Shown here: positions 1 to 64,000 of the stretch, piece by piece
Numbering within the stretch: the stretch's first letter is position 1
Layout: each line of letters starts with the position of its first letter
Assembly: GCA_026414305.1 (NCBI GenBank)
Contig: JAOAJH010000001.1
Location: forward strand, 124,001-188,000
DNA from: Candidatus Aenigmatarchaeota archaeon
Lineage (GTDB): Archaea > Aenigmatarchaeota > Aenigmatarchaeia > CG10238-14
Length of the DNA stretch: 64,000 nucleotides
Direction of reading: 5' to 3'
Notes under the pieces: model-generated
Told to the model about the DNA's origin: nothing
The model's input: the letters and a program-made list of their open reading frames with translations, nothing else
Database searches by the model: none
Program-made: the position numbers and the translations under genes

Positions 1-242
1 AAAGAGAGGCAAGAAAAATCAAGGTTTACATGACAACAAGAAAGTTTGGCAAGCCAGTGACAATAGTTGATGGAGTTGACAACAAATCTGTCAAATCTGT
101 TCTGAAAAGCTTGAAACAGAAGCTAGCATGCGGTGGTTCTTTCAAAGATGGAAAAATAGAGTTGCAGGGAAATCATGTACAGAAGACAAAGGAAATTTTG
201 TTGTCTTTGGGTTTTGACAAAGAAATGCTTGAAGAAAACTAG
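1..242 (+). CDS. Translation initiation factor SUI1/aIF1 (5' partial)
   Basis: Homologue of eIF1/SUI1, which binds the small ribosomal subunit and helps select the start codon. The reading frame is open from base 3, before the first ATG at base 30. The upstream residues (REARKIKVYMTTRKFGKPVT) look like the normal family N-terminal region, so the true start lies outside the window. Hallmarks are the KSKLACGG-like segment (here KQKLACGGSFKDGKIELQG) and the end of the beta sheet, LLSLGFDKE. In many archaea this gene sits next to rpl29 in the ribosomal operon, which fits the genes downstream. The TAG stop overlaps the end of the convergent pcm gene by 4 bases. Confidence 0.9.
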   Translation, partial: REARKIKVYMTTRKFGKPVTIVDGVDNKSVKSVLKSLKQKLACGGSFKDGKIELQGNHVQKTKEILLSLGFDKEMLEEN

Positions 243-859
243 ACAAGTGGGACATATCTTACAAAGTTTATTGTTTTTTTGGTTATTTTATCCTTTTTTT
301 CAACTAGAGTTAATTCTTGGACCATACCACCACCTAACGGTATGAGCATTTTGCCGCCAAATTTAAGTTGTTCAATGAGAATTTCAGGAATTTTTTTTGC
401 AGATGCTGTGACAGCTATTTTGTCATATGGCATAAAATCGGTTATAATTTTTTTTCCATCTGCATTCAAGATAACAATGTCGTCATATCCAGCTTTGCTT
501 ATATTTCTCTTGCAAAAATCAAAAGTTTGTTTGTTTATTTCAACACCTACAACTTTGCCGCTGTTGCCAACTATTTCTCTTGCTAACGCAAGCCCATAGC
601 CAGATCCAGACCCTATTTCAAGAAAAAAATCACCTTTTTTCAACTCCAACGATTCATAGTAAATTGCATATGTATGCGGGGCTGAAATTGTGTGATTGCC
701 GTCAAAAGGAGGAATGGGAAACGGCTCATCCAAATAAGCATATTTTTCATATTTTTCAGTCATAAACAACCTTCTATCGACTTTTTTGAAAGCTTGTATT
801 ATCTCATTTGTTTTAAGAAAACCTTCTTTTATGAGTTGTTCAATCATTTCCGATTTCAT
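239..859 (-). CDS. pcm: Protein-L-isoaspartate O-methyltransferase
   Basis: Repairs isoaspartyl residues in aged proteins by SAM-dependent methylation in the cytoplasm. At 206 residues it has normal family length. Visible are the N-terminal helical part with VDRRLFM, the substrate loop TISAPHTYA, the SAM motif I LEIGSGSGYG, the acidic motif after VVGVEI, and the C-terminal GGKMLIPLGG. The ATG at 859 gives the full family N-terminus. It is inverted relative to the ribosomal genes and sits between SUI1 and rnp1, so rnp1 must have its own promoter in the 37-base divergent gap. The family assignment is secure; the placement inside the operon is unusual. Confidence 0.93.
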   Translation of the reverse strand: MKSEMIEQLIKEGFLKTNEIIQAFKKVDRRLFMTEKYEKYAYLDEPFPIPPFDGNHTISAPHTYAIYYESLELKKGDFFLEIGSGSGYGLALAREIVGNSGKVVGVEINKQTFDFCKRNISKAGYDDIVILNADGKKIITDFMPYDKIAVTASAKKIPEILIEQLKFGGKMLIPLGGGMVQELTLVEKKDKITKKTINFVRYVPLV

Positions 860-896
860 GCAATCAATTTAATTATTCCTCTCAAAAATTATTAAT

Positions 897-1178
897 ATGC
901 CGATAACTCCGTCAAACATAGTCAGACACGAACTCATAGGGCTTGAAACTGAAATAAAAAGCGCAACTAATAAATATTTGATAGGTTTAAAAGGTTTAGT
1001 TGTCGATGAAACATATGGTATGTTGATGATACAGACAAAAAAAGGAGAAAAAAAGGTAAATAAAAAAGGAACAATATTTATATTTCATTTACCAAATGGT
1101 AAAAGAGTACAGGTTGATGGAAGCTTGCTTGTGAGCAGGCCAGAAGACAGGATAAAGAAAAAGCTACCAAGGTGGTGA
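897..1178 (+). CDS. rnp1: Ribonuclease P protein component 1 (Rpp29/POP4)
   Basis: Small RNA-binding subunit of archaeal RNase P, which removes tRNA 5' leaders together with the catalytic RNA. The 93-residue protein shows the Sm-like Rpp29 fold pattern: NIVRHELIGL at the start, then GLKGLVVDETYGMLMI, then the strand ending in VQVDGSLLVSRPEDRI. Its place just before rps17 is the conserved archaeal position. The start is the ATG at 897. The next ORF begins one base after the stop. Confidence 0.93.
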   Translation: MPITPSNIVRHELIGLETEIKSATNKYLIGLKGLVVDETYGMLMIQTKKGEKKVNKKGTIFIFHLPNGKRVQVDGSLLVSRPEDRIKKKLPRW

Positions 1179-1179
1179 A

Positions 1180-1389
1180 TTGACAGATAAAATAATGAGA
1201 CAAATAAGGGCAGAGTTGGTTAGAGATAAAAGGTTTAGGAATGAATTGTCTGTTGCCCTTATAAATGATATATTAAGCAGTGATGATATGGGTATAAGTC
1301 AAAGCCAGGTAAACAAAAAAATAATAAAGATTATTGATGAATTAATAAGAATAAAGTTTGACAAAAAAGAGGATTTGCTATATAATTAG
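1180..1389 (+). CDS. Uncharacterised small helical protein in ribosomal operon
   Basis: A 69-residue ORF fills the gap between rnp1 and rps17. It starts with TTG directly after the ribosome binding site GGTGGTGA, which is also the end of rnp1, and ends 9 bases before rps17, so it is very probably translated. The sequence is charged and predicted helical, with segments such as MRQIRAELVRDKRFRNEL and KIIKIIDELIRIKFDKK. I do not recognise a family. The position suggests a ribosome- or RNA-associated role, but that is inference only. Confidence 0.7.
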   Translation: MTDKIMRQIRAELVRDKRFRNELSVALINDILSSDDMGISQSQVNKKIIKIIDELIRIKFDKKEDLLYN

Positions 1390-1398
1390 GTGTAAGAA

Positions 1399-1725
1399 AT
1401 GCAGAAAGCAAAAGACATAGGATATGATGTAAAGCAACCGGAAAAGGCATGCTCAGATCCAAAGTGCCCTTTTCATGGAAAGCTTCCTATAAGAGGCAAG
1501 ATCTTGAAAGGGATTGTGGTATCAGATAGAATGAGCAGAAGCGTTGTGGTTAGAATAGACTATATTCAATATATATCAAAATATGAAAGGTATGAAAAGA
1601 GAAAAAGCAGGATATCAGCACACAACCCAGAATGCATAAATGCTAAAAAAGGAGACACAGTCACAATAGCAGAATGCAGGCCTTTATCAAAAACAAAGGC
1701 ATTTGTTGTCATACAAAAAAATTAA
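1399..1725 (+). CDS. rps17: 30S ribosomal protein S17 (uS17)
   Basis: Primary 16S-rRNA-binding protein of the small subunit. The 108-residue archaeal form has the N-terminal extension with [16 protein letters not shown], then the OB-fold core: [35 protein letters not shown] and [31 protein letters not shown] lies just before the ATG. It is in conserved order between rnp1 and rpl14. Confidence 0.96.
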
Positions 1726-1774
1726 TAAACCTTTTTAATTATATCTTTCTTTAAATTAAAGGAGTTGATTATAA

Positions 1775-2173
1775 ATGAAAGCAATAAAGGCAAAAATAAC
1801 AAGGGGCATACCTGTAAACTCTTTAATAGAATGCGCAGACAACACAGGCGCAAAAATACTAAATGTAATAGCTGTTATGGGTTACAAAGGTGTTAAAAGG
1901 AGAATGCCTTCATGTGGCGTTGGAGACATGATAGTGTGTTCTGTTAAATCTGGGACAGTCAAATGGAGAAAACAAGTTGTTAAAGCAGTTGTTATAAGAC
2001 AGAAAAAAGAATATAGAAGAATGAATGGAATAAGGATAAGTTTTGAAGACAACGCAGCAATACTTGTTAATGAAAGAGGAGAGCCCGTTGGTTCTCAAAT
2101 AAAAGGACCTGTTGCAAGAGAAGCTGTCGACAGGTTTTCTGTTATAGGTAAGGTTGCAAGCTTTGTCATATAA
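1775..2173 (+). CDS. rpl14: 50S ribosomal protein L14 (uL14)
   Basis: Large-subunit protein at the subunit interface near the factor-binding site. The 132 residues carry the family signatures SLIECADNTGAKIL, the basic loop YKGVKRRMPSCGVGD and the C-terminal GSQIKGPVAREAVDRF. The start ATG follows the binding site GGAG at spacing 10. A 49-base AT-rich gap before it contains a TTTAAATT-like element and could hold an internal promoter. Confidence 0.96.
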   Translation: MKAIKAKITRGIPVNSLIECADNTGAKILNVIAVMGYKGVKRRMPSCGVGDMIVCSVKSGTVKWRKQVVKAVVIRQKKEYRRMNGIRISFEDNAAILVNERGEPVGSQIKGPVAREAVDRFSVIGKVASFVI

Positions 2174-2183
2174 AGGTGCTTTT

Positions 2184-2552
2184 ATGAAAAAATGGTCGCC
2201 AAAATGGAAGTCAAGCAAAAATCCAAAAAAGCAGAGGAAATATAGATACAATGCGCCTTTGCATGTTAAAAGAAAATTTGTTTCTGTTCATTTGTCAAAG
2301 GAATTAAGAACAAAGCATAAAAAAAGATCAATCCCTGTGAGAAAGGGAGATGAAATAATAGTTCTGAGAGGAAAATACAAAAAAAGAACAGGCAAAGTTT
2401 CTAGAGTAGATTTGATACATGGTAGAGTTTATGTTGATGGCATAACAAGAAAGAAAGTTGCAGGCACAGAAATACCAGTTTCATTTACGCCAAGCAATTT
2501 GATGATAACAAGCCTGCAGGATGATAAAAAAAGATTTAAAAAATCAAAATAA
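2184..2552 (+). CDS. rpl24: 50S ribosomal protein L24 (uL24)
   Basis: Assembly-initiating large-subunit protein. The open frame extends further upstream, but the ATG at 2184 is preceded by AAAGGTG at suitable spacing and gives the normal archaeal N-terminus MKKWSPKWKSSKNPKKQRKY. The KOW motif is clear: KGDEIIVLRGKYKKRTGKV, followed by VDLIHGRVYVDGI. The product is about 122 residues. It is followed closely by rps4e. Confidence 0.95.
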   Translation: MKKWSPKWKSSKNPKKQRKYRYNAPLHVKRKFVSVHLSKELRTKHKKRSIPVRKGDEIIVLRGKYKKRTGKVSRVDLIHGRVYVDGITRKKVAGTEIPVSFTPSNLMITSLQDDKKRFKKSK

Positions 2553-2564
2553 AGGTTAATTGCT

Positions 2565-3266
2565 ATGTCAAGACACATGAAAACATTTTCAGCGCCAAAA
2601 TCATGGAAAATACCGGCAAAATCAAGACCATGGGTAGTCAGACCTATGCCAGGTCCTCATAAAAAAACAAAGTCAATACCTCTAGCAGTTATAATAAGAG
2701 ATATACTTAAGATGGCTGACACATACAAAGAGGCAAAAACAATAATAAGCAATGGAAATGTTCTTGTAGACGGTATTGTAAGAAAAGATCCAAAGTTTTC
2801 TCCGGGTATGATGGATGTAATTTCAATACCTTCATTGAATAAAAATTTCAGAATAGTTGTTTCAAAAGGAGGTTTGAAGCTAATAGAAATAAACAAAAAT
2901 GAAGCAAAAATGAAACTTTGCAGAATAAACAGGAAAAAATTAACAAAAGGCAAAAAAGTACAATTAGGAACACATGACGGCAGAACATTTATTGTAAAAG
3001 AAAAGACATATTCAACTGGCGATTCTATACTTGTTGAAGTGCCTGAACAAAAGATAGTGGAGCACTTGAAAATGGAAAAGGGGATGCTAGGTCTTATAAC
3101 AGGCGGTGAAAACATTGGTGAAATTGTCAAAATAAACCAAATAAAGAGAACAAGAAGCAGAGAACCAAACAAAGTTTCATGCAGTCTTAAGGACAGAGAA
3201 ATAGATGCTGTCAAAGACGATGTTTTTGTTATAGGATCAACAAAACCAAAAATACAAATAGAGTGA
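2565..3266 (+). CDS. rps4e: 30S ribosomal protein S4e (eS4)
   Basis: Archaeal/eukaryal small-subunit protein. The order of domains is an N-terminal basic segment (MSRHMKTFSAPKSWKIPAK), an S4 RNA-binding region around TYKEAKTIISNGNVLVDGIV, and a C-terminal KOW-like part around GLITGGENIGEIVKI. At 233 residues it has normal length. It lies between rpl24 and rpl5, as is standard for archaea. Confidence 0.95.
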   Translation: MSRHMKTFSAPKSWKIPAKSRPWVVRPMPGPHKKTKSIPLAVIIRDILKMADTYKEAKTIISNGNVLVDGIVRKDPKFSPGMMDVISIPSLNKNFRIVVSKGGLKLIEINKNEAKMKLCRINRKKLTKGKKVQLGTHDGRTFIVKEKTYSTGDSILVEVPEQKIVEHLKMEKGMLGLITGGENIGEIVKINQIKRTRSREPNKVSCSLKDREIDAVKDDVFVIGSTKPKIQIE

Positions 3267-3270
3267 TTTT

Positions 3271-3771
3271 ATGAATGCTATGAAAAAAGTGAGGCTTGAA
3301 AAAGTAACGCTTAATATGGGAACAAGCACAGATAAAGAAAAAATAGAAAAAGGATTGAAACTTTTGGAAATGCTCACAGGCAAAAAACCTGTTGTAACAA
3401 AGACAATAAAGAGAAATACTTTTGGCATTGCAAAAGGAAGACCAATAGGTGTCAAGCTGACGCTTAGAGGCAAAGATGCTATGAATATGCTCATGAAAGT
3501 GTTTTCTGCTGTAGACAATTCCATAAAAATCAAACAAATAAATGCTGGTAATTTTTCTATTGGTGTAAAAGAATACATAGATCTTCCTGGAGTCAATTAT
3601 GATTCAAGTATTGGAATATTGGGATTTGATTGCACAGTTGCGCTTGAAAGACCTGGATATAGTGTAAAAAGAAGAAAATTAAGAAAAGCTAAAATAGGTA
3701 AAAAACATCTAATTACTAAACAAGAGACTGTTGATTGGATAAAATCTCTGGGGGTGAAAGTAATTGAGTGA
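3271..3771 (+). CDS. rpl5: 50S ribosomal protein L5 (uL5)
   Basis: 5S-rRNA-binding protein of the large subunit. The 166 residues include LEKVTLNMG near the start, TGKKPVVTKTIKRNTFGI, the RKGRPIGVKLTLRG-like segment (here AKGRPIGVKLTLRG) and DLPGVNYDSSIGILGFD. The family match is direct. The last 8 bases overlap a small ORF that starts with TTG at 3764. Confidence 0.95.
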   Translation: MNAMKKVRLEKVTLNMGTSTDKEKIEKGLKLLEMLTGKKPVVTKTIKRNTFGIAKGRPIGVKLTLRGKDAMNMLMKVFSAVDNSIKIKQINAGNFSIGVKEYIDLPGVNYDSSIGILGFDCTVALERPGYSVKRRKLRKAKIGKKHLITKQETVDWIKSLGVKVIE

Positions 3772-3943
3772 GGAAATGTGGTCATCTGTAATGACTACTA
3801 AATTGGGTGGTGTTATTTTCAGAAAAGCATTGATGGAAAACAACTGGTCAAAGATTTATGAAAATGTAATGTTTGGAATCAATGAGGAGGAAATAGATAG
3901 CGAGACAAGTGTGTTAAAAGCTTTTGGGAATATAGGTGGTTGA
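3764..3943 (+). CDS. Uncharacterised 59-residue ORF between L5 and S14
   Basis: A short open frame between rpl5 and rps14, where archaea normally have no gene. It could start at TTG 3764, overlapping rpl5 by 8 bases, or at ATG 3776. Its stop TGA is immediately followed by the TTG start of rps14, so translation would be coupled. The product begins MSEEMWSSVMTTKLGGVIFR and has an acidic middle, NEEEIDSETS. No family is recognised. The tight packing supports a real gene, but the length makes this uncertain. Confidence 0.55.
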   Translation: MSEEMWSSVMTTKLGGVIFRKALMENNWSKIYENVMFGINEEEIDSETSVLKAFGNIGG

Positions 3944-4087
3944 TTGCCAGCAAAGTTTGGAAAAGGTAAAAGAGTTTGCAAAAAATGCGGAACCCACAGA
4001 GGTATTATTAGAAAGTATGGTTTATACTACTGCAGAAGATGTATGAGAGAAATAGCTCAGAGTTTAGGCTTTCAGAAATATAGCTGA
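3944..4087 (+). CDS. rps14: 30S ribosomal protein S14, zinc type (uS14)
   Basis: A 47-residue zinc-binding S14 that sits in the head of the small subunit. The start is TTG at 3944, right after the preceding stop and behind GGTGGTTGA. The four zinc ligands are visible as VCKKC and YCRRC, followed by the conserved [14 protein letters not shown]. In archaea rps8 and rpl6 normally follow; here a peptidase gene follows, so the operon is split after S14. Confidence 0.92.
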
Positions 4088-4092
4088 TTGCA

Positions 4093-4947
4093 ATGTTTGA
4101 CTGGATTCTTGTTCTTGTTGCTTTTGTTGGTTCTTTTATTGCAGGCGTAATTGATCTAAAAACAACTGAAATACCAGATCAAATTCCTTATGTCATGGCT
4201 GTCATAGGCATAATTTTTCATATAATACAATCAATTGTATTGCAAAGCTTCAATCCTTTAATTTACTCTCTTACTGCTGGAATAGGATTTTTGGTTTTTG
4301 GCCTTTTTATGTATTACACAGGTCAGTGGGGAGGCGGTGATGCTAAACTCCTTTCTGCTATGGGATTTCTTTTGGGAAATGTTAACGTGACTACAAAAGT
4401 TTTTTTCCCTTTACCGTTAAGCCTGTTTTTCAATGTTTTTTTTGTAGGAGCAATATACATGATTTTATATGCCGTTGTTTTAGCATTTTTAAACAAAAAA
4501 ATATGGTATGAATTTGTTCATCAAATAAAATCAAATACAAAAATGCTTGTTATGCTTAATATTACAATTGCAGCTGTTTTAATAATTTTCGGAATTTTGT
4601 CCTTGAACTTTTTTGCAGGACTGAATTTTATGGAACTTGTACTAATTGAAATAAAGCTTGTCATTATAACAATATTTCTGTTTCTTGTTTGGAGATTTTC
4701 AAAAACTGTTGAGGACGTCGGTTTTAAAAGAAAAATTCCTGTCAGTGAGCTAAAGGAAGGTGATGTTCTTTTGGATTCCAAAGTTTGGGAAGGAATAACA
4801 AAGCAGCAGCTAAAGCAAATAAAAAAATCCGGTAAAAAACATGTATGGATAAAAGAGGGTGTTAGATTTGGCCTTGCATTTCCACTTGCTTTGATATTCA
4901 CAATCTTTATTGGCGATGGGTTGCTGATACTTATTGGTATGATCTGA
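4093..4947 (+). CDS. Prepilin/preflagellin peptidase (A24 family)
   Basis: Membrane aspartyl protease that cleaves class III signal peptides of type IV pilins and archaellins. The 284-residue protein has several hydrophobic membrane segments. The two catalytic aspartates are recognisable: Asp21 in VIDLKTTEIPDQIP and Asp83 in the GGGDAKLL (GxGD) motif. A soluble stretch near residues 205-265 precedes the last membrane segment. It starts 5 bases after rps14, so it is probably co-transcribed with the ribosomal genes. No archaellum or pilin operon is in the window, so the substrate is unknown. The C-terminus overlaps the convergent gene at 4931 by 17 bases. Confidence 0.88.
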   Translation: MFDWILVLVAFVGSFIAGVIDLKTTEIPDQIPYVMAVIGIIFHIIQSIVLQSFNPLIYSLTAGIGFLVFGLFMYYTGQWGGGDAKLLSAMGFLLGNVNVTTKVFFPLPLSLFFNVFFVGAIYMILYAVVLAFLNKKIWYEFVHQIKSNTKMLVMLNITIAAVLIIFGILSLNFFAGLNFMELVLIEIKLVIITIFLFLVWRFSKTVEDVGFKRKIPVSELKEGDVLLDSKVWEGITKQQLKQIKKSGKKHVWIKEGVRFGLAFPLALIFTIFIGDGLLILIGMI

Positions 4948-5203
4948 TAATTCTTGCATATGCTATATTTTGGTCAATTTTTTCTATTTCTACCAAAAGT
5001 CTATCACCCGGTCTAATTTTATGTATTTCATTAGACCAATGATCATCTGAATAATTCCAATCCCCTGAAATTTGGATTATATATCCTGTGTTGTCTTTGC
5101 CAAAAATCATGCTATAAGGTTTCTTTGATGCACCACATCTCTCTGAATAACAACAAACAGTTATTTCAAGCTTTTTGCCTTTTCTTAATGCATCAATGTT
5201 CAT
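4931..5203 (-). CDS. Uncharacterised small protein, possibly beta-barrel
   Basis: A 90-residue ORF lying downstream of serS on the same strand, 26 bases away. It contains CCYSERCGASKKP, with three cysteines, and a C-terminal half with alternating hydrophobics, RPGDRLLVEIEKIDQNIAYA, which looks like a small OB/TRAM-type beta barrel. I do not recognise the family, and nucleic-acid binding is only a guess from that shape. Transcription as a tail of serS is plausible. Confidence 0.6.
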   Translation of the reverse strand: MNIDALRKGKKLEITVCCYSERCGASKKPYSMIFGKDNTGYIIQISGDWNYSDDHWSNEIHKIRPGDRLLVEIEKIDQNIAYARIIRSYQ

Positions 5204-5229
5204 TTTTTTAAAGAAATAATTTTAACTAT

Positions 5230-6513
5230 TTATTTTTTTCTTAATATTTCGATTCCATTCATGAAAGGTCTCAACGCTTTTGGTATTTCAACACTACCGT
5301 CCTTTTGTTGATACTGTTCTATTATTGCTATAATAGTCCTGCTGGTCGCGATCGCAGTGTTGTTGAGTGTATGAACAAAATCCAATGGAGCTTGACCTTC
5401 TTTTTCTTTGTATTTTATGTTGAGCCTTCTTGCTTGATAGTCAGTGCAGTTTGAGTTAGACCCAACTTCCCTGAATTGATTGTCAGCCATCCAAACTTCA
5501 GTATCATATTTTTTTGCAGCTATTGCTCCAATGTCACCTGTGCATACATTGACAACCCTGTAATGCAATCCTAATTCCTGATATAATTCTTCAGAATTTT
5601 TTTGCAATTCTTCATGCAGTTGCCATGATTGTTCTGGCAAGCAGAAGATAAATTGCTCTATTTTGTGGAATTGATGAACTCTAAAAAGCCCTTTTGTGTA
5701 TTTTCCGTGTGATCCAACTTCTTTTCTGAAGCAAGGACTTATGCCTATCAGCTTTAAAGGCAGCTCTTTTTTAGTAAAGACCTCATCCATGAACATTGAG
5801 CCGATCGGATGCTCTGCTGTCGCTATCATGTACAAATCTTCATCCTCTATTTTGTAAAGAACATCGTGGAAAGCATCTAAATCAGTAACTCCCATGTAAG
5901 CTTGCTTTCTGAGCATATAAGGCGGTTGTATTAGCTTATAACCTTTTTTTCTTAATCTGTCAATAGCAAACATTTGCAGTGCATGATCAAGTAAAACTAG
6001 TTCTTCTTTCAAATAATAAAATCCATTTCCAGCAACCTTTGCAGCCCTTTCAATGTCGATTAATCCTAAATCTTGCAAAATTTCTAGATGGTTTTTTGGC
6101 TGGAAATTAAATTTCGGTTGCTTGCCTACAATTCTAACAACAACATTCTCGCTGTCGTCCTTTCCATATGGAACAGATTCATGAAGCAGGTTTGGCAGAC
6201 GCAAAAGATAGTATTGAACTTTTTCTTCATATTTAGCAAGCTCTTCTTCTAGTTTTTTAATCTCTTCTGGTATGTTTTTTACTTTTTTTATAATACTATC
6301 GACGGCTTCGCCTTTTTTCTTCAACTCAGCTATTTTTTCAGTCAATTCATTTCTTTGTTTTCTTAACTCATTCACTTTTGCAATTGCCTCTCTTCTTTTC
6401 TTGTCATATTTTAACAGTTCATCGACCCATTTCAACTTTTCATTATCTTGTCTTCTTTTCAAATTTTCCTTTACCAGATCAGGATTTTCTCTTATGAGTT
6501 TTATGTCAAGCAT
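5230..6513 (-). CDS. serS: Seryl-tRNA synthetase
   Basis: Charges tRNA-Ser with serine; class II synthetase of the common (bacterial/eukaryal) type, not the rare methanogen type. At 427 residues it has normal length. The N-terminal coiled-coil arm that holds the tRNA long variable arm is clear (residues about 30-105, with EEIKKLEEELAKYEEK). Motif 2 is GISPCFRKEVGSHGK and motif 3 lies in TLNNTAIATSRTIIAIIEQY. The matching tRNA-Ser(CGA) lies at 11503. It is divergent from valS, with a 142-base AT-rich intergenic region between them. Confidence 0.97.
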   Translation of the reverse strand: MLDIKLIRENPDLVKENLKRRQDNEKLKWVDELLKYDKKRREAIAKVNELRKQRNELTEKIAELKKKGEAVDSIIKKVKNIPEEIKKLEEELAKYEEKVQYYLLRLPNLLHESVPYGKDDSENVVVRIVGKQPKFNFQPKNHLEILQDLGLIDIERAAKVAGNGFYYLKEELVLLDHALQMFAIDRLRKKGYKLIQPPYMLRKQAYMGVTDLDAFHDVLYKIEDEDLYMIATAEHPIGSMFMDEVFTKKELPLKLIGISPCFRKEVGSHGKYTKGLFRVHQFHKIEQFIFCLPEQSWQLHEELQKNSEELYQELGLHYRVVNVCTGDIGAIAAKKYDTEVWMADNQFREVGSNSNCTDYQARRLNIKYKEKEGQAPLDFVHTLNNTAIATSRTIIAIIEQYQQKDGSVEIPKALRPFMNGIEILRKK

Positions 6514-6655
6514 AGTAAATATATTTGATAAAAAGAATTTAATTATTCTGTTGATATGTTTATCGATAGTTTATGCTACTTTTCGAAGTGTTATAAAAAG
6601 ATTAATAGCTTATTCAAATCGTAAATTTAATAATTTAATCTCCTTTTAATTAGTT

Positions 6656-9001
6656 ATGGAATTTACACCAAAATTAAAAGAAAAGCAATGGGACAAGTCT
6701 ATTGAGCAGTTAATGTTCAAAAAATGGCAGGAAGAAAAACTTTACAAGTTCGACAAAAAAAGCAAAAAGCCTGTTTATAGCATAGACACACCACCGCCTT
6801 ATGTCAATACGCCAATACACATAGGCCATGCTTATACTTATGTCTGGCAAGACATGATGGCTAGAAGCAGAAGAATGATGGGTTTTAATGTCCTTTTTCC
6901 GATAGGTCTAGATAAAAATGGCTTGCCTATAGAAGTCATGGCTGAAAAGGTTTTCAACATAAAAATGCATGAAACTCCTAGAGAAGAATTTATAAAAAAA
7001 TGCAAAGAAATGCTTGAAAAGGCCGGAGATGCATCTCTAGATTCTTTTAAAAAACTTGGGCTAAGCTGCAACAGCTGGAATGTTGAATATGATCTAGGCG
7101 GCAGATATGATACTGATGATCCTGAATATAGAAAGTTGACACAAGAAACTTTCATAGAATTATGGAATAAAGGACTAATATATGAAGATGTAAAACCAAC
7201 AAATTATTGCCCTATATGCAAGACAGCAATAGCAGATGCTGAAGTTGAGTATAAAGAAGGGAAGACTAAACTAAATTACATCCAGTTTAAAGTGAAAGAA
7301 ACAAGAGAGAAGATAACAATAGCAACTACAAGGCCAGAATTGCTTTGCGCATGCAAGGTTATTTTGTTTAATCCTGATGATGATAGGTATAAGCATTTAA
7401 ACGGCAAGCATGCAATAGTTCCTGTTTTTGATAAAGAAGTTGAAATAAAGGCACATCCATATGCAAAACAAGATTTTGGTTCTGGTTTGGTCATGATATG
7501 CAGTTTTGGAGATTATTCTGATGTAAGAATTTTGAGGGAGTTGAATATAGAGCCGACTTATAGTATTGACATAGATGGAAGGATGAATGAAAATGCTGGT
7601 TTTCTGAAAGGGATGAAAGTGGAAGAAGCCAGACAAACAATAATAAAATATCTCAAAGATGAAGGATTATTAATCAAACAGGAAGAAATGGATCATAGAG
7701 AGCCTATATGCTGGCGATCAAAAAATCCAATAGAGTTTGTTCCATTAAAAGAGTTTTACCTTAAACAGGTTGATTTTCTTGACAAGCTCAGATCAGCTGC
7801 AGATAAAATGAATTTTTTTGCACCTGAAAGCAAGCAGATATTGATTGACTGGATAAATTCTGTTACAATAGATTGGGTTTTGTCAAGAAGAAGATTTTAT
7901 GGTACAGAAGTTCCTTTGTGGTATTGCAAGAAATGCAATTATATATTTGTTCCTCAACCAGGAAAATATTATCAACCGTGGAAAGAAAAGCCTCCTATAA
8001 AAGAATGTCCTGAATGCGGCAGCAAGGAATTCAGAGGCGAGGAAAGAACGTTTGACACGTGGTTTGACTCATCATCATCAGAGGCTTATGTTTTAGGATA
8101 TTTATGGGACAAGCAATTTTTCAAAAGCAATTTTCCATGTAGCATGAGGCCACAAGGTAAAGAAATAGTAAGAAACTGGCTTTATTACACTTTGCTTAAA
8201 TCCATCCATCTTTACGGCAAGCCCCCATTCAAGGATTGCTGGATACATATGCATGTTGTTGATGAAAAAGGAGAAAAGATGAGCAAGTCTCTTGGAAATG
8301 TCATAGATCCTCATGAAATACTTGAAAAGTACGGCGCCGAAGCATTCAGAATATGGTCTTGTTTAGAAGGCGACATAACTACAGGAGACATAAGATGCTC
8401 TTTTGCAAGAATTGAAGGCAATTCAAAATTCATCACAAAATTATGGAATATAGCTAGATTTATTTCAATGTTCCCTGAAAGAAAAGCAGAACTTGTGGAC
8501 ACAGATAAATGGATATTAGACGAGCTAGGAAGACTAGTTGACAGAGTGATCGACTGCTATAAAAATTATAAATTTAGCAACGCGGCCAATGAAATAAGAG
8601 AGTTTACTTGGAATGTTTTTGCTTCGCATTATTTAGAAATGGTCAAGGTAAGATCTTACGGACAAGGTTTTACAAAAAAAGAGCAGGAATCAGCATGGTA
8701 TACAATGCATGTTGTGTTAAAAACATTGTTAAAACTGCTAGCACCCATAATGCCGTTTATGACTGACTATGTGTGGAGGCAGATATACTCGGACAAAAGT
8801 ATACATATTGAATCTATTCCAAAAAACGAGTGGGTGTTTGGGTTGCAGAGCTATACAGAAAAAATAACAGCATTCAATTCGGATGTGTGGAAAATGAAGA
8901 AAGACAAAGGTTACAGCTTGAAATCAGAAATAAATATAGAAATACCAGAAGAATTAAAAATGTTTAGGAAAGATTTAATAAAGATGCACAATATTGTTTA
9001 A
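6656..9001 (+). CDS. valS: Valyl-tRNA synthetase
   Basis: Charges tRNA-Val; class I synthetase. Visible in order are the HIGH motif in TPIHIGHAYTYVWQD, a GLDKNGLPIE segment, a zinc finger NYCPICK, the CP1 editing domain with TIATTRPELL, a second zinc ribbon (WYCKKC then CPECG), the FDTWFDSSSS loop and KMSKSLGNV. The archaeal form is usually about 860-890 residues; this one has 781 and stops soon after the anticodon-binding helices, so the C-terminal region is shortened. The start is the ATG at 6656. An ileucyl or leucyl identity is less likely given the HIGH region and the editing domain. Confidence 0.93.
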   Translation: MEFTPKLKEKQWDKSIEQLMFKKWQEEKLYKFDKKSKKPVYSIDTPPPYVNTPIHIGHAYTYVWQDMMARSRRMMGFNVLFPIGLDKNGLPIEVMAEKVFNIKMHETPREEFIKKCKEMLEKAGDASLDSFKKLGLSCNSWNVEYDLGGRYDTDDPEYRKLTQETFIELWNKGLIYEDVKPTNYCPICKTAIADAEVEYKEGKTKLNYIQFKVKETREKITIATTRPELLCACKVILFNPDDDRYKHLNGKHAIVPVFDKEVEIKAHPYAKQDFGSGLVMICSFGDYSDVRILRELNIEPTYSIDIDGRMNENAGFLKGMKVEEARQTIIKYLKDEGLLIKQEEMDHREPICWRSKNPIEFVPLKEFYLKQVDFLDKLRSAADKMNFFAPESKQILIDWINSVTIDWVLSRRRFYGTEVPLWYCKKCNYIFVPQPGKYYQPWKEKPPIKECPECGSKEFRGEERTFDTWFDSSSSEAYVLGYLWDKQFFKSNFPCSMRPQGKEIVRNWLYYTLLKSIHLYGKPPFKDCWIHMHVVDEKGEKMSKSLGNVIDPHEILEKYGAEAFRIWSCLEGDITTGDIRCSFARIEGNSKFITKLWNIARFISMFPERKAELVDTDKWILDELGRLVDRVIDCYKNYKFSNAANEIREFTWNVFASHYLEMVKVRSYGQGFTKKEQESAWYTMHVVLKTLLKLLAPIMPFMTDYVWRQIYSDKSIHIESIPKNEWVFGLQSYTEKITAFNSDVWKMKKDKGYSLKSEINIEIPEELKMFRKDLIKMHNIV

Positions 9002-9008
9002 AGGGTGA

Positions 9009-10226
9009 ATTGTATTTAGCTCAAATGAAGAAGCAAAACTTAAGCTGAAAAAACTTCTAGACGAACTTGAAAAAATTAAAGGAAGACATACAGAGTTGAT
9101 ATCTGTTTACATTCCAAAAGGATTTAATTTGCAAGAAGTTTTGAACATGCTTAAACAAGAATATGCTGTTACACAGAATGTTAAATCAAGAGTCACAAGA
9201 AAGAACGTGCTTGATGCTTTAGAAAAGATAACAAACCACCTACGCCAATTCAATCAAACACCGCCAAATGGTTTGGCTGTTTTTGCCGGCAATATATCTC
9301 AAGTTGAAGGTCAGAGTGATATACAAATTTGGTCCATAGAACCACCTGAAGAATTGACTGTTAAAATGTATTGGTGTGATCAAACTTTTGCTTTAGAACC
9401 ATTGAAAGACATGGTAAGAGAAAAAGAAATATATGGTTTGATATTAATTGACACATCAGGAACAGATGTTGGCTTGCTCATAGGCAAGAAAATAGTTTTG
9501 GAAAAGCATATAGACAGTTTAGTTCCAGGCAAGACAACCAAAGGTGGATGGAGCCAGCAAAGGTATGCGCGCATAAGGGAGGAAGCAAAGTTAGAGCATC
9601 TAAAGAAATCTGGAGAGGAAGCAAGCGAAATCTTTAAACAATACAAAGATCTTAAAGGCATAATTATAGGCGGTCCAGGTCCATTAAAAGACAAGTTTTT
9701 TGAAGGAGAATTTCTTGACTATACCTTGAGAAAAAAAATATTGGGTGTAGTTGACACAAGCTATCTCGGTATACAAGGTTTAGAGGAAGCAGTTCACAGA
9801 GGTGAAGAATTAATAAAAGAAGCAGCTGTTATAAAAGAGAGGCAGCTTATGCAAAAATTTTTCACACATATACAGAAAGACGATGGTTTAGCAGTTTACA
9901 AGCTAGAGGATATAATAAAGGCAATAGACTATGGTGCTGTTGAGACTTTGCTTGTTTCAGAATCTTTCAATTGGGTTAAATTCAATTTAACATGCCAATG
10001 TGGTGTCAAAATAGAAAAAGCAGGGAAAAGAGGCGATGTTTTCAAATGTCCAAACTGCGGAGCTGTTATGAACGCTGTTGATCACAAAGATCTTGCTGAC
10101 ATATTGGCAGAAAAAGTGAAAGAAATTGGTGGAAATGTTGAAATAATATCAAAAGAGTCTAGAGAAGGCCAATCGCTTAAAGAAATCGGCGGAATTGGCG
10201 CTTTGTTAAGGTATAGACTGCAATAA
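9009..10226 (+). CDS. prf1: Peptide chain release factor aRF1, GGW instead of GGQ
   Basis: Class I release factor that recognises stop codons and releases the peptide. The first TTG in frame (9096) would cut off conserved residues. The upstream frame encodes KLKLKKLLDELEKIKGRHTE, as in the family, back to an ATT at 9009 right after an in-frame stop and behind AGGGTGA. Start at ATT is therefore likely, giving 405 residues. The NIKS-type motif is NVKS (about 57-60). The catalytic loop, normally GGQSA.RF, reads KGGWSQQRYARIRE, so the key Gln is Trp at about 181. The zinc-finger region (CQCG then CPNCG) and the C-terminal GGIGALLRY are normal. Whether this protein still hydrolyses peptidyl-tRNA is unclear. 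Confidence 0.93.
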   Translation: MVFSSNEEAKLKLKKLLDELEKIKGRHTELISVYIPKGFNLQEVLNMLKQEYAVTQNVKSRVTRKNVLDALEKITNHLRQFNQTPPNGLAVFAGNISQVEGQSDIQIWSIEPPEELTVKMYWCDQTFALEPLKDMVREKEIYGLILIDTSGTDVGLLIGKKIVLEKHIDSLVPGKTTKGGWSQQRYARIREEAKLEHLKKSGEEASEIFKQYKDLKGIIIGGPGPLKDKFFEGEFLDYTLRKKILGVVDTSYLGIQGLEEAVHRGEELIKEAAVIKERQLMQKFFTHIQKDDGLAVYKLEDIIKAIDYGAVETLLVSESFNWVKFNLTCQCGVKIEKAGKRGDVFKCPNCGAVMNAVDHKDLADILAEKVKEIGGNVEIISKESREGQSLKEIGGIGALLRYRLQ

Positions 10227-10263
10227 TAATATATTTAAATTTAGCAAGAGATAATGTGATAAC

Positions 10264-10551
10264 ATGAAGGTCAAGATAATAAGTGATTATGAAAACAAGC
10301 TGTTAGAAAGAAGGGATTTGATAGTTGAAGTTGATCATGAAAATCAACCAACTCCAAAAAAATCAGATTTAGAGCAGAAATTGGCAGATCATTTCAAAAC
10401 AGAAAAAAACAAAGTAGACATAATTTACATATTTTCATTACCAGGCACGAACACGTCAAAAGTTAAACTGAAAATATTGAAAAAACCAAAGGAGGATAAA
10501 AATGAAGCACAAACCAATAAAAAGGTGGGAGACAATCAAAGTGCAGAATGA
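10264..10551 (+). CDS. rps24e: 30S ribosomal protein S24e (eS24)
   Basis: Small-subunit protein shared by archaea and eukaryotes. The 95-residue ORF starts MKVKIISDYENKLLERRDL and has the family centre VDHENQPTPKKSDLEQKLA and IIYIFSLPGTNTSKVKLKIL. A TATA-like TATTTAAAT lies about 30 bases before the ATG. The last 50 bases overlap the start of rps27ae in another frame, so the lysine-rich tail (KKPKEDKNEAQTNKKVG) is encoded by shared DNA. Confidence 0.93.
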   Translation: MKVKIISDYENKLLERRDLIVEVDHENQPTPKKSDLEQKLADHFKTEKNKVDIIYIFSLPGTNTSKVKLKILKKPKEDKNEAQTNKKVGDNQSAE

Positions 10552-10678
10552 AAAGTTGAACAGACAAAATCCAAACTGCCCAAGATGCGGTGAAGGAGTT
10601 TACATGGCTTTGCACAAGGAAAAATCAGGCAAGACAAGGCAATATTGCGGCAAATGTCATTACACTGTTTGGCCTTAA
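10502..10678 (+). CDS. rps27ae: 30S ribosomal protein S27ae (eS31)
   Basis: Zinc-binding small-subunit protein of 58 residues; the archaeal form lacks the ubiquitin fusion. The zinc ligands are CPRC and CGKC (residues about 27-53), with the family phrase RWETIKV near the start and CHYTVWP at the end. The ATG at 10502 lies inside rps24e and is preceded by the perfect binding site GGAGGAT at 10491-10497, which supports this start and a real 50-base overlap. The stop overlaps the convergent SpoIIM-like gene by 4 bases. Confidence 0.93.
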   Translation: MKHKPIKRWETIKVQNEKLNRQNPNCPRCGEGVYMALHKEKSGKTRQYCGKCHYTVWP

Positions 10679-11463
10679 ACCATAATTAAAAATGTTTCTA
10701 TAATTCCACCGATTATTAGCATTATTACTGCTATTGCAAACAATATTATAGCATCTTTGAAAATCAATGAAAATTTTGAGTTTTTTCTTGCTACGGCTGC
10801 CGATATTAGTCCGCCGCCTATAGCTCCTATAAAATAAGCTGTTATTTCAAAGACACCATGCGGCAAAAATGTCATTATTGCTACAGGCAAACCATGCAAT
10901 CCACCCAAAGATTTTGCAACCATGCCTATAGCAGTTGCCAGGACAGAAGCATTCCATGACAACACTAGAATAGCCCCTGTGCCAATTAAAAATGACAAAA
11001 GAAATGATATAGATAAAACACCTATGTTGTTTGTGAAAATCTCAAAAAATTGGCTTTCAAAAGTGAACCTTCCTTGTATTATGTTTATCTCCCTTATTTG
11101 CTCGCTAAACATGTTTTGTGAAATTTCTTCTGGTAATATTATATAAGCCAAAGACATAGTAAGGGTCATGCCTATGAACATTGCCCCAAATGCTGAAATT
11201 ATATCGCCATGCCTTTTGATAAAATTTTTTTCCAATCCATCAAACTCGGTTTCTTTTTCTTCTAGTATAAACATGGAATTTATAAATGAGACAAGAATAA
11301 GAGATGTTATAACTATTGTAAAAAGTCCTATGTTGCTTCTGAATATAAAGTAAGAAATAAACAAAGAAACAGCGGTTGCAAAAAGAGTGAATATAAATAT
11401 TGTAAAAGGATGCTTTCTATCAGTTTTTGCTCTTAAAAACCATTCTAAAACCATTAAAATCAA
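10675..11463 (-). CDS. SpoIIM-like (DUF95) integral membrane protein
   Basis: A polytopic membrane protein of 262 residues. The family hallmark is the region NNIGVLSISFLLSFLIGTGA followed by LSWNASVLATAIG and LPHGVFEITAYFIGAIGG, typical of archaeal SpoIIM/DUF95 proteins. About six hydrophobic segments are visible, and a hydrophilic loop lies between residues 125 and 150. Archaea do not sporulate; proposed roles in membrane remodelling are untested. The gene is convergent with rps27ae and its ATG is 39 bases from tRNA-Ser. Confidence 0.85.
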   Translation of the reverse strand: MILMVLEWFLRAKTDRKHPFTIFIFTLFATAVSLFISYFIFRSNIGLFTIVITSLILVSFINSMFILEEKETEFDGLEKNFIKRHGDIISAFGAMFIGMTLTMSLAYIILPEEISQNMFSEQIREINIIQGRFTFESQFFEIFTNNIGVLSISFLLSFLIGTGAILVLSWNASVLATAIGMVAKSLGGLHGLPVAIMTFLPHGVFEITAYFIGAIGGGLISAAVARKNSKFSLIFKDAIILFAIAVIMLIIGGIIETFLIMV

Positions 11464-11502
11464 ATAATTAAATGTGAAAGCAAAATTAAATTTTATATTG
11501 TT

Positions 11503-11587
11503 GCTGAGGTGGCAGAATCTGGCTAATGCGCCGGTCTCGAAAACCGGTGTCCCTTTGGGACGTTAGGGTTCAAATCCCTACCTCAGC
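11503..11587 (+). tRNA. tRNA-Ser (anticodon CGA)
   Basis: An 85-base class II tRNA. The acceptor strands GCTGAGG (11503) and CCTCAGC (to 11587) pair fully. The anticodon stem CCGGT/ACCGG encloses the loop CTCGAAA, so the anticodon is CGA (codon UCG). The long variable arm GTCCCTTTGGGAC forms a 5-bp stem, as expected for serine. The T arm is TAGGG/CCCTA with loop TTCAAAT. The 3' CCA is not encoded. A TTTATATTG element upstream can serve as TATA box. Confidence 0.95.
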
Positions 11588-11628
11588 GTATCTTAATTTC
11601 TGCCAGAGAAGTCGAATAATTTTAAAAT

Positions 11629-11747
11629 GGGGCTGCAGGGATTTGAACCCCGATGACCAGGTATCTTCTCATCATCTGGAAATCAACGCTCCATCGACAT
11701 ACCTTGATCTGGAGCCTGGCATAATGGCCTGGTTATATGACAGCCCC
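11629..11747 (-). tRNA. tRNA-Trp (anticodon CCA) with 46-base intron
   Basis: Acceptor strands GGGGCTG and CAGCCCC pair perfectly. The anticodon stem CCAGG/CCTGG closes the loop CTCCAG-A, giving anticodon CCA. The loop is interrupted between positions 37 and 38, the canonical archaeal site, by 46 bases (11663-11708). Spliced length is 73. The T arm is CGGGG/CCCTG around TTCAAAT. The D stem ATAT/TTAT is AU-rich and partly weak. CCA is not encoded. Confidence 0.93.
11663..11708 (-). ncRNA. tRNA-Trp intron with possible box C/D guide features
   Basis: In the transcript orientation the intron contains TGGAGC (intron positions 16-21), complementary to tRNA bases 31-36 (GCTCCA), which include the anticodon. 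A TTGA element follows at 23-26, and the G paired to C34 is exactly five bases upstream of it, as in the box C/D targeting rule. A perfect box C sequence ATGATGA follows at 34-40, and a weak one (ATGTCGA) sits at 9-15. In several euryarchaea the tRNA-Trp intron is known to guide 2'-O-methylation of C34 and U39. This one is much shorter and its D-type box deviates from CTGA, so the function is inferred. Confidence 0.45.
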
Positions 11748-11794
11748 TTGAACAATATCTTTCTTTTTAAATATTATAAGTTAAAAAAGTTTTT

Positions 11795-12865
11795 ATGACC
11801 GATTATGATGTAATAGTCATAGGCGCTGGCCCTGCGGGATGTAAGACAGCCGAATTAATTGCTGAAAAAGGTTACAAAGTTCTTGTTGTAGAAGAGCATG
11901 ATGAAATAGGTAAGCCAGTGCAATGCACAGGCATAGATAGCCATAGAATACTCGAGCTAAGTGGAGTTAGCAATAAAATAATTTTAAACAAAGTTAACAA
12001 AGCTAGGTTTTATTCTGAAAATAAAAATTATCTTGAGTTAAATTCAAAAAAGTGGGTTTATGTTATTGACAGACATAAATTGGATTTTGAAATTGCTAAG
12101 AATGCTATTAAAGCGGGTACGCATATAATAACTTCGACCAGATTCAAATCAATGAATTATGAAAAAGATAAGTTGAAGATAATTACAACAAAAGGTACAT
12201 ATATATGTAAGATCCTTGTTGGTGCAGACGGGCCAAATTCGACTGTTGCCAGAACTGCCAATATACCTTTGCCTAAAGATTATCTCATAGGTTATCAAGA
12301 AACCATAAGAGGCGATTTCTCTGATAACATAGTAGAGTTGTGGTTTGGTAAGAACATTTGCCCTGATTTTTTTGCATGGGTGGTGCCTGAAAGCGATAAA
12401 TGGGCAAGAGTTGGATTGGCCAATAAAAATGATTCAATAAACTATTTTAGAAAATTTTACAGCATGCGATTTGAGCAGGAGTTAAAGAAAAAAGATATTT
12501 TAGGCGGAATCATAAGATATGGATTAATAAAAGATTCTACTGCTGATAGAATTCTGCTAGTTGGTGATGCTGCCTCTCAAGTCAAACCATATTCAGGCGG
12601 CGGTATAATATATGGTTTAATCGGGGCAAGGTATGCTGCCAGTGCATGTATTGACGCACTTGAAAGTAAAAAGTTCAATCACGAATTTTTAAGAGAAGCA
12701 TACGATAAAAAATGGAAGAAGAAATTAGCACCCGCAATAAAAAGAGGTTTGTTGCTTCACAGGTTGCTTCATTCTCCAAATTGGCTCTTGAATTTTGGAA
12801 TAAATGTTTCAAAACCTTTTTCTGTACTTCTTGAAACTCTAGACATGGACTTGCTATTCGACTAG
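11795..12865 (+). CDS. Geranylgeranyl reductase family FAD enzyme
   Basis: Probably saturates the geranylgeranyl chains of archaeal membrane lipids (digeranylgeranylglycerophospholipid reductase family). The 356 residues begin with the FAD-binding motif VIVIGAGPAGCKTAE, then VQCTGID, the conserved second FAD site ILVGADGPNSTVAR, and RILLVGDAASQVKPYSGGGI. A TATA-like TTTAAATATTA lies about 25 bases before the ATG, suggesting a nearly leaderless transcript. The gene is convergent with the membrane-protein gene at 12862 (4-base overlap). Related halogenases or oxidoreductases cannot be excluded. Confidence 0.85.
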   Translation: MTDYDVIVIGAGPAGCKTAELIAEKGYKVLVVEEHDEIGKPVQCTGIDSHRILELSGVSNKIILNKVNKARFYSENKNYLELNSKKWVYVIDRHKLDFEIAKNAIKAGTHIITSTRFKSMNYEKDKLKIITTKGTYICKILVGADGPNSTVARTANIPLPKDYLIGYQETIRGDFSDNIVELWFGKNICPDFFAWVVPESDKWARVGLANKNDSINYFRKFYSMRFEQELKKKDILGGIIRYGLIKDSTADRILLVGDAASQVKPYSGGGIIYGLIGARYAASACIDALESKKFNHEFLREAYDKKWKKKLAPAIKRGLLLHRLLHSPNWLLNFGINVSKPFSVLLETLDMDLLFD

Positions 12866-13482
12866 TCGATAGTTGGAAGCATGTAATTTGGCTTTTCCTT
12901 TTTTATTAAAAGTGTTACTATGATTGTTGTTATGAAAAATAAAAAGAAGAAAATAAAAGAAAATATTTCAGAGCCGGCTGGATCCAACTTTTGTATTAAA
13001 CAGTTGAAGAAAAACATGTTGCACACAAATTCAGGCATTTCGTAATTTACTGTGAATCTTAACAAAGTAGGTATAAGAGATATGACAACACCTGAGAATG
13101 AAAAAAAGTAAAAGTAAAGGATGCTTGGCGCGCCCCTTATTTTTTTGTTGTACAAGTACATTAACTCAAACAACATCAAGCTTATCGACATTCCACCTAT
13201 AACATTGTTTAGCAATTTTGACATAAGTGCAAAATAGTATTCATCCATCTCTTGTATGTAACAGTTGAAGAAAAAGATGTTGCACATTTGGCCAGAAAGG
13301 TTTATGCCTGCAAAAGAAATAATTGTAGGAAATATTGCAAAGAGACCACCCAGTATGCCTGTGAGATAAAGATATTTAAGTGGAGGTATTTGTTTTTTCT
13401 TTCGAGATATGAAGTATATTATTTCAAAGACTATTATGCAAAGAGCCATACCAACAAAAAAATTTGTGAAGACTCTAACCAT
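12862..13482 (-). CDS. Membrane protein with internal tandem duplication
   Basis: Unrecognised 206-residue polytopic membrane protein made of two similar halves of about 90 residues. The clearest match is CNIFFFNCYIQEMD (about residue 68) against CNMFFFNCLIQKLD (about residue 160). The preceding parts also match: FEIIYFISRKKKQIPP against FELMYLYNKKIRGAPS, and IFPTIISF against LIPTLLRF. The DNA is still alike, with GTTGAAGAAAAA in both halves. Each half has about three membrane segments and one Cys-X(6)-Cys loop, so paired cysteines on the outside are possible. It flanks the left end of the integrated element and is probably chromosomal. Confidence 0.7.
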   Translation of the reverse strand: MVRVFTNFFVGMALCIIVFEIIYFISRKKKQIPPLKYLYLTGILGGLFAIFPTIISFAGINLSGQMCNIFFFNCYIQEMDEYYFALMSKLLNNVIGGMSISLMLFELMYLYNKKIRGAPSILYFYFFSFSGVVISLIPTLLRFTVNYEMPEFVCNMFFFNCLIQKLDPAGSEIFSFIFFFLFFITTIIVTLLIKKEKPNYMLPTID

Positions 13483-13513
13483 AAATTAGAATTATATTTT
13501 TCGTAATTTAAAA

Positions 13514-13526
13514 AGCCTCGGATGGG
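13514..13526. repeat. Distal attachment-site repeat of the tRNA-Thr element
   Basis: The 13 bases AGCCTCGGATGGG are identical to 21664-21676, which cover the last 12 bases of tRNA-Thr plus one flanking base. The copies are in the same orientation. No other tRNA sequence accompanies this copy, as expected for the far end of an element integrated into the tRNA 3' end. Confidence 0.8.
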
Positions 13527-13721
13527 TGAAATTTAAATACTCTATGCCCTTTAAAGAAATATAATCAAATAGAAATTTAAAATTGACTATAATATTTATT
13601 GATTAGCATATTAAAAACAGTCTGCTATATTTTAATATTAAAAAACATTTGGTAATTTTTTAGTTTTTGGGAGGAATTTAAATAAATTTATAGATAGCGT
13701 ACATAATTTTAAATAAGCACT

Positions 13722-14090
13722 ATGAATGATGAAAACACAAGAATATATGAGTTGAAAGAAAAGGTTAGAAAGTTCTGCGAAGAAAGAGATTGGGACCAGT
13801 TTCATAAAGGTAAAGAACTTGTTATTGCTTTAGTGATTGAAATAGGAGAATTGTTGGAACATTTTAGGTGGAAGTCAGAGCTAGAAATTGAAGGAATTCT
13901 TAAAGACAAGAAAAAGAGAGAAGAAATAGAGGATGAGGTTGCTGATATTTTTTATTTTCTTCTCAGATTTGCGCAAAAAAACAATATCGATTTATCAGAA
14001 GCACTCGAAAGAAAAATGAAGAAAAATGAAGAAAAATACCCTGTTAGTAAATTTAAGGGATTGAATAAAAAATATACGGAGGTGGTTTAA
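13722..14090 (+). CDS. MazG-like nucleotide pyrophosphohydrolase
   Basis: Small all-alpha NTP pyrophosphatase of 122 residues, similar to the single-domain MazG/dCTPase group that hydrolyses dNTPs to dNMP and pyrophosphate. The metal-binding pattern is EIGELLEHFRW followed by EIEDEVADIFYFLLRFA, with the expected ExxE and ExxD spacing. Such enzymes are common in phages and mobile elements. A TTTAAATA element lies upstream. The 3' end contains the strong binding site GGAGGTGG at 14078-14085, which appears to serve the next reading frame rather than this one. Confidence 0.88.
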   Translation: MNDENTRIYELKEKVRKFCEERDWDQFHKGKELVIALVIEIGELLEHFRWKSELEIEGILKDKKKREEIEDEVADIFYFLLRFAQKNNIDLSEALERKMKKNEEKYPVSKFKGLNKKYTEVV

Positions 14091-14216
14091 ATTAATATAT
14101 ATTTATTGCCGATTGGGGGAAAACAAGCAAGAGATCATATGAATGAAACTTTATTGAATTATGTTAAAATGAACAGGATAGCTCAATTTTTAAGCCAAAA
14201 TGATAAAGCTAAATAA
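14091..14216 (+). pseudogene. N-terminal part of the EVE-like/HNH gene, out of frame
   Basis: An open frame of 41 codons starts directly after the MazG stop. It begins at ATT 14091, five bases behind a near-perfect binding site GGAGGTGG, with no ATG until 14139. The peptide reads NIYLLPIGGKQARDHMNETL and ends MNRIAQFLSQNDKAK. That ending would continue smoothly into the HNH ORF (KLNKIFPDGKINVWG) if a single base were skipped near the A run at 14197-14200. The most likely reading is one ancestral gene (14091-15054) broken by a one-base shift; programmed frameshifting or a sequence error are alternatives. Confidence 0.55.
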
Positions 14217-15054
14217 AATATTTCCCGATGGAAAGATTAATGTATGGGGTCTTACACCAGGTGAGCAGAATAAAACTAAATGGGAAAACCTTGAAGAGGG
14301 CGATATTGTTATATTTGTCCCATCTAGAGACATAGCTTTACTTGCTCGTGTAGTATATAAGATTAGAAATAAAGATTTAGCGGCATATTTATGGGGAACA
14401 GACAAAGAAAGAGGATCGTTTGAAACTTGGGAATTGATTTTTTTTATCAAAATAGAAAAAAGTTTGGAGATTGACAAAAGAACCTTCTTGACAGAACTAC
14501 TTGGCTACAATGAGAATGATGTTTTAATGGGTTCTAGAAGAATAACCAACAGAATTATAGAAAATTTTGGTTCTGTAAATAATTTTTTGGATATAATAGA
14601 TTACTTTAATGTCAACGAAAATCAAATAAAGTCGGATATTGAAGAGGAGTTAATTGAAAGTGAATTTAAGAAGAATTTGAATGTTTTAAAAGATAAACTA
14701 GAAAAAACGCCACCTGAAGTAAAATTTATTGAATATAAAGGGAAAAAAATAACTAGATCTGTTGCCGTTAAATTTCTTGTTAAGGAGATTTCAGGATATA
14801 AATGTGAAGCATGTGGTTTTACATTCGAGAAAAAAAATGGGGAATTATATGTTGAATGTGCCCACATCAAGCCTTTATCAAAAAGTTATCTAGACTCGCC
14901 TAATAACGTGGCGGCGTTGTGTCCCAATTGTCATGCAATGTTAGATAAAGGTTCCATTAAGGAAAGATTGAAAATTTTAGAAAGATTGAAAAAAAATGAA
15001 AGATTGGCTGATATTGTAGAAGAAGAAATGAAAAATTATAACAAGAATCAGTAA
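14200..15054 (+). CDS. HNH endonuclease with EVE/PUA-like N-terminal domain
   Basis: A 284-residue protein whose first 85 residues (VWGLTPGEQNKTKWENL, GDIVIFVPSRD, AAYLWGTD, ETWELIFFI) resemble EVE/PUA-like modified-base-binding domains. The C-terminal part is an HNH nuclease: Cys202/Cys205 (CEAC), ECAHIKPLS with His222, Asn236, and CPNCH with Cys241/Cys244/His245. This architecture is known from modification-dependent restriction enzymes, so a role against modified foreign DNA is inferred. There is no ribosome binding site before the ATG at 14200, which supports the idea that the true N-terminus is the preceding frame. Lies in the integrated element. Confidence 0.8.
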   Translation: MIKLNKIFPDGKINVWGLTPGEQNKTKWENLEEGDIVIFVPSRDIALLARVVYKIRNKDLAAYLWGTDKERGSFETWELIFFIKIEKSLEIDKRTFLTELLGYNENDVLMGSRRITNRIIENFGSVNNFLDIIDYFNVNENQIKSDIEEELIESEFKKNLNVLKDKLEKTPPEVKFIEYKGKKITRSVAVKFLVKEISGYKCEACGFTFEKKNGELYVECAHIKPLSKSYLDSPNNVAALCPNCHAMLDKGSIKERLKILERLKKNERLADIVEEEMKNYNKNQ

Positions 15055-15216
15055 CTTCTTATGACTAGTTATATCAGAATATAGTGGAAAAATATCTTTG
15101 ATTTGTTTTTCGTTTATATGGAAATTTACTCTTATAACTAAATGTTTTTGTATAAATAACATCAAAAAATTTCACATATAATATTATTTATGATTGCAAA
15201 ACTTGATTTTTTTGGT

Positions 15217-15924
15217 TTAAAACTTTACTCTTACAATCGGTGTAAAGTCACCTAGAGCTTCTTGGGTTATGACTATTAGCTTGACAAATTTTCTCGCTTC
15301 TTTTAACAACTCTTTTATCTCTCTATATCTATGGGCTTCTTCTATGACAATTACATAGTTATTTGGCCATTTTTTACTCAATATTTGGTTAAAGTAAACC
15401 TGAAATAACCCTTTACTAGCAGCTATCTGCTCAGGCATCTTTATTTTGCAACTTTGTGTTAAATCATCTGTTATCGTTTGTATGTCTTGCAAATTTTGAT
15501 ATTCGTTGTGAGCATCAAAGACTATGTATATATGATTAGGATCGTTAGCTATCATTTGTTTAATTAGGGTAGTCTTACCTATTCCACTATTGCCTACAAC
15601 TTGAACAGGCTTGTCATCAGAATAATTAAAGCAAAACTTGTATAGCCTTGAATTTTCGCCTGGCTTTAGTATATTTTCGCTAATAGTTTTACTCAGATGT
15701 TCTTCGACAATTTCCCTTATGTAGACTGAAATCTTTTTTGTCCTTTTTTTGAGCATTTTTATATGTTCTCTTTTTAGTCTTACGCCTATATATACGAGTT
15801 TATCATTTGATATTGAGTTTCTCGCTGTTTTCTTCATATCAGATGTCGTTTTCGCAATTTCCCCTTTCAGTTTTTCTAATACTTTCATGTCGGTTTCGCT
15901 TAGCATGAAATTCAACCTATACAA
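15217..15924 (-). CDS. P-loop ATPase with ribbon-helix-helix-like N-terminus
   Basis: A 235-residue protein that joins two parts. Residues about 43-75 (KLVYIGVRLKREHIKMLKKR then ISVYIREIVEEHL) look like a ribbon-helix-helix DNA-binding unit. Residues 106-235 form a P-loop ATPase with Walker A VGNSGIGKTTL (about 110-120) and Walker B YVIVIEEAHRY (about 190-200), like the DNA-pumping HerA/FtsK group but shorter. It could segregate or move the element DNA. It lies about 190 bases downstream of the zinc-finger and replication genes on the same strand. Function is inferred. Confidence 0.72.
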   Translation of the reverse strand: MYRLNFMLSETDMKVLEKLKGEIAKTTSDMKKTARNSISNDKLVYIGVRLKREHIKMLKKRTKKISVYIREIVEEHLSKTISENILKPGENSRLYKFCFNYSDDKPVQVVGNSGIGKTTLIKQMIANDPNHIYIVFDAHNEYQNLQDIQTITDDLTQSCKIKMPEQIAASKGLFQVYFNQILSKKWPNNYVIVIEEAHRYREIKELLKEARKFVKLIVITQEALGDFTPIVRVKF

Positions 15925-16112
15925 ACCCTATATATGTTGTAAATCATTTTTCTTTTTCATAAAATCACCTTATTTCTTTCAAATCATCATACTTATCATA
16001 ACAATTTGCGTCATATTTACTATGAATCTAATTGACATAATACCCATTAAGTATATGCTTTATTAACAACTTTACAACCCATTTTTTGCAATTAAAACAA
16101 AATCTAACTATA

Positions 16113-16232
16113 TCAAACACCCCAAGGCTTTAATCGTTTGTAATGGTGCTCGCACAAGTCCTCTAAACGCTTCGTATGATGGTTGTATGCATATCTTGTA
16201 GCCTTTTTTTTGCAATATTTACATTTGATCAT
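16113..16232 (-). CDS. Zinc-finger micropeptide (39 residues)
   Basis: The sequence is MIKCKYCKKKATRYAYNHHT then KRLEDLCEHHYKRLKPWGV. Cys4/Cys7 and the later CEHH give a plausible zinc site. The start ATG overlaps the stop of the replication ATPase in the arrangement TGATG, which implies translational coupling. Small zinc-finger proteins of this kind are common in archaeal viruses and plasmids, and one next to a replication gene may bind DNA or the replication protein. Specific function is unknown. Confidence 0.65.
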   Translation of the reverse strand: MIKCKYCKKKATRYAYNHHTKRLEDLCEHHYKRLKPWGV

Positions 16233-17962
16233 CAATCATCAACCGAAAATTTATACATGAACGGCTTGAATTCATATACTTGACCGTCATGAACAGCTGT
16301 TTTAACACCATTCTTACCTAACAATGCTTCCAACTGCTTGAGACTTATTCCACCTTGCTGTTTGGCTATTTGTCTTGCCATTTGCCAAGGATCCAAATGT
16401 TCGCTTTTTTGCTGTTTTTGCTCTAAAATGCGAACACTATTAAGTGTGTTTGTGGCATGTGCTGTGTTGTCATTTTGTTGTGGATAATTATCAAAAATTT
16501 TTTCATTATTATATTTCTCCTTAACTACACCAAGTTCATTTATTACACTAACTTCACTAATTTTTTGTGTAGTTTGTGTGTTTTGTGTATCAAGTGTAGT
16601 TTGGGGGAAATATAAAAAAAGCATTTCGTCCAATTTTTGTTTGTCTAATAAAACTTGTATACCTGAACCAACTCTCCTTTTATTTCTTATAACTTGCATA
16701 CGCTTTAGAAAACGCCCCAACCATCTCTCATTAAACCAATGTTCCGTTGGATTTTGCTCCAAAAACTTCTTCACAATCTCTTTTATGCTTACATAATCCC
16801 CATCAAAACTATACAAAAATTCAAGGATTTTTATATCCCTACTTTCAATTACATCAAAAACATTTTTTTCATCTTGAAGATTTAATGCAATCTTATGTAT
16901 TTCATCAAGTAAATCTTTACTTAAAAGAGAGGCAACAATAAATATAGGTAAAAACAACTCGAAATCACGACCTACTAATGTTGTTTTGTTGAGTAAATCT
17001 ATAATTAATCTACTATATTCAAAATAAGTAACATAACCATTATTTAAATGATTAAACAAGTCAGTCAATACATTATCTATTTCATCAAGAGTTAGATTTT
17101 TCATTTGTTCTTTAACATTTTTTATATCATTATCAATCTCAAAAATTTCGAGCCTTTTTGTAATTACAGGATCTATAGAACGTTTTAAAACCAAAACAAT
17201 ACATCTATCACTTAAAACATCGTTTAAACCACTAATATTTGCTAGACCCATCGGTCTATATACATCAAACTCCTTAACTACGAAAAATTCACCACCTTCT
17301 TGACCTTTAATTTTCTGTGCTCTAACAACTTTACCACCTCGTTTATAGCCAAAATTCAAAATTTCAGCCAACATCTTTTTTTCTTTAGAATCCAAACTTT
17401 CAGCTTCATCAAAAAACAAAGGTTTTTTGATTCTGAAAGCAACAGCTTCTGTCAAACTTGTTGTTAATATACCGTCAAGTAAAAAAGCCGTGAGTTTTAA
17501 CAATCTCGTTTTACCTGAGCGTTTAGCCGCATTCAAATAAAGATAAGGAAAACATGGAAACTTCTGATAAAATTTTGCAGCTATAACCCAAAGACACCAT
17601 AGTTTGCAATTTTCTTCTGATGTATCCATATATTTTTTGAAAATTTCTTGCAAACCTCGATAAATTTCATATAATTTTTCTTTCGCATCCAAACCCAAAT
17701 TTGCTTTTTCAATATCCTGCTCTTTTTTTATCCACTCTTCAAGAATTTTTTGACCGAGAGATGTCAAAATTATTTTATCCTCATTTATTTTATAACACTT
17801 TTGGAAATCTGCACACACAAGTTCACCTCGAACTTCGCTTTCAATTATTGAGTTCCGCAAATCACTAGGAATTAAAAGATTATTTACATTCTCTATGGAC
17901 GGCTCACGAGAAAACCATTTCAAAAGACCGTATCGAGTAAACGACCAATCTATTTCACTCAT
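16232..17962 (-). CDS. Replication-type ATPase of the integrated element
   Basis: A 576-residue protein with an N-terminal winged-helix-like part (about 1-80, ending ILTSLGQKILEEW), a central ATPase domain and a variable C-terminal tail. Walker A is NAAKRSGKTRLLKL (about 144-157), Walker B is KPLFFDEAES (about 180-189) and an SDRC segment with a possible arginine finger is near 251-254. The pattern resembles DUF927/DUF3631-type and superfamily 3-like ATPases of plasmid and virus replication proteins. A C-terminal helix-turn-helix-like stretch (SLKQLEALLGKNGV) is near 545. It overlaps the upstream gene by 4 bases and the zinc-finger gene by 1-3, forming an operon. Confidence 0.75.
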   Translation of the reverse strand: MSEIDWSFTRYGLLKWFSREPSIENVNNLLIPSDLRNSIIESEVRGELVCADFQKCYKINEDKIILTSLGQKILEEWIKKEQDIEKANLGLDAKEKLYEIYRGLQEIFKKYMDTSEENCKLWCLWVIAAKFYQKFPCFPYLYLNAAKRSGKTRLLKLTAFLLDGILTTSLTEAVAFRIKKPLFFDEAESLDSKEKKMLAEILNFGYKRGGKVVRAQKIKGQEGGEFFVVKEFDVYRPMGLANISGLNDVLSDRCIVLVLKRSIDPVITKRLEIFEIDNDIKNVKEQMKNLTLDEIDNVLTDLFNHLNNGYVTYFEYSRLIIDLLNKTTLVGRDFELFLPIFIVASLLSKDLLDEIHKIALNLQDEKNVFDVIESRDIKILEFLYSFDGDYVSIKEIVKKFLEQNPTEHWFNERWLGRFLKRMQVIRNKRRVGSGIQVLLDKQKLDEMLFLYFPQTTLDTQNTQTTQKISEVSVINELGVVKEKYNNEKIFDNYPQQNDNTAHATNTLNSVRILEQKQQKSEHLDPWQMARQIAKQQGGISLKQLEALLGKNGVKTAVHDGQVYEFKPFMYKFSVDD

Positions 17963-18264
17963 TTAGACACCTCAACCAACCTAAAACCACGAATTCGAAG
18001 AAAATTTTGACGTTCTAATTCTTTCAAAATAAGCCACGTGTCTTTTTTAGTGAGTGCATATTGACAAGCAAAAAAATGATAAATCAGTTTTATAGGTATC
18101 TTTTTTTGTTTGAAAGATAATAAATCGTCTATAAAAGCTTCAAAATATATTTTTTCATTTAGGGGTAAATTTGGTTTTTTCATTTTTTTCACTTTTCTTT
18201 TTCTGTTTGTCTTTCCAACCAATCCAATAACTCTTCGAATGTTTTGAATTGTAAACTCATACAA
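17959..18264 (-). CDS. Small winged-helix-like protein of the element
   Basis: A 101-residue basic protein, first gene of the replication operon. The N-terminus has a basic patch (KTNRKRKVKKMKKP). The C-terminal half (YALTKKDTWLILKELERQNF then LRIRGFRLVEV) looks like a winged helix with recognition helix and beta wing. It may bind the origin or regulate the operon. No family is recognised. A TATA-like stretch lies in the divergent 89-base gap to the regulator at 18354. Confidence 0.55.
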   Translation of the reverse strand: MYEFTIQNIRRVIGLVGKTNRKRKVKKMKKPNLPLNEKIYFEAFIDDLLSFKQKKIPIKLIYHFFACQYALTKKDTWLILKELERQNFLRIRGFRLVEVSK

Positions 18265-18353
18265 TATATTGTATATTAGTAAAAATATTTAAGCCTTATT
18301 GAAAAAAAGTTTTATAGTATTACAAACCAATAGAAATAATTAAGAGGACTTGT

Positions 18354-18869
18354 ATGAACACGCACACAGAAAGAGTATTTAAAAATAAAGCATTATCTAT
18401 AATATTTTTTACCTTAATTTCTGAAAACGAAAATGGCTTGAACAATACAGAAATATCTAAGAAATTGAAAAAATCACCTACAACTATTTCAAGACAAATG
18501 GATGTCTTAGAAAAAGCTGGTTTTGTGAAAATCAAGTTAGTAGATGATAATAGGCTAAAAAAACTCTATTATCCAACCTTGAAACCCTTTTTTGAAAACA
18601 TAGCAAAATCATTTAACGTTGAATTCACTCAAGATGACTATGATAACATAGACAACTTCTTGTTTTATTCAAAGATAAAAAACAGAGTGTTCAAGATAAG
18701 CAAAGATGTTTCTAATGTCGTTGCAGAGTTACCGACGGTTATATTCAAGGTGTTTGCTTTTATTGGATCTAGCGAATTTCAAAACATGCTTTACAAAGAT
18801 CCTGAATTGAATGAAAAATTTGAAAAATACATGAAAACAATGAGCAAAATAAAAATACTCAAATTTTGA
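18354..18869 (+). CDS. Winged-helix transcriptional regulator of the element
   Basis: A 171-residue protein whose first 80 residues form an ArsR/MarR-type winged helix: NNTEISKKLKKSPTTISRQMDVL is the helix-turn-helix, and DDNRLKKLYYPT the wing. The rest is helical and unrecognised. It is transcribed away from the replication operon across an 89-base gap, the usual arrangement for a regulator controlling both directions. AAGAGGAC serves as ribosome binding site. Confidence 0.78.
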   Translation: MNTHTERVFKNKALSIIFFTLISENENGLNNTEISKKLKKSPTTISRQMDVLEKAGFVKIKLVDDNRLKKLYYPTLKPFFENIAKSFNVEFTQDDYDNIDNFLFYSKIKNRVFKISKDVSNVVAELPTVIFKVFAFIGSSEFQNMLYKDPELNEKFEKYMKTMSKIKILKF

Positions 18870-19101
18870 TAGACTTTTTAAAAAAGATAATTTTTTGTAA
18901 TTTATACTAAACAAAACTTGTTGTTTGTTGGTAATTTATATTATAAATCATATACTCCGATTGATGAATATTTCGACTGTAATACATAATTCTTTTGGCC
19001 TGTTTTTTTATGAGATCAATCCTTTTTGATATATTTTTACCAATTTGCTAGGTAGAGTTAATACTTTCGTTTCCGAGTTAATTATCAAAAACCATATTAA
19101 A

Positions 19102-19137
19102 AAGTGTCAAACATATATTTAAGGTGTCAAAAGATAT
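19102..19137. promoter_or_regulatory. Tandem GTGTCAAA repeats before the RHH gene
   Basis: Two similar units, AAGTGTCAAACATAT (19102-19116) and AGGTGTCAAAAGATAT (19122-19137), are spaced 19-20 bases apart, about two helical turns. They surround a TATA-like ATATATTTAA and lie 16 bases before the small RHH gene. This is a typical layout for autoregulation by an RHH repressor. Function is inferred. Confidence 0.5.
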
Positions 19138-19152
19138 GTTAATTGGTATCAT

Positions 19153-19284
19153 ATGTCCATGACATTTAGGCCAGATAATGATGATATGACTAACATAGAA
19201 GCAATATCAAAAACCTTAGGTTTGAAAACAAAGTCATCTGTTATCAAAATTTCACTAAAAATAACAGCAAACTTGTTAAAATAA
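19153..19284 (+). CDS. Small ribbon-helix-helix protein (43 residues)
   Basis: The peptide MSMTFRPDNDDMTNIEAISK continues TLGLKTKSSVIKISLKITAN. It has one beta strand (MSMTFRP) followed by two helices, as in CopG/Arc-like repressors. Tandem repeats and a TATA-like element lie immediately upstream. It sits in the otherwise open stretch 18870-19413 of the integrated element; the rest of that stretch shows no further convincing gene. A role as copy-number or element repressor is inferred. Confidence 0.6.
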   Translation: MSMTFRPDNDDMTNIEAISKTLGLKTKSSVIKISLKITANLLK

Positions 19285-19413
19285 TATTATATGTAGCTAT
19301 TCTTGATGTTTTCTTCTAAATCATAATAAATCTCGAAATGATTAAATAGATGAAAAGTAGTGTTTATGATTTTTAATTTCATTATGATAATCATAGAATA
19401 AATATTAATTTAA

Positions 19414-20118
19414 TTAACATTTCAAAGCATAAGGTTCTGATTGTTTACTATCCGTTGTTTGGTATTTTTCTTCTAAATTCAATGAATAAAAAACTTGTAT
19501 AAATGACATCTCAATATCAGAACCTACATATAATAAATCGAGATTAGCAGGTGGTAATGTTTTTGAACTTTCAGCTGGTATTGTTATTGAATCATAAAAC
19601 CCACATAAATCCAAGTTTGTTTCAGGGCTTTTGAATATTGGAGCACAAAATTCTGTATTTATTTTATAAGTATATGCATTTACAAAGGCACCTTTGTACC
19701 CGTATTTTATTTTAACATCATAGTTATTCGGATTATATACTGTAGCTTGAATATTAAATCTTGGACAAGATTCACCACAAGATTCACCAAGAACATCAGG
19801 GGCATTTGGGTTTATGGACCTTACACATTTAGCTTCTTCGATTATAAGATTTTGACAAAGCCCACAATCTTCAGGACAATTCATACAATCTTCTTTGTCT
19901 TGACACCACTTATTACCACATACAATATTTGATTGTGTAGTTCCCTGAGCGTTTTCATCTTTATCACAAATATTATTATCATTTATATCTATACAACATT
20001 CCGTACCAACTTTTATGTATGGTTTGTTACAAGTAACCTCTTGTTGAACACAACCACTAAAGAGAACGATTCCAATAATTGTTAATGACAAAATTCCAAA
20101 ACTCTTGAAATTTTTCAT
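19414..20118 (-). CDS. Cysteine-rich secreted lipoprotein, element cargo
   Basis: A 234-residue protein with a signal peptide ending in a lipobox-like FSGC, so the mature protein would be lipid-anchored at Cys23. The N-terminal part has many cysteines: CCIDINDNNICDKDE, which resembles a calcium-binding loop, and CMNCPEDCGLCQ. The C-terminal part (from about 100) alternates hydrophobics, as in a beta sandwich, and contains CGESCPRF. Family unknown. It lies beside the integrase and could alter the host surface, for example in superinfection immunity; that is speculation. Confidence 0.65.
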   Translation of the reverse strand: MKNFKSFGILSLTIIGIVLFSGCVQQEVTCNKPYIKVGTECCIDINDNNICDKDENAQGTTQSNIVCGNKWCQDKEDCMNCPEDCGLCQNLIIEEAKCVRSINPNAPDVLGESCGESCPRFNIQATVYNPNNYDVKIKYGYKGAFVNAYTYKINTEFCAPIFKSPETNLDLCGFYDSITIPAESSKTLPPANLDLLYVGSDIEMSFIQVFYSLNLEEKYQTTDSKQSEPYALKC

Positions 20119-20323
20119 TATTAATAAGTTAATTTTGTTATTTTAAAGACTTTTGTTTTTAGTTGGTAAGATAGCATAATTAGACATAAAGCACGTTCCA
20201 AATCTTCCTGTACATTTTCTTATTCTTATTCCGTTATGGTGGATATTTGTTATATTATTTATACCTCGAATAATTAAAAAAAGTTAGTTTCCAATACTTT
20301 TTTCTATTATTTCACCATCTCCT

Positions 20324-21601
20324 TTAACTGTAAATTTTCAAGTATCTTGAGCTATTTTTCTCTTTTTTGTAATTTTCAAGCATAAGCAAAGGTATTCTCT
20401 CATCAGAATTAATTATATCCAATATTTCTTTTTGCACTCTCTCTAACTGCTCTATTCTGTCTATTAACGATTTCTCTTTTGTTTCTCTGGTTTCTTCTAA
20501 CCTTTTCAAGCCTTGAAGGCTAACAGGATTATTGCACCTTGAACAGAAATCAACATCAAAGGCATTCTCATAACCACACACAAGACATCTTTTAACCATA
20601 GTAGGATTTGTTTCATTCTCTTTCTTGACAAGACCCATGCTTTCCAATATTCGTATATTCACGTCATTTTGAGTCAAATGCGAATATATGTTAAGCATCT
20701 TGCTATCGTTTGTCCAACCAAACCTTTTTTTTAGTTGTTGGTCTGTTAGGATCTTGCTGTAATATGTTGCCGCACTATGCCTGAACAGATGAGGATATAT
20801 CCTTTTTTGTATACTAGCTCTCTTGCAAATTTTCTTTAGTTGTCTAGCAAATGCATCATAGCTTAATCTTTGATAACTGTTTTTCTTTGAATATGTCAGC
20901 CATAAAGGATATTTAGGATTGTCTTTGTATGGATGCTGCAACAAATATTCTTTCAAAAGAGGCACAGATTCGACAAGCATTATCTCTCTCTGTCCCGTTT
21001 TTCCATTTACATTTATGATGCATACTGTAGCCTTGCCTTGTGGTGTGTCTATTTGTTCAAAATAAATATCGTTCACATTCATGTTTAATATTTCGCTTAT
21101 TCTTGCACCTGATTCAAACAAAGTAATGAGCAAGGTTTTGTCTCTTGTATTGTCACACTTACCTATAATCTTGCTTAACTCGTCTTTTGTTATGATGTCA
21201 TTTGATTTCAATTTCTTTGTCTTGTTTTTGTTAACACTAATTTTGAGCCAAGCGACTATGTCAGGATATCTTTTATCAAGCCATTCATAGCCTTTCAATA
21301 TTTGAAAGAATTTTCTTAAAGTGAGAAGAACTAAAAACTTTGTCCATTCACCATACCTATCATTGCTATTGACCCATACAGCAACAGTATTTACATCATC
21401 TTTTGTCCATTCGTCAAATGGTTTATCAACAACATTTCTTATGATCTTGATGTTTCTGAGATATATGTTCATTCTACTCAAACTTATTTTATTGGCTACC
21501 ATTTTCTCGTAAAAACGTTCTACATGCTTAAAGTCGCTTGGCGATAGCTTACTTCTAAAAAAATCCATATAGCTTTGCAATTGTTTTTTCTGGTAGTTCA
21601 T
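20324..21601 (-). CDS. Tyrosine recombinase (integrase) with C-terminal zinc ribbon
   Basis: Integrase of the 8.2-kb element, 425 residues. The N-terminal core-binding domain spans about 1-115. The catalytic residues are Arg167 (ESGARISEIL), Lys201 (GKTGQ), His271-X-X-Arg274 (HLFRHSA), Trp296 (GWTND) and Tyr306 (NIYSHLT). A zinc ribbon follows, with Cys339/Cys342 (CLVCGY) and Cys353/Cys356 (CSRC), then a coiled coil (about 363-395). The gene begins 63 bases from the tRNA-Thr attachment copy and is complete, so the enzyme may be active. A chromosomal Xer role is less likely given the position. Confidence 0.92.
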   Translation of the reverse strand: MNYQKKQLQSYMDFFRSKLSPSDFKHVERFYEKMVANKISLSRMNIYLRNIKIIRNVVDKPFDEWTKDDVNTVAVWVNSNDRYGEWTKFLVLLTLRKFFQILKGYEWLDKRYPDIVAWLKISVNKNKTKKLKSNDIITKDELSKIIGKCDNTRDKTLLITLFESGARISEILNMNVNDIYFEQIDTPQGKATVCIINVNGKTGQREIMLVESVPLLKEYLLQHPYKDNPKYPLWLTYSKKNSYQRLSYDAFARQLKKICKRASIQKRIYPHLFRHSAATYYSKILTDQQLKKRFGWTNDSKMLNIYSHLTQNDVNIRILESMGLVKKENETNPTMVKRCLVCGYENAFDVDFCSRCNNPVSLQGLKRLEETRETKEKSLIDRIEQLERVQKEILDIINSDERIPLLMLENYKKEKNSSRYLKIYS

Positions 21602-21663
21602 AATTTTTACCTTATGGTGTCAGTTTAAATATACGTTGTATAGGACATAGAATATCAAAGGTT

Positions 21664-21676
21664 AGCCTCGGATGGG
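21664..21676. repeat. Proximal attachment-site repeat within tRNA-Thr
   Basis: AGCCTCGGATGGG, the 3' end of tRNA-Thr (acceptor strand and part of the T stem) plus one base, identical to 13514-13526. The integrase gene is next to this copy. Confidence 0.8.
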
Positions 21677-21770
21677 AGTTGAACCCATAACCTACTGATC
21701 TCTTGCAGTCATTCTTGCGTCCTAAGATCAGATACAAGTCAGTTGCTCTGCCAGGTTGAGCTACCGAGGC
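21665..21770 (-). tRNA. tRNA-Thr (anticodon TGT) with 33-base intron
   Basis: Acceptor strands GCCTCGG and CCGAGGC pair fully. The D stem is GCTC/GAGC and the anticodon stem ACTGA/TCAGT. The loop CTTGTA-A gives anticodon TGT. An intron of 33 bases (21700-21732) lies between positions 37 and 38. The T arm is ATGGG/CCCAT around TTCAACT. Spliced length is 73. CCA is not encoded. The 3' end is the integration site of the neighbouring element, and the gene remains complete. Confidence 0.93.
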
Positions 21771-21874
21771 TTCTATTTTATAGATATTTTACTTATTTTT
21801 TATGAGAGCAAATATTATTAACTTTTTCATTGTAATAGTTAAATCTTTTACTCTCATTTTTATTTTAGATAATC

Positions 21875-23284
21875 ATGAAATTTAAATTTTTAATATATTT
21901 GCTTTTGCCGTTGTTATTTTCAGCTGTATACGCACAAGATTACAGTTCATCTATTACAATATATCCTAAAGAGATAACTGTAAGCCAATGCGGTATAGCA
22001 ACTTATGATTTGAGTGTAAAAAACACAGGAATTAAAGAAGATACGTTATATGCTTTGGTTGAAGGTATTCCCGAAGGATGGTATTCTTTAAGTCACGAGT
22101 CTATAAAACTCAAACCTGGTGAGAGCAAGAATGTTTATCTTTTTGTGACAGCAAATTGCTTTGAGGAACCTAAAAACTACACTGCAAAAATATCATTTTT
22201 AGGGAACTCCGAGAGTTATGCAGAGTTCAAAATGAATGTTGTTTCAGATCATTCAATATCAATTCTAGTTCCATCTGAAATAAGATCATGTGCATGTGAA
22301 GAAACTCCAATAAAGTTTGTTTTGGCAAACACAGGGAAGTATGAGGAAAAAGTGAAATTAACAGTAAAAGGTGGATATGTCAAGCAAGATGTAATCAACC
22401 TAAAACCAGGTGAACAATCACAGTTTGAAATGGTTTTAGAAAAGTCGTGCAACTCCTACGGAAATTACACATTTGAAATTAACGCAGAATCTATGACAAG
22501 TTATGCAAAAACATCAAAAAAGATCACAATAAACAGGGAAAATTGCCATGATTTTCAGATAAAATATGATGAAGTAAAAAATCTTTGCTTAAATGAAAAA
22601 GCAACATTTTCTGTTTCAATATATAACACAGGTACGCTCGATGATGAGTATTTGCTTTATATAGATGCTTTGGACATATCGGAAAAGGTTAATATATCTT
22701 CAAAATCCAACAAAACATTCAATTTGGTTTTTGAATCTGATGAAGTTGGTGTCATAGATTTAGGTTTTTCAGTAAAGTCAAGCACAAAAGAGTCAAAAGG
22801 TATGATAAGATTCAATATAGAGAAATGCTATGGAGTTGACTTGCAAGCAGAGCAAAATGAAATAACTATATTACTTGGAGATGGCAGGTTAGTGAAAGCA
22901 AAGTTAACTAATACAGGATCAAAGAATGACACATTTAGAATAATTTCTGATGTTAAATGGGTTTCACTTAGACCAGAACAAATAAGAGTTGAGGGAATGA
23001 AGTCTGAAGACATATTCATATATTACAGCCCAGAATACAATCAACTTGGTGTTTTCAACACCACAATAAAAGCATTTTCAGAAAATTCAAAAGATGAGGA
23101 AAGCATCAAAGTCAATGTTGTAAGTGAACTTCCAATAATACAACCTGAGGAAAACGCAAGCACAACTACAACATTGCAGCAAAGCGAAGGAGTTAGCAAT
23201 AAAACATTGATAGCGCTTGGAGTTGGTATACTTATAACAATTTTCATATTCGGAATGATATACTTGTTTGTAATGAGGGATTGA
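21875..23284 (+). CDS. Membrane-anchored surface protein with Ig-like repeats
   Basis: A 469-residue secreted protein. Residues 1-20 are a signal peptide (FLIYLLLPLLFSAVYAQ). The body consists of about four beta-sandwich repeats of roughly 100 residues, each with a phrase such as YDLSVKNTGIKEDTLY, FVLANTGKYEEKV, VSIYNTGTLDDEY or AKLTNTGSKNDTF, typical of NPCBM-associated/CARDB-like Ig folds. Paired cysteines occur in several repeats. A threonine-rich linker is followed by a C-terminal membrane helix (TLIALGVGILITIFIFGMIY) and a short basic tail. Probably part of the cell surface. It leads a short operon with the two genes after it. Confidence 0.75.
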   Translation: MKFKFLIYLLLPLLFSAVYAQDYSSSITIYPKEITVSQCGIATYDLSVKNTGIKEDTLYALVEGIPEGWYSLSHESIKLKPGESKNVYLFVTANCFEEPKNYTAKISFLGNSESYAEFKMNVVSDHSISILVPSEIRSCACEETPIKFVLANTGKYEEKVKLTVKGGYVKQDVINLKPGEQSQFEMVLEKSCNSYGNYTFEINAESMTSYAKTSKKITINRENCHDFQIKYDEVKNLCLNEKATFSVSIYNTGTLDDEYLLYIDALDISEKVNISSKSNKTFNLVFESDEVGVIDLGFSVKSSTKESKGMIRFNIEKCYGVDLQAEQNEITILLGDGRLVKAKLTNTGSKNDTFRIISDVKWVSLRPEQIRVEGMKSEDIFIYYSPEYNQLGVFNTTIKAFSENSKDEESIKVNVVSELPIIQPEENASTTTTLQQSEGVSNKTLIALGVGILITIFIFGMIYLFVMRD

Positions 23285-23285
23285 A

Positions 23286-23444
23286 ATGAAGGTAGAATTG
23301 CTCTTAATAGCAAATTTTTTGATTTTTCTAGCTTTGGCAATGGAGGCAAAAATAAGATCTAAAACAGGCTTCTTTATTGTTTTAACCGGCTTGATAGTTG
23401 GTGTAATAGATTTGATTTTTGTTTTGTTGTCTTTGCTAAGGTGA
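23286..23444 (+). CDS. Small two-helix membrane protein
   Basis: A 52-residue ORF, one base after the preceding gene and 9 bases before the next. It has two hydrophobic helices, LLLIANFLIFLALAME and FFIVLTGLIVGVIDLIFVLL, separated by a short basic loop (KIRSKTG). Close packing between two surface-protein genes supports expression. No family is recognised; it may assist membrane insertion or anchoring of its neighbours. Confidence 0.6.
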   Translation: MKVELLLIANFLIFLALAMEAKIRSKTGFFIVLTGLIVGVIDLIFVLLSLLR

Positions 23445-23453
23445 TAAATTTTG

Positions 23454-23852
23454 ATGAAAAAATCAATAGTGTGGCTTTTGATAATTTTAGGATTTTTAAC
23501 AGGAGCGTTAGCTTTGATTTTAACAATTTATGATTTTACACTAAGTAAGACTGTCTGCAATTCATACCATTCTGTTTTTACAATAGAGACAAATAAAATA
23601 GATGCTAAAGTGGGCTATGGCACATTAGTGAAAGGCAAATTAACAAACACGGGAGGAGACGATGAATATAAGATTGATACAACTCAAGGATGGATAGTTG
23701 TAAGGCCGAACAATTTCAGGCTTAAGACAAACGAAAGCGTTGATTTGTACATTTACATAAGCCCTATAAACAAGGGAAGTTTTGACACATACATTAATGC
23801 ATACTCTTTTTGTCATTCTAATACTCAAAGAATAGAAGTGAATTCAAATTAA
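23454..23852 (+). CDS. Membrane-anchored single Ig-like domain protein
   Basis: About 132 residues with an N-terminal membrane helix (WLLIILGFLTGALALILTIY) and one outward-facing beta-sandwich domain. The phrase VKGKLTNTGGDDEYKID then QGWIVVRPNNFRL parallels the last Ig-like repeat of the protein at 21875 (VKAKLTNTGSKNDTFRI then VKWVSLRPEQIRV), so the two are paralogous domains. The start may be ATG 23454 or the adjacent TTG 23451. The 3' end overlaps the convergent photolyase by 9 bases. Confidence 0.7.
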   Translation: MKKSIVWLLIILGFLTGALALILTIYDFTLSKTVCNSYHSVFTIETNKIDAKVGYGTLVKGKLTNTGGDDEYKIDTTQGWIVVRPNNFRLKTNESVDLYIYISPINKGSFDTYINAYSFCHSNTQRIEVNSN

Positions 23853-25187
23853 ATATTTCTTGTAATTTTGTAAAACATTTTTTACAGACTGTTTGTAATC
23901 CACAATAGGCTTGGGGTATATTTTATCATTCAAGTTGTTTTTTTCAATATTGTGTATTTCTTGAGGTGAGTATTTTTCAAGTTCAGGAACCCATCTTTTT
24001 ATGTAAATGCATTCAGGATCGTATTTTTTCTGCTGAATCCACGGATTGAAAATTCTGAAAAAAGGTTGAGAGTCACAACCTGTTGATGCAATCCATTGCC
24101 AATTTCCGTTGTTTACTGAAGGATCATAATCGACTAGTTTTGACGCAAAGTATCTTTCACCTTTTTTCCAGTCCATACCTAAAATCTTAACTAAAAACGA
24201 TGCTGTTATCATTCTTACTCTGTTGTGCATGAATCCCGTTTCATTCAATTCTCTCATTCCGGCGTCAACTATTGGAAAACCCGTTTTTCCATCACACCAT
24301 AATTTGAATTTTTTTTCGTCCCAAAACCATACGATTTTCTTGTATTTTTCTTTGAACGATTGTTTAAAAACATGTGGAAAATGATAACCTATGTGTATAA
24401 AAAAATCCCTCCAATACAATTCATTTACAAGCTGAATATCTCCTGTTTTTTTAAATTCATGATAAATTTCCCTTATGGAAAGCGTTCCAAATTTATTATG
24501 AGGGGAAAGATTTGTTGTCGAATTTAAGAAAGGATAGTTTCTGTTTTCAGAGTAATTTAGTTTGCTTGTTTTTTTAATTAATTTTAATGCTTGGCTTCTA
24601 CCGCCTTTTATCGAATGATGTTTCTTTAGATTTGCCAGGTAGCCTATCTCAAGCTGCCCAATATCTTCATTAAAATAATTTTTAAAATTGTTTTTCTTTG
24701 GATATTCTACTTTGATTGATGTAGATTTTTTTAAAAAATGTGAAAAAACAGTATAAGGCTTTCCATCATCCTTTAGAACATTCTCAGGTTCGTTTAATAA
24801 CAAGTCTGGATGCTTTTCAAACAAGACATCGCTTTGGCTACAGATCGTGTTGATTTTTTCATCCCTTTTTAATGAGTATGGGGTGTAGTCTTTATTAACT
24901 GAAATTTTTTGAACACCAAACTTAATCAATCTTTCCACTACATTGTCGACATAATCATGGAATATATAAAGTTTTGATTTTTGCTTTTCTAATTCCGAGT
25001 TCAACTCTATCAAACAATCTAACATGAATTGAAATGAGTTTTTTGAATATGATGAAGATAATATACTTTTGTCCAAAATAAAAACAGGTATTGTTTTATT
25101 AAAATTTTCAAGAGACTTTATTAGGGACGTGTTGTCATCAAGTCTTAGATCTCGCCTGAATATATGCGCACATAAATCATTTTTCAT
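23844..25187 (-). CDS. phr: Deoxyribodipyrimidine photolyase
   Basis: Light-driven FAD enzyme that repairs UV-induced pyrimidine dimers. At 447 residues it has normal length. The N-terminal antenna domain begins HIFRRDLRLDDNTSL. The FAD/DNA-binding region shows LYWRDFFIHIGYHFP, GFPIVDAGMRELNETGFMHN, WQWIASTGCDSQPFFRIFNP and QQKKYDPECIYIKRWVPEL. It overlaps uvsE by 4 bases, so the two are co-translated as a UV-repair pair. Confidence 0.95.
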   Translation of the reverse strand: MKNDLCAHIFRRDLRLDDNTSLIKSLENFNKTIPVFILDKSILSSSYSKNSFQFMLDCLIELNSELEKQKSKLYIFHDYVDNVVERLIKFGVQKISVNKDYTPYSLKRDEKINTICSQSDVLFEKHPDLLLNEPENVLKDDGKPYTVFSHFLKKSTSIKVEYPKKNNFKNYFNEDIGQLEIGYLANLKKHHSIKGGRSQALKLIKKTSKLNYSENRNYPFLNSTTNLSPHNKFGTLSIREIYHEFKKTGDIQLVNELYWRDFFIHIGYHFPHVFKQSFKEKYKKIVWFWDEKKFKLWCDGKTGFPIVDAGMRELNETGFMHNRVRMITASFLVKILGMDWKKGERYFASKLVDYDPSVNNGNWQWIASTGCDSQPFFRIFNPWIQQKKYDPECIYIKRWVPELEKYSPQEIHNIEKNNLNDKIYPKPIVDYKQSVKNVLQNYKKYLI

Positions 25188-26056
25188 TTCAACACCTTCA
25201 AAGCTTCTAATGCGCTTTTCTCCTTGTCTTTTATTTCAAGCATGATGTCATATTCAATGCCTTTTGTGATTTTCAAAAAATTTTTGAAATCAATAATGTC
25301 TATGTGTTCTGAATGCTTTCCTGTTTTGCTGTTTTTTTGTTGGCTGCTATAGTCTACCATTAAAATACCATCAGATTTTTTCCATGTTTTTGATGCATCT
25401 ATAACAGCGTCTCTAGTACTTTCGTTGTTATTCAACACATTGTGGTGGAAACTATCAAAAACTATCGGTATTTTTGCTTTTTTGCTTATACGAAGACAAT
25501 CTTTTAGAGAATAAAGCCTATCGTCGTTTTCAATAACAAAGCGTTTTTTTATTTTTCGTGGCAATATTGAATATGTTTTTAAAAACCTTTTAATTGAATT
25601 TTCTTTATCATCATATATACCACCTACATGAATTTGTACTTTGGCTTTTTCATCCAAATTTAAAGAGTCAAGAAGTTCACAATGCCATTCTATTTCTTTT
25701 ATACTCCTTTTTACTATTTCCTCGTTTTTTGCATTTAAAAGCACGAATTGATCTGGATGCATTGATATTCTTATATCATTTTCTATTATCATTTTTCCAA
25801 TAATTTCAAAATCATATTCAAAATAATTCTTCCAGTCAAACGTACAAATTGGATGGCTAGCAAATGGAATTATATCTGAGCTTATCCTAAAAAATAGGAT
25901 GTCATTTTTTATATTGAAAGAAAGAATTCTTTTTAGACAGTCTATGTTGTTTTTTACTGTGTCAATAAATCTTTTTTCCGTAAAATTTCTTAGCCTGAAT
26001 GTAGAATTTGCTGTGCATCCGATGCTATAATTTAAACAAGGATAGCCTATTTTCAT
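25184..26056 (-). CDS. uvsE: UV damage endonuclease UvsE/UVDE
   Basis: TIM-barrel endonuclease that nicks DNA 5' of UV lesions without light. The 290 residues show the family start IGYPCLNYSIGC, the metal-ligand segments FRISSDIIPFASHP, RISMHPDQFVLLN, VQIHVGGIYDDKE, FVIENDDRLYSLKDCL and IPIVFDSFHHNVLN, and GILMVDYSSQ. It lies upstream of phr and overlaps it by 4 bases. Together they cover dark and light repair of the same lesions, implying exposure to sunlight at some stage or inheritance by transfer. Confidence 0.94.
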   Translation of the reverse strand: MKIGYPCLNYSIGCTANSTFRLRNFTEKRFIDTVKNNIDCLKRILSFNIKNDILFFRISSDIIPFASHPICTFDWKNYFEYDFEIIGKMIIENDIRISMHPDQFVLLNAKNEEIVKRSIKEIEWHCELLDSLNLDEKAKVQIHVGGIYDDKENSIKRFLKTYSILPRKIKKRFVIENDDRLYSLKDCLRISKKAKIPIVFDSFHHNVLNNNESTRDAVIDASKTWKKSDGILMVDYSSQQKNSKTGKHSEHIDIIDFKNFLKITKGIEYDIMLEIKDKEKSALEALKVLK

Positions 26057-26095
26057 GATTTATAATTTAAATTGTAAATAATATATAGAGAGATT

Positions 26096-26722
26096 ATGTT
26101 TATACCAGTCGATCAGATAATATTAAGAATAAGCCTAGCTTTTATATTGTCTTTATTTTTTGGACTTGAGAGACAGTTCAAGAAAAAACCAGTTGGTGTG
26201 GGAGCATTCACCTTTGTTGCAACTGGGTCTTGTGTGCTAACAATACTTGCGTATACTGTTTTTGATACGCCACAATCAATAATAGGCCCTATAATAACTG
26301 GTATAGGCTTTTTAGGGGCAGGTGCACTTATAAGGCAGGATAAAAAGGTTCACGGCGCGACAACAGCAGCAAGCATATGGGGATTTGCGGCTTTGGGTAT
26401 AACAATAGGTTCTGGTATAATATATTTAGCACTTTTATTTTACAGCTTTATGCTAATAATAGTGTTTCTTGACACTTATTTTGAAAGGCACTCATTTGGG
26501 CCTTACTCAAAATACATGACAGTCACATTGACTGATATAAATTGTTTTAATAACCTGAAATCTATTTTACCAAAAAATACCAAAGTTCAAAATTTTCATT
26601 TCGATAAATCAAAATCTGAGTACAGCTTTTCCTTTATGCTTAACACAAGAAGCGATGAAATAAATAAACTGCCTAACAAAATTTTGAACTTAGACGGGGT
26701 AAAATCTCTAAAGATAGAATAA
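26096..26722 (+). CDS. MgtC/SapB family membrane protein
   Basis: A 208-residue protein with an N-terminal membrane domain of about four or five helices. Family hallmarks are LRISLAFILSLFFGLERQFK, VGVGAFTFVATGSCVLTI, IGFLGAGALIRQDKKVHGAT and TAASIWGFAALGITIGSG. A C-terminal soluble part (about 145-208) looks like an ACT-like regulatory domain. MgtC relatives act in magnesium stress and membrane-potential control; the role in archaea is not known. Confidence 0.88.
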   Translation: MFIPVDQIILRISLAFILSLFFGLERQFKKKPVGVGAFTFVATGSCVLTILAYTVFDTPQSIIGPIITGIGFLGAGALIRQDKKVHGATTAASIWGFAALGITIGSGIIYLALLFYSFMLIIVFLDTYFERHSFGPYSKYMTVTLTDINCFNNLKSILPKNTKVQNFHFDKSKSEYSFSFMLNTRSDEINKLPNKILNLDGVKSLKIE

Positions 26723-26738
26723 TTCGGTCCTAACCGAA
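26723..26738. promoter_or_regulatory. Perfect inverted repeat before the membrane regulator
   Basis: TTCGGT-CCTA-ACCGAA is a 6-bp perfect palindrome with a 4-base spacer. It starts directly after the mgtC stop and ends about 15 bases before the TATA-like TTTTAAAT of the gene at 26782. It may be an operator for that winged-helix protein or part of the mgtC transcript end; there is no T run after it, which favours the operator. Confidence 0.45.
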
Positions 26739-26781
26739 CAAAAAACAAAACATTTTAAATATCAATTACGTTTATTAAAAC

Positions 26782-27231
26782 ATGAACCAAAAAGAAATAG
26801 TAGCAGCAATGTCATCAAAAACAAAGTTTGAAATAATAAGACACTTGTCTAAAGGCCAAAAAACACCAACAGATATAAGCAGAGCACTTGGTAAAGCAAA
26901 ATCCACAATAGTCGAGCATCTGGAAGAGTTGGTGGAACTAGATCTCGTGCAAAAAACTGAACAACCTGGAAGAAAATTCGTTTTTTATTCTCTTACGAAA
27001 AACGGCTATAGATTATTAGAGTCAAAACCAAAAATTGAAAACTTTGTAATGTTCGGTTCATTTTTGTCAATTCTTGCCGGTATAGTTTTAGTCATGTCAG
27101 CAAATAAAAGTGTAAACAGACTATATGCAGCTTCAGCAGAGTCAACGCAAATAAATTATATCCCAATTTTATTTTTTGTAATAGGTGCAATCGGGATAAT
27201 TTATTTAATTTTTAGGAGGTTGAAAAAATGA
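26782..27231 (+). CDS. Membrane-bound winged-helix regulator
   Basis: A 149-residue protein. Residues about 5-80 form an ArsR-like winged helix (KFEIIRHLSKGQKTPTDISR, then ALGKAKSTIVEHLEELVEL and a wing around GRKFVFYSL). Two membrane helices follow (MFGSFLSILAGIVLVMSA and IPILFFVIGAIGIIYLIF) with about 30 residues between them that would lie outside the cell. It overlaps the beta-propeller gene by 4 bases. A nearly leaderless promoter lies about 25 bases upstream. The arrangement suggests a regulator that senses an extracytoplasmic signal. Confidence 0.8.
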   Translation: MNQKEIVAAMSSKTKFEIIRHLSKGQKTPTDISRALGKAKSTIVEHLEELVELDLVQKTEQPGRKFVFYSLTKNGYRLLESKPKIENFVMFGSFLSILAGIVLVMSANKSVNRLYAASAESTQINYIPILFFVIGAIGIIYLIFRRLKK

Positions 27232-29156
27232 AAAAATATGTTATACTTTTTTCATTATTTGTAATAGCATCGCTAGTATTAGTATTTACTTTAGTTGAAA
27301 AAAATGATTCAAAAATTAACAGGTTCAAAAATTATCAAGAGCTAGAGAATTTTATAAAATCAAACTCAAGACCCAGTTATGGCTTTATCCCAATGATGAG
27401 AGAAAATGCGATGGCATCTGTCTCAAAAGCAGATTATTCTCAAACAAACATACAAGTGCAAGGTGTTGATGAGGCTGACATAGTTAAAACTGATGGAGAA
27501 TATATATATTCAGTAAATGGGCAAGACATTTTTATTGTAAAAGCATATCCCGCAGAAGATGCAAAGGTAGTTTCAAAAATACAGATGAAAGACTATCCTC
27601 AACAAATATTTTTGCAGGGTGACAAGATTGTTGTATTTGGCCAAAAATCTTATGATTATTATTTCATGCCAGATTATTATTACAACTCAAAGACATTTGT
27701 CAAAATATATGACATAAGCGAGAAGGATAACCCAAAACTTATAAAAGACATTTTAATAACAGGAAATTATTTCCAATCAAGAATGATAGACGATTATGTT
27801 TATGTTATTATCTCAGAACCAGTATATTACAACCCGCCAAGACCAATTCCACTTCCAGTAATAACAACTGATAAGACAACAAAAACCATAAGCGCAAACG
27901 AAATATATTATTTTGGATATCCAGATTATTCATACTCTTACACAACTGTTATGAGCATAAATCTTCAAAGCCTCAATTATGAAACAAAAACATTTTTGAT
28001 TGGCGTAAGCCAAAATTTATATGTCAGCAAGGAGAACATATATCTTGCTTACACAAAATATATTGATCAGTATGAAATAAACCAAAGATTTTTTGAGAAT
28101 GTTGTTATCCCGAATTTGCCCCAAAATGTTATCCAGAAGATAAACGAAATAAAATCAGGCAATTTTGAACAGCACCAAGAGTTCTATCAAATAATGAATG
28201 TAATAGATGAATATATTTCAAGTTTGGATGAGGATCAAAGATCAGAATTTATGAAAAGAATTGAAAAGGAATCTTCAGAATTTTTTGCAGAGTTGTCTAA
28301 AGAGTCAGAAAAAACAATAATAAATAAGCTTTCAATAAATGGACATAATATAGATTTTGTGGCAAATGCAGAGGTTCCAGGACATGTTTTAAATCAATTT
28401 TCAATGGATGAATACGATGGTAATTTTAGAATAGCAACTACAGTTTCAGGTTTTAATTCAGAGAGCTTTAACAACATATATGTGCTTGATAATAACATGA
28501 ACATTATAGGCAAAATAGAAGACCTTGCTGAAGGTGAGAGAATATATTCTGTCAGGTTTTTAAATGAAAAAGCATACGTTGTCACTTTTAAACAGATAGA
28601 TCCTTTCTTTGTCATAGATTTGTCAGATCCAAGACAACCAAATTTATTGGGGTATTTGAAGCTTCCTGGTGTTTCAGATTATCTCCACCCATATGATGAA
28701 AATTACATAATTGGGTTTGGACGTGATATTGATGAGGACGGAAGAGTAAAAGGGCTTAAAGTTTCAATGTTTGATGTCAGTGATTTCAACAACCCAAAAG
28801 AAGTTTCAAAATATGTTGTTCAGGGAAACTTTGTATATTCTGAGGCTTTGTATGAGCACAAGGCATTTCTTTTCAGCAAAGAGAAAAACCTCATGGTAGT
28901 TCCAGCATCCATAAGTCGAGGAAGCTTTTATACATGGGAAACATGGAATGGATTGCTTGTTTTTAATGTTAACACTGAAAAAATTGATTTGAAAGGTAGA
29001 ATAGAACAAGATCAAGGATTTTCGCAAATAAGAAGTTTGTATATTGATGATGTTTTATATTCTGTTTCAACTTCATACATAACAGCAAACAGAATAGATG
29101 ATTTGTCAGAAATAAACAAAATAAAACTTTTTGATGCTGTTTATGTTTCAAGATAA
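27228..29156 (+). CDS. Secreted beta-propeller domain protein (PF09826-like)
   Basis: A 642-residue protein with an N-terminal membrane anchor or signal peptide (VILFSLFVIASLVLVFTL). The family hallmark QVQGVDEADIVKTDGEYIYS occurs near residue 75. Further blades carry phrases such as VYVIISEPVYY, YSVRFLNEKAYVVTFKQIDP, FFVIDLSDPRQPNLLGYLKL, and FDVSDFNNPKEVSKYVVQG. A helical insertion (about 285-360) separates the blades. This is the beta-propeller family often annotated as distantly related to WD40. It faces outward and is co-translated with the membrane regulator before it, so it may be the sensor or target of that protein. Confidence 0.85.
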   Translation: MKKYVILFSLFVIASLVLVFTLVEKNDSKINRFKNYQELENFIKSNSRPSYGFIPMMRENAMASVSKADYSQTNIQVQGVDEADIVKTDGEYIYSVNGQDIFIVKAYPAEDAKVVSKIQMKDYPQQIFLQGDKIVVFGQKSYDYYFMPDYYYNSKTFVKIYDISEKDNPKLIKDILITGNYFQSRMIDDYVYVIISEPVYYNPPRPIPLPVITTDKTTKTISANEIYYFGYPDYSYSYTTVMSINLQSLNYETKTFLIGVSQNLYVSKENIYLAYTKYIDQYEINQRFFENVVIPNLPQNVIQKINEIKSGNFEQHQEFYQIMNVIDEYISSLDEDQRSEFMKRIEKESSEFFAELSKESEKTIINKLSINGHNIDFVANAEVPGHVLNQFSMDEYDGNFRIATTVSGFNSESFNNIYVLDNNMNIIGKIEDLAEGERIYSVRFLNEKAYVVTFKQIDPFFVIDLSDPRQPNLLGYLKLPGVSDYLHPYDENYIIGFGRDIDEDGRVKGLKVSMFDVSDFNNPKEVSKYVVQGNFVYSEALYEHKAFLFSKEKNLMVVPASISRGSFYTWETWNGLLVFNVNTEKIDLKGRIEQDQGFSQIRSLYIDDVLYSVSTSYITANRIDDLSEINKIKLFDAVYVSR

Positions 29157-29663
29157 TTTTATGTTTTTTCCCTTTTCCATTGGTATAATTTCCATTTTTG
29201 CATTTGAAAATTTGATATCCATTTCCTTACCTTTGAAATACCAGTCTAAAAATACAGCCAAAGCTGCGACTTCGCTATGTGGCTGCAATGTGACAGCCAC
29301 CTGATAATCTATCATACCATAAATTTCTGATGGGACCTTTTCGCTTCCAACTATAAGAACAATGTCACTTTCATTTCTTATTTTATCTATTACGTTTGGA
29401 AGATTGACACCATACATTGTTAAAAGAATTTTTTTTTGAGATGAATTTTTTAAAAAATTCTTCCAATTTTTTTCATAATAAATTTCAAAATTTCCTCCCC
29501 ATCTTTTTACAACATCTTTGACGCTTTTCTCAGTTTCTCTATCCTTTTCACCACTGTATATCATTTTTTCACAACCAAATGCCCTTGCTGTCAGTGCGCA
29601 ATGTGTTGTTATTCTTTGGTCTCTAAAAATTCTGTGCCCAAGCCTTAGCAAAGTGATTGACAT
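29148..29663 (-). CDS. tRNA (cytidine-56-2'-O)-methyltransferase (Trm56)
   Basis: Archaea-specific SPOUT methyltransferase that modifies C56 in the T loop of tRNAs. The 171 residues show LLRLGHRIFRDQRITTHCAL, TARAFGC, LLTMYGVNLP, LIVGSEKVPSEIYGMIDYQV and LQPHSEVAALAVFLD, all characteristic. The C-terminus overlaps the convergent propeller gene by 9 bases. Its start is 48 bases from the aIF1A start, so the two share a divergent promoter region. Confidence 0.93.
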   Translation of the reverse strand: MSITLLRLGHRIFRDQRITTHCALTARAFGCEKMIYSGEKDRETEKSVKDVVKRWGGNFEIYYEKNWKNFLKNSSQKKILLTMYGVNLPNVIDKIRNESDIVLIVGSEKVPSEIYGMIDYQVAVTLQPHSEVAALAVFLDWYFKGKEMDIKFSNAKMEIIPMEKGKNIKLS

Positions 29664-29711
29664 ATACTTATAAAGTTTGAAGTAAAACTATTATAAGTTT
29701 ATGGTGGTATT

Positions 29712-30032
29712 TTGAGGGAAGAGCAAAAAAACACACAAGAAGAGGAGATTCTTAGAACAAGAAAACCTCAAGAAGGTGAAATATTTGCCAGAGTAGTTCA
29801 AATGCTTGGTTCTGACAAACTAAGAGTGGAATGTGATGATGGTAAAGAAAGAATAGCCAGAATACCTGGAAAACTAAGAAAAAAAATATGGATAAGAGTC
29901 GGCGACATAATTCTTATACAGCCATGGAAAGAAATGCCAAATGAAAGGGCTGATGTTGTTTGGAGATATACACCAACACAAGCAAATTGGCTACAGAAAA
30001 ACAATTATTTGAAAAAGTTAAGAGTATCTTAA
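29712..30032 (+). CDS. Translation initiation factor aIF1A
   Basis: Binds the A site of the small subunit and supports scanning-independent initiation together with aIF1. The 106 residues contain an acidic N-terminus and the OB-fold core EGEIFARVVQMLGSDKLRV, RIARIPGKLRKKIWIRVGD and IILIQPWKEMPNERADVVWR. The start is a TTG at 29712 preceded by ATGGTGG as ribosome binding site. It opens the conserved archaeal order aIF1A-RIO-KH. Confidence 0.95.
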   Translation: MREEQKNTQEEEILRTRKPQEGEIFARVVQMLGSDKLRVECDDGKERIARIPGKLRKKIWIRVGDIILIQPWKEMPNERADVVWRYTPTQANWLQKNNYLKKLRVS

Positions 30033-30056
30033 ATTTTAAAATACAAATTATTGTTT

Positions 30057-30755
30057 ATGGATACAGACAATTTGAAAATATATAGAGGCATTATTGACAA
30101 CAGAACTCTAATGACTTTGTATTCATTTATCAACAAGGGTTTGATAGATAAAGTTATAGGCATAGTCAAAGAGGGAAAAGAAAGCGGTGTGTTCTTGGCT
30201 AAAGATAAAAATCAAAACAATGTTGCTATAAAAATATACAGGACGCTTGCTTCTGATTTTAAGGCAATGTGGAGATACTTGATAGGCGACAAACGATTTT
30301 CCAATATAAGAAAAAACAGGACATCAGTTATATTTTCATGGTGTTTGAGAGAATATAAAAATCTTAAAACATGCTATGAAGCTGGTGTAAGTTGCCCAAT
30401 GCCAATATATGCAAAAAACAATGTTTTGCTAATGAGTTTTGTTGGCGATGAACATCCTGCACCTAGATTGATTGATGTTTCAGCTAAAAAGAAAGATTAT
30501 GAATTCATTTTAAAGCAAATTGAGCTTATGTTTAAAGCAGGAATAGTTCATGGTGATCTAAGTGCGTACAACATATTACTTTACAAGAAGCCTGTTATAA
30601 TAGATTTTAGCCACGGAATTTCTGTTAAAAGTTTGTCGGCACCGAGTATGTTGAAGAAAGACATTCAAAATATAAATTCGTATTTTTCCAAATTAGGCAT
30701 AAAAACAAAGGATGAAAAAAAGATTTATGAAAAATTGGTGGGGCTTTATGATTGA
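30057..30755 (+). CDS. RIO-type serine/threonine kinase (Rio1-like)
   Basis: Atypical kinase/ATPase involved in maturation of the small ribosomal subunit. The ATP-binding lysine region is VAIKIYRTLASDFKAMWRY; the catalytic loop is VHGDLSAYNILLYKK and the metal-binding Asp is in VIIDFSHGIS. At about 232 residues it is a normal archaeal Rio1. ATG 30057 is preferred over the in-frame TTG 30051. The last 8 bases overlap the KH gene, whose partner Pno1 acts on the same assembly step in eukaryotes. Confidence 0.9.
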   Translation: MDTDNLKIYRGIIDNRTLMTLYSFINKGLIDKVIGIVKEGKESGVFLAKDKNQNNVAIKIYRTLASDFKAMWRYLIGDKRFSNIRKNRTSVIFSWCLREYKNLKTCYEAGVSCPMPIYAKNNVLLMSFVGDEHPAPRLIDVSAKKKDYEFILKQIELMFKAGIVHGDLSAYNILLYKKPVIIDFSHGISVKSLSAPSMLKKDIQNINSYFSKLGIKTKDEKKIYEKLVGLYD

Positions 30756-31248
30756 TTTTCTGAAAATACCACAAAAATATAGAAAAATACTTTTGAAAAA
30801 CACAGAATTGAAAGCAGAGTTTGAAAGACAAACAAAAACAAAGATAACTGTGAAAGATGATGTTGAAATAGAAGGTGAAAGTGTTGATGTTTATGTTGCA
30901 AAAAATGTGTTAAAGGCGTTTAGCAGAGGATTTTCTGCTGAAGATGCTTTAAAATTGATGGATGACAATTATTCGATTGAAATAATAAGTTTGGCTGATT
31001 TTACCTCAAGCGAAAATAGAATAAAAATAATTGCCTCAAGAATAATAGGCAGTCAGGGAAAAACAAAGAAATATATAGAAAGATATACAAATACTAAAAT
31101 TGCTGTCTCAGGCAAAACAGTGTCTATAATTGGGAACTGGGACAATGTTGGAAAAGCAAGGGAAGCAATAATGATGTTGATTGAAGGCAGTTCCCATAAA
31201 ACAGTATATAGATGGCTTGAGCAAAACTCAAAGGTGGTTGATTGGTAG
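30748..31248 (+). CDS. KH-domain rRNA-processing protein (Pno1/Dim2-like)
   Basis: RNA-binding protein of small-subunit assembly, about 166 residues from the ATG at 30748 (MIDFLKIPQKYRKILLKN); an upstream in-frame start would add residues that do not fit. Two KH-like units are visible, the second with the GxxG loop in RIIGSQGKTKKYIERYTNTK. The C-terminal WDNVGKAREAIMMLIEGSSH and VYRWLEQN are typical of this archaeal family. It lies between the RIO kinase and topoisomerase VI genes, overlapping both slightly. Confidence 0.9.
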   Translation: MIDFLKIPQKYRKILLKNTELKAEFERQTKTKITVKDDVEIEGESVDVYVAKNVLKAFSRGFSAEDALKLMDDNYSIEIISLADFTSSENRIKIIASRIIGSQGKTKKYIERYTNTKIAVSGKTVSIIGNWDNVGKAREAIMMLIEGSSHKTVYRWLEQNSKVVDW

Positions 31249-32867
31249 AGGATATAACTAAGACCGCAGAAGAAATGGCCAAGGAGCAGAGAGCAGTTTC
31301 TGTTTCAGAATTTTTTGAAAGAAACAGGCATTTGTTAGGTTATGACAATCCAACAAAAGCTTTGTTGACAGTTGTAAAGGAGATTGTTGACAACTCCCTT
31401 GATGCTTGCGAGGAGGCAAGAATACTTCCAAAAATTTACATAGAAATAAAACAAAAAACTCCAGATATTTTCAAAATTGTAGGAAAAGATAATGGCCCTG
31501 GTATAGTTGACAAACAGATACCTTTTACAATGGCCAAACTTTTATACGGAAGCAAATTTTTCAAGCTTTATCAGTCAAGAGGACAGCAAGGCCTTGGAAT
31601 AAAAGGATGTGTTTTATATTCTCAACTAACAACAGGAAAACCGACAACAGTCATTTCAAGCACAGGCGATGGTAAGACTTCATATTATGAGCTTATGATA
31701 GATGTTAAAAGAAATGAACCTAATATAATTTCTCACAGAATAGACAATGATGGCAGAATATGGCATGGACTCAAAGTCGAAATGGAGATTGAAGGCAGAT
31801 ATATTGAGAGCAAAACTTCTGTTAATGAATATATAAGACAGACAGCAATCGCAAATCCATATGCAGAGATAATATTTGATGGACCCAATGGCAAAATAGA
31901 ATACCCAAGATCAGCAAATGTATTGCCGCCACTCCCTAAAGAAATCAAGCCGCACCCACATGGTATAGAGCTTGGAATGTTTAGAAGAATGCTTGAATCA
32001 ACAAAATCACGAAATCTTATAGGATTTCTTGTGAACGATTTTTCAAGAGTTGGAAGAAATTCTGCAGAGGAGGTATGTAAACTAGCAGGAATAGATCAGG
32101 AAAAAAACCCGACTCAGCTTAACACTGAAGAATCCGAAACTTTGTTCAAGGCACTTAAAAAAGTTAAGTTGATGAGGCCACCAACTGATTGTTTATCACC
32201 TTTAGGCGAAGATCTTCTTTTGAAAGGAATGCAAAAAGAAATAAAGGCAGAATTTTTTGCAGCAATAACAAGACCAACATCTGTTTACAGAGGAAACCCG
32301 TTTGTTGTTGAATGTGCTATAGCTTATGGCGGAGAGCTTTCTCAAGAAGGTTCAGTTGAGATAATGAGACTTTCAAACAAAGTGCCTTTGCTTTATCAGG
32401 CAGGTGATTGCGCTATTACAAAAGCAATAGCAACGACTGACTGGAAAAGATATGGTTTACAGCAATCAGGAAAAAGTTTGCCAACAGGTCCAGCAGTGAT
32501 AATGGTTCACTTTGCATCTGTGTGGGTTCCATATGTTTCTGAAAGCAAGCAGGCATTAGCAGCTTATCCTGCTATAATGAAAGAAATAAAGTTAGGATTG
32601 CAAGAGCTTGGAAGAAGGCTACAAAAACATGTTTCAGGAAAAAGAAGAGCTGAAATGCAGAAAAAGAGAAGAAAAATATTTGAGAGGTATATACCAGAGG
32701 TTGCTAAATCATTGGAAGAATTGTCAGATGTTAAAAAAGAAATTATACAGAAAAAATTGGTTGAGATGATAGAGAAAAAGGCTGTAAAGATTGAAGAGGT
32801 AGAGGAAAATGTCGAGGAAAGAAGTGGAAGAAAAGTTAGTGAAGTTAGGGAAGAAGATAGTGAGTGA
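31242..32867 (+). CDS. top6B: DNA topoisomerase VI subunit B
   Basis: ATPase subunit of the type IIB topoisomerase that relaxes and decatenates DNA. The 541 residues show the GHKL ATPase motifs VVKEIVDNSLDACEE, VGKDNGPGIVD and GQQGLGIKG, then a helix-two-turn-helix and the transducer domain with the switch lysine near GKSLPTGPA. The start is TTG 31242 inside the end of the KH gene. The C-terminal acidic tail is encoded by DNA that overlaps top6A by 59 bases. Confidence 0.96.
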   Translation: MVEDITKTAEEMAKEQRAVSVSEFFERNRHLLGYDNPTKALLTVVKEIVDNSLDACEEARILPKIYIEIKQKTPDIFKIVGKDNGPGIVDKQIPFTMAKLLYGSKFFKLYQSRGQQGLGIKGCVLYSQLTTGKPTTVISSTGDGKTSYYELMIDVKRNEPNIISHRIDNDGRIWHGLKVEMEIEGRYIESKTSVNEYIRQTAIANPYAEIIFDGPNGKIEYPRSANVLPPLPKEIKPHPHGIELGMFRRMLESTKSRNLIGFLVNDFSRVGRNSAEEVCKLAGIDQEKNPTQLNTEESETLFKALKKVKLMRPPTDCLSPLGEDLLLKGMQKEIKAEFFAAITRPTSVYRGNPFVVECAIAYGGELSQEGSVEIMRLSNKVPLLYQAGDCAITKAIATTDWKRYGLQQSGKSLPTGPAVIMVHFASVWVPYVSESKQALAAYPAIMKEIKLGLQELGRRLQKHVSGKRRAEMQKKRRKIFERYIPEVAKSLEELSDVKKEIIQKKLVEMIEKKAVKIEEVEENVEERSGRKVSEVREEDSE

Positions 32868-33888
32868 TATTGAAAAGGGCAATAATCCAGCTGTAGAGAT
32901 ACCTATACGTAGCCTTTCAAACATTGTGTTTGATGAGAAGACAAGACTGCTCAAGTTAGGAGATAAAACAGCAAAAAGATATTTTTTCAATGTAGCTCAG
33001 GCTAAAAGTTTTATGCAAACATTGCTTGTTGCTAGTTTTTGTAGAGACATTGTAAAAGAAAATATTCACACAAGCATAAGAGACATGTATTATAATTTAA
33101 AAAGGACATTGGAAGATTCTGATGAAAACACATTTGATGAGCAAGCAGAAAGCGATCCTATAATTGTTGATTTGGAAACATCTTTGGGTGTTTTAAGAGA
33201 GCAATTGCATTTAATAGCTGACAGAAAGGGTGTTGTAGCTGGAAATGTTGTTGTTGAGGATAGAGGGGATGAAATAGACTGGTCAAAACTTGGTAGCGGT
33301 GGATGGTCTATACCTTCAGCTGTTGAAGATATAAAATTCAAAAAAGTTAAAGCAGACTTTATTTTAGTCATCGAAAAAAACGCTGGCTTTGAGAGGTTGC
33401 ATGAGGACAGGTTTTGGAAAAAGTATAACTGCATATTGATCGGTACAGGTGGTCAGCCTGCTAGAGGAACAAGAAGGCTAATAAAAAGATTGTCTGTGGA
33501 GCACGACTTGCCCGTTTATGTTATGACAGATTCAGATTCATATGGTTGGTACATATATTCTGTTATCAAAAGCGGCAGTATGGCATTGGCGCATGCATCA
33601 GACGAGTTGGGCACTCCTAACGTAAAATTCATTGGGTTGACTATAAGTGATATTGAAAAGTATGGGTTGCAAAAATCTACAATAAAAGCAACAGAGCAGG
33701 ATCTGAAGAGGGCTAAAGAACTTTTGGAATATCCATGGATGGATTACAAGGAATGGAAGAGAGAGATAAAACTAATGTTACAGAAGAAAATAAAAGCAGA
33801 GATAGAGGCTTTGTCAGCACGAGGGTTGAAATTTTTATCAGAAGTTTATTTGCCAGAAAAAATAGAAAAGAAACAGTTTTTACCTTGA
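32809..33888 (+). CDS. top6A: DNA topoisomerase VI subunit A
   Basis: Spo11-related subunit that cuts both DNA strands. The 359 residues show the catalytic tyrosine region in SIRDMYYNLKRT, and Toprim residues in ILVIEKNAGFERL and YVMTDSDSYGWYIYSV. The ATG at 32809 lies within top6B (59-base overlap) and gives the family N-terminus, with EIPIRSLSNIVFDE. Subunit stoichiometry A2B2 fits their coupled translation. Confidence 0.96.
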   Translation: MSRKEVEEKLVKLGKKIVSDIEKGNNPAVEIPIRSLSNIVFDEKTRLLKLGDKTAKRYFFNVAQAKSFMQTLLVASFCRDIVKENIHTSIRDMYYNLKRTLEDSDENTFDEQAESDPIIVDLETSLGVLREQLHLIADRKGVVAGNVVVEDRGDEIDWSKLGSGGWSIPSAVEDIKFKKVKADFILVIEKNAGFERLHEDRFWKKYNCILIGTGGQPARGTRRLIKRLSVEHDLPVYVMTDSDSYGWYIYSVIKSGSMALAHASDELGTPNVKFIGLTISDIEKYGLQKSTIKATEQDLKRAKELLEYPWMDYKEWKREIKLMLQKKIKAEIEALSARGLKFLSEVYLPEKIEKKQFLP

Positions 33889-34080
33889 TCATTTGAAATG
33901 AACCAACTTTTCTCCAGTTAACTCTTCTAATTTCTTTACAAGTTTGTCAACATTAATATCATATTTTTTGCCCAAAAAAATGGCTTTTTTTAGCAGATCA
34001 ATGTCAAACTCTTCTGTGCCTAAATCGATCATCTCATTATACCTATTGACTACTAACTCAATTTCCTCCTTTTCAGACAC
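33889..34080 (-). CDS. Uncharacterised small helical protein
   Basis: A 63-residue ORF convergent with top6A, ending one base after its stop. The start is GTG at 34080, with GAGGAAT upstream as ribosome binding site. The sequence (EIELVVNRYNEMIDLGTEEF then LLKKAIFLGKKYDINVDKLV) is helical and acidic, with no recognised family. A 20-residue basic ORF lies immediately upstream on the same strand. Confidence 0.5.
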   Translation of the reverse strand: MSEKEEIELVVNRYNEMIDLGTEEFDIDLLKKAIFLGKKYDINVDKLVKKLEELTGEKLVHFK

Positions 34081-34089
34081 AGAAATTCC

Positions 34090-34152
34090 TCATTTTTTCT
34101 TTTTTGGTTTTTCCTTTTTCCCAAAGAGCTTTTTAAACCATTCCAAACACAT
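34090..34152 (-). CDS. Possible 20-residue basic amphipathic peptide
   Basis: ATG at 34152 opens MCLEWFKKLFGKKEKPKKKK and a TGA stop. The first half is an amphipathic, membrane-seeking helix (CLEWFKKLF) and the second half is a lysine tail. Its stop lies next to the binding site of the following small gene, so it could be the first gene of a two-gene unit. It is too short to be confident and may be chance in an AT-rich sequence. Confidence 0.25.
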   Translation of the reverse strand: MCLEWFKKLFGKKEKPKKKK

Positions 34153-34254
34153 GTTCTATCAGAATATATTTTGGTTTTTATCTTTTAATTGTTTATTAGA
34201 ATTTAATATAAAATATAAAAAAATTTAATAAAAAATAAAAGAAAAATTTCTGTT

Positions 34255-34563
34255 TTAACTTTTTGTCAAGACAATGCTTATTGTGGAAACATTTACTTTA
34301 TTTCCACCGTCTACTGCTCTCTCTTCTGTTCCTATTTCGATGTGTTTTACTTTAACATCGCCTAGGAACTTGTTTTTTACGATCTCAGCAACGTCTACAG
34401 CTCTGGAAATTGACTTTCCTCTTGCCTTGACGTTTACTTCTTTAATGCCGCCTGTAAATTGTGTTATTACGGCCAATACGTAAGACATTGCCGGTTTTTT
34501 ACCGACAAAAATCACATTGTCTCCTGGTTTTACAGTATTTTCTGCTTTCTTTTTTTCTGCCAT
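34255..34563 (-). CDS. DNA/RNA-binding protein Alba
   Basis: Abundant archaeal chromatin protein that binds DNA and RNA as a dimer. The 102 residues show [20 protein letters not shown], with the family lysine next to the conserved Pro-Met-Ser segment, the [14 protein letters not shown] helix and the IGTEERAV hairpin. An AT-rich leader with TATA-like elements separates it from tfb. Its short gene and own promoter region fit high expression. Confidence 0.94.
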
Positions 34564-34632
34564 CTATTCACCTCTCTAGTTTTGTTGTTAAATCAACTAA
34601 TAAAATAAAAAGAATAGATTTAAAATTTACTA

Positions 34633-35571
34633 TTAATCTTTCTTTTCTGATTGTTTCTCTATTTCTTCTTCTAATCCTAGTTTTTCTATTAACTCTTTGT
34701 ATCTGTTTCTGATTGTAACTTCTGTGACATTTATAATACTTGCAACCTCTCTTTGTGTTCTCTTCTCGCCTGTTAATACACATGCTATGTATATTGCTGC
34801 TGCGGCAACGCCTGTTGGTCCTTTACCGCTTGTTATATCCATTTTCTTTGCTTTATCTAGTATTTTTATTGCCATTGCCTGTACTTTGTCGCTCAAGTTT
34901 AGCATTGAGCAGAATCTTGGTACAAAGTCTTTTGGATCTGATGGCAATATTCTTATCTTTAACTCTCTTGAGATATATCTGTATGTTCTTCCTATTTCTC
35001 TTTTCTCAAGACCAGAAGCTTCTGCTACTTCGTCCAACGTTCTTGGGCTTTCAAATTGCCTTGAAACACCATAGACTAGAGCTGCTATAACACTTTCGAT
35101 TGATCTTCCTCTTACCAAGCCTTTGTCAACTGCTTCTTCATAATATCTTGCTATTCTTTCATGTACTGGCTTTGGTATGTTTAGGAATGAAACCATTCTT
35201 TGCAATTCAGATAAGGCAAATGACAAGTTTCTGTCTTTGCTTTCGATAAGTCTTTTATGCCATTTCTTTAACCTGTAATATTGTGCTCTTTTCTTTCCTG
35301 GCACTTTGTATAATTCACCTAAACCTTTACCAATTTCTGTTGTCAAACCCTTGTCATGTTTTGTGAATGTCAATGGTGCGCCTGTTCTAGCCCTGTCAGA
35401 CATTTGCTCAGAATCAAAAGCTCTCCATTCTTGTCCTCTGTCTATCATATCCTCTTTTAACACTAGCCCGCAGCTTGAGCAGATCAACTCTCCTCTAGCT
35501 TCGTCTTCTATAAATTGTGTCCCACCACATTCAGGACATTCTTTGTGTTCTTTAGAGCCTTTAAACTTCAT
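34633..35571 (-). CDS. tfb: Transcription initiation factor B (TFB/TFIIB)
   Basis: Bridges TBP-bound promoters and RNA polymerase. The 312 residues have the zinc ribbon (CPECGGTQF and CSSCGLVL), the B-finger (GQEWRAFDSEQM, TGAPLTFTKHDKGL), and two cyclin folds (SFALSELQRMVSFLNIP and KVQAMAIKILDKA, GPTGVAAAAIYIA). A recognition helix (TEVTIRNRYKELIEKLGL) ends the second. GGTGATAGTAT precedes the ATG. A strong promoter is visible upstream. Confidence 0.96.
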   Translation of the reverse strand: MKFKGSKEHKECPECGGTQFIEDEARGELICSSCGLVLKEDMIDRGQEWRAFDSEQMSDRARTGAPLTFTKHDKGLTTEIGKGLGELYKVPGKKRAQYYRLKKWHKRLIESKDRNLSFALSELQRMVSFLNIPKPVHERIARYYEEAVDKGLVRGRSIESVIAALVYGVSRQFESPRTLDEVAEASGLEKREIGRTYRYISRELKIRILPSDPKDFVPRFCSMLNLSDKVQAMAIKILDKAKKMDITSGKGPTGVAAAAIYIACVLTGEKRTQREVASIINVTEVTIRNRYKELIEKLGLEEEIEKQSEKKD

Positions 35572-35602
35572 ATACTATCACCTATAAGTAAGTATAGAAA
35601 AG

Positions 35603-35617
35603 CTTTTAAGCCTTTCG
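35603..35617 (-). promoter_or_regulatory. BRE/TATA promoter of tfb
   Basis: Read on the minus strand, CGAAAGGCTTAAAAG combines a purine-rich TFB recognition element with a TATA box, ending about 32 bases before the tfb ATG. Transcription would begin a few bases before the start codon, leaving room for the GGTGAT binding site. Confidence 0.55.
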
Positions 35618-35710
35618 GTATGCTTTAATTAATTGAAAAATATTATTTATAAAATTATGCTTTTGAGCTACTATAATTTTCTTATTTTAACAATAGAATA
35701 ATTAAATAGC

Positions 35711-36289
35711 ATGTCTAAGGATAAAAAGGCTTTGATAGAAGCTGCATTATTTATGGCAGCCCAACCTTTAAGCTTGAAAGAGCTTGCCAAGGTAGCTGGA
35801 ATAAGCTCTGAGGATAAGATAAAGGATATTCTAGATCAAATAAAACAAGAATTAGATAAAGAAAACAGAGGCATTGAGCTTGCTGTTTTACCAGGCGGCT
35901 ATCAACTTAGAGTAAAACAAGAGTTTATAGACAAGGTTGCCAGTTTGACACCACATTCTGATCTTAGTGAAGGCATGCTAAGAGCTTTAGGTATAATTGC
36001 TTTAAAACAACCAGCTACTCAATCAGATGTTGTCAAAATTCAAGGAAACAAAGCCTACGGTTATATAAAGGAGTTAGAGAAAAGAGGTTTGATAAAAACT
36101 GAAAAATTTGGCAGAACTAGAAAGTTGATAACAACAAAAGAGTTTGAAAGATATTTTGGGAAAAGCATAAATGAAATAAGGCAAGCTTTGCAGGATGTGA
36201 TAAAAAATGAAAGAAATGAGCAGCTTGGAAGTAAAGTTCCAAGTCAAGATGTTGAAGAAATTGAAGGATTCGAAGATACAGAAGATTAA
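35711..36289 (+). CDS. scpB: Segregation and condensation protein ScpB
   Basis: Kleisin-associated winged-helix subunit of the SMC condensin complex. The 192 residues contain IEAALFMAAQPLSLKELAKV, the characteristic ELAVLPGGYQLRVKQEFI, and LRALGIIALKQPATQSDVV with LEKRGLIKTEKFGRTRKLI. The extended acidic tail after about residue 165 (ending EEIEGFEDTED) is encoded in the 83 bases shared with the next gene. No scpA or smc gene is in the window. Confidence 0.9.
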   Translation: MSKDKKALIEAALFMAAQPLSLKELAKVAGISSEDKIKDILDQIKQELDKENRGIELAVLPGGYQLRVKQEFIDKVASLTPHSDLSEGMLRALGIIALKQPATQSDVVKIQGNKAYGYIKELEKRGLIKTEKFGRTRKLITTKEFERYFGKSINEIRQALQDVIKNERNEQLGSKVPSQDVEEIEGFEDTED

Positions 36290-37841
36290 AGAAATACCAT
36301 ATGCTTTTTTGTTTGAATTATATTCACCTGGCAAAAGATTGAATCTTGTTATATCAAGAAAATTCTTTTTTGTTACAGAAAAAAATTATGACGCAATAGC
36401 TTCAAGTAATTTTTGCGTTTTTTTGAGATCAAAATTAGTTGGACAAAGGATAATTGATGCAAGGCAAATAGAATTTGACAGGATAATTGAAATAGAAACA
36501 GAAGATTATATTTTGATAATAGAGCTTTTTGGAGAAGGCAATATTATATTGACAAATCAGCCGGAAAAGAAAATAATTCATGCTTTGAATATGAGGAGTT
36601 GGAGAGACAGAGAGATAAAAAAAGATGTTATTTATCAACAACCTCCATCATCAAAAAATCCGTTTAAAACATCATTAATCGAATTAAAGCAGATGCTTGA
36701 CGAAAAAGAGCTTGTGAGAATTCTTGCAAAGGATTTAGGTTTTGGTGGTGAAGTTGCAAGAGAGATTTGCCAGAAATTGTCATTAAATCCTGAAAGCAAA
36801 TATGCTTTGAACGCAGAGCCAATTTATGAGTTTCTTCAGAACATAGACAAAAATTTCAGTAAAATGGATAAGGCAAACGAATTGATTGAAAAAGAATATG
36901 AAGTTGATTACAATCTTTACAGGCAAAAAGATTTAACAGAAGTTCTTGAAAAGGGAAACAGGATAAGAAAGAAACAAATTCAAGCTTTGAATGAGCTTAA
37001 TGAGAAAAAGCAAAAACTCGAACAAGATGTGCAAAAGATAATGGAAGAATATATTGAATTTGAGAAAGAGTTTAATGAAAGCAGGAACAAGCCATTGAAG
37101 GAAGTTTCAATTAAGGGAATAACTTTCAATCCAAGAATATCATTCAATGACAACATTCAAAATTTTTACAAAAAGATCAAAGATTTGAAAAACAAAATAC
37201 AGAGTTTGAATGAAATTTTGAATAAAGTTGAATACAAAGTTAAAAAAGAAAAAAAACTGGAGCAAAAAAAAGAATGGTATGAAAAATTCAGGTGGTTTAT
37301 TTCTTCAGACGGGTTTGTTGTTATAGGCGGCAAAGATGCTGAGACAAATGAAATAATAATAAGAAAACATTTGAAAAAAGATGATCTTGTCTTTCACACA
37401 GACATAACAGGCTCGCCTTTTGTTGTTATTAAAAATCCAGATGCGAAAAGAATTCCATCGACAACAATAAGAGAAGCTGCTGAATTTTGCGCCTGCTTCT
37501 CAAAAGCATGGAAGATAGGTATACAAGCAGATGTTTATTATATTTTACCAGAACAAGTGAAAAAAGAAGGTGGTTTGCCAAAAGGATCGTTTATGATTTT
37601 CGGCAAAAGGGAATGGATAAGAAGAATAGAGCTGCTTTTGGCAATTGGTGTTTATGATGAAAAAATAATTTATGGACCGATAAGTGCTGTTAGCAAAAAG
37701 ACAAAGAGATATGTTGTAATAACAACAGGCGAGGATAACATAAAGGATGATTTTAACAAATATTTTGGCGAACTTGCTGAAGAAGCTAAAAAAGCAATAC
37801 CATATGGTAAATGCAAGATAGTTGAAACACATGGTAATTGA
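36207..37841 (+). CDS. rqcH: Ribosome quality control protein RqcH/NEMF (NFACT)
   Basis: Binds peptidyl-tRNA-blocked large subunits and supports ribosome rescue. The 544 residues begin MKEMSSLEVKFQVKMLKKL, the normal NFACT-N start, so the ATG at 36207 is correct and the gene overlaps scpB by 83 bases. The conserved Asp-Arg pair is at 91-92 (IEFDRIIEIE). A helix-hairpin-helix region, a long coiled coil (about 240-380) and NFACT-R (WFISSDGFVVIGGKDAETNE, FHTDITGSPFVVIKNP) follow. A C-terminal GKREWIRR segment is also typical. Confidence 0.92.
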   Translation: MKEMSSLEVKFQVKMLKKLKDSKIQKIKEIPYAFLFELYSPGKRLNLVISRKFFFVTEKNYDAIASSNFCVFLRSKLVGQRIIDARQIEFDRIIEIETEDYILIIELFGEGNIILTNQPEKKIIHALNMRSWRDREIKKDVIYQQPPSSKNPFKTSLIELKQMLDEKELVRILAKDLGFGGEVAREICQKLSLNPESKYALNAEPIYEFLQNIDKNFSKMDKANELIEKEYEVDYNLYRQKDLTEVLEKGNRIRKKQIQALNELNEKKQKLEQDVQKIMEEYIEFEKEFNESRNKPLKEVSIKGITFNPRISFNDNIQNFYKKIKDLKNKIQSLNEILNKVEYKVKKEKKLEQKKEWYEKFRWFISSDGFVVIGGKDAETNEIIIRKHLKKDDLVFHTDITGSPFVVIKNPDAKRIPSTTIREAAEFCACFSKAWKIGIQADVYYILPEQVKKEGGLPKGSFMIFGKREWIRRIELLLAIGVYDEKIIYGPISAVSKKTKRYVVITTGEDNIKDDFNKYFGELAEEAKKAIPYGKCKIVETHGN

Positions 37842-38339
37842 ATGTTGAGAAAAATTCTTTCTTTGCTGACAATACCAGGCGTAGTTGTTCACGAATTCGG
37901 CCACAAGCTATTTTGCGATTTAACAAACACGAGAGTGAGAAAAGTATGTTATTTCAGATTTGGTGATCCTGCTGGTTATGTTGTTCACGACATACCAAAC
38001 GAGTTTTATAAAATCTTGCTTATAGTTTTGGGGCCAATGATATTTGGAACAATATTTGCTTTAATATGCTATGTATACTCATTTTTCTATCAGTCAACAA
38101 TATATCAATACATCTTTATTTGGCTTGGTTTTTCAGCTGGCTATAATTGCTTTCCTAGCGACAAAGATGGAAAGATATTGTTTGATGAGACAAACAAGAA
38201 TTTGAAAAAAAACATTTTATCTGTTATAAACTATCCGTTTTGCCTTTTAATATGGCTTCAAAACAGGTTGAATTTTTTATATATTGACTTGATATATGCA
38301 GTAATGCTTTATTTGTTTGTTTTAAATTATTTTGTATAA
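37842..38339 (+). CDS. Membrane zinc metalloprotease-like protein (M50-type)
   Basis: A 165-residue membrane protein that starts directly after the rqcH stop. The zinc motif HEFGH lies at residues 17-21 in PGVVVHEFGHKLFCDL. Three or four hydrophobic segments follow, with FPSDKDGKILFDE between them, a conserved acidic phrase in archaeal relatives. It is shorter than full site-2 proteases, and the second metal-ligand motif is not evident, so protease activity is unproven. Confidence 0.7.
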   Translation: MLRKILSLLTIPGVVVHEFGHKLFCDLTNTRVRKVCYFRFGDPAGYVVHDIPNEFYKILLIVLGPMIFGTIFALICYVYSFFYQSTIYQYIFIWLGFSAGYNCFPSDKDGKILFDETNKNLKKNILSVINYPFCLLIWLQNRLNFLYIDLIYAVMLYLFVLNYFV

Positions 38340-38383
38340 GTTTTTTATATAACAACGTTATCTAATTTTGCTTGGTGTATTGA

Positions 38384-41185
38384 ATGGCTTTTAAACAATT
38401 GAATAAAAAACTGCAAGAAGGGTTGAAAAAGTTGGGGTTTGATAACCCGACATTGCCGCAAGAGTTAGGTATACCAAAAATTCTTTCTGGTAAAGACGTG
38501 CTTATAATTGCTCCAACTGGTTTGGGTAAGACAGAGACAGTTGTTTTGCCTGTTTTTAGCATGTGGCTTGAAAGAAAAGTGCAGCCTACAAGCATTCTCT
38601 ATATAACACCACTAAAATCATTAAACAGAGATTTGCTTAAGAGATTTGTTTTTTGGAGCGATGAGCTTGGGATAAACATATCTGTTAGGCACGGAGACAC
38701 AACTGCTTATGAAAGAAAGAAGCAAGCTGATTTTCCTGATGATATGCTTGTTACAACACCAGAAACTCTTCAGGCTATTTTGCCAGCAAAGAAGATGAGA
38801 GAGAATTTGAGAAATGTAAAATTTGTCATAATTGACGAAGTTCATGAATTGGCTGAGAGCAAAAGAGGCACTCAACTGTCAATAGCTTTGCAACGATTAA
38901 AGCAGTTATGCACCGATTATCAGCTTATAATGCTTAGTGCAACTGTCGGTGAACCAGAAAAGATAGCAAAGTATTTTGCAGGCGAAAAAAATGTTGAGAT
39001 AGTAAAATCAGATTTTGTCAAAAAAATAAAAATAGATGTTGTCTCACCTAATGCTAATGACAAACATTCAGAAATCGCTGAAAAAATTTCTTCAAATCTT
39101 CAAGCAGCAGCAAGACTTGATTTTATCAGCAATACCATAAAAAATCACAAATCAACTTTGATTTTTACAAATACAAGAGATTTTGCAGAGATATTAACAT
39201 CAAGAATGAAACATGCATACCCTGAGATATCTATAGACAATCATCACAGCAGCTTGAGCAAGTCTGTGAGGATAAAAGTAGAAGAGGATTTTAAAAATGA
39301 AAAGTTAAAGGCAATTGTTGCAACATCATCTCTTGAACTTGGCATAGATATAGGATCAGTTGATTTTATCCTGCATTACATGTCACCTCGCCAGCCGTCA
39401 AGAGCATTGCAGAGAATTGGAAGAGCTGGACATCAGTTTAATTTGGTTTCAGAAGGAATGATAATTGCCACAGATATTGACGATTGTTTTGAGTCAGCCG
39501 TCATTGCTCAACAAGCATTGAAAGGAGCTTTGCAAAAATCTAAATTGCACACAGAATGTCTGGATGTTCTCGCTCATCAAATTATTGGAATATTGAGAGA
39601 CAATTACAAAATGAAAATAGATGATGTTTATAATATTGTTAAAAAATCAGATCCATACAAAAACTTGACAAAGCAAAAATTCATGTCAGTTTGTCTGCAG
39701 CTTTCGCAACTAAGATATCTTTTCATAAATGAAGATGAGATGAAAATCTCAAAAAAAGGGTTGATATATTATCTTGAAAATTTGAGCACAATACCTGACA
39801 GCAAAAACTATAGTGTTGTTAATATTTTGACACATGAAAAAGTTGGTACACTTGATGAAGAGTTTGTTGCTGTTAATGCTGAAGAAGGTTCGACATTTAT
39901 AATGAAAGGAGAACCATGGCGTGTGGTGAGTATAGATAAAAAAGAGGTTATGGTTGAACCTTCTGGAGATATACAGGCAACAATACCTGGATGGGAAGGC
40001 GAATTAATGCCTGTGCCATATGAAGTTGCTATTGGTGTTGGTAAATTACGTGATCACATTTCAAAATTGATTGATCTTGGCTATAGCAAAAAAGATGTTG
40101 TAAATGATTTAATGAAAGGTTACCCTGTTGATGAAAATACAGCAAAAAGAATGGCAAATATTGTAAAGAAGCAAAAGAAATATCTAGTTCCAACAAACAA
40201 TCACATTGTTGTTGAATACAAAGACGACAAGATAATAATACATTCATGTTTTGGCAATAAGGTAAATGAAACAATAGGCAGATATTTGACAAGTTTGCTT
40301 TCAATGCGCTTTGGTTCTGTTGGATTGAAAATAGATCCTTACAGGATAATACTTGAGATGCAGAGCAATTATTTGAATAATTTCAAAGAGATATTTTTGA
40401 GTGCAAAACAAGAAACAATAGAGCCGATAATAGATGCTTCATTGCCAAATACAAAACTATTTCAGTGGAAGTTTTTACATGTTGCAAGAAGATTTGGCGT
40501 CATAAGCAGAGATGCTCAGCTAGGCAAGATAATGATGTCTAAAATAATTGACTTATACAGAGACAGTCCAGTGTGGCAGGAAACAATAAAAGAAATAAAA
40601 ACTGAAAAGCTTGATGTGGAAAGAGCAGCTGAAATATTTGAAAAAATAAGCAAAAATGAAATCAAAATTTCTTTCATAAACAAAATATCGCCTTTGGGAA
40701 GATTAGGAATAAAAATGAAAAGAGAGGTTGTTGGTCCTGAAAAAGCTGACATTCAAATAATGGATATTTTCAAGAAAAGGCTGCTATCTAAAAAAGTGAA
40801 GCTTGTATGTATGAATTGTGGTAAATGGTCAATGACTTTGGAAGTGAAAGACATACCTGAAGTTCCTAGGTGTTCTAAATGCAATGCTAGACTAATAACA
40901 GCTCATCACCCAAGATTTGATGAAGGTGAAAAAATCATTCAAAAAAGCATAAAACAGACTGAAATGACGCAAAGGGAAAAAGAGATACTTGAAAAAATGA
41001 GAAAGATTTCTGACTTGATTATAGTTTATGGCAAAAAGGCTGTAATAGCTTTGACAGCAAAAGGTGTTGGGCCCAAAGTTGCGACAAGAATTTTAAGGAA
41101 TGTTTATACTGATGAAGATAGTTTTTACAAAGCTTTGCTTGAGGCAGAAAAGACTTTTGTAAGGACTAAAAAGTTTTGGAAATAA
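38384..41185 (+). CDS. Lhr-type ATP-dependent helicase
   Basis: Large superfamily 2 helicase (933 residues) of the archaeal Lhr/ASH group, thought to act in DNA repair and recombination-linked unwinding. Motifs are Q-like TLPQELGIPKILSGKD, Walker A APTGLGKTETVV, the DEVH box VIIDEVHELAESKRG, MLSATVG, SLELGIDIGSVDFIL and QRIGRAGHQ. After the helicase core come a winged helix, the Lhr core and a zinc site (CMNCGKW and CSKCNAR, about 805-840). The final part (about 880-933) contains a helix-hairpin-helix-like GVGPKVATRIL. Confidence 0.92.
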   Translation: MAFKQLNKKLQEGLKKLGFDNPTLPQELGIPKILSGKDVLIIAPTGLGKTETVVLPVFSMWLERKVQPTSILYITPLKSLNRDLLKRFVFWSDELGINISVRHGDTTAYERKKQADFPDDMLVTTPETLQAILPAKKMRENLRNVKFVIIDEVHELAESKRGTQLSIALQRLKQLCTDYQLIMLSATVGEPEKIAKYFAGEKNVEIVKSDFVKKIKIDVVSPNANDKHSEIAEKISSNLQAAARLDFISNTIKNHKSTLIFTNTRDFAEILTSRMKHAYPEISIDNHHSSLSKSVRIKVEEDFKNEKLKAIVATSSLELGIDIGSVDFILHYMSPRQPSRALQRIGRAGHQFNLVSEGMIIATDIDDCFESAVIAQQALKGALQKSKLHTECLDVLAHQIIGILRDNYKMKIDDVYNIVKKSDPYKNLTKQKFMSVCLQLSQLRYLFINEDEMKISKKGLIYYLENLSTIPDSKNYSVVNILTHEKVGTLDEEFVAVNAEEGSTFIMKGEPWRVVSIDKKEVMVEPSGDIQATIPGWEGELMPVPYEVAIGVGKLRDHISKLIDLGYSKKDVVNDLMKGYPVDENTAKRMANIVKKQKKYLVPTNNHIVVEYKDDKIIIHSCFGNKVNETIGRYLTSLLSMRFGSVGLKIDPYRIILEMQSNYLNNFKEIFLSAKQETIEPIIDASLPNTKLFQWKFLHVARRFGVISRDAQLGKIMMSKIIDLYRDSPVWQETIKEIKTEKLDVERAAEIFEKISKNEIKISFINKISPLGRLGIKMKREVVGPEKADIQIMDIFKKRLLSKKVKLVCMNCGKWSMTLEVKDIPEVPRCSKCNARLITAHHPRFDEGEKIIQKSIKQTEMTQREKEILEKMRKISDLIIVYGKKAVIALTAKGVGPKVATRILRNVYTDEDSFYKALLEAEKTFVRTKKFWK

Positions 41186-41215
41186 ATAAATTCTTTTTCA
41201 AACTAATAAAATTAG

Positions 41216-42256
41216 ATGACAATTCATTTAGCTTTGCTTTTGCATTTATACCAGCCACCTTGGCAAAGAAAGGATGTTTTAGACAGAATAGTTAATAATT
41301 GCTATAGGGATATTATTGAATATAATGGACCTGGAATAGATCTTAACATAAATTATTCTTTGATTGAATTGTTGAGAAATAATAGATATGAAGATGTTTT
41401 AACAGGTTTTGCTTTAAAAAACAGAGGCTGCGAAATTACAAACAGTGCAGCTTATCACCCTATAATTCCTTTAATTTTGCAGCTGAATGGAGGAGAAAGA
41501 GTTATACAACATCAGATTGATTTGAATAGAGAAGGATTAAGGGAAATCGGCATAAGCACAAAAGGATTTTTCCCACCAGAATTGGCTATAGATGAAAGAA
41601 CTTTAGAGTTTTTGCAAAGAAAGGCAGAGTGGGTTTTGGTTGATTCTATTTGTTATGATGCTGTGAATCAAGGTACAATACCATATAATTATATTGCTTT
41701 GTATGGCAGACTTCCTGTTTTTTTTAGATCAAGAAATTGGAGTAATGAGTTTACTCTTGGAATGCCTGGAAGAAGGGATTTTGATTTAAGAAATTATGCA
41801 AATAGATTAAAATCAGGCGTTAGAAACTGGTTTGGCGATGACGGTTATATAATTCTGGCTTTTGATGGCGAGACTTTTGGCGAACAAGTTGGACAATATA
41901 GATCAAGACTCAAAGAATTTGTTGGAAGAATTTCTGAACAAGGCATAAAGATAGTAAGAATTTCTGATTTGTTAAAATTTTATTCAGAAAGAAAAAAAGT
42001 TCAAATTTCACCAGGAAGCTGGAGTACGGATATGTCAGACATATCAAGAGGCTTTTATTATCCTTTATGGCTTGACAATAATGATATGCATAGAAGATGG
42101 TATGAAGGTGTGAAGAGAATAGTTGATGCTATAAATTCAAACGGGAAAAACCCAGAATTACATAAATTATTGAACAGCTGCATACCATGGTGGATATCAA
42201 TGGGTAATAATGATTTTTATAAAGAATGGATGAATCAAGTTGGAAGATTTATGTAG
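41216..42256 (+). CDS. Glycoside hydrolase family 57 enzyme (first copy)
   Basis: A 346-residue GH57 protein, a family of alpha-glucan hydrolases, branching and transferring enzymes. Motif 1 is LLHLYQPPW. The nucleophile Glu122 sits in KGFFPPELAIDE and the acid/base Asp217 in ILAFDGETFGE. The SPGSWSTDMSDISRGFYYPL segment is typical of the shorter GH57 proteins. There is no signal peptide, so it acts in the cytoplasm. It begins the carbohydrate island and its end overlaps the frame of the next glycosyltransferase. Confidence 0.88.
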   Translation: MTIHLALLLHLYQPPWQRKDVLDRIVNNCYRDIIEYNGPGIDLNINYSLIELLRNNRYEDVLTGFALKNRGCEITNSAAYHPIIPLILQLNGGERVIQHQIDLNREGLREIGISTKGFFPPELAIDERTLEFLQRKAEWVLVDSICYDAVNQGTIPYNYIALYGRLPVFFRSRNWSNEFTLGMPGRRDFDLRNYANRLKSGVRNWFGDDGYIILAFDGETFGEQVGQYRSRLKEFVGRISEQGIKIVRISDLLKFYSERKKVQISPGSWSTDMSDISRGFYYPLWLDNNDMHRRWYEGVKRIVDAINSNGKNPELHKLLNSCIPWWISMGNNDFYKEWMNQVGRFM

Positions 42257-42317
42257 TAAATTTTATATTGCGAAATCTTTAATTATTAAATATTTGATTG
42301 AGAGAGGTCGATTTTCC

Positions 42318-43484
42318 ATTCGAATAGCTCATTTTTCATGGGAGACGCTGCACTCTATACCCGTCGGTGGTATTTCTCCAGTTGTTACTGAATTGGCAGC
42401 GGCTCAGCAAAGAATGGGTCATGAAGTTCATGTTTTCACTAGAATGGGTCCAGGTCAATCGCATTATGAAAATATACATGGTGTTCACTATCACCGTTGC
42501 TCATTCTCTTTTCATCCTGATTTGATTCAAGAAATGCATAACATGAGCAAGGCAATGGCGCATGAGTTTTTCAATTGTGAAAACTATTCAGGCAGATTTG
42601 ATATTATACATGGACATGATTGGCATGTTGTTCCAGCTTTAGATGAAATTAAAAAAACTAGAGGTCATAGGGTTGTATTTCATTTTCATTCAACACAATA
42701 TGGTAGAGATGGAAATAAGTTCAATGGCGGTGGTGCAGAGGCTATTCGTGGTTTGGAATGGTATGGCTCATATATTGCTGACAGAGTAGTTGCTTTGACA
42801 AACGCTTTTAAAGAAGAGGTAAAATGGGTCCACAGAGTGCCAGAAGACAAGATAAGAATATCACATAATGGTGTGCATGCAAACAATTTTGATGGTTGGA
42901 TTAATCCTGGCGAAATAAAGGCAAGATATCACATAGGGCCATTAGATCCAACTATACTTTTTATAGGCAGGATAACATACATGAAAGGTCCTGATTTACT
43001 TTTAGAGGCAATACCTGAAGTTTTAAGAGATTATCCACATGCAAAATTTATTTTTGCTGGTGATGGAGATATGAAACCATGGCTTGAAAGAAGAGTGCAT
43101 GAGATGGGAATAGCTCATGCAGTAAGATTTACAGGTTGGATAAAGGACTGCAAGGTAAAAGCAGACTTGTATAAATCATGCGATGCTGTTTGTGTTCCTA
43201 GCAGAAATGAGCCATTTGGAGTTGTTGTTCTTGAAGCATGGTCATGTGGCAAGCCTGTCATAGCAACACATGGTACGGGTGCTGGCGAAATTGTATGGCA
43301 TGATGTCACAGGATTAAGGGTTTATCATACACCCCAATCAATAGCTTGGGGTATAAAACATATATTTTCTGATTTTGAAAGAGCGAGATGGATGGGAGGG
43401 AATGGAAGAAAAGCAGCCGAAGAAGCATTTAATTGGGATAATATTGCTAAAAGTTTGGAAAATGTTTACAAGGAGTTGATTTGA
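42318..43484 (+). CDS. Glycosyltransferase family 4, glycogen-synthase-like
   Basis: A GT-B transferase that probably builds alpha-1,4-glucan from a nucleotide sugar. The N-terminus is IRIAHFSWETLHSIPVGGIS and the donor-binding C-terminal half shows ILFIGRITYMKGPDLLLEAI, AGDGDMKPWLERRV and PSRNEPFGVVVLEAWSCGKP with the EX7E pattern. No ATG exists at the family start. The ATT at 42318 fits best, behind GAGAGGT at 42302-42308; TTG 42294 is the alternative and would add eight residues. It lies directly downstream of GH57. Confidence 0.88.
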   Translation: MRIAHFSWETLHSIPVGGISPVVTELAAAQQRMGHEVHVFTRMGPGQSHYENIHGVHYHRCSFSFHPDLIQEMHNMSKAMAHEFFNCENYSGRFDIIHGHDWHVVPALDEIKKTRGHRVVFHFHSTQYGRDGNKFNGGGAEAIRGLEWYGSYIADRVVALTNAFKEEVKWVHRVPEDKIRISHNGVHANNFDGWINPGEIKARYHIGPLDPTILFIGRITYMKGPDLLLEAIPEVLRDYPHAKFIFAGDGDMKPWLERRVHEMGIAHAVRFTGWIKDCKVKADLYKSCDAVCVPSRNEPFGVVVLEAWSCGKPVIATHGTGAGEIVWHDVTGLRVYHTPQSIAWGIKHIFSDFERARWMGGNGRKAAEEAFNWDNIAKSLENVYKELI

Positions 43485-43706
43485 ATGAAATGTTGGTTCT
43501 GTGAATCAGATGCAAGGGGTGTATGCATAGCTTGTGGCAGAGGCGTATGTTACCAACACGGTCATAAATTGGATCAATTTACACACGCAAAATCAGACAC
43601 TTCAACAGGTTTTGCAAGTTTTTTCAAGGCATTTAATGTGTTGAAATGTCAGGATTGCAAAATAGAATGGGAAACATGGGAGCAGGGTAAAAGAGTAATC
43701 AGATAA
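43485..43706 (+). CDS. Small zinc-binding protein (B-box/zinc-ribbon-like)
   Basis: A 73-residue protein in which Cys3/Cys6 (CWFC), CIACGRGVCYQHGH and CQDC supply two potential zinc sites in a B-box-like arrangement. It starts right after the GT4 stop, preceded by AAGGAG, so it is in the same operon. Role unknown; it might bind or regulate a neighbouring enzyme. The end overlaps the convergent kinase by 8 bases. Confidence 0.7.
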   Translation: MKCWFCESDARGVCIACGRGVCYQHGHKLDQFTHAKSDTSTGFASFFKAFNVLKCQDCKIEWETWEQGKRVIR

Positions 43707-44634
43707 AATAATTTTTTTCTTTAAGAAAATCTTTTATCTGCTTTTCAGTTGGGTATTTTTCATAACTAAATTTTGTTGTTGCTAATGCACCGGCTGCATT
43801 TGCAAACACAACAGATTTCTCAACATCATTTTCGGACAAAATCGATTTTAGAAAAGCTGCATGAAATATATCGCCTGCGCCTGTTGTACTTTTAACATCA
43901 ACTTTGAAACTTGGTATTAGTTTTATATAATCCTTTAACCCAATCAAACATCCCTTTTCCCCCTGCTTAAGCAAAACACATCTGCTGCCAAGTAAGACAA
44001 GCTTTTTTATCATTAGCAAATCGTTTTTTGTAAATGTAATCGCTTCAGCCTCTTTAAAATCAGGTAAAAACCAATCTAATTGTGGTAGAATTTGTATCAA
44101 ATCATTCAATCTTTCTTGTGTCCAACCATCAGGATCCCAATTTGGATCAAGAGAAACTCTCATTCCTTTACCTTTTGCATAGTTTATCAAATCATAAACA
44201 TCTTTTCTTAAAGAGTTTGTTAAATTGTATCCAGCTATAGCAAGCACTTTACCTTCTATGATTTTTTTGTCGAAATCTTTTGTCGAAAAAGTGTTATTAG
44301 TTCCTTTGAATGAGATAAAAGACCTTGACCCATCTTTGAATGTAACAGCAAATGTTATTCCAGTCTTTTCGTTTGACTTTTTTACATCCATTTTTATTTT
44401 ATTTTCTTTACCTGATTTAAGTAAAAAATCACCGAAATAGTCATTGCCTATTTTGCCGATGAACTTTGTTCTTAACCCTAATTTAGCACATGCTAAAGCT
44501 AGGTTAAAAGCAGAACCACCTGGGCAAAGCAGCATGTCATCTACTGTCTTTTGCTTGTCTTTGTCTGGATATTTGTCCAAAGGCATGGTAATAATATCGA
44601 CATTTATGTCTCCCAAAACAGTTACGTCATACAT
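43699..44634 (-). CDS. PfkB-family sugar kinase
   Basis: Ribokinase-like kinase, about 311 residues from ATG 44634; a TTG at 44655 would add seven. The N-terminus MYDVTVLGDINVDIITMPLD, the substrate glycines CPGGSAFNLALACAKLGL and the ATP/anion-hole motif STTGAGDIFHAAFL with catalytic Asp are clear. The sugar substrate cannot be told from sequence; position in the glycogen island suggests a hexose or hexose phosphate. It is convergent with the zinc protein and divergent from the glycogen synthase. Confidence 0.88.
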   Translation of the reverse strand: MYDVTVLGDINVDIITMPLDKYPDKDKQKTVDDMLLCPGGSAFNLALACAKLGLRTKFIGKIGNDYFGDFLLKSGKENKIKMDVKKSNEKTGITFAVTFKDGSRSFISFKGTNNTFSTKDFDKKIIEGKVLAIAGYNLTNSLRKDVYDLINYAKGKGMRVSLDPNWDPDGWTQERLNDLIQILPQLDWFLPDFKEAEAITFTKNDLLMIKKLVLLGSRCVLLKQGEKGCLIGLKDYIKLIPSFKVDVKSTTGAGDIFHAAFLKSILSENDVEKSVVFANAAGALATTKFSYEKYPTEKQIKDFLKEKNYFI

Positions 44635-44697
44635 AATCTTATTTAAGGAATTCAAAATATATTTTATTATCTAAACGAAAATAATTTGCTGATAGAT

Positions 44698-46542
44698 ATG
44701 GAAAAAGCAGACTTTTGTATTGAAGTTTCATTTGAAGCAGGGAATAAAGTCGGTGGGATATACACTGTTTTGTCATCAAAAGCAAGACATATGAAGGCGA
44801 TATATGGTGATAATTATTATGCAGTTGGATTCTACAATAAAAATAATTTAAGAGATTTTGAACAACTTGAAACACCTAAAAATATGGTAAAAGTTTTCAA
44901 AGACCTCGAAAAAGAAGGCATAAAGTGTTATTTTGGTAGATGGATAGCAGCAAATGATGTGAATTTGATTTTACTTGACACTTCTGAATTTATGAACAAT
45001 TTGATCAACGGAGTTAGAAACATTGATATAATAAAAAAGCAGTTGTGGGATGATTATAAAATTGATTCTTTGAGAACTGGGTTTGATTATGACGAACCTA
45101 TTGCTTGGTCTACAGCAGCAGGAATTTTGATAAAAAAACTAATAGAAGAGAAGGTTTTTTCAGGAAAAATTGTTGGACATTTTCATGAATGGCTTAGCGG
45201 AGGTGGAATACTTTATCTTGCAAAGCACAAAGTTCCTATAGCTTTAGTCTTTACAACACATGCAACAAGAATAGGAAGGGCAAAGTCAAGTGCAGGAGAG
45301 AACCTAATGGAAGAAATAGAGTTGGGGCTAAGATCAGGAAAAACAATGAACGACGATGAAGCCTATAGGTTTAATCTCGAAGCGCAGCATAAAGTTGAAA
45401 AAGTATGCGCAAACATTTGTGATGTTTTTACGACTGTGAGTGAAATAGTTTCTGAAGAGGCAGAATATGTGCTTGGTAGAAAAGCAGATGTAATAACGAT
45501 CAATGGTTTGGATATGTCAAAGTATCCTTCGACAAGAACAATGATGATATTACATGAAAAACACAGAAAAAAAATAAACGATTTCTTGAAGGCTTATTTT
45601 ACTCCGTATTATTCTCTGGACGATTTAAAAGAAAATATTGTTTTCTTTATTTCTGGCAGGTATGAGTTTTTCAATAAAGGTGTTGATATTTTTATTGAAA
45701 GTTTGGGAAAATTAAATGAAAAGATGAAAAAGGAAAACAACAGAAAAACAGTTTTTGTATTTATATTAATACCTTCTGGTACCAAGGGACCAAGACCGGA
45801 TGTGTTAGAGTCTATGGTAAGATATGAAGAAATAGAAGATCTAGTTGATGACTTTCTGCATTCTATAAGAGCTGATGTTGTTGAGGAAATATTGAATGGA
45901 AAGAATGTTGATATGAATCATTTAATCGATGAAAACTTCAAAGTTAAGGTAAAGTTGCTTTCAAACTTTTTCAAAAAAAACAAAGGTCACGAGGCGCCTC
46001 TTTGCGCTTATGAATTGAGCTATGACAATGACATGATAATAAATGCTTTGAAAAAGAACGGGTTGCTTAATAAAAAGGAAGATAAGGTCAAGGTCATATT
46101 TTATCCAAATTATATTTCAATGACAGATGGTCTGCTTACAATGGAGTATGATGAGTTTGTAATGGGAAGCTCAATGGGTTTCTTTCCATCAAAATACGAG
46201 CCATGGGGATATACTCCATTTGAAACAGCAGCTTTAAGGACATTGTCGCTGACAACCGATGTGGCTGGTTTTGGTGTTGAAATAGCAAAAGAATGTAAGG
46301 ATGAAGAGTGTTTAAGAAACAGGGTTTTGAAAATAAGGAACAAAAACAGAGAAGAGATCGTTAATGAAATGGCAAGAGTAATGGAATGGTGCGTAAATCT
46401 TGAGAAAGAAAAAAGAGTTATGGAAAAGGTGAAAACAAGACAGCTGGTTGAAGTGTTTGATTGGGAAATTCAGATAAAAAACTATCAGGAATCCCATAAT
46501 TTAGCATTGCAAAAAATGAAAACTAGATTAAACTCTTTATAA
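44698..46542 (+). CDS. Glycogen synthase, eukaryote-type (GT3)
   Basis: About 614 residues from ATG 44698 (preferred over TTG 44686). It resembles the animal/fungal GT3 glycogen synthases, which use UDP-glucose, rather than bacterial GlgA. Signatures are EVSFEAGNKVGGIYTVLSSK, GHFHEWLSGGGILYL, FTTHATRIGRAKSS and the C-terminal SMGFFPSKYEPWGYTPFETA with TTDVAGFG. Regulatory N- and C-terminal phosphorylation tails of eukaryotic enzymes are absent. GT3 in an archaeon is uncommon and may mark transfer or an old archaeal branch. It overlaps the mutase gene by 20 bases at its end. Confidence 0.9.
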   Translation: MEKADFCIEVSFEAGNKVGGIYTVLSSKARHMKAIYGDNYYAVGFYNKNNLRDFEQLETPKNMVKVFKDLEKEGIKCYFGRWIAANDVNLILLDTSEFMNNLINGVRNIDIIKKQLWDDYKIDSLRTGFDYDEPIAWSTAAGILIKKLIEEKVFSGKIVGHFHEWLSGGGILYLAKHKVPIALVFTTHATRIGRAKSSAGENLMEEIELGLRSGKTMNDDEAYRFNLEAQHKVEKVCANICDVFTTVSEIVSEEAEYVLGRKADVITINGLDMSKYPSTRTMMILHEKHRKKINDFLKAYFTPYYSLDDLKENIVFFISGRYEFFNKGVDIFIESLGKLNEKMKKENNRKTVFVFILIPSGTKGPRPDVLESMVRYEEIEDLVDDFLHSIRADVVEEILNGKNVDMNHLIDENFKVKVKLLSNFFKKNKGHEAPLCAYELSYDNDMIINALKKNGLLNKKEDKVKVIFYPNYISMTDGLLTMEYDEFVMGSSMGFFPSKYEPWGYTPFETAALRTLSLTTDVAGFGVEIAKECKDEECLRNRVLKIRNKNREEIVNEMARVMEWCVNLEKEKRVMEKVKTRQLVEVFDWEIQIKNYQESHNLALQKMKTRLNSL

Positions 46543-47854
46543 TTGTTTCGATTTTTTTGTAAATTTTTGATAAATTGTTTTTTTTACTTTCTACAACAAT
46601 TTCAAGTTGCGGTTCTGTTCTTGACGGCCTTATCAAAATGCTGTGATCATCGTTTATAATTTTTATGCCATCAATTTCAACGATTTCATTTTCTCTTTCA
46701 AACATTTTTTTTAATTTTTCAATTGTTCTTTCTTTCTTCCTTTCAGGGCATTTAATTCTTTTTGATATAACATAATTTTTGGGCAATTCATCAACAATTT
46801 TCGCAAGCGTTTTTTTTGAATTTGACAAAATTTCAATTATCTTAGCACCAGAATAAATTCCGTCATCTATGTGATACCATTCATTTCCAAACCAAAAATG
46901 ACCGCTCATTTCCCCTGAAAACACAGCATCTTCATCTATAGATCTCTTCATTATATATCCGCTTCCAGCTCTTGAAATTATAGGCTCTATCCCAAAACTT
47001 TTTACAAATTCAATCACATTGTTTGGAGTTCTTATGTCGCATATGACATTGCCTTTTTGTTTTTTTAGCACATTTTGAACAAAAATCTCAAAAAGAACAT
47101 CATTTCTTACAATTCTTCCTCTATTATCAACGACGCCGACTCTGTCACAGTCAGCATCTAAAGCAATCCCCAAATCTGCTTTATACTTTAAAACATATCT
47201 TTGAAGAAATCTCAAATTTTCTTTTTCAGCTGGGTTTGGCACATGGTTTGGAAATCCCCCATCAGGCTCCTTAAATAAACTTATAACTTCACAACCAATA
47301 TCTCTGTAAATTGTTTCTGCAATGCCGCCCATACCGTTTCCTATATCCAAAACTACCTTTAATTTTTTCCCGAGTGATACTTTGCTATACAATTTATCAG
47401 AATATATCTTTCTTATATCCTTTTTTATTGCAATTCCATGTCTTTTTGACTTGATAAAATCTTTTGAAAGAAAAATATTTTCAACTTTTTTTAACTCCCT
47501 TTCATATGTCAAATTAATCGCTCTTTTCCCCTTTAGCTTAAACCCATTCCAATTTGATGGATTGTGTGATGCTGTGACAGAAACACCAGCATTTTTCTCT
47601 AAATAAACAATAGAAAAAGCAACCATAGGAGTTGTTATCATGCCCAAATCAATTATATTACAACCTGTTTTTATGATTCCATTAACAAACGAATTTTTCA
47701 ATTTTTCACTTGACTTTCTCATATCCATGCCAATTATTACATCCTCACAACCCTGAAGATAGGTGCCAAAAGAAAGACCTATCTTTTCGGCTATTTTTTC
47801 ATTTAAATCCTTTCCAACTATTCCTCTTATGTCATAGCTTCTGAATATTTGCAT
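46523..47854 (-). CDS. Phosphoglucomutase/phosphomannomutase
   Basis: Interconverts hexose 1- and 6-phosphates, supplying glucose 1-phosphate to nucleotide-sugar synthesis. The 443 residues show FRSYDIRGIVGKDLNE, the phosphoserine loop VTASHNPSNWNGFK, the metal loop ALDADCDRVGVVD, the sugar-binding GEMSGHFWF and the C-terminal phosphate-binding LIRPSRTEPQLEI. Glucose versus mannose preference is undetermined. Convergent with the glycogen synthase. Confidence 0.92.
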   Translation of the reverse strand: MQIFRSYDIRGIVGKDLNEKIAEKIGLSFGTYLQGCEDVIIGMDMRKSSEKLKNSFVNGIIKTGCNIIDLGMITTPMVAFSIVYLEKNAGVSVTASHNPSNWNGFKLKGKRAINLTYERELKKVENIFLSKDFIKSKRHGIAIKKDIRKIYSDKLYSKVSLGKKLKVVLDIGNGMGGIAETIYRDIGCEVISLFKEPDGGFPNHVPNPAEKENLRFLQRYVLKYKADLGIALDADCDRVGVVDNRGRIVRNDVLFEIFVQNVLKKQKGNVICDIRTPNNVIEFVKSFGIEPIISRAGSGYIMKRSIDEDAVFSGEMSGHFWFGNEWYHIDDGIYSGAKIIEILSNSKKTLAKIVDELPKNYVISKRIKCPERKKERTIEKLKKMFERENEIVEIDGIKIINDDHSILIRPSRTEPQLEIVVESKKNNLSKIYKKIETIIKSLI

Positions 47855-47908
47855 AAAATAATATTGTTAGTTTTTTATTAAAAAGGAAACAAATTATATT
47901 TTGATAGA

Positions 47909-48883
47909 ATGAACGAAATTAGAAAGGATTATTTGCTTGATAGATGGGTTATATTATCTCCAAAAAGATCAAAAAGGCCAGAAACATTAAAAAAGCAAGA
48001 ACTGCCTATAAAGGACGAAAGTTGTATATTTTGCCCCGGGAATGAGGACATGACAACCAAAAGCATTGTTGAAAAACCACATGGAAATTGGCACATAAGA
48101 TTGATAGAAAACAAGTTTCCAGCGTTAATCAAGGAAGGCAAATTTCAGACTTTTGTTGAAAATTTCAGAACTAGTTTAGTTGGATATGGGAAGCATTATA
48201 TACTGATAGACACAGCTTTTCATAATCAACACCCTTGCGATTACAGTTTAAACCAATGGCAAACTTGGTTTGAAACAATTTCTGATGTTTTTTTCATGGA
48301 AATGTCAGATGAAAATATAAAATATATATCAGTTTTCAAAAACCATGGAGTTGAAGCCGGGGCATCTCAACCGCACCCTCACACACAAATAATATCAATG
48401 CCTCTTGTCCCGTTTCTTATAAAGCAAGAAATTGACAAAGCAAAAGAATATTATAATTTCAATGGAAAGTGTGCGTTTTGTGACATAATTGAAATGGAGG
48501 CTAAAAACAAAAAACGAGTTGTTTTTCAAAATGACGAAGTCGTAGTAATATGCCCTTTTGCACCTTCACAACCATACGAAGCATGGGTTTTTCCTAAAAA
48601 ACATATCCCATCTATACAAATGGGTAAGAAAACCAGAGATGAAATATTAAAAGCGGTTTCCAATATATTAAAGGCATACTACATAGGTTTGAACGACAAG
48701 CCATTTAATTTGATGATTCATACACTTTATCCAAGAATGGAAGGAAGAGAAAGTTATCATTTCCACATAGAAATATTACCTAGGATTGAAAGAGATGCTG
48801 GATTGGAATTTGGCTCTGGGATAAACATAACAACTATAACACCAGAAGAATCAGCAAAATTTTTAAGGAAGTTTTTCAAGTGA
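47909..48883 (+). CDS. galT: Galactose-1-phosphate uridylyltransferase
   Basis: HIT-superfamily nucleotidyltransferase of 324 residues. The N-terminus RKDYLLDRWVILSPKRSKRP, zinc/structural CIFCPG, the active-site HPHTQIISMP and the second CAFCDII with FHIEILPR are all present. Normally exchanges UMP between UDP-glucose and galactose 1-phosphate; with no GalK or GalE in the window it may serve to make UDP-glucose for the glycogen synthase. Divergent from the mutase gene; four bases separate it from the debranching gene. Confidence 0.9.
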   Translation: MNEIRKDYLLDRWVILSPKRSKRPETLKKQELPIKDESCIFCPGNEDMTTKSIVEKPHGNWHIRLIENKFPALIKEGKFQTFVENFRTSLVGYGKHYILIDTAFHNQHPCDYSLNQWQTWFETISDVFFMEMSDENIKYISVFKNHGVEAGASQPHPHTQIISMPLVPFLIKQEIDKAKEYYNFNGKCAFCDIIEMEAKNKKRVVFQNDEVVVICPFAPSQPYEAWVFPKKHIPSIQMGKKTRDEILKAVSNILKAYYIGLNDKPFNLMIHTLYPRMEGRESYHFHIEILPRIERDAGLEFGSGINITTITPEESAKFLRKFFK

Positions 48884-48887
48884 TCAC

Positions 48888-50747
48888 ATGCTACCAAAAA
48901 TAGTAATAGAAAACCCTGATTTTAAAAAAGACAAAAAATTAGAATGGATTATAACAAACGGTTTAGGTGGATATGCGTCGTCAACAATATTTAGTATGAA
49001 CACTAGAAAATATCATGGGCTTTTAGTTGCAGGAGATTCTATAAAAAACAGGATGGTTTTACTTTCGAATTTTCAGGAAGAAATTGTTTTTGATTCAAAA
49101 TCATTTGAAATTTCAACAAACAGATACAGTGATGTTTATCATCCGGAAGGATACAAATTTCTTGAAAAATTTGAATTAAACCCATTTCCAAAGTTTTTTT
49201 TCAAAATTAATGGAAAAACTGTAACAAAACAAATATACATGTTTAATGGAATAAATGCTGTTTCAGTTGTTTATGAAATAGAACCAGAAATGAAGCTTTT
49301 ATTAAGGCCTTTGATAGCATTTAGGTCGATGTATGGGATCAACGGTGGAATGAAAACCTTTAATGAGGTTTCAGATAAAAACAGCATAAAAATATTCTCA
49401 GGTAAAGATTTTTTGAACATATGGTCTAATGATTTTACTTTCAATAATATCAATTTAGAACAAAGCAAAAAATGGTATTGGAATTTTCTTTATGAGGTTG
49501 ATAGTGAAAGAGGCGAGGAGTGCATAGAACATCTTTACAATCCTGGTTTTTTTGTAACAGAAAAAAAGACGGCAACAATAACAGCTGATTTTAATTTTGA
49601 CAAGTTTGATGTTTCAAATGAAATAAAAAAAGAATTGAAAAGAAAGAAGAATGTCATACAAAATTTTTTCAAAAATAGCAAATTGAAAAAAGATGAATGG
49701 ATAAAGTGGCTTGTTTTGTCCGCTGACAACCATGTTGTGAAATCAAATGGTCATACATCAATAATTGCAGGGTATCATTGGTTTGGTGAATGGGGTAGGG
49801 ACACGTTTATCTCGCTGCCAGGTTTGTGTTTAAGCACAAAAAGATATAGCGAGGCCAGGGATATAATAAAGTATTATATCTCAAAGCTTAAATTTGGACT
49901 AATACCAAATGAAGTTGATGAAAACTATAATTCTGCCGATGCGTCATTATGGTTGATAAATGCTGTGTATGATTATTATCAACATACAGAAGATATAGAA
50001 TTTGTTATGCAGATTTATGAAAAATTGAGGTCTATAATTTCTTTTTACATGAATGGTACAAATGGAATAAAAATGGATGATGATTTTTTGATTTACAGCA
50101 AAGCTGGTATGACTTGGATGGATGCTTTTGTTGATGGAAAATATGCTACAGCAAGGGAAGGCAAAGCAGTTGAAGTTCAGGCTTTGTGGTATAATGCATT
50201 GAAAATAATGGAGTTTTTTTCAAAGAAAATTGATGGTAAATCATTTTCAAGTTATTCTGTTTTTGCTGAAAAGGTCAGAGAGAGTTTCATAAAAAAGTTT
50301 TGGAACGGAGAATACTTGAATGATACAGATAAAAGCAATGAAATAAGACCAAACCAAATAATAGCTTTTTCATTGCCATTTTCCATGATCAATGGTGAGA
50401 TGAAACAAAATATAATAAAAATTGTCAATGAAAAATTAATGACTAGGTTTGGTTTGAGAACTTTGAACAAAGAGGACAATAAATTTGTAGCAAACTATAG
50501 CGGAAGTTTTAAACAAAGAGATTTAGCATATCACAACGGCACTATTTGGCCTTGGATGTATGGATTATTTACAAGAGATGAAGACAAGTTGAAAGAGTTT
50601 GTTGAAAGAGAAATAAATAGATATGGCTTAGGTTGTATTTCAGAAATAATTGACGCTGACGAACCTTTTGAAAGCAAAGGATGCATATCGCAAGCTTGGA
50701 GTGTTGCAACAATTTTACAGGCTATAACAGAGAAAAACTTTTTATAG
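48888..50747 (+). CDS. Glycogen debranching enzyme (amylo-alpha-1,6-glucosidase)
   Basis: A 619-residue GH133-type protein that removes alpha-1,6 branches. The N-terminal beta domain has WIITNGLGGYASSTIFSMNT and RKYHGLLVAG. The alpha/alpha barrel shows GYHWFGEWGRDTFISLPGL, PNEVDENYNSADASLWLINA, GMTWMDAF, RPNQIIAFSLP and LAYHNGTIWPWMYGLF. This is the archaeal/bacterial single-activity type. It is in the same operon as galT. Loss of a secretion signal implies action on an internal polymer. Confidence 0.92.
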   Translation: MLPKIVIENPDFKKDKKLEWIITNGLGGYASSTIFSMNTRKYHGLLVAGDSIKNRMVLLSNFQEEIVFDSKSFEISTNRYSDVYHPEGYKFLEKFELNPFPKFFFKINGKTVTKQIYMFNGINAVSVVYEIEPEMKLLLRPLIAFRSMYGINGGMKTFNEVSDKNSIKIFSGKDFLNIWSNDFTFNNINLEQSKKWYWNFLYEVDSERGEECIEHLYNPGFFVTEKKTATITADFNFDKFDVSNEIKKELKRKKNVIQNFFKNSKLKKDEWIKWLVLSADNHVVKSNGHTSIIAGYHWFGEWGRDTFISLPGLCLSTKRYSEARDIIKYYISKLKFGLIPNEVDENYNSADASLWLINAVYDYYQHTEDIEFVMQIYEKLRSIISFYMNGTNGIKMDDDFLIYSKAGMTWMDAFVDGKYATAREGKAVEVQALWYNALKIMEFFSKKIDGKSFSSYSVFAEKVRESFIKKFWNGEYLNDTDKSNEIRPNQIIAFSLPFSMINGEMKQNIIKIVNEKLMTRFGLRTLNKEDNKFVANYSGSFKQRDLAYHNGTIWPWMYGLFTRDEDKLKEFVEREINRYGLGCISEIIDADEPFESKGCISQAWSVATILQAITEKNFL

Positions 50748-50779
50748 TTGTGCAACAATTTTTTTTGAAGTGAAAAAAA

Positions 50780-51802
50780 TTGAGAATTGCATTTGTTTAT
50801 AACATCAGGCACAAATATCCAGACCCAAACGATCCTAGAGCTCAATTGGAAACCGATTTTGATGATCCTCAAACTATAGAGGCAATGATTAAAAATATGA
50901 AAGAGTGCGGATTTGATGTTATTCCTATTGAAGCAAATGAAGATGCTTATGAAAAACTGAAAAAAAACAAAAATAAGATCGATTTAGTTTTCAATTATTC
51001 AATGGGTATATATGGAAGAGATAGATATGCGCATTTGCCTGCTATGCTGGAGATGCTTCAAATACCATATACAGGACCATCACCATTGACAGAAGCTTTG
51101 GTGCTTAACAAGGCTAAGGCAAGAGAGATTTTAAAAGCAAGCGGCATAAGTGTTCCAGATTCTCAAGTATTTTATAGAAAAGATCAAAAGCTAAAATCTA
51201 GCTTAAAATTTCCACTTATAGTAAAACCATGCTGTAGAGGATCATCTGCAGGTATAACAAATAGAAGTGTTGTTGAAAACGAGCAGCAGTTAAGAGAACA
51301 AGTGGAATTTGTCATAGACACCTTTGAAGAGCCAGCACTTGTTCAGACTTTTCTTGAAGGAAGGGAATTTTCAATCCCAATGCTAGGAAATCCACCAGAA
51401 ATATTACCTATAATCGAGGTTGATCATTCTGTAACTCCAAAAGGGTATAAGCAAATAGATTCTCTAGAGATAAAATGGATTGTTGAAGAGGAGGACAAGG
51501 AATTTGAAAAGAAGCACTTTATTTGTCCGGCTAAAATAGATAAAAAACTTGAAAAAAAGCTAAAGGATTTGTGTTTAAAAACCTGGGATGCTTTGGATAT
51601 TGTTGATTTATGTAGAATAGATATAAGATGCGATAAAAAAGGAAAGCCTTATGTTCTTGATATAAACACACCTCCTGGATTGATACCACCAGAAGTTTCT
51701 ACGACAAGTTATTTTCCTCTTAGCGCTAGGGTTGCCGGAATCGACTATAAGCAGCTTATAAAGAAAATAGTTCAAAGCGCCGTTGATAGATATACCAGAT
51801 AG
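50780..51802 (+). CDS. D-Ala-D-Ala ligase-like ATP-grasp enzyme (first copy)
   Basis: A 340-residue ATP-grasp ligase. The start is TTG 50780 (MRIAFVYNIRHKYPDP), preceded by GAAGTGA. Visible are YTGPSPLTEALVLNKAKARE, the ATP-binding lysine and glycine-rich loop IVKPCCRGSSAGI, FLEGREFSIPMLGN and the metal-binding RIDIRCDKKGKPYVLDINTP. The Ddl family joins amino acids or similar carboxylates to amines. No peptidoglycan genes are nearby, so D-alanine is not the assured substrate. Position within the glycan island is notable. A second paralogue lies at 58007. Confidence 0.8.
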   Translation: MRIAFVYNIRHKYPDPNDPRAQLETDFDDPQTIEAMIKNMKECGFDVIPIEANEDAYEKLKKNKNKIDLVFNYSMGIYGRDRYAHLPAMLEMLQIPYTGPSPLTEALVLNKAKAREILKASGISVPDSQVFYRKDQKLKSSLKFPLIVKPCCRGSSAGITNRSVVENEQQLREQVEFVIDTFEEPALVQTFLEGREFSIPMLGNPPEILPIIEVDHSVTPKGYKQIDSLEIKWIVEEEDKEFEKKHFICPAKIDKKLEKKLKDLCLKTWDALDIVDLCRIDIRCDKKGKPYVLDINTPPGLIPPEVSTTSYFPLSARVAGIDYKQLIKKIVQSAVDRYTR

Positions 51803-51854
51803 CGTTTTTCTTATAAACATGGATTTAGTTAGTGTTTACTATTAAATAGTAACA

Positions 51855-51863
51855 TTTATATAG
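51855..51863 (+). promoter_or_regulatory. TATA box of the second GH57 gene
   Basis: TTTATATAG lies 23-31 bases before the ATG at 51886, the spacing for a leaderless or nearly leaderless archaeal transcript. A second CTATATAG-like segment overlaps the expected start of transcription. Confidence 0.5.
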
Positions 51864-51885
51864 TGGTTAATACAACTATATAGTA

Positions 51886-53085
51886 ATGACAAATAAGGTA
51901 TTTTGGGCGCCTTTATGGCATATATATCAACCACCTATTCAGACAAAGGAGTGGTTAGTCAGAATAACAAACGAATCTTACAGGCCGATGATAAAGCTAT
52001 ACAAAGATCATCCTACATGCAGATTTACTTTAAACATAAACGCATCTTTAACTGAAAAATTCCAAGAGAATGGGTTAGATGATGTTATAACTGGATTTGC
52101 TGAGCTTGCTGATAGAGGTCAAATGGAATTTGTAAGCACAACAGCATTTCACACAATATGTCCTCTTTTACCAGAAAAGGAGGTGTTAAGGCAGATTAGA
52201 TTAAATGACAAGATAAACAAAAAGGCTTTTGGCAAATCATACAAACCAACAGGCTTTTGGCTTCCTGAAATGGCATATGCTCCTCAAATCACCCCCACAA
52301 TAGCCAAAGCCGGCTACAAATGGATTCCATTGGCCGGCGTGGCTTCTAATGGTCAATGGACTAATAAAAGCTGGCATACAGTTGAACATAATGGACATAA
52401 ACTTCAAGTTGTTTTTAGAGATGATGTTGTCAGTCTTAATATAGGTTTTGGAAGGACAGACAGCAATTTTGTTGATGAATTGTCAAAGCAAAAAGGCACA
52501 TATTGTTTTACAGCTTTGGATGGAGAAACAATAGGACATCATGTAAAGAATATGGTAGATGGAATGAGGATAAATTTGGAAAAGATTTCCAAATCAAATT
52601 CAGTTGAATCAGTTTCTGTCAAAGAAATTTTTGAAATATTTCCTTATGTTGGCAGCATTGATGCTTTTCCTTCAAGCTGGTCAACAACATATGAAGACAT
52701 TCAAAAAGGTAATTATTTTCCTTTGTGGATAGAAAGGCATGAAGAGCCTTTCAAAAGCGTTCATGAGCTAGCTTGGAAACATTTACACTTGCTTATAGAA
52801 GCCACAAATTTTGCTGAAGGCAAGGTTAATGGAGATATAAAACAGAGAAAGCTTTTCTATGAGGCAAGACAGCTTTTGGATAAAGGTGAACACAGCTGCA
52901 TGTATTGGTGGTTTACAAGAGATAAATGGCATAGGGATTCTGTCAGATTTTTAGTTGGATTGGAATTGCAAAACAAAGCATTCATAAAATTGCAACAAGC
53001 GTTTAATGATAGAAATATTACACAAAAAATTGAAGAGGCAAATAAAATAAGAGAAAAAATTTACGAATTGATGTTGAATTCATAG
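51886..53085 (+). CDS. Glycoside hydrolase family 57 enzyme (second copy)
   Basis: A 399-residue GH57 protein distinct from that at 41216. Motif 1 is PLWHIYQPP, the nucleophile Glu128 is in PTGFWLPEMAYA and the catalytic Asp212 in FTALDGETIGHH. It also carries AFPSSWSTTYEDIQKGNYFP and YWWFTRDKWHRDS, which are typical of GH57. No signal peptide. A separate TATA box precedes it. It probably trims or rearranges the same alpha-glucan as the rest of the island; the specific activity cannot be assigned. Confidence 0.88.
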   Translation: MTNKVFWAPLWHIYQPPIQTKEWLVRITNESYRPMIKLYKDHPTCRFTLNINASLTEKFQENGLDDVITGFAELADRGQMEFVSTTAFHTICPLLPEKEVLRQIRLNDKINKKAFGKSYKPTGFWLPEMAYAPQITPTIAKAGYKWIPLAGVASNGQWTNKSWHTVEHNGHKLQVVFRDDVVSLNIGFGRTDSNFVDELSKQKGTYCFTALDGETIGHHVKNMVDGMRINLEKISKSNSVESVSVKEIFEIFPYVGSIDAFPSSWSTTYEDIQKGNYFPLWIERHEEPFKSVHELAWKHLHLLIEATNFAEGKVNGDIKQRKLFYEARQLLDKGEHSCMYWWFTRDKWHRDSVRFLVGLELQNKAFIKLQQAFNDRNITQKIEEANKIREKIYELMLNS

Positions 53086-53093
53086 GTGATTAT

Positions 53094-53504
53094 ATGAAAT
53101 ATAGTAGAGTTGTTTGTTTTGATTCAGGAAGATTGTATATAGGAGAAGGATTTCAAGAAATAGGTAATGTTAATGATATTATGGACTTGTACAATGATGC
53201 TTTAAGGGCTTTAGAATCAAGCAATTTAAATGGAAGATATAAATTTTGCGTAGGTTTTTTCCATAATGGAGATTTTGTGTTATTTTTATATGGAGATAGA
53301 GCTTCAATAGTTAAATATACAACTAAAAGAGCTGGCGAAAGCACAATTTCTTATAAAATCAATATTTTACCAGATGATGCTGAAAGAGATGAAGTGATGA
53401 AAAAAGAGACGCGCAATCAAAATTTGCCAGAATATCCACCTGAATGGAAAATGATCATAATAAAAGATGAATTACATCCAAGTCTAAGACAAAATCTTAA
53501 CTAG
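53094..53504 (+). CDS. Uncharacterised protein downstream of GH57
   Basis: A 136-residue protein 8 bases after the GH57 stop, so probably in the same transcript. It has a mixed alpha/beta look (RVVCFDSGRLYIGEGFQEIG, YKFCVGFFHNGDFVLFLYGD) and a polar tail with YPPEWKMIIIKDELHPS. No family is recognised. It overlaps the convergent DUF763 gene by 21 bases. Confidence 0.6.
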   Translation: MKYSRVVCFDSGRLYIGEGFQEIGNVNDIMDLYNDALRALESSNLNGRYKFCVGFFHNGDFVLFLYGDRASIVKYTTKRAGESTISYKINILPDDAERDEVMKKETRNQNLPEYPPEWKMIIIKDELHPSLRQNLN

Positions 53505-54578
53505 TCTTTTTATAGCTTTGATTTTTTCTGTTTTTTCCAATTTAGCCAATTCAATAGCTTCTTTTAAATTGAGAATGACATCATCATAATGGCTTTTATC
53601 TATTTCAAAAGGTATTTTATCCTTTCCACCTACACAATAAGCGAATTTTGCTGAATCTTTCCAACTTATTTCATTCCCGTAAATTAATTCAGATATCAAA
53701 GCCAGAGATTTAAGTGTTTTCTGACCTATACCTTCAAGTGCAACCAATTCTTCGTAATCTTTAACTTGCAATTCATATGCTTTTTGTAAAGATTGCCACC
53801 CATTTTTGCTTATATCGCTTGATATTATATGATGTCTTTTTGGGAATGTTATTTTTTCAAAATTCTGAAATTCTAAAAGATTTGACTGAAAAGAGAAATA
53901 TTTTTTCAAATGGATAGGATTGTCTTTAACCAAATCAACGCTAGCTTTTCTTATTTCTTTATTTTCTTTGCTTGTCAAGTCAAGAACATTGCTTTCTTTT
54001 ATATTACCAAATATTGACTTGTGTGGCTCTTCAATAAAACTAGTTAATGAAGAAGATGACCAATGATATCTTCTTGCGTATTCATTTTTCATTCCCTGTT
54101 GAATTACGATCCAGTCCCCATTTTCTGTAAATACAAAAGTATGGTGATAAAGTGAATAACCATCTTGCAAACAATTGTTATCTACTTTGGCAGACATTTT
54201 GCTTGCATATTTCAATGTTTCTATTTTTTTATAACCAAGATTAAAAAAATCTGATGTGTTTTCAATTTCCTTTAATGTATCCTTAGAATACTTTCCTTTA
54301 CCTCCAGCAACTTTGATTCCGTCGTCTTTTGAAATAGCAAGTTTTAGTGCAGCGCAAGTAGTTGTTGTTAAACCAGATGACTGCCAATCAAAACCTAAAA
54401 CACAACCAAATGACTGAAACCAAAAAGGATCTGACAACCTTTTCAGAAATTCATCTCTTCCATATTCATATATAATTGCTTCAATTATAGGTTTAGAAAG
54501 ACTGACCATTCTATTAAACAACCATGATGGGGCTTTTCCATAATGCAAAGACAAATCAACAGATCCAGTTTTTTGCAT
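53484..54578 (-). CDS. DUF763 family protein
   Basis: A 364-residue protein matching the DUF763 family found in archaea and some bacteria. Signatures are SVDLSLHYGKAPSWLFNRM, FQSFGCVLGFDWQSSGLTTT, GIKVAGGKGKYSKDTL and RYHWSS. A helix-hairpin-helix-like LVALEGIGQKTLKSLALISE lies near residues 280-300, suggesting DNA contact. The function of the family is not established. Confidence 0.85.
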   Translation of the reverse strand: MQKTGSVDLSLHYGKAPSWLFNRMVSLSKPIIEAIIYEYGRDEFLKRLSDPFWFQSFGCVLGFDWQSSGLTTTTCAALKLAISKDDGIKVAGGKGKYSKDTLKEIENTSDFFNLGYKKIETLKYASKMSAKVDNNCLQDGYSLYHHTFVFTENGDWIVIQQGMKNEYARRYHWSSSSLTSFIEEPHKSIFGNIKESNVLDLTSKENKEIRKASVDLVKDNPIHLKKYFSFQSNLLEFQNFEKITFPKRHHIISSDISKNGWQSLQKAYELQVKDYEELVALEGIGQKTLKSLALISELIYGNEISWKDSAKFAYCVGGKDKIPFEIDKSHYDDVILNLKEAIELAKLEKTEKIKAIKRLVKILS

Positions 54579-54656
54579 AATTTAATTTTAATCCAATAAA
54601 ATTATTCATTTTCCAAAGTAAAGTTTGGATGAAAAATAATAAAAAAAAGAATAAAA

Positions 54657-55559
54657 CTACTCTGCAAATATTGTTAGTATGCTGTTCGAAGTGTTTCCAG
54701 CAGGCATACCCCTTGGCACTAGCACTGTTAAATTGAGTGTGTGGATCATTCCTGACGCAAAGTTTTCCCTTGAAATATATTTTCTTGCTGAACAAGCTGG
54801 TAGTGTTTGATTATAATCCCATTGTGCTACCATTATTCTTGAGCAATCTCTGTATATGTATACGCAGTATTCCTGCAAAGGCCCTGATGAAAATGTCCAT
54901 GAACTCCATTCAGTTGTGTTTGCTTCAAATGTTGCTGCGATTGTGCCAACAGTCATGTCTCTGTTTGGCGATGATAAAGATTCTGCTGACGACTTTATTC
55001 TAAACTCCATTTGGCTGCCGTTCAAACATTGACCAACAGTTGCACTATCATTGAAATTCCACAAATATATGTCAGTGAAATTCCTAAAATATCCCCATGA
55101 TACAGCGTCTGCTGGATTCAAAGTCATGTATGTTGGTTGTTGAGTTTCATTCCATTCAATTCTGTTGACAAATCTATAGCCTGCTTCACCTGTTTCATTT
55201 TTCATCACTAAAAACGATCCCGCAGCATATAATGTAGGATTACCTTTTCCTATCGGATTTGTTGTCTCCACTGCAAATGAATTTATATTCGACCACAATC
55301 TTGTGAAATTGACTGAACCTGTGTTTTGTACGCTTAAACTTTTATAATCAGCTTCGTATGTGGGTACAATATTTAACCACTCTAGTGCAGCTGGTGTCAC
55401 TGTTATTTCTGACAATGCACTTATGTTCATTGATATTATAACTGTGTCATTTGTTAATGCGTATGTTGTTTTCATTTGGCTTATATATGCTAAGGTTAAT
55501 ATCAAAAACAAAAAAACTACAAAATAGCCAATAGACAAGTCTTGTTTTATCTGTTTCAC
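54657..55559 (-). CDS. Secreted, sequon-rich surface protein
   Basis: A 300-residue protein with an N-terminal membrane helix or signal (YFVVFLFLILTLAYISQM) and a beta-rich outer part. About a dozen N-X-S/T sequons (for example NFT, NET, NGS, NTT, NQT) suggest dense N-glycosylation. The segment NITVTPAALEWLNIVP-like (here ITVTPAALEWLNIVP) opens the mature part. Two or three cysteine pairs are present. No family is recognised; a pilin, S-layer or adhesion role is possible. The ATG has GGGGTGAAACAG nearby as binding site. Confidence 0.6.
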   Translation of the reverse strand: MKQIKQDLSIGYFVVFLFLILTLAYISQMKTTYALTNDTVIISMNISALSEITVTPAALEWLNIVPTYEADYKSLSVQNTGSVNFTRLWSNINSFAVETTNPIGKGNPTLYAAGSFLVMKNETGEAGYRFVNRIEWNETQQPTYMTLNPADAVSWGYFRNFTDIYLWNFNDSATVGQCLNGSQMEFRIKSSAESLSSPNRDMTVGTIAATFEANTTEWSSWTFSSGPLQEYCVYIYRDCSRIMVAQWDYNQTLPACSARKYISRENFASGMIHTLNLTVLVPRGMPAGNTSNSILTIFAE

Positions 55560-55637
55560 CCCCTAAAAAATGAAGATATAAAAATTATCTTAAATTTTAT
55601 TTATAAAAATTTATATTTTAAATTATATAATTTTCTA

Positions 55638-56582
55638 TTAACCAACAAAATTCAGCGCAATTTTCAAAGCATCTTTTTCGTTTTTTGCCCCGTTGACGAT
55701 GACCCTACCGTCTTTAAACAACGTTATATTTAATTTGCCTTTATTTATATGAATCAAAAATTTTGACTTTGTTTTGAACTTAAATTTACTAAAGTTGATT
55801 TTCCTGTTTGTATTAATTTGGAATGTGTTGCTGCAAATTCTTGTTATTTGACTGTTTTTTTTACCGGTCAAATACTCAAATCTTTTTTTAACACAGCATT
55901 CACATTTTCTATTCTTTTTAACAATATATTCAAAAAATTTGGATTTTGAAATGTCTGCTATAAAAAAACCTGGTCTTTTTCCGTACAAAACATAGTTTAT
56001 TATGTTGGTTGCTTGTTTTGAAGATAAAAAGTATGCTATTGGCATTAATAATCCATGAAGTTCGCAAGTTTCCAAATTTTCTGGAATTTTCATGAAGCAT
56101 TTTAGGCATGCATGATCTGGTATTATTCCAAATGCAAATCCATTTGATTTGATTACGGCTGTGTAAAACCATGGTTTTCTGTTTTTAACACAAAATTCAT
56201 TCAAAAGCATTCGAGTTTCTATGTTATCAGTAGCATCTATTATTATATCGGAATCTGAAAGTATTTTGTCTATATTTATGTAATTTAGATCAGTAGCAAA
56301 CTTTGATATCTCTATTTTGCTGTTTATTTCTTTTAGTCTCGATTCAACAGCCTCAACTTTGGCTAAACCTATGTCACTTTGCCTAAAATTTTGATTATCT
56401 ATGTTGTTTTCTTCAACAAAATCTCTGTCTATTATCTTTATTTTTGTAAATCCAGATCTTGCTAGAATCTCTGCTAGAATGCTTCCAATTGACCCAACAC
56501 CAACTATGGCTAATTTTGTTTTTGATAGCTTTTTCATTGACTTAATACCTAAAAGTTTTGTTTGACGTTGAAATCTTTTCAT
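55638..56582 (-). CDS. E1-like adenylyltransferase (ThiF/MoeB/HesA family)
   Basis: A 314-residue protein that should adenylate a C-terminal carboxylate, classically of a ubiquitin-like protein such as SAMP, MoaD or ThiS. The nucleotide-binding loop is LAIVGVGSIGSILAEIL, then IKIIDRDFVEENNIDNQNF and DIIIDATDNIETRMLLN. Zinc cysteines are CLKC and CECC. The likely catalytic Cys lies in ETCELHGLLMPIA. The C-terminal LFKDGRVIVNGAKNEKDAL is typical of archaeal members. It is the last gene of a minus-strand group with PP-loop and ATP-grasp enzymes. Confidence 0.85.
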   Translation of the reverse strand: MKRFQRQTKLLGIKSMKKLSKTKLAIVGVGSIGSILAEILARSGFTKIKIIDRDFVEENNIDNQNFRQSDIGLAKVEAVESRLKEINSKIEISKFATDLNYINIDKILSDSDIIIDATDNIETRMLLNEFCVKNRKPWFYTAVIKSNGFAFGIIPDHACLKCFMKIPENLETCELHGLLMPIAYFLSSKQATNIINYVLYGKRPGFFIADISKSKFFEYIVKKNRKCECCVKKRFEYLTGKKNSQITRICSNTFQINTNRKINFSKFKFKTKSKFLIHINKGKLNITLFKDGRVIVNGAKNEKDALKIALNFVG

Positions 56583-56604
56583 TAAAACAAAATTGCATTA
56601 AAAA

Positions 56605-57960
56605 TTAAAATAAGTTTTCAAGCTCTTCTTTGTAGATGCTTAGAATATTACTCTTATACTCTTTTGGTATTGTTTTTGGCTCAAAAATACCAAAAAACTC
56701 ATTGATCAACTCATCCTCTCTTTGTTTAGCTTCATTCAAATACCTTTTTTTAAACAATTCAATTGCTTTGCCTTTTTGTCCGTTCCTATATGCTAAATAA
56801 AATGCAAAAAGTTGTTCATCTCTACCAAGTCCAGAATAGTCGTAGACAACTGCATTTTCTGTTTTTCCATTGAATATTGAAAAATTGTTCATGAAGTTTT
56901 TGCTGAAAAGGTCTTTTTTGAACCCTACAAGCTTAGGATCTATACCTATCGCTTTGAAAAAAAGGTAAATTCTTGCACACTTTGTACAATAATGACACCA
57001 TCTGTCGCTTGAATTGATGTTATCTGGAAAGCAAGAAAATTGAAATTTTGCAACATCAGGATACCTGTTATGAAGTATTTTCATTATTGCTATTTCGTTT
57101 AAAGGCTCTACTATTGAAAAGACAGAAACATTTTCATTTGTTATCAACCTTATAATGTTGTTTAAATCTACCATAAATTTGACACTTTGGTCAAAAACTG
57201 GATATGTTTTGTAGCCATTTTGGTTGAAATAGTAATTGTTGCAGCTTTTTTCATTTCCAAGAAGAATAAACTTTTTGAGATTGTGATTTATCAAAGGGAG
57301 TGAAGCTAAAGTATATTCGGTTAGCTGATTGCCATATCCCCAATTAGTGTTTGATTTTGCATCTATTTTTTCTGCAATATTCAAATATTCAAGCGTATTT
57401 TTCACAAAGTTTATTTTTTGGTTAAATTTTTTCTTGAAATTTGTTGCAAGTATTTTTTTCAGCTTGAATTCAGTTTCTTCTCTTGAGCCATGAAAATATG
57501 TGAGTTCAGTTTCTATTCCTATTTCTCTGCATACACCAAATGTTAAAAGACTTTCTTTACCAAAAGTAAAATTTATTGATGCACCGTCAAGGCCACTTGC
57601 TTCCCATTTTGGAAGTTTTGCTTCTATGTTTTCAAAATAAAATTCCATATTGTAATATTTCTTTATTATTTCACTTGTATCTTTTTTTTCTATATCAGAA
57701 AAGTTAGGTATGTCACCCAGCACAATTTCCTTGAAAAAATTTTTCAGCAATGGTTCTGATGTGTTGTATTTTATAGAATCATCATCAAAAAAAAGAGGTA
57801 AATGAAAGGTTGACAAAAATGAAATATTGTCAAGTAAAAAACCCTTCATTTCATTGTTTAACCCAGACCAAATAGATTTGGAATAATTTAATTCATAATT
57901 TTTTTTGTTAAATTTGATTTTAATTCCGTTTTTTGTTATTTTAGAATTAATATTGATCAT
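56605..57960 (-). CDS. PP-loop-type ATPase, possibly MurL-like epimerase
   Basis: A 451-residue protein with the PP-loop-like motif INFTFGKESLLTFGVCREIG (about 128-147) and a C-terminal cysteine cluster WCHYCTKCARIYLFFKAIG. The combination recalls MurL, the ATP-dependent epimerase of UDP-MurNAc-L-Ala-L-Glu in some bacteria, but the match is from memory of motifs only. Other PP-loop enzymes activate carboxyl or amide groups through adenylation. It sits 46 bases after a Ddl-like ligase and 22 bases before the E1-like gene, which suggests one pathway. Confidence 0.55.
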   Translation of the reverse strand: MININSKITKNGIKIKFNKKNYELNYSKSIWSGLNNEMKGFLLDNISFLSTFHLPLFFDDDSIKYNTSEPLLKNFFKEIVLGDIPNFSDIEKKDTSEIIKKYYNMEFYFENIEAKLPKWEASGLDGASINFTFGKESLLTFGVCREIGIETELTYFHGSREETEFKLKKILATNFKKKFNQKINFVKNTLEYLNIAEKIDAKSNTNWGYGNQLTEYTLASLPLINHNLKKFILLGNEKSCNNYYFNQNGYKTYPVFDQSVKFMVDLNNIIRLITNENVSVFSIVEPLNEIAIMKILHNRYPDVAKFQFSCFPDNINSSDRWCHYCTKCARIYLFFKAIGIDPKLVGFKKDLFSKNFMNNFSIFNGKTENAVVYDYSGLGRDEQLFAFYLAYRNGQKGKAIELFKKRYLNEAKQREDELINEFFGIFEPKTIPKEYKSNILSIYKEELENLF

Positions 57961-58006
57961 ATTTATTAATTGGTAAATGTTAAATTTAAATTTTTTTTGT
58001 TAAATT

Positions 58007-59095
58007 TCAACCAAATCCATTATATTTGCTTGTTTTTAACGAGTTTTTGAAAATTCTTGACAAAATATACTTGAATGGAACGCCGTACATTTTTGTTATA
58101 TTGCCTATTGCACAATCACATTCAGCCGGTCCAAGTGCTGGGTTTGGGTTGCAGTCTATGAAATATGGTTTTCCTGTTTTACTTATTCTTACATCAAATT
58201 TTGCATAATCGGACATTTCTAAAAGGTCAAATGCTTTTTTAGCGTAATGAACAATTTTTCTTTTCAATCTCTTGTCTTTTGGACTTTCAAATTTTTCATA
58301 ATAATAAGCATCATCCTCCATCCATGTCGCATCAAAACTACAAAAGTTGAATTTTCTTTTCTTTGTTGGTCTGAAAATTTTTTCGCCTATATAAGCACTT
58401 TTTTTATCACTTTCTACAATTATCACTGAAAGTTCTCTTCCAATGATAAAATCTTCAATTATCACTGGGGATTTGTATGTTTTGAACAAGTATCTTAATC
58501 TGTTTCTAAGATGCTTTTCATTTTCGCTAACTGCATCATTTGTCAAACCAACACCACCGTTGTAATTGTTTAATTTTGTTATAAGTGGGTATCTTAATCT
58601 TCTGGATAATGGTTCTCTTACTCTTTTTACAAGTTGATATTGAGGTGTTGGTATATCATTTTCTATTAAAATTTCCTTCATCAATGCTTTATTTGCAGAC
58701 AATACAAATGAGTACATACCACTTCCTGTATAAGGTATTTGCGTTAAATCAAGTGAAGCAGGTATGCATGTGCCAAGAAATTCCAGACCCCTTACGGTAT
58801 CAACAAGATTCAAAATAAGATCAGGTTCGTCATTGCTCAAATTTTGAAATAATTTTTCATCACCTGGATACAATTTTGTCTCAAATCCCATGTTTTGAAT
58901 TATTTTTTCAAGAACTTGCGCTCTTTGAAAAACTTCTTGTTCAGAAATGTATGCTTCTTCTGTCGGGAAAAAATGCCTTTCTGCCTTGCTGTAAGTTATT
59001 CCAATTAACTTTATTCCCTTTCTTTTTAGAAAGTTTATGTTTTTTTCGTATCCGTTTTCGTTTTTTGGTACAGGAATATCGGTTTCGTCTTCCAT
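58007..59095 (-). CDS. D-Ala-D-Ala ligase-like ATP-grasp enzyme (second copy)
   Basis: About 363 residues from ATG 59095, which has GTGAT at good spacing; a GTG at 59107 would add four. Visible are YTGSGMYSFVLSANKALMKE, the lysine/glycine loop LITKLNNYNGGVGLTNDAV, IIEDFIIGRELSVIIVESDK and the metal-binding FDVRISKTGKPYFIDCNPNP. The glycine loop differs from that of the first copy, so the substrate is probably different. It is grouped with the PP-loop and E1-like genes. Confidence 0.8.
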   Translation of the reverse strand: MEDETDIPVPKNENGYEKNINFLKRKGIKLIGITYSKAERHFFPTEEAYISEQEVFQRAQVLEKIIQNMGFETKLYPGDEKLFQNLSNDEPDLILNLVDTVRGLEFLGTCIPASLDLTQIPYTGSGMYSFVLSANKALMKEILIENDIPTPQYQLVKRVREPLSRRLRYPLITKLNNYNGGVGLTNDAVSENEKHLRNRLRYLFKTYKSPVIIEDFIIGRELSVIIVESDKKSAYIGEKIFRPTKKRKFNFCSFDATWMEDDAYYYEKFESPKDKRLKRKIVHYAKKAFDLLEMSDYAKFDVRISKTGKPYFIDCNPNPALGPAECDCAIGNITKMYGVPFKYILSRIFKNSLKTSKYNGFG

Positions 59096-59151
59096 TGTTT
59101 TAATCACACTTGAATCTTTATAAATAAAATATATATTTTTAATATATATTT

Positions 59152-59430
59152 TTACCTACAATTTTTGTACTTTAGCCTTGTTTTTTTGTACACATGTCTA
59201 AAATCCTCTTTTACTGTTTTGATAAAGTTTTTTCTGTCATCTAAAATCGAAAGAAACGCTGCAATATAAACGATTCCTGAAAAAAAGAAGATACCAAGTG
59301 ACAGCAAAAGTGCAAACCATGCTATTGTTTGTTCTGAAAGTAGTTTAACAGATAGTGTTCCTGCTAGAAATAACATGGATGCTAAAACCATCATATTTAT
59401 TGTTTTTTGCTTTGTCTCTCTGCTTACCAT
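59152..59430 (-). CDS. Small two-helix membrane protein
   Basis: A 92-residue protein with two membrane helices (MMVLASMLFLAGTLSVKLL and FALLLSLGIFFFSGIVYIAA) and a basic C-terminal tail (KTVKEDFRHVYKKTRLKYKN). It is 44-57 bases upstream of the ATP-grasp gene and 28 bases downstream of ndk on the same strand. No family is recognised. It may anchor the enzymes that follow. Confidence 0.6.
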   Translation of the reverse strand: MVSRETKQKTINMMVLASMLFLAGTLSVKLLSEQTIAWFALLLSLGIFFFSGIVYIAAFLSILDDRKNFIKTVKEDFRHVYKKTRLKYKNCR

Positions 59431-59458
59431 AAATTAATTTTTGTTTTCCTTTAATAAA

Positions 59459-60061
59459 TTATTTTAGAAACCTTCCAAGTATTATGTCCTCATCACATCT
59501 TTTGTAGCTCATTAGCTCCTTTTTCTCAAACCATATTGATATTTCTTTTTCTGCATCCTTTTGGCTGCTTGACGCGTGTATCACATTTACAACTGCTCTT
59601 GCCATTATGTTTCCCAATGCAATAGAATCTGTTGTTAGATCGCCTCTTATTGTTCCTGGCGCTGCCGCAAAAGGATCTGTATAGCCGACTATGTTTCTAA
59701 CTTTCATTATTGCATGATTTCCTTCCAATACCATTGCTACAACAGGGCCGGAAACTATAAAATCAACTAACCATTTCTTTATTATTTTTCCTATTTCCTC
59801 TAAATTTGTCGTTCCGAAAGTTTCTTGAATGCTCAAACCAGCTTCTTGATATGCTTTTGTCGTTTTTTGACCTATTGTTTCAAACCATTCTTTGTCTTTT
59901 GGATAAAATTCTTCAACCATATTTTTTGTTGCCTTTACCATTTTAAGTCCCACTATTTTCAATCCGGCAGACTCGAACCTTTTCAAAATTTCACCTATTA
60001 AACCTCTTTGAACACCATCTGGTTTAATCATGACAAATGTTCTTTCTATTGTTTTTTCCAA
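59459..60061 (-). CDS. ndk: Nucleoside diphosphate kinase, long form
   Basis: Balances NTP pools by phosphotransfer through a histidine. At 200 residues it is about 50 longer than most. Visible are TFVMIKPDGVQRGLIGEIL, VAMVLEGNHAIMKVRNIVG, PFAAAPGTIRGDL and the active-site VVNVIHASSS, with the usual Gly-Ser-Asp-Ser changed to Ala-Ser-Ser-Ser. The insertion lies between about 55 and 95 (WFETIGQKTTKAYQEAGLSI), and the tail is longer. CCAAGAGGTGAT precedes the ATG. Confidence 0.92.
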   Translation of the reverse strand: MEKTIERTFVMIKPDGVQRGLIGEILKRFESAGLKIVGLKMVKATKNMVEEFYPKDKEWFETIGQKTTKAYQEAGLSIQETFGTTNLEEIGKIIKKWLVDFIVSGPVVAMVLEGNHAIMKVRNIVGYTDPFAAAPGTIRGDLTTDSIALGNIMARAVVNVIHASSSQKDAEKEISIWFEKKELMSYKRCDEDIILGRFLK

Positions 60062-60121
60062 AATATATCACCTCTTGGAGATTTCAATATGTTTTAATAT
60101 TTTTAAATTTTATTTTATTTC

Positions 60122-60859
60122 ATGCTTTTGCTAATAATAATTTCAACTATTTTTGTTAGCTTGATATCCATAGCAGGGGTTCTTGTGCTTTTCAAACTTA
60201 AAGAAAAATTCATAAATATAATTGAATATTTCATGCCTTTTGCGGCTGGTACAATGCTTTCTGTGGCATTTTTCGATCTTATACCAGAATCATTTGAAAT
60301 GTTAGAAAGTTCATTTAATTTTGTGTTTTTAGGTATTGTGCTTTTTTTTGTAATAGAAAGGTATATTCATTGGCATCATTGCAGAATAGATGAATGTAAA
60401 ACAAAGCATAAAGTCAAACCTTATGCATATCTAAATCTTATAGGTGATGCTTTGCACAATTTCCTCGATGGTATTATAATAGCAGCCAGCTATCTTATTG
60501 ATTTAAGACTAGGCTTAGTAACAACTTTTGCAATAGTTGCGCATGAAATACCTCAAGAGTTAGGGGACGCATCAATACTTATACATAGTGGTATGAAAAA
60601 GAACAAGATAATAGTTTATAATTTCATATCAGCTGCTTTTGCCTTTTTAGGCGTCTTTACACACGTCTTCTTTTTAGAACAATTTCATATAACACCTTAT
60701 CTAATTGCTCTTGCGGCTGGGGGTTTTATTTACTTGGCGTTGGCTGATATAATACCAGAGATAGGAAAGGATAATTCGAGAAAAATGATAATACAAACAA
60801 TATTGTTCTTTGTTGGTATAATTCTAGTTTATTTGTTTGGCGTATTTTTTGCAGAATAA
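60122..60859 (+). CDS. ZIP family metal transporter
   Basis: A 245-residue membrane protein with seven or eight helices that imports divalent metals, probably zinc. Metal-site motifs are DALHNFLDGIIIAASY in helix 4 and IVAHEIPQELGDASILIHSG in helix 5. The cytoplasmic loop HWHHCRIDECKTKHK is histidine-rich, as in most ZIPs. The gene is divergent from ndk. Confidence 0.9.
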   Translation: MLLLIIISTIFVSLISIAGVLVLFKLKEKFINIIEYFMPFAAGTMLSVAFFDLIPESFEMLESSFNFVFLGIVLFFVIERYIHWHHCRIDECKTKHKVKPYAYLNLIGDALHNFLDGIIIAASYLIDLRLGLVTTFAIVAHEIPQELGDASILIHSGMKKNKIIVYNFISAAFAFLGVFTHVFFLEQFHITPYLIALAAGGFIYLALADIIPEIGKDNSRKMIIQTILFFVGIILVYLFGVFFAE

Positions 60860-60898
60860 AGTTTAAATCTTGTAAACTCAATATTTTTGTTTGATTAA

Positions 60899-61213
60899 AT
60901 GGAAGGAGATGTTGCATTGTTTCCAAAATTAAAGCAAAAGTTAAATGAAATAGGGTTTAAATTGCAATCCTCAAACAGAGATGAAGTAATATGGGGTTTT
61001 GATGGAGTTACAAAATATTACCCAGAGGAAATGTACATAAGGGATTCTGAAAACGGAAAGCCAAAAGTATCGCTAAAATTAAGAAGGACAATGAATGGAA
61101 TAACTGTGATATTGAATACTGTACCATTTAAAGAGCAGTTTCATTTAGATAGAGCACCGTTAACAGAGGATGAAGCTATAGACATAATACAAAAATATAT
61201 AAATTTATTGTAG
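60899..61213 (+). CDS. Uncharacterised 104-residue protein
   Basis: A small alpha/beta protein (MEGDVALFPKLKQKLNEIGF, then VIWGFDGVTKYYPEEMYIRD and LKLRRTMNGITVILNTVPF). It has no membrane segment. A TTTAAAT box lies 30-40 bases upstream. No family is recognised. The next gene starts 29 bases downstream. Confidence 0.6.
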   Translation: MEGDVALFPKLKQKLNEIGFKLQSSNRDEVIWGFDGVTKYYPEEMYIRDSENGKPKVSLKLRRTMNGITVILNTVPFKEQFHLDRAPLTEDEAIDIIQKYINLL

Positions 61214-61242
61214 CTTTTTAAGACAAAAATCAATAATATTTT

Positions 61243-64000
61243 ATGAGGAATTTTTTTACCCTAGTTATATCTATTTCTCTGTTTTTTACCTTCATATTTT
61301 TTCTTGACAAATTTTTTCAAAGTCGGATAACCGGTCTTCAGGTAGGTGTTCTAGACTCTGATTGGTACATGGCTGGTGCTAACCCACAAAGAACCAGCCG
61401 TGTCAATCATCAGGTTGATGGTCAACTTACAATAATATGGTACAGGCCAATAGAAGCTTACATACCGCAGCATTTCCAAATAATTGCTGTCAATAACATT
61501 TTGTATATTTCAACAGGCAAAGGACTTTATGCACTTGATGCAAACAATGGTGACACTGTTTGGAGGTTTGACACAGAACTGCCATTGGGAAATTCTCCAA
61601 CTGTTTTTGAAGGTAGAGTATATGTTGGCGGGCATGATAAAAGGTTGTATGTGCTTGATGCTTCTAACGGAAGATTGCTATGGTCATTTGATCAGGCACA
61701 AGCTGGATATAGTACAAACCCTATTGTGATAAGGGATTCATATACAAACAATCAGCCTGTTATTTTGATTGGTAATAGAGATGGAAATTTTTATGCAATT
61801 GGCGCTCATGGTCATCCGATGCAAGGGCAAGTTTTATGGAAGTATACAATACCTAACAAAAGCCCAATTCTGACATCGGCAGCATACAAAGATGGCATAG
61901 TATATACAACAGCAATGGACAATAGACTTTATGCGCTGGTTGTGAATACAAACAATCCACAGGGTCAGCTTAGATGGGTTACAAATCAGTTTCAGGGTGA
62001 TGTATTTTTAGCTTACTGGCCAGTCATATACAGAGATAAAATAATTTTGGTGAAATCTTCTGATGTTGTAGATGATTGGAGACCTGGATCAAGATCTTTA
62101 TCAAATCCATCATCAACTTCTTTCAGTGACTATTGGGCAGCAGAAGCAAGCGATTTATCTAACATAAATCCAAGAAATGTTGCAGAAATAGGCAATATTT
62201 TAGATCCTGTTTCTTGGTCTGGTGGTTATAGAGTAACTGACGCTAGATATGCTTTAGAATATTTGGAAGAGCCGACTTCAACAGAAAGATCATCTGATCC
62301 AACTGGAAGCAATAGATATAATCACAAACCGTGGAGAAGGCAATATTATGTGATAAATCAAAATGATGGAAGTGAATTTACATTTGATTCTGATTCTGAT
62401 GGATTGAGAGAGTATTTGCCTGTATTGGCTTGGCGTGCTGAATCAGGTCCGATGTATCCTCCTGTGATAGGGGCTAATGGAATAGCATATTTTACAGCAA
62501 AATTCAACAGAGGCCAAATAATGGGATGGAATATTGATCAACCAAATTATCTTAGTTTTACTTCAACTTCAAGCTATGCTCTTGACGAACCTTTGTCTGT
62601 TTCAATGGGTGGGGATAGAATATACACAAGCTTGTGTTGTGATAGACCTGCAACATCTTTCTTGATAACATCAGGTTCAAGGGAAATCAACTATTGGGGC
62701 GGATACATGCTAAATACAAATGGAAAAGCAAATGGTTATGATGAAATGTGGTATATTTTTGATGTAGCAATTGACAGGCATCAGGGAACTTATGTTGGTG
62801 CAAAAGACTGGTATGGTATTGCAGATGATGGTATAAAAACAACAAATGCAGTTTTCAATAGTCACGGTGTTCAAAACCCATTAATACCTCATAATGGTAA
62901 ATTGTTCATACACAGAAGCAATGCAATAATCGCTTTAGGTACAGGCACAGAACAAGGAAAAAAGCAATATTTACCCATAAATGAAGTTTCAACACAAGTT
63001 TCAACACCAGATTTAAACAATCTTTTGGAAAATGAAATAAACAAGATGATAAATGCAGGTCATCTTAAAGCTGGGTATTATGTTCAAAACCAATTTCATA
63101 CTGCGCAAAATGGACAACTTCCAAATTACTTTATGTTTCCTGGTGACACGTTGCTTGTTTTATCACAAACATATCCGCACTTGTCGTCACAGACAAAGCA
63201 GAATCTTGCAAGATATCTAAGAGAAGAGTGGTCTATGTATTTTTATCCAACAGCGTATGCAACAAGAGGATTTGATGAAGGTGAAAAAAGACAACAAATA
63301 CCACTTCCACCAGAAATAGAAAATGACTTTATGAATATAAGAAAATCAACTTCCATATCAGGTCATTCATGGCAGTATCCTCAACACAGTATTTATGCGA
63401 TGTGGAAATATGCTCAAAATGTACCTGAGGGTGAAAGACCTTCTATAAGCGAAATATATTCTGTTGCTAGGTCTAAAGTTCAAGTGCCAGCAACAAGCGA
63501 TTCAGTTGTAATGCGAAGAAAACCGTTTGAAATAAACTCTTGGATTGCAGGTTATATAGGTTTTTTAGAGTTGTATAGACTTGCTGGGTCTCCTCAACAA
63601 GATGCGACTTTAGCAAGCAGAGTTCAAGCAGAATTGGATAGGCTTTTGAATTGGCGAACTCAACAATTCACAAAAGAATCATGGGCATTTCCATCTTATA
63701 ATATTCAGCACAAACTTGATACTTCAAGAAATTTTATATGGCTGACACCTGAACTTGCAAATCATATGGTAAATACAATACCAGACAAAGTTAATCTAGC
63801 TTTAGATGAATATTTGTATTTGAATCAATATTGGTTTGTTAATAGATTTGAAAATGATATGGGCGAGTCAAGCACGCAACATCTTTATAATTACCATGCC
63901 TTGTTTTTGGCCAACGCATATATATTGAAAAAACCTCGACAAGAATTAATAAAATATCTGGATGTCCCTGCTTTTGAAAGAGGTGATTTGTTTTATATAC
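61243..64000 (+). CDS. Giant membrane-anchored PQQ-type beta-propeller protein (3' partial)
   Basis: Open frame from ATG 61243 to the window edge (more than 915 codons, no stop). Residues 1-25 form a membrane anchor (LVISISLFFTFIFFLDKFF). The next 250 residues contain PQQ/WD-like blades such as ISTGKGLYALDANNGDTVWR, VYVGGHDKRLYVLDASNGRL and WSFDQAQAGYS. A middle section mixes further blade-like repeats with DSDSDGLREYLP, a possible calcium loop. From about 640 onward it becomes helical (RYLREEWSMYFYPTAY, ISGHSWQYPQHSIYAMWKY, WIAGYIGFLELYRLAG), as in an alpha/alpha barrel. It faces outward; it may bind or process polysaccharide. The end is outside the window. Confidence 0.8.
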   Translation, partial: MRNFFTLVISISLFFTFIFFLDKFFQSRITGLQVGVLDSDWYMAGANPQRTSRVNHQVDGQLTIIWYRPIEAYIPQHFQIIAVNNILYISTGKGLYALDANNGDTVWRFDTELPLGNSPTVFEGRVYVGGHDKRLYVLDASNGRLLWSFDQAQAGYSTNPIVIRDSYTNNQPVILIGNRDGNFYAIGAHGHPMQGQVLWKYTIPNKSPILTSAAYKDGIVYTTAMDNRLYALVVNTNNPQGQLRWVTNQFQGDVFLAYWPVIYRDKIILVKSSDVVDDWRPGSRSLSNPSSTSFSDYWAAEASDLSNINPRNVAEIGNILDPVSWSGGYRVTDARYALEYLEEPTSTERSSDPTGSNRYNHKPWRRQYYVINQNDGSEFTFDSDSDGLREYLPVLAWRAESGPMYPPVIGANGIAYFTAKFNRGQIMGWNIDQPNYLSFTSTSSYALDEPLSVSMGGDRIYTSLCCDRPATSFLITSGSREINYWGGYMLNTNGKANGYDEMWYIFDVAIDRHQGTYVGAKDWYGIADDGIKTTNAVFNSHGVQNPLIPHNGKLFIHRSNAIIALGTGTEQGKKQYLPINEVSTQVSTPDLNNLLENEINKMINAGHLKAGYYVQNQFHTAQNGQLPNYFMFPGDTLLVLSQTYPHLSSQTKQNLARYLREEWSMYFYPTAYATRGFDEGEKRQQIPLPPEIENDFMNIRKSTSISGHSWQYPQHSIYAMWKYAQNVPEGERPSISEIYSVARSKVQVPATSDSVVMRRKPFEINSWIAGYIGFLELYRLAGSPQQDATLASRVQAELDRLLNWRTQQFTKESWAFPSYNIQHKLDTSRNFIWLTPELANHMVNTIPDKVNLALDEYLYLNQYWFVNRFENDMGESSTQHLYNYHALFLANAYILKKPRQELIKYLDVPAFERGDLFYI

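Follow-up and report, generated by a model that had tools for sequence, protein, structure and literature searches.

The window analyzed here is a stretch of 64,000 nucleotides from an Aenigmatarchaeota genome of 819 kb, estimated to be 95% complete. It contains a gene for the archaeal class I release factor aRF1, which follows a valyl-tRNA synthetase-like gene ending 2 bases 5' of a Shine-Dalgarno-like element. The catalytic GGQ glutamine of these factors is, to our knowledge, called universally conserved, and the window gene encodes tryptophan in its place. The features of the locus are as follows.

6656..9001, + strand: valyl-tRNA synthetase-like gene, 5' of aRF1 (best PDB match ValRS 1gax, E 3.9e-108)
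9003..9008, + strand: GGGTGA, Shine-Dalgarno-like by its letters; the GTG at 9005-9007 shares the frame of the ATT at 9014
9009..10226, + strand: aRF1 reading frame (frame 0); open between an in-frame TGA at 9006-9008 and the TAA at 10224-10226
9014..9019, + strand: ATT TAG, which in the -1 frame is AUU and then a stop; it overlaps the frame-0 TTT AGC at 9015-9020; proposed start and +1 frameshift site
9021-10226, + strand: protein P0001, the window aRF1, by translation
9177..9188, + strand: NVKS in the N domain, by translation (N53, K55, and S56 invariant in a 14-row alignment)
9369..9389, + strand: YWCDQTF, by translation (Y117, C119, D120, and F123 invariant in the 14-row alignment)
9543..9551, + strand: GGT GGA TGG, the GGW codons replacing GGQ, aligned to the GGQ of 65 genomes of the phylum
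9552..9557, + strand: AGC CAG, Ser-Gln, placing Gln at +2 to give GGxSQ, from the letters and a conservation count
9993..10058, + strand: CxC...CxxC, putative zinc mini-domain in domain 3, read from the letters alone

NVKS is the NIKS-type stop-codon motif and YWCDQTF the YxCxxxF stop-codon motif. The catalytic loop reads KGGWSQQRY, encoded from 9543 by GGT GGA TGG AGC CAG CAA. The initial annotation of this DNA had reported GGW in place of GGQ, and the TGG is indeed present at 9549-9551, the quoted start of 9550 being one base late.

It had also described the rest of the protein as otherwise normal aRF1, which agrees with the following comparisons. P0001 scored 437.4 bits against the aRF1 equivalog model TIGR03676 (cut-off 234.7), and eRF1 domains 1, 2, and 3 (PF03463, PF03464, and PF03465) were all above their cut-offs, PF03465 (eRF1_3) with 95.5 bits. 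We rejected assignment to Pelota, as the TIGR00111 score of 93.5 bits fell under the cut-off of 177.65. The AlphaFold2 model of P0001 had a mean pLDDT of 81.5 and a pTM of 0.51, with the GG loop among its low-confidence stretches, and its best structural match was the archaeal aRF1 4af1 (Z 31.0, rmsd 8.1, 400 residues aligned). The window protein thus shares with known aRF1 and eRF1 proteins the three domains, the stop-codon motifs, the zinc mini-domain region, the GG of the loop, and the 4af1 fold. It differs from them in having GGW where a canonical aRF1 has GGQ with its catalytic Gln, and its genome differs in that no HemK2 was detected there above the TIGR00537 cut-off. The window protein is a variant of the aRF1 family and no canonical member of it.

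We use GGX for the motif with W, M, or Y in place of Q. P0001 had a match in 147 of the 156 genomes sampled from the phylum, some of these matches being less than a full aRF1, and the motif was readable in 138 genomes and unreadable in 18. Among the readable genomes, 54 had GGW, 18 had GGM, one had GGY, and 65 had GGQ, so that the glutamine has been replaced naturally in 73 of 138, always by W, M, or Y. The alignment showed that GGX loops keep the GG and the Ser after X, with unchanged spacing to the R-Y/F-x-R residues. On an aRF1 tree of 146 rows, built by a quick method with the loop columns and L141 (the second piece of G135) left out, the motif changed between GGQ and GGX at least six times; three independent pairs lay on well-supported branches and six on all branches.

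This distribution bears on the possibility of an artefact, either a sequencing error or TGG decoded as Gln. All of the sequences are MAG sequences, which is the one point in its favor, but 73 genomes in many families agree, and sister lineages use ATG or TAT at the same codon. The nearest relative (96% identical) also has GGW, as do all nine readable genomes of the window's own family; the initial annotation had judged a single sequencing error unlikely and had proposed aligning relatives. Furthermore, at least five TGG codons of the neighboring synthetase align, by eye, with Trp of its PDB homologue. We consider an artefact extremely improbable.

Outside the phylum, the GGQ pattern was matched in 149 of 236 other archaea (203 of 392 genomes overall with the pattern, minus 54 phylum rows). 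We searched 50 of the outsiders lacking the pattern for aRF1 and could read 46, of which 45 had GGQ and one, G386, had GGW; a further 41 of the 236 were neither pattern-matched nor read. The G386 protein is a bona fide aRF1 (464 bits) with GGWSQ, in a genome whose TIGR00537 match is weak (7.2e-7). A pattern for the X codon, which covered W, M, Leu-TTG, and Arg-AGG and would miss Tyr and intein-split genes, found further GGWSQ outside the phylum only in G263, G385, G390, and G316. The aRF1 proper of G263, G385, and G316 is GGQ, and the GGWSQ gene of G316 was read in part. The GGWSQ genes of G390, G263, and G385 (L228, L229, and L230) are eRF1-superfamily paralogues that score under the aRF1 cut-off and weakly match hibernation-factor models. 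We tried to place them as VLRF1-like, and they stay unclassified, with no NCBIfam model above cut-off. A search of the open-access PMC literature found nothing on non-GGQ aRF1, including for Aenigmatarchaeota combined with release factor. The family is a known one, and GGX aRF1 is a new variant within it.

HemK2/MTQ2 methylates the GGQ glutamine. We called HemK2 from the best TIGR00537 match per genome, with E<=1e-25 standing in for the 87-bit cut-off, and found it in 46 of 65 GGQ genomes vs none of 73 GGX genomes (Fisher 1e-21, ancestry ignored). Among genomes at least 90% complete, the counts were 14 of 15 and 0 of 22. At this threshold, however, 19 of the 65 GGQ genomes were likewise without a HemK2 match, so losing HemK2 does not compel a change to GGX. 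HemK2 followed the GGQ/GGX state in 2.3 of the three well-supported pairs on average, and never the reverse. With only three such pairs, allowing for ancestry leaves the association without significance (median p 0.5).

The line between the highest-scoring GGX genes and accepted HemK2 genes is thin. The best TIGR00537 scores in GGX genomes, all under 87 bits, were 85.3 (G118), 85.1 (G010), 81.0 (G127), and 73.5 (G128), and the GGW genomes G118 and G010 thereby outscore GGQ genes that were accepted by eye in G123 (79.2 bits) and G096 (74.3 bits). Accepted GGQ genes carry NPPYLP or a near form, whereas the sub-cut-off genes have DPPF in G010, NPPF in G127, and NVPF in G118, so that G118 and G010 are without the NPPY motif. 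The best models for the G010, G118, and G127 genes are generic methyltransferases, and the TIGR00537 match in the window genome fits the GCD14 tRNA methyltransferase family.

Two GGQ genomes nested in a mostly GGW family have HemK2-like genes: that of G119, a fragment at the end of a contig, scores 92.6 bits, and that of G123, which has NPPYLP, scores 79.2 bits. G126, the third GGQ member of that family, is 58% complete and has no HemK2 match. The GGM genome G030 (L185) has a bacterial-type PrmC above cut-off (232 bits), which is possibly contamination (estimated at 3%) or a gene transfer. Human HEMK2 prefers G-Q-x3-R (PMC10804810), and GGWSQ offers no such target. Separately, four GGW genomes of family f10 (L181, L184, L186, and L188) have a small RsmC-like methyltransferase gene on the aRF1 contig, at ~2 kb from aRF1 in three of them and ~6 kb in G046.

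The loop position two residues after X also distinguishes the groups. Gln occupies it in 63 of 72 readable GGX genomes vs 7 of 63 GGQ genomes, one GGX and two GGQ genomes being unreadable there; the other GGQ genomes have Ser (34) or Ala (22). The remaining nine GGX genomes have Ala: six GGWSAN (G129, G136, G141, G127, G128, and G133), one GGWSAS (G117), and two GGMSA, followed by R in G025 (MSAR) and by G in G030 (MSAG). In some GGX loops, neither Gln nor Asn occurs among the three residues that follow X. The +2 Gln is strongly associated with GGX, yet not obligatory.

One alternative follows directly from this position: the catalytic Gln may have moved, such that the +2 Gln of GGxSQ enters the peptidyl-transferase center and X is a spacer, as proposed for archaeal VLRF1-type factors. 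The high frequency of SQ in GGX genomes is what this would predict, and G386 and the GGW paralogues of G263, G385, and G390 are all GGWSQ. GGxSQ is the loop given for both archaeal (aVLRF1) and actinobacterial (acVLRF1) VLRF1 (PMC6514570). The window protein shares this GG-x-S-Q spacing with archaeal VLRF1 (Vms1-like), as GGWSQ, but it scores as aRF1 (437 bits) and has a C-terminal eRF1_3 domain that is reported to be absent from aVLRF1 (PMC6514570). The nine genomes with Ala at +2 mean that the +2 Gln is not the whole answer. In addition, X is always W, M, or Y, which is unlike a free spacer, and there are only three independent pairs. We regard a moved Gln as possible but rather doubtful. 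The suggestion of the initial annotation that the Gln two residues on could substitute fits the 63 genomes and fails in the nine.

The same loop is a site of intein-like inserts, which lie directly 3' of the GGX codons (X here including Q) in 26 of the 138 aRF1 genes read in the phylum and in 7 of the 46 read outside it (e.g. L046-L048, L059-L068, L139-L156, and L298-L306). In those read, they begin with Cys and end with His-Asn-Ser. The 26 are split into 10 W, 6 M, and 10 Q, so the intein is not tied to GGX, and we ruled it out as the cause of GGX given the inserts in 10 GGQ genes. We found no literature on aRF1 inteins in open-access PMC.

The ribosome was compared at positions of the peptidyl-transferase region. 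Among 65 genomes searched, 44 yielded 23S genes, and 42 were aligned over this region (17 GGQ and 25 GGX), with gaps or missing bases at key positions in up to four GGQ rows and one GGX row. At G2505, U2506, G2553, G2583, U2584, U2585, and A2602 (E. coli numbering as we assigned it), there was no substitution in the aligned bases of either group, and A2451 was A in every row but one that was misaligned. GGQ and GGX genomes thus do not differ in the peptidyl-transferase center at the checked positions. We set aside compensation in the ribosome, as these 23S positions do not separate the groups. As side observations on these genes (L231-L260 and L307-L318), 37 of the 42 genomes, GGQ and GGX alike, have T where the alignment places E. 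coli C2452, U2504 is C in 9 of 25 GGX vs 1 of 17 GGQ genomes, and insertions interrupt several of the 23S genes close to the peptidyl-transferase region.

Another alternative is that GGX aRF1 reads stops without hydrolyzing the ester and leaves release to another activity, for example a peptidyl-tRNA hydrolase, some additional factor, or an enzyme that cuts the 3' end of the tRNA, as reported for Vms1/ANKZF1. Loss of both the Gln and its methylase would fit a changed chemistry, and Vms1/ANKZF1, of the same superfamily, cleaves the CCA end (PMC12868832). Against this, the GG is retained, and the bacterial-type factor PF00472 was absent from all 28 genomes searched (21 GGX and 7 GGQ). PF03464, applied to 21 GGX genomes with a completeness of 90% or more, detected only aRF1, whole or split in two, and no more than one weak Pelota-sized match per genome, which was classified for the window genome (G000) alone, as aPelota. 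There, the eRF1-family matches are two, the aRF1 gene and the aPelota, the latter above its own cut-off. The second class I factor or separate GGQ aRF1 that the initial annotation had raised was not found in this genome. Its premise that all three stops are in use was correct for the window, with 19 TAA, 18 TGA, and 12 TAG among 49 mechanically chosen long frames. It had offered either a shifted catalytic geometry or another factor; a lineage-wide change is borne out by the 73 GGX genomes, but no other class I factor turned up. We consider release by a different activity to be improbable.

Based on these results, we favor, with somewhat better than even confidence, an ordinary single stop-codon-reading aRF1 in which the lineage replaced the GGQ Gln by a bulky non-Gln residue (Trp, Met, or once Tyr) and which still works. 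Such a factor would still release the peptide by ribosome-catalyzed hydrolysis. The two glycines would place the loop in the peptidyl-transferase center, where the main-chain NH of residue X would assist in binding both water and the transition state, while its large side chain would take over the packing role of Gln. The +2 Gln would then be an auxiliary help in most GGX genomes, perhaps supplying an amide, and gone in a few sub-lineages. With no Gln to methylate, HemK2 may have been lost; or HemK2 may have been lost first, freeing the Gln to change. A contrary fact is that GGQ mutations are reported to inactivate RF1 and RF2 (PMC8131318). A factor that keeps the GG, the main-chain NH, and a large packing side chain could retain useful activity. 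GGX aRF1 makes testable an old debate on the role of the Gln side chain vs that of the main chain and packing, and it also bears on whether the presence of the Gln is the only reason why methylation is important.

The gene start was also unusual; like GGM, GGY, and the absence of HemK2, it was unforeseen by the initial annotation. In frame 0, the first ATG, GTG, or TTG after the TGA at 9006-9008 is a TTG at 9096, already within conserved sequence. Where relatives have ATG, the window has A-TTT-AGC, which one base back reads ATT TAG C (9014-9020), a stop after a slippery codon with no full-length in-frame start downstream. This invariant A-TTT-A[A/G] (AUU-UAR) overlap, with no ATG at the start, is present in 22 of the order's 31 aRF1 genes, including that of the window (21 found by script, plus G015), and it follows a Shine-Dalgarno-like stretch in those genomes. 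Twenty of the 22 genes have no upstream frame-0 ATG, GTG, or TTG (G003 and G005 have TTG), and in 17 of the 22 the stop is followed by C.

These overlaps may represent frameshift control of aRF1 at the gene start, a proposal that we find evenly balanced. Initiation would occur at or just before AUU, the ribosome would pause at UAR depending on the aRF1 level, and a +1 slip would bring it into the aRF1 frame. Known +1 frameshift sites (PMC3521657) are CUU UAG C and CUU UAA C in the eRF1-type factors of Mimivirus and Megavirus and CUU UGA C in bacterial RF2. The window's AUU UAG C shares with them the order of codon, stop, and C, with UUU in the +1 frame (PMC3521657); it differs in having AUU instead of CUU and in lying at the very start of the gene. 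Arguments on the other side are that a slip from AUU to UUU would sacrifice the first base pair, that no start codon is certain, and that the motif in its loose form is frequent in these genomes: GGTG-N6-ATTTARY alone also occurs elsewhere in them, and a reversed-pattern control matches too. The gene may instead start by non-AUG initiation at UUU or GUA. We found no open-access PMC literature on frameshifting in archaeal aRF1 genes. Should the proposed gene start prove correct, release-factor self-control by frameshifting would exist in archaea, as it does in bacterial RF2 and giant viruses. Only tentatively do we advance the full combination, in which archaeal lineages terminate without the Gln side chain, have shed the methylase, and, in one order, switch on the gene by a start-site AUU-UAR +1 frameshift, through which the factor senses its own termination activity.

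Simpler starts, with an ATG elsewhere or a GTG in the shifted frame, were rejected as fitting part of the set only; the GTG two codons 5' of ATT is present in many genomes and missing in G016, G019, G024, G027, G032, and G034. Similar overlaps occur in G143, of another family, and in G167, G189, and G209, which are GGQ genomes outside the phylum where the overlap comes with an in-frame GTG.
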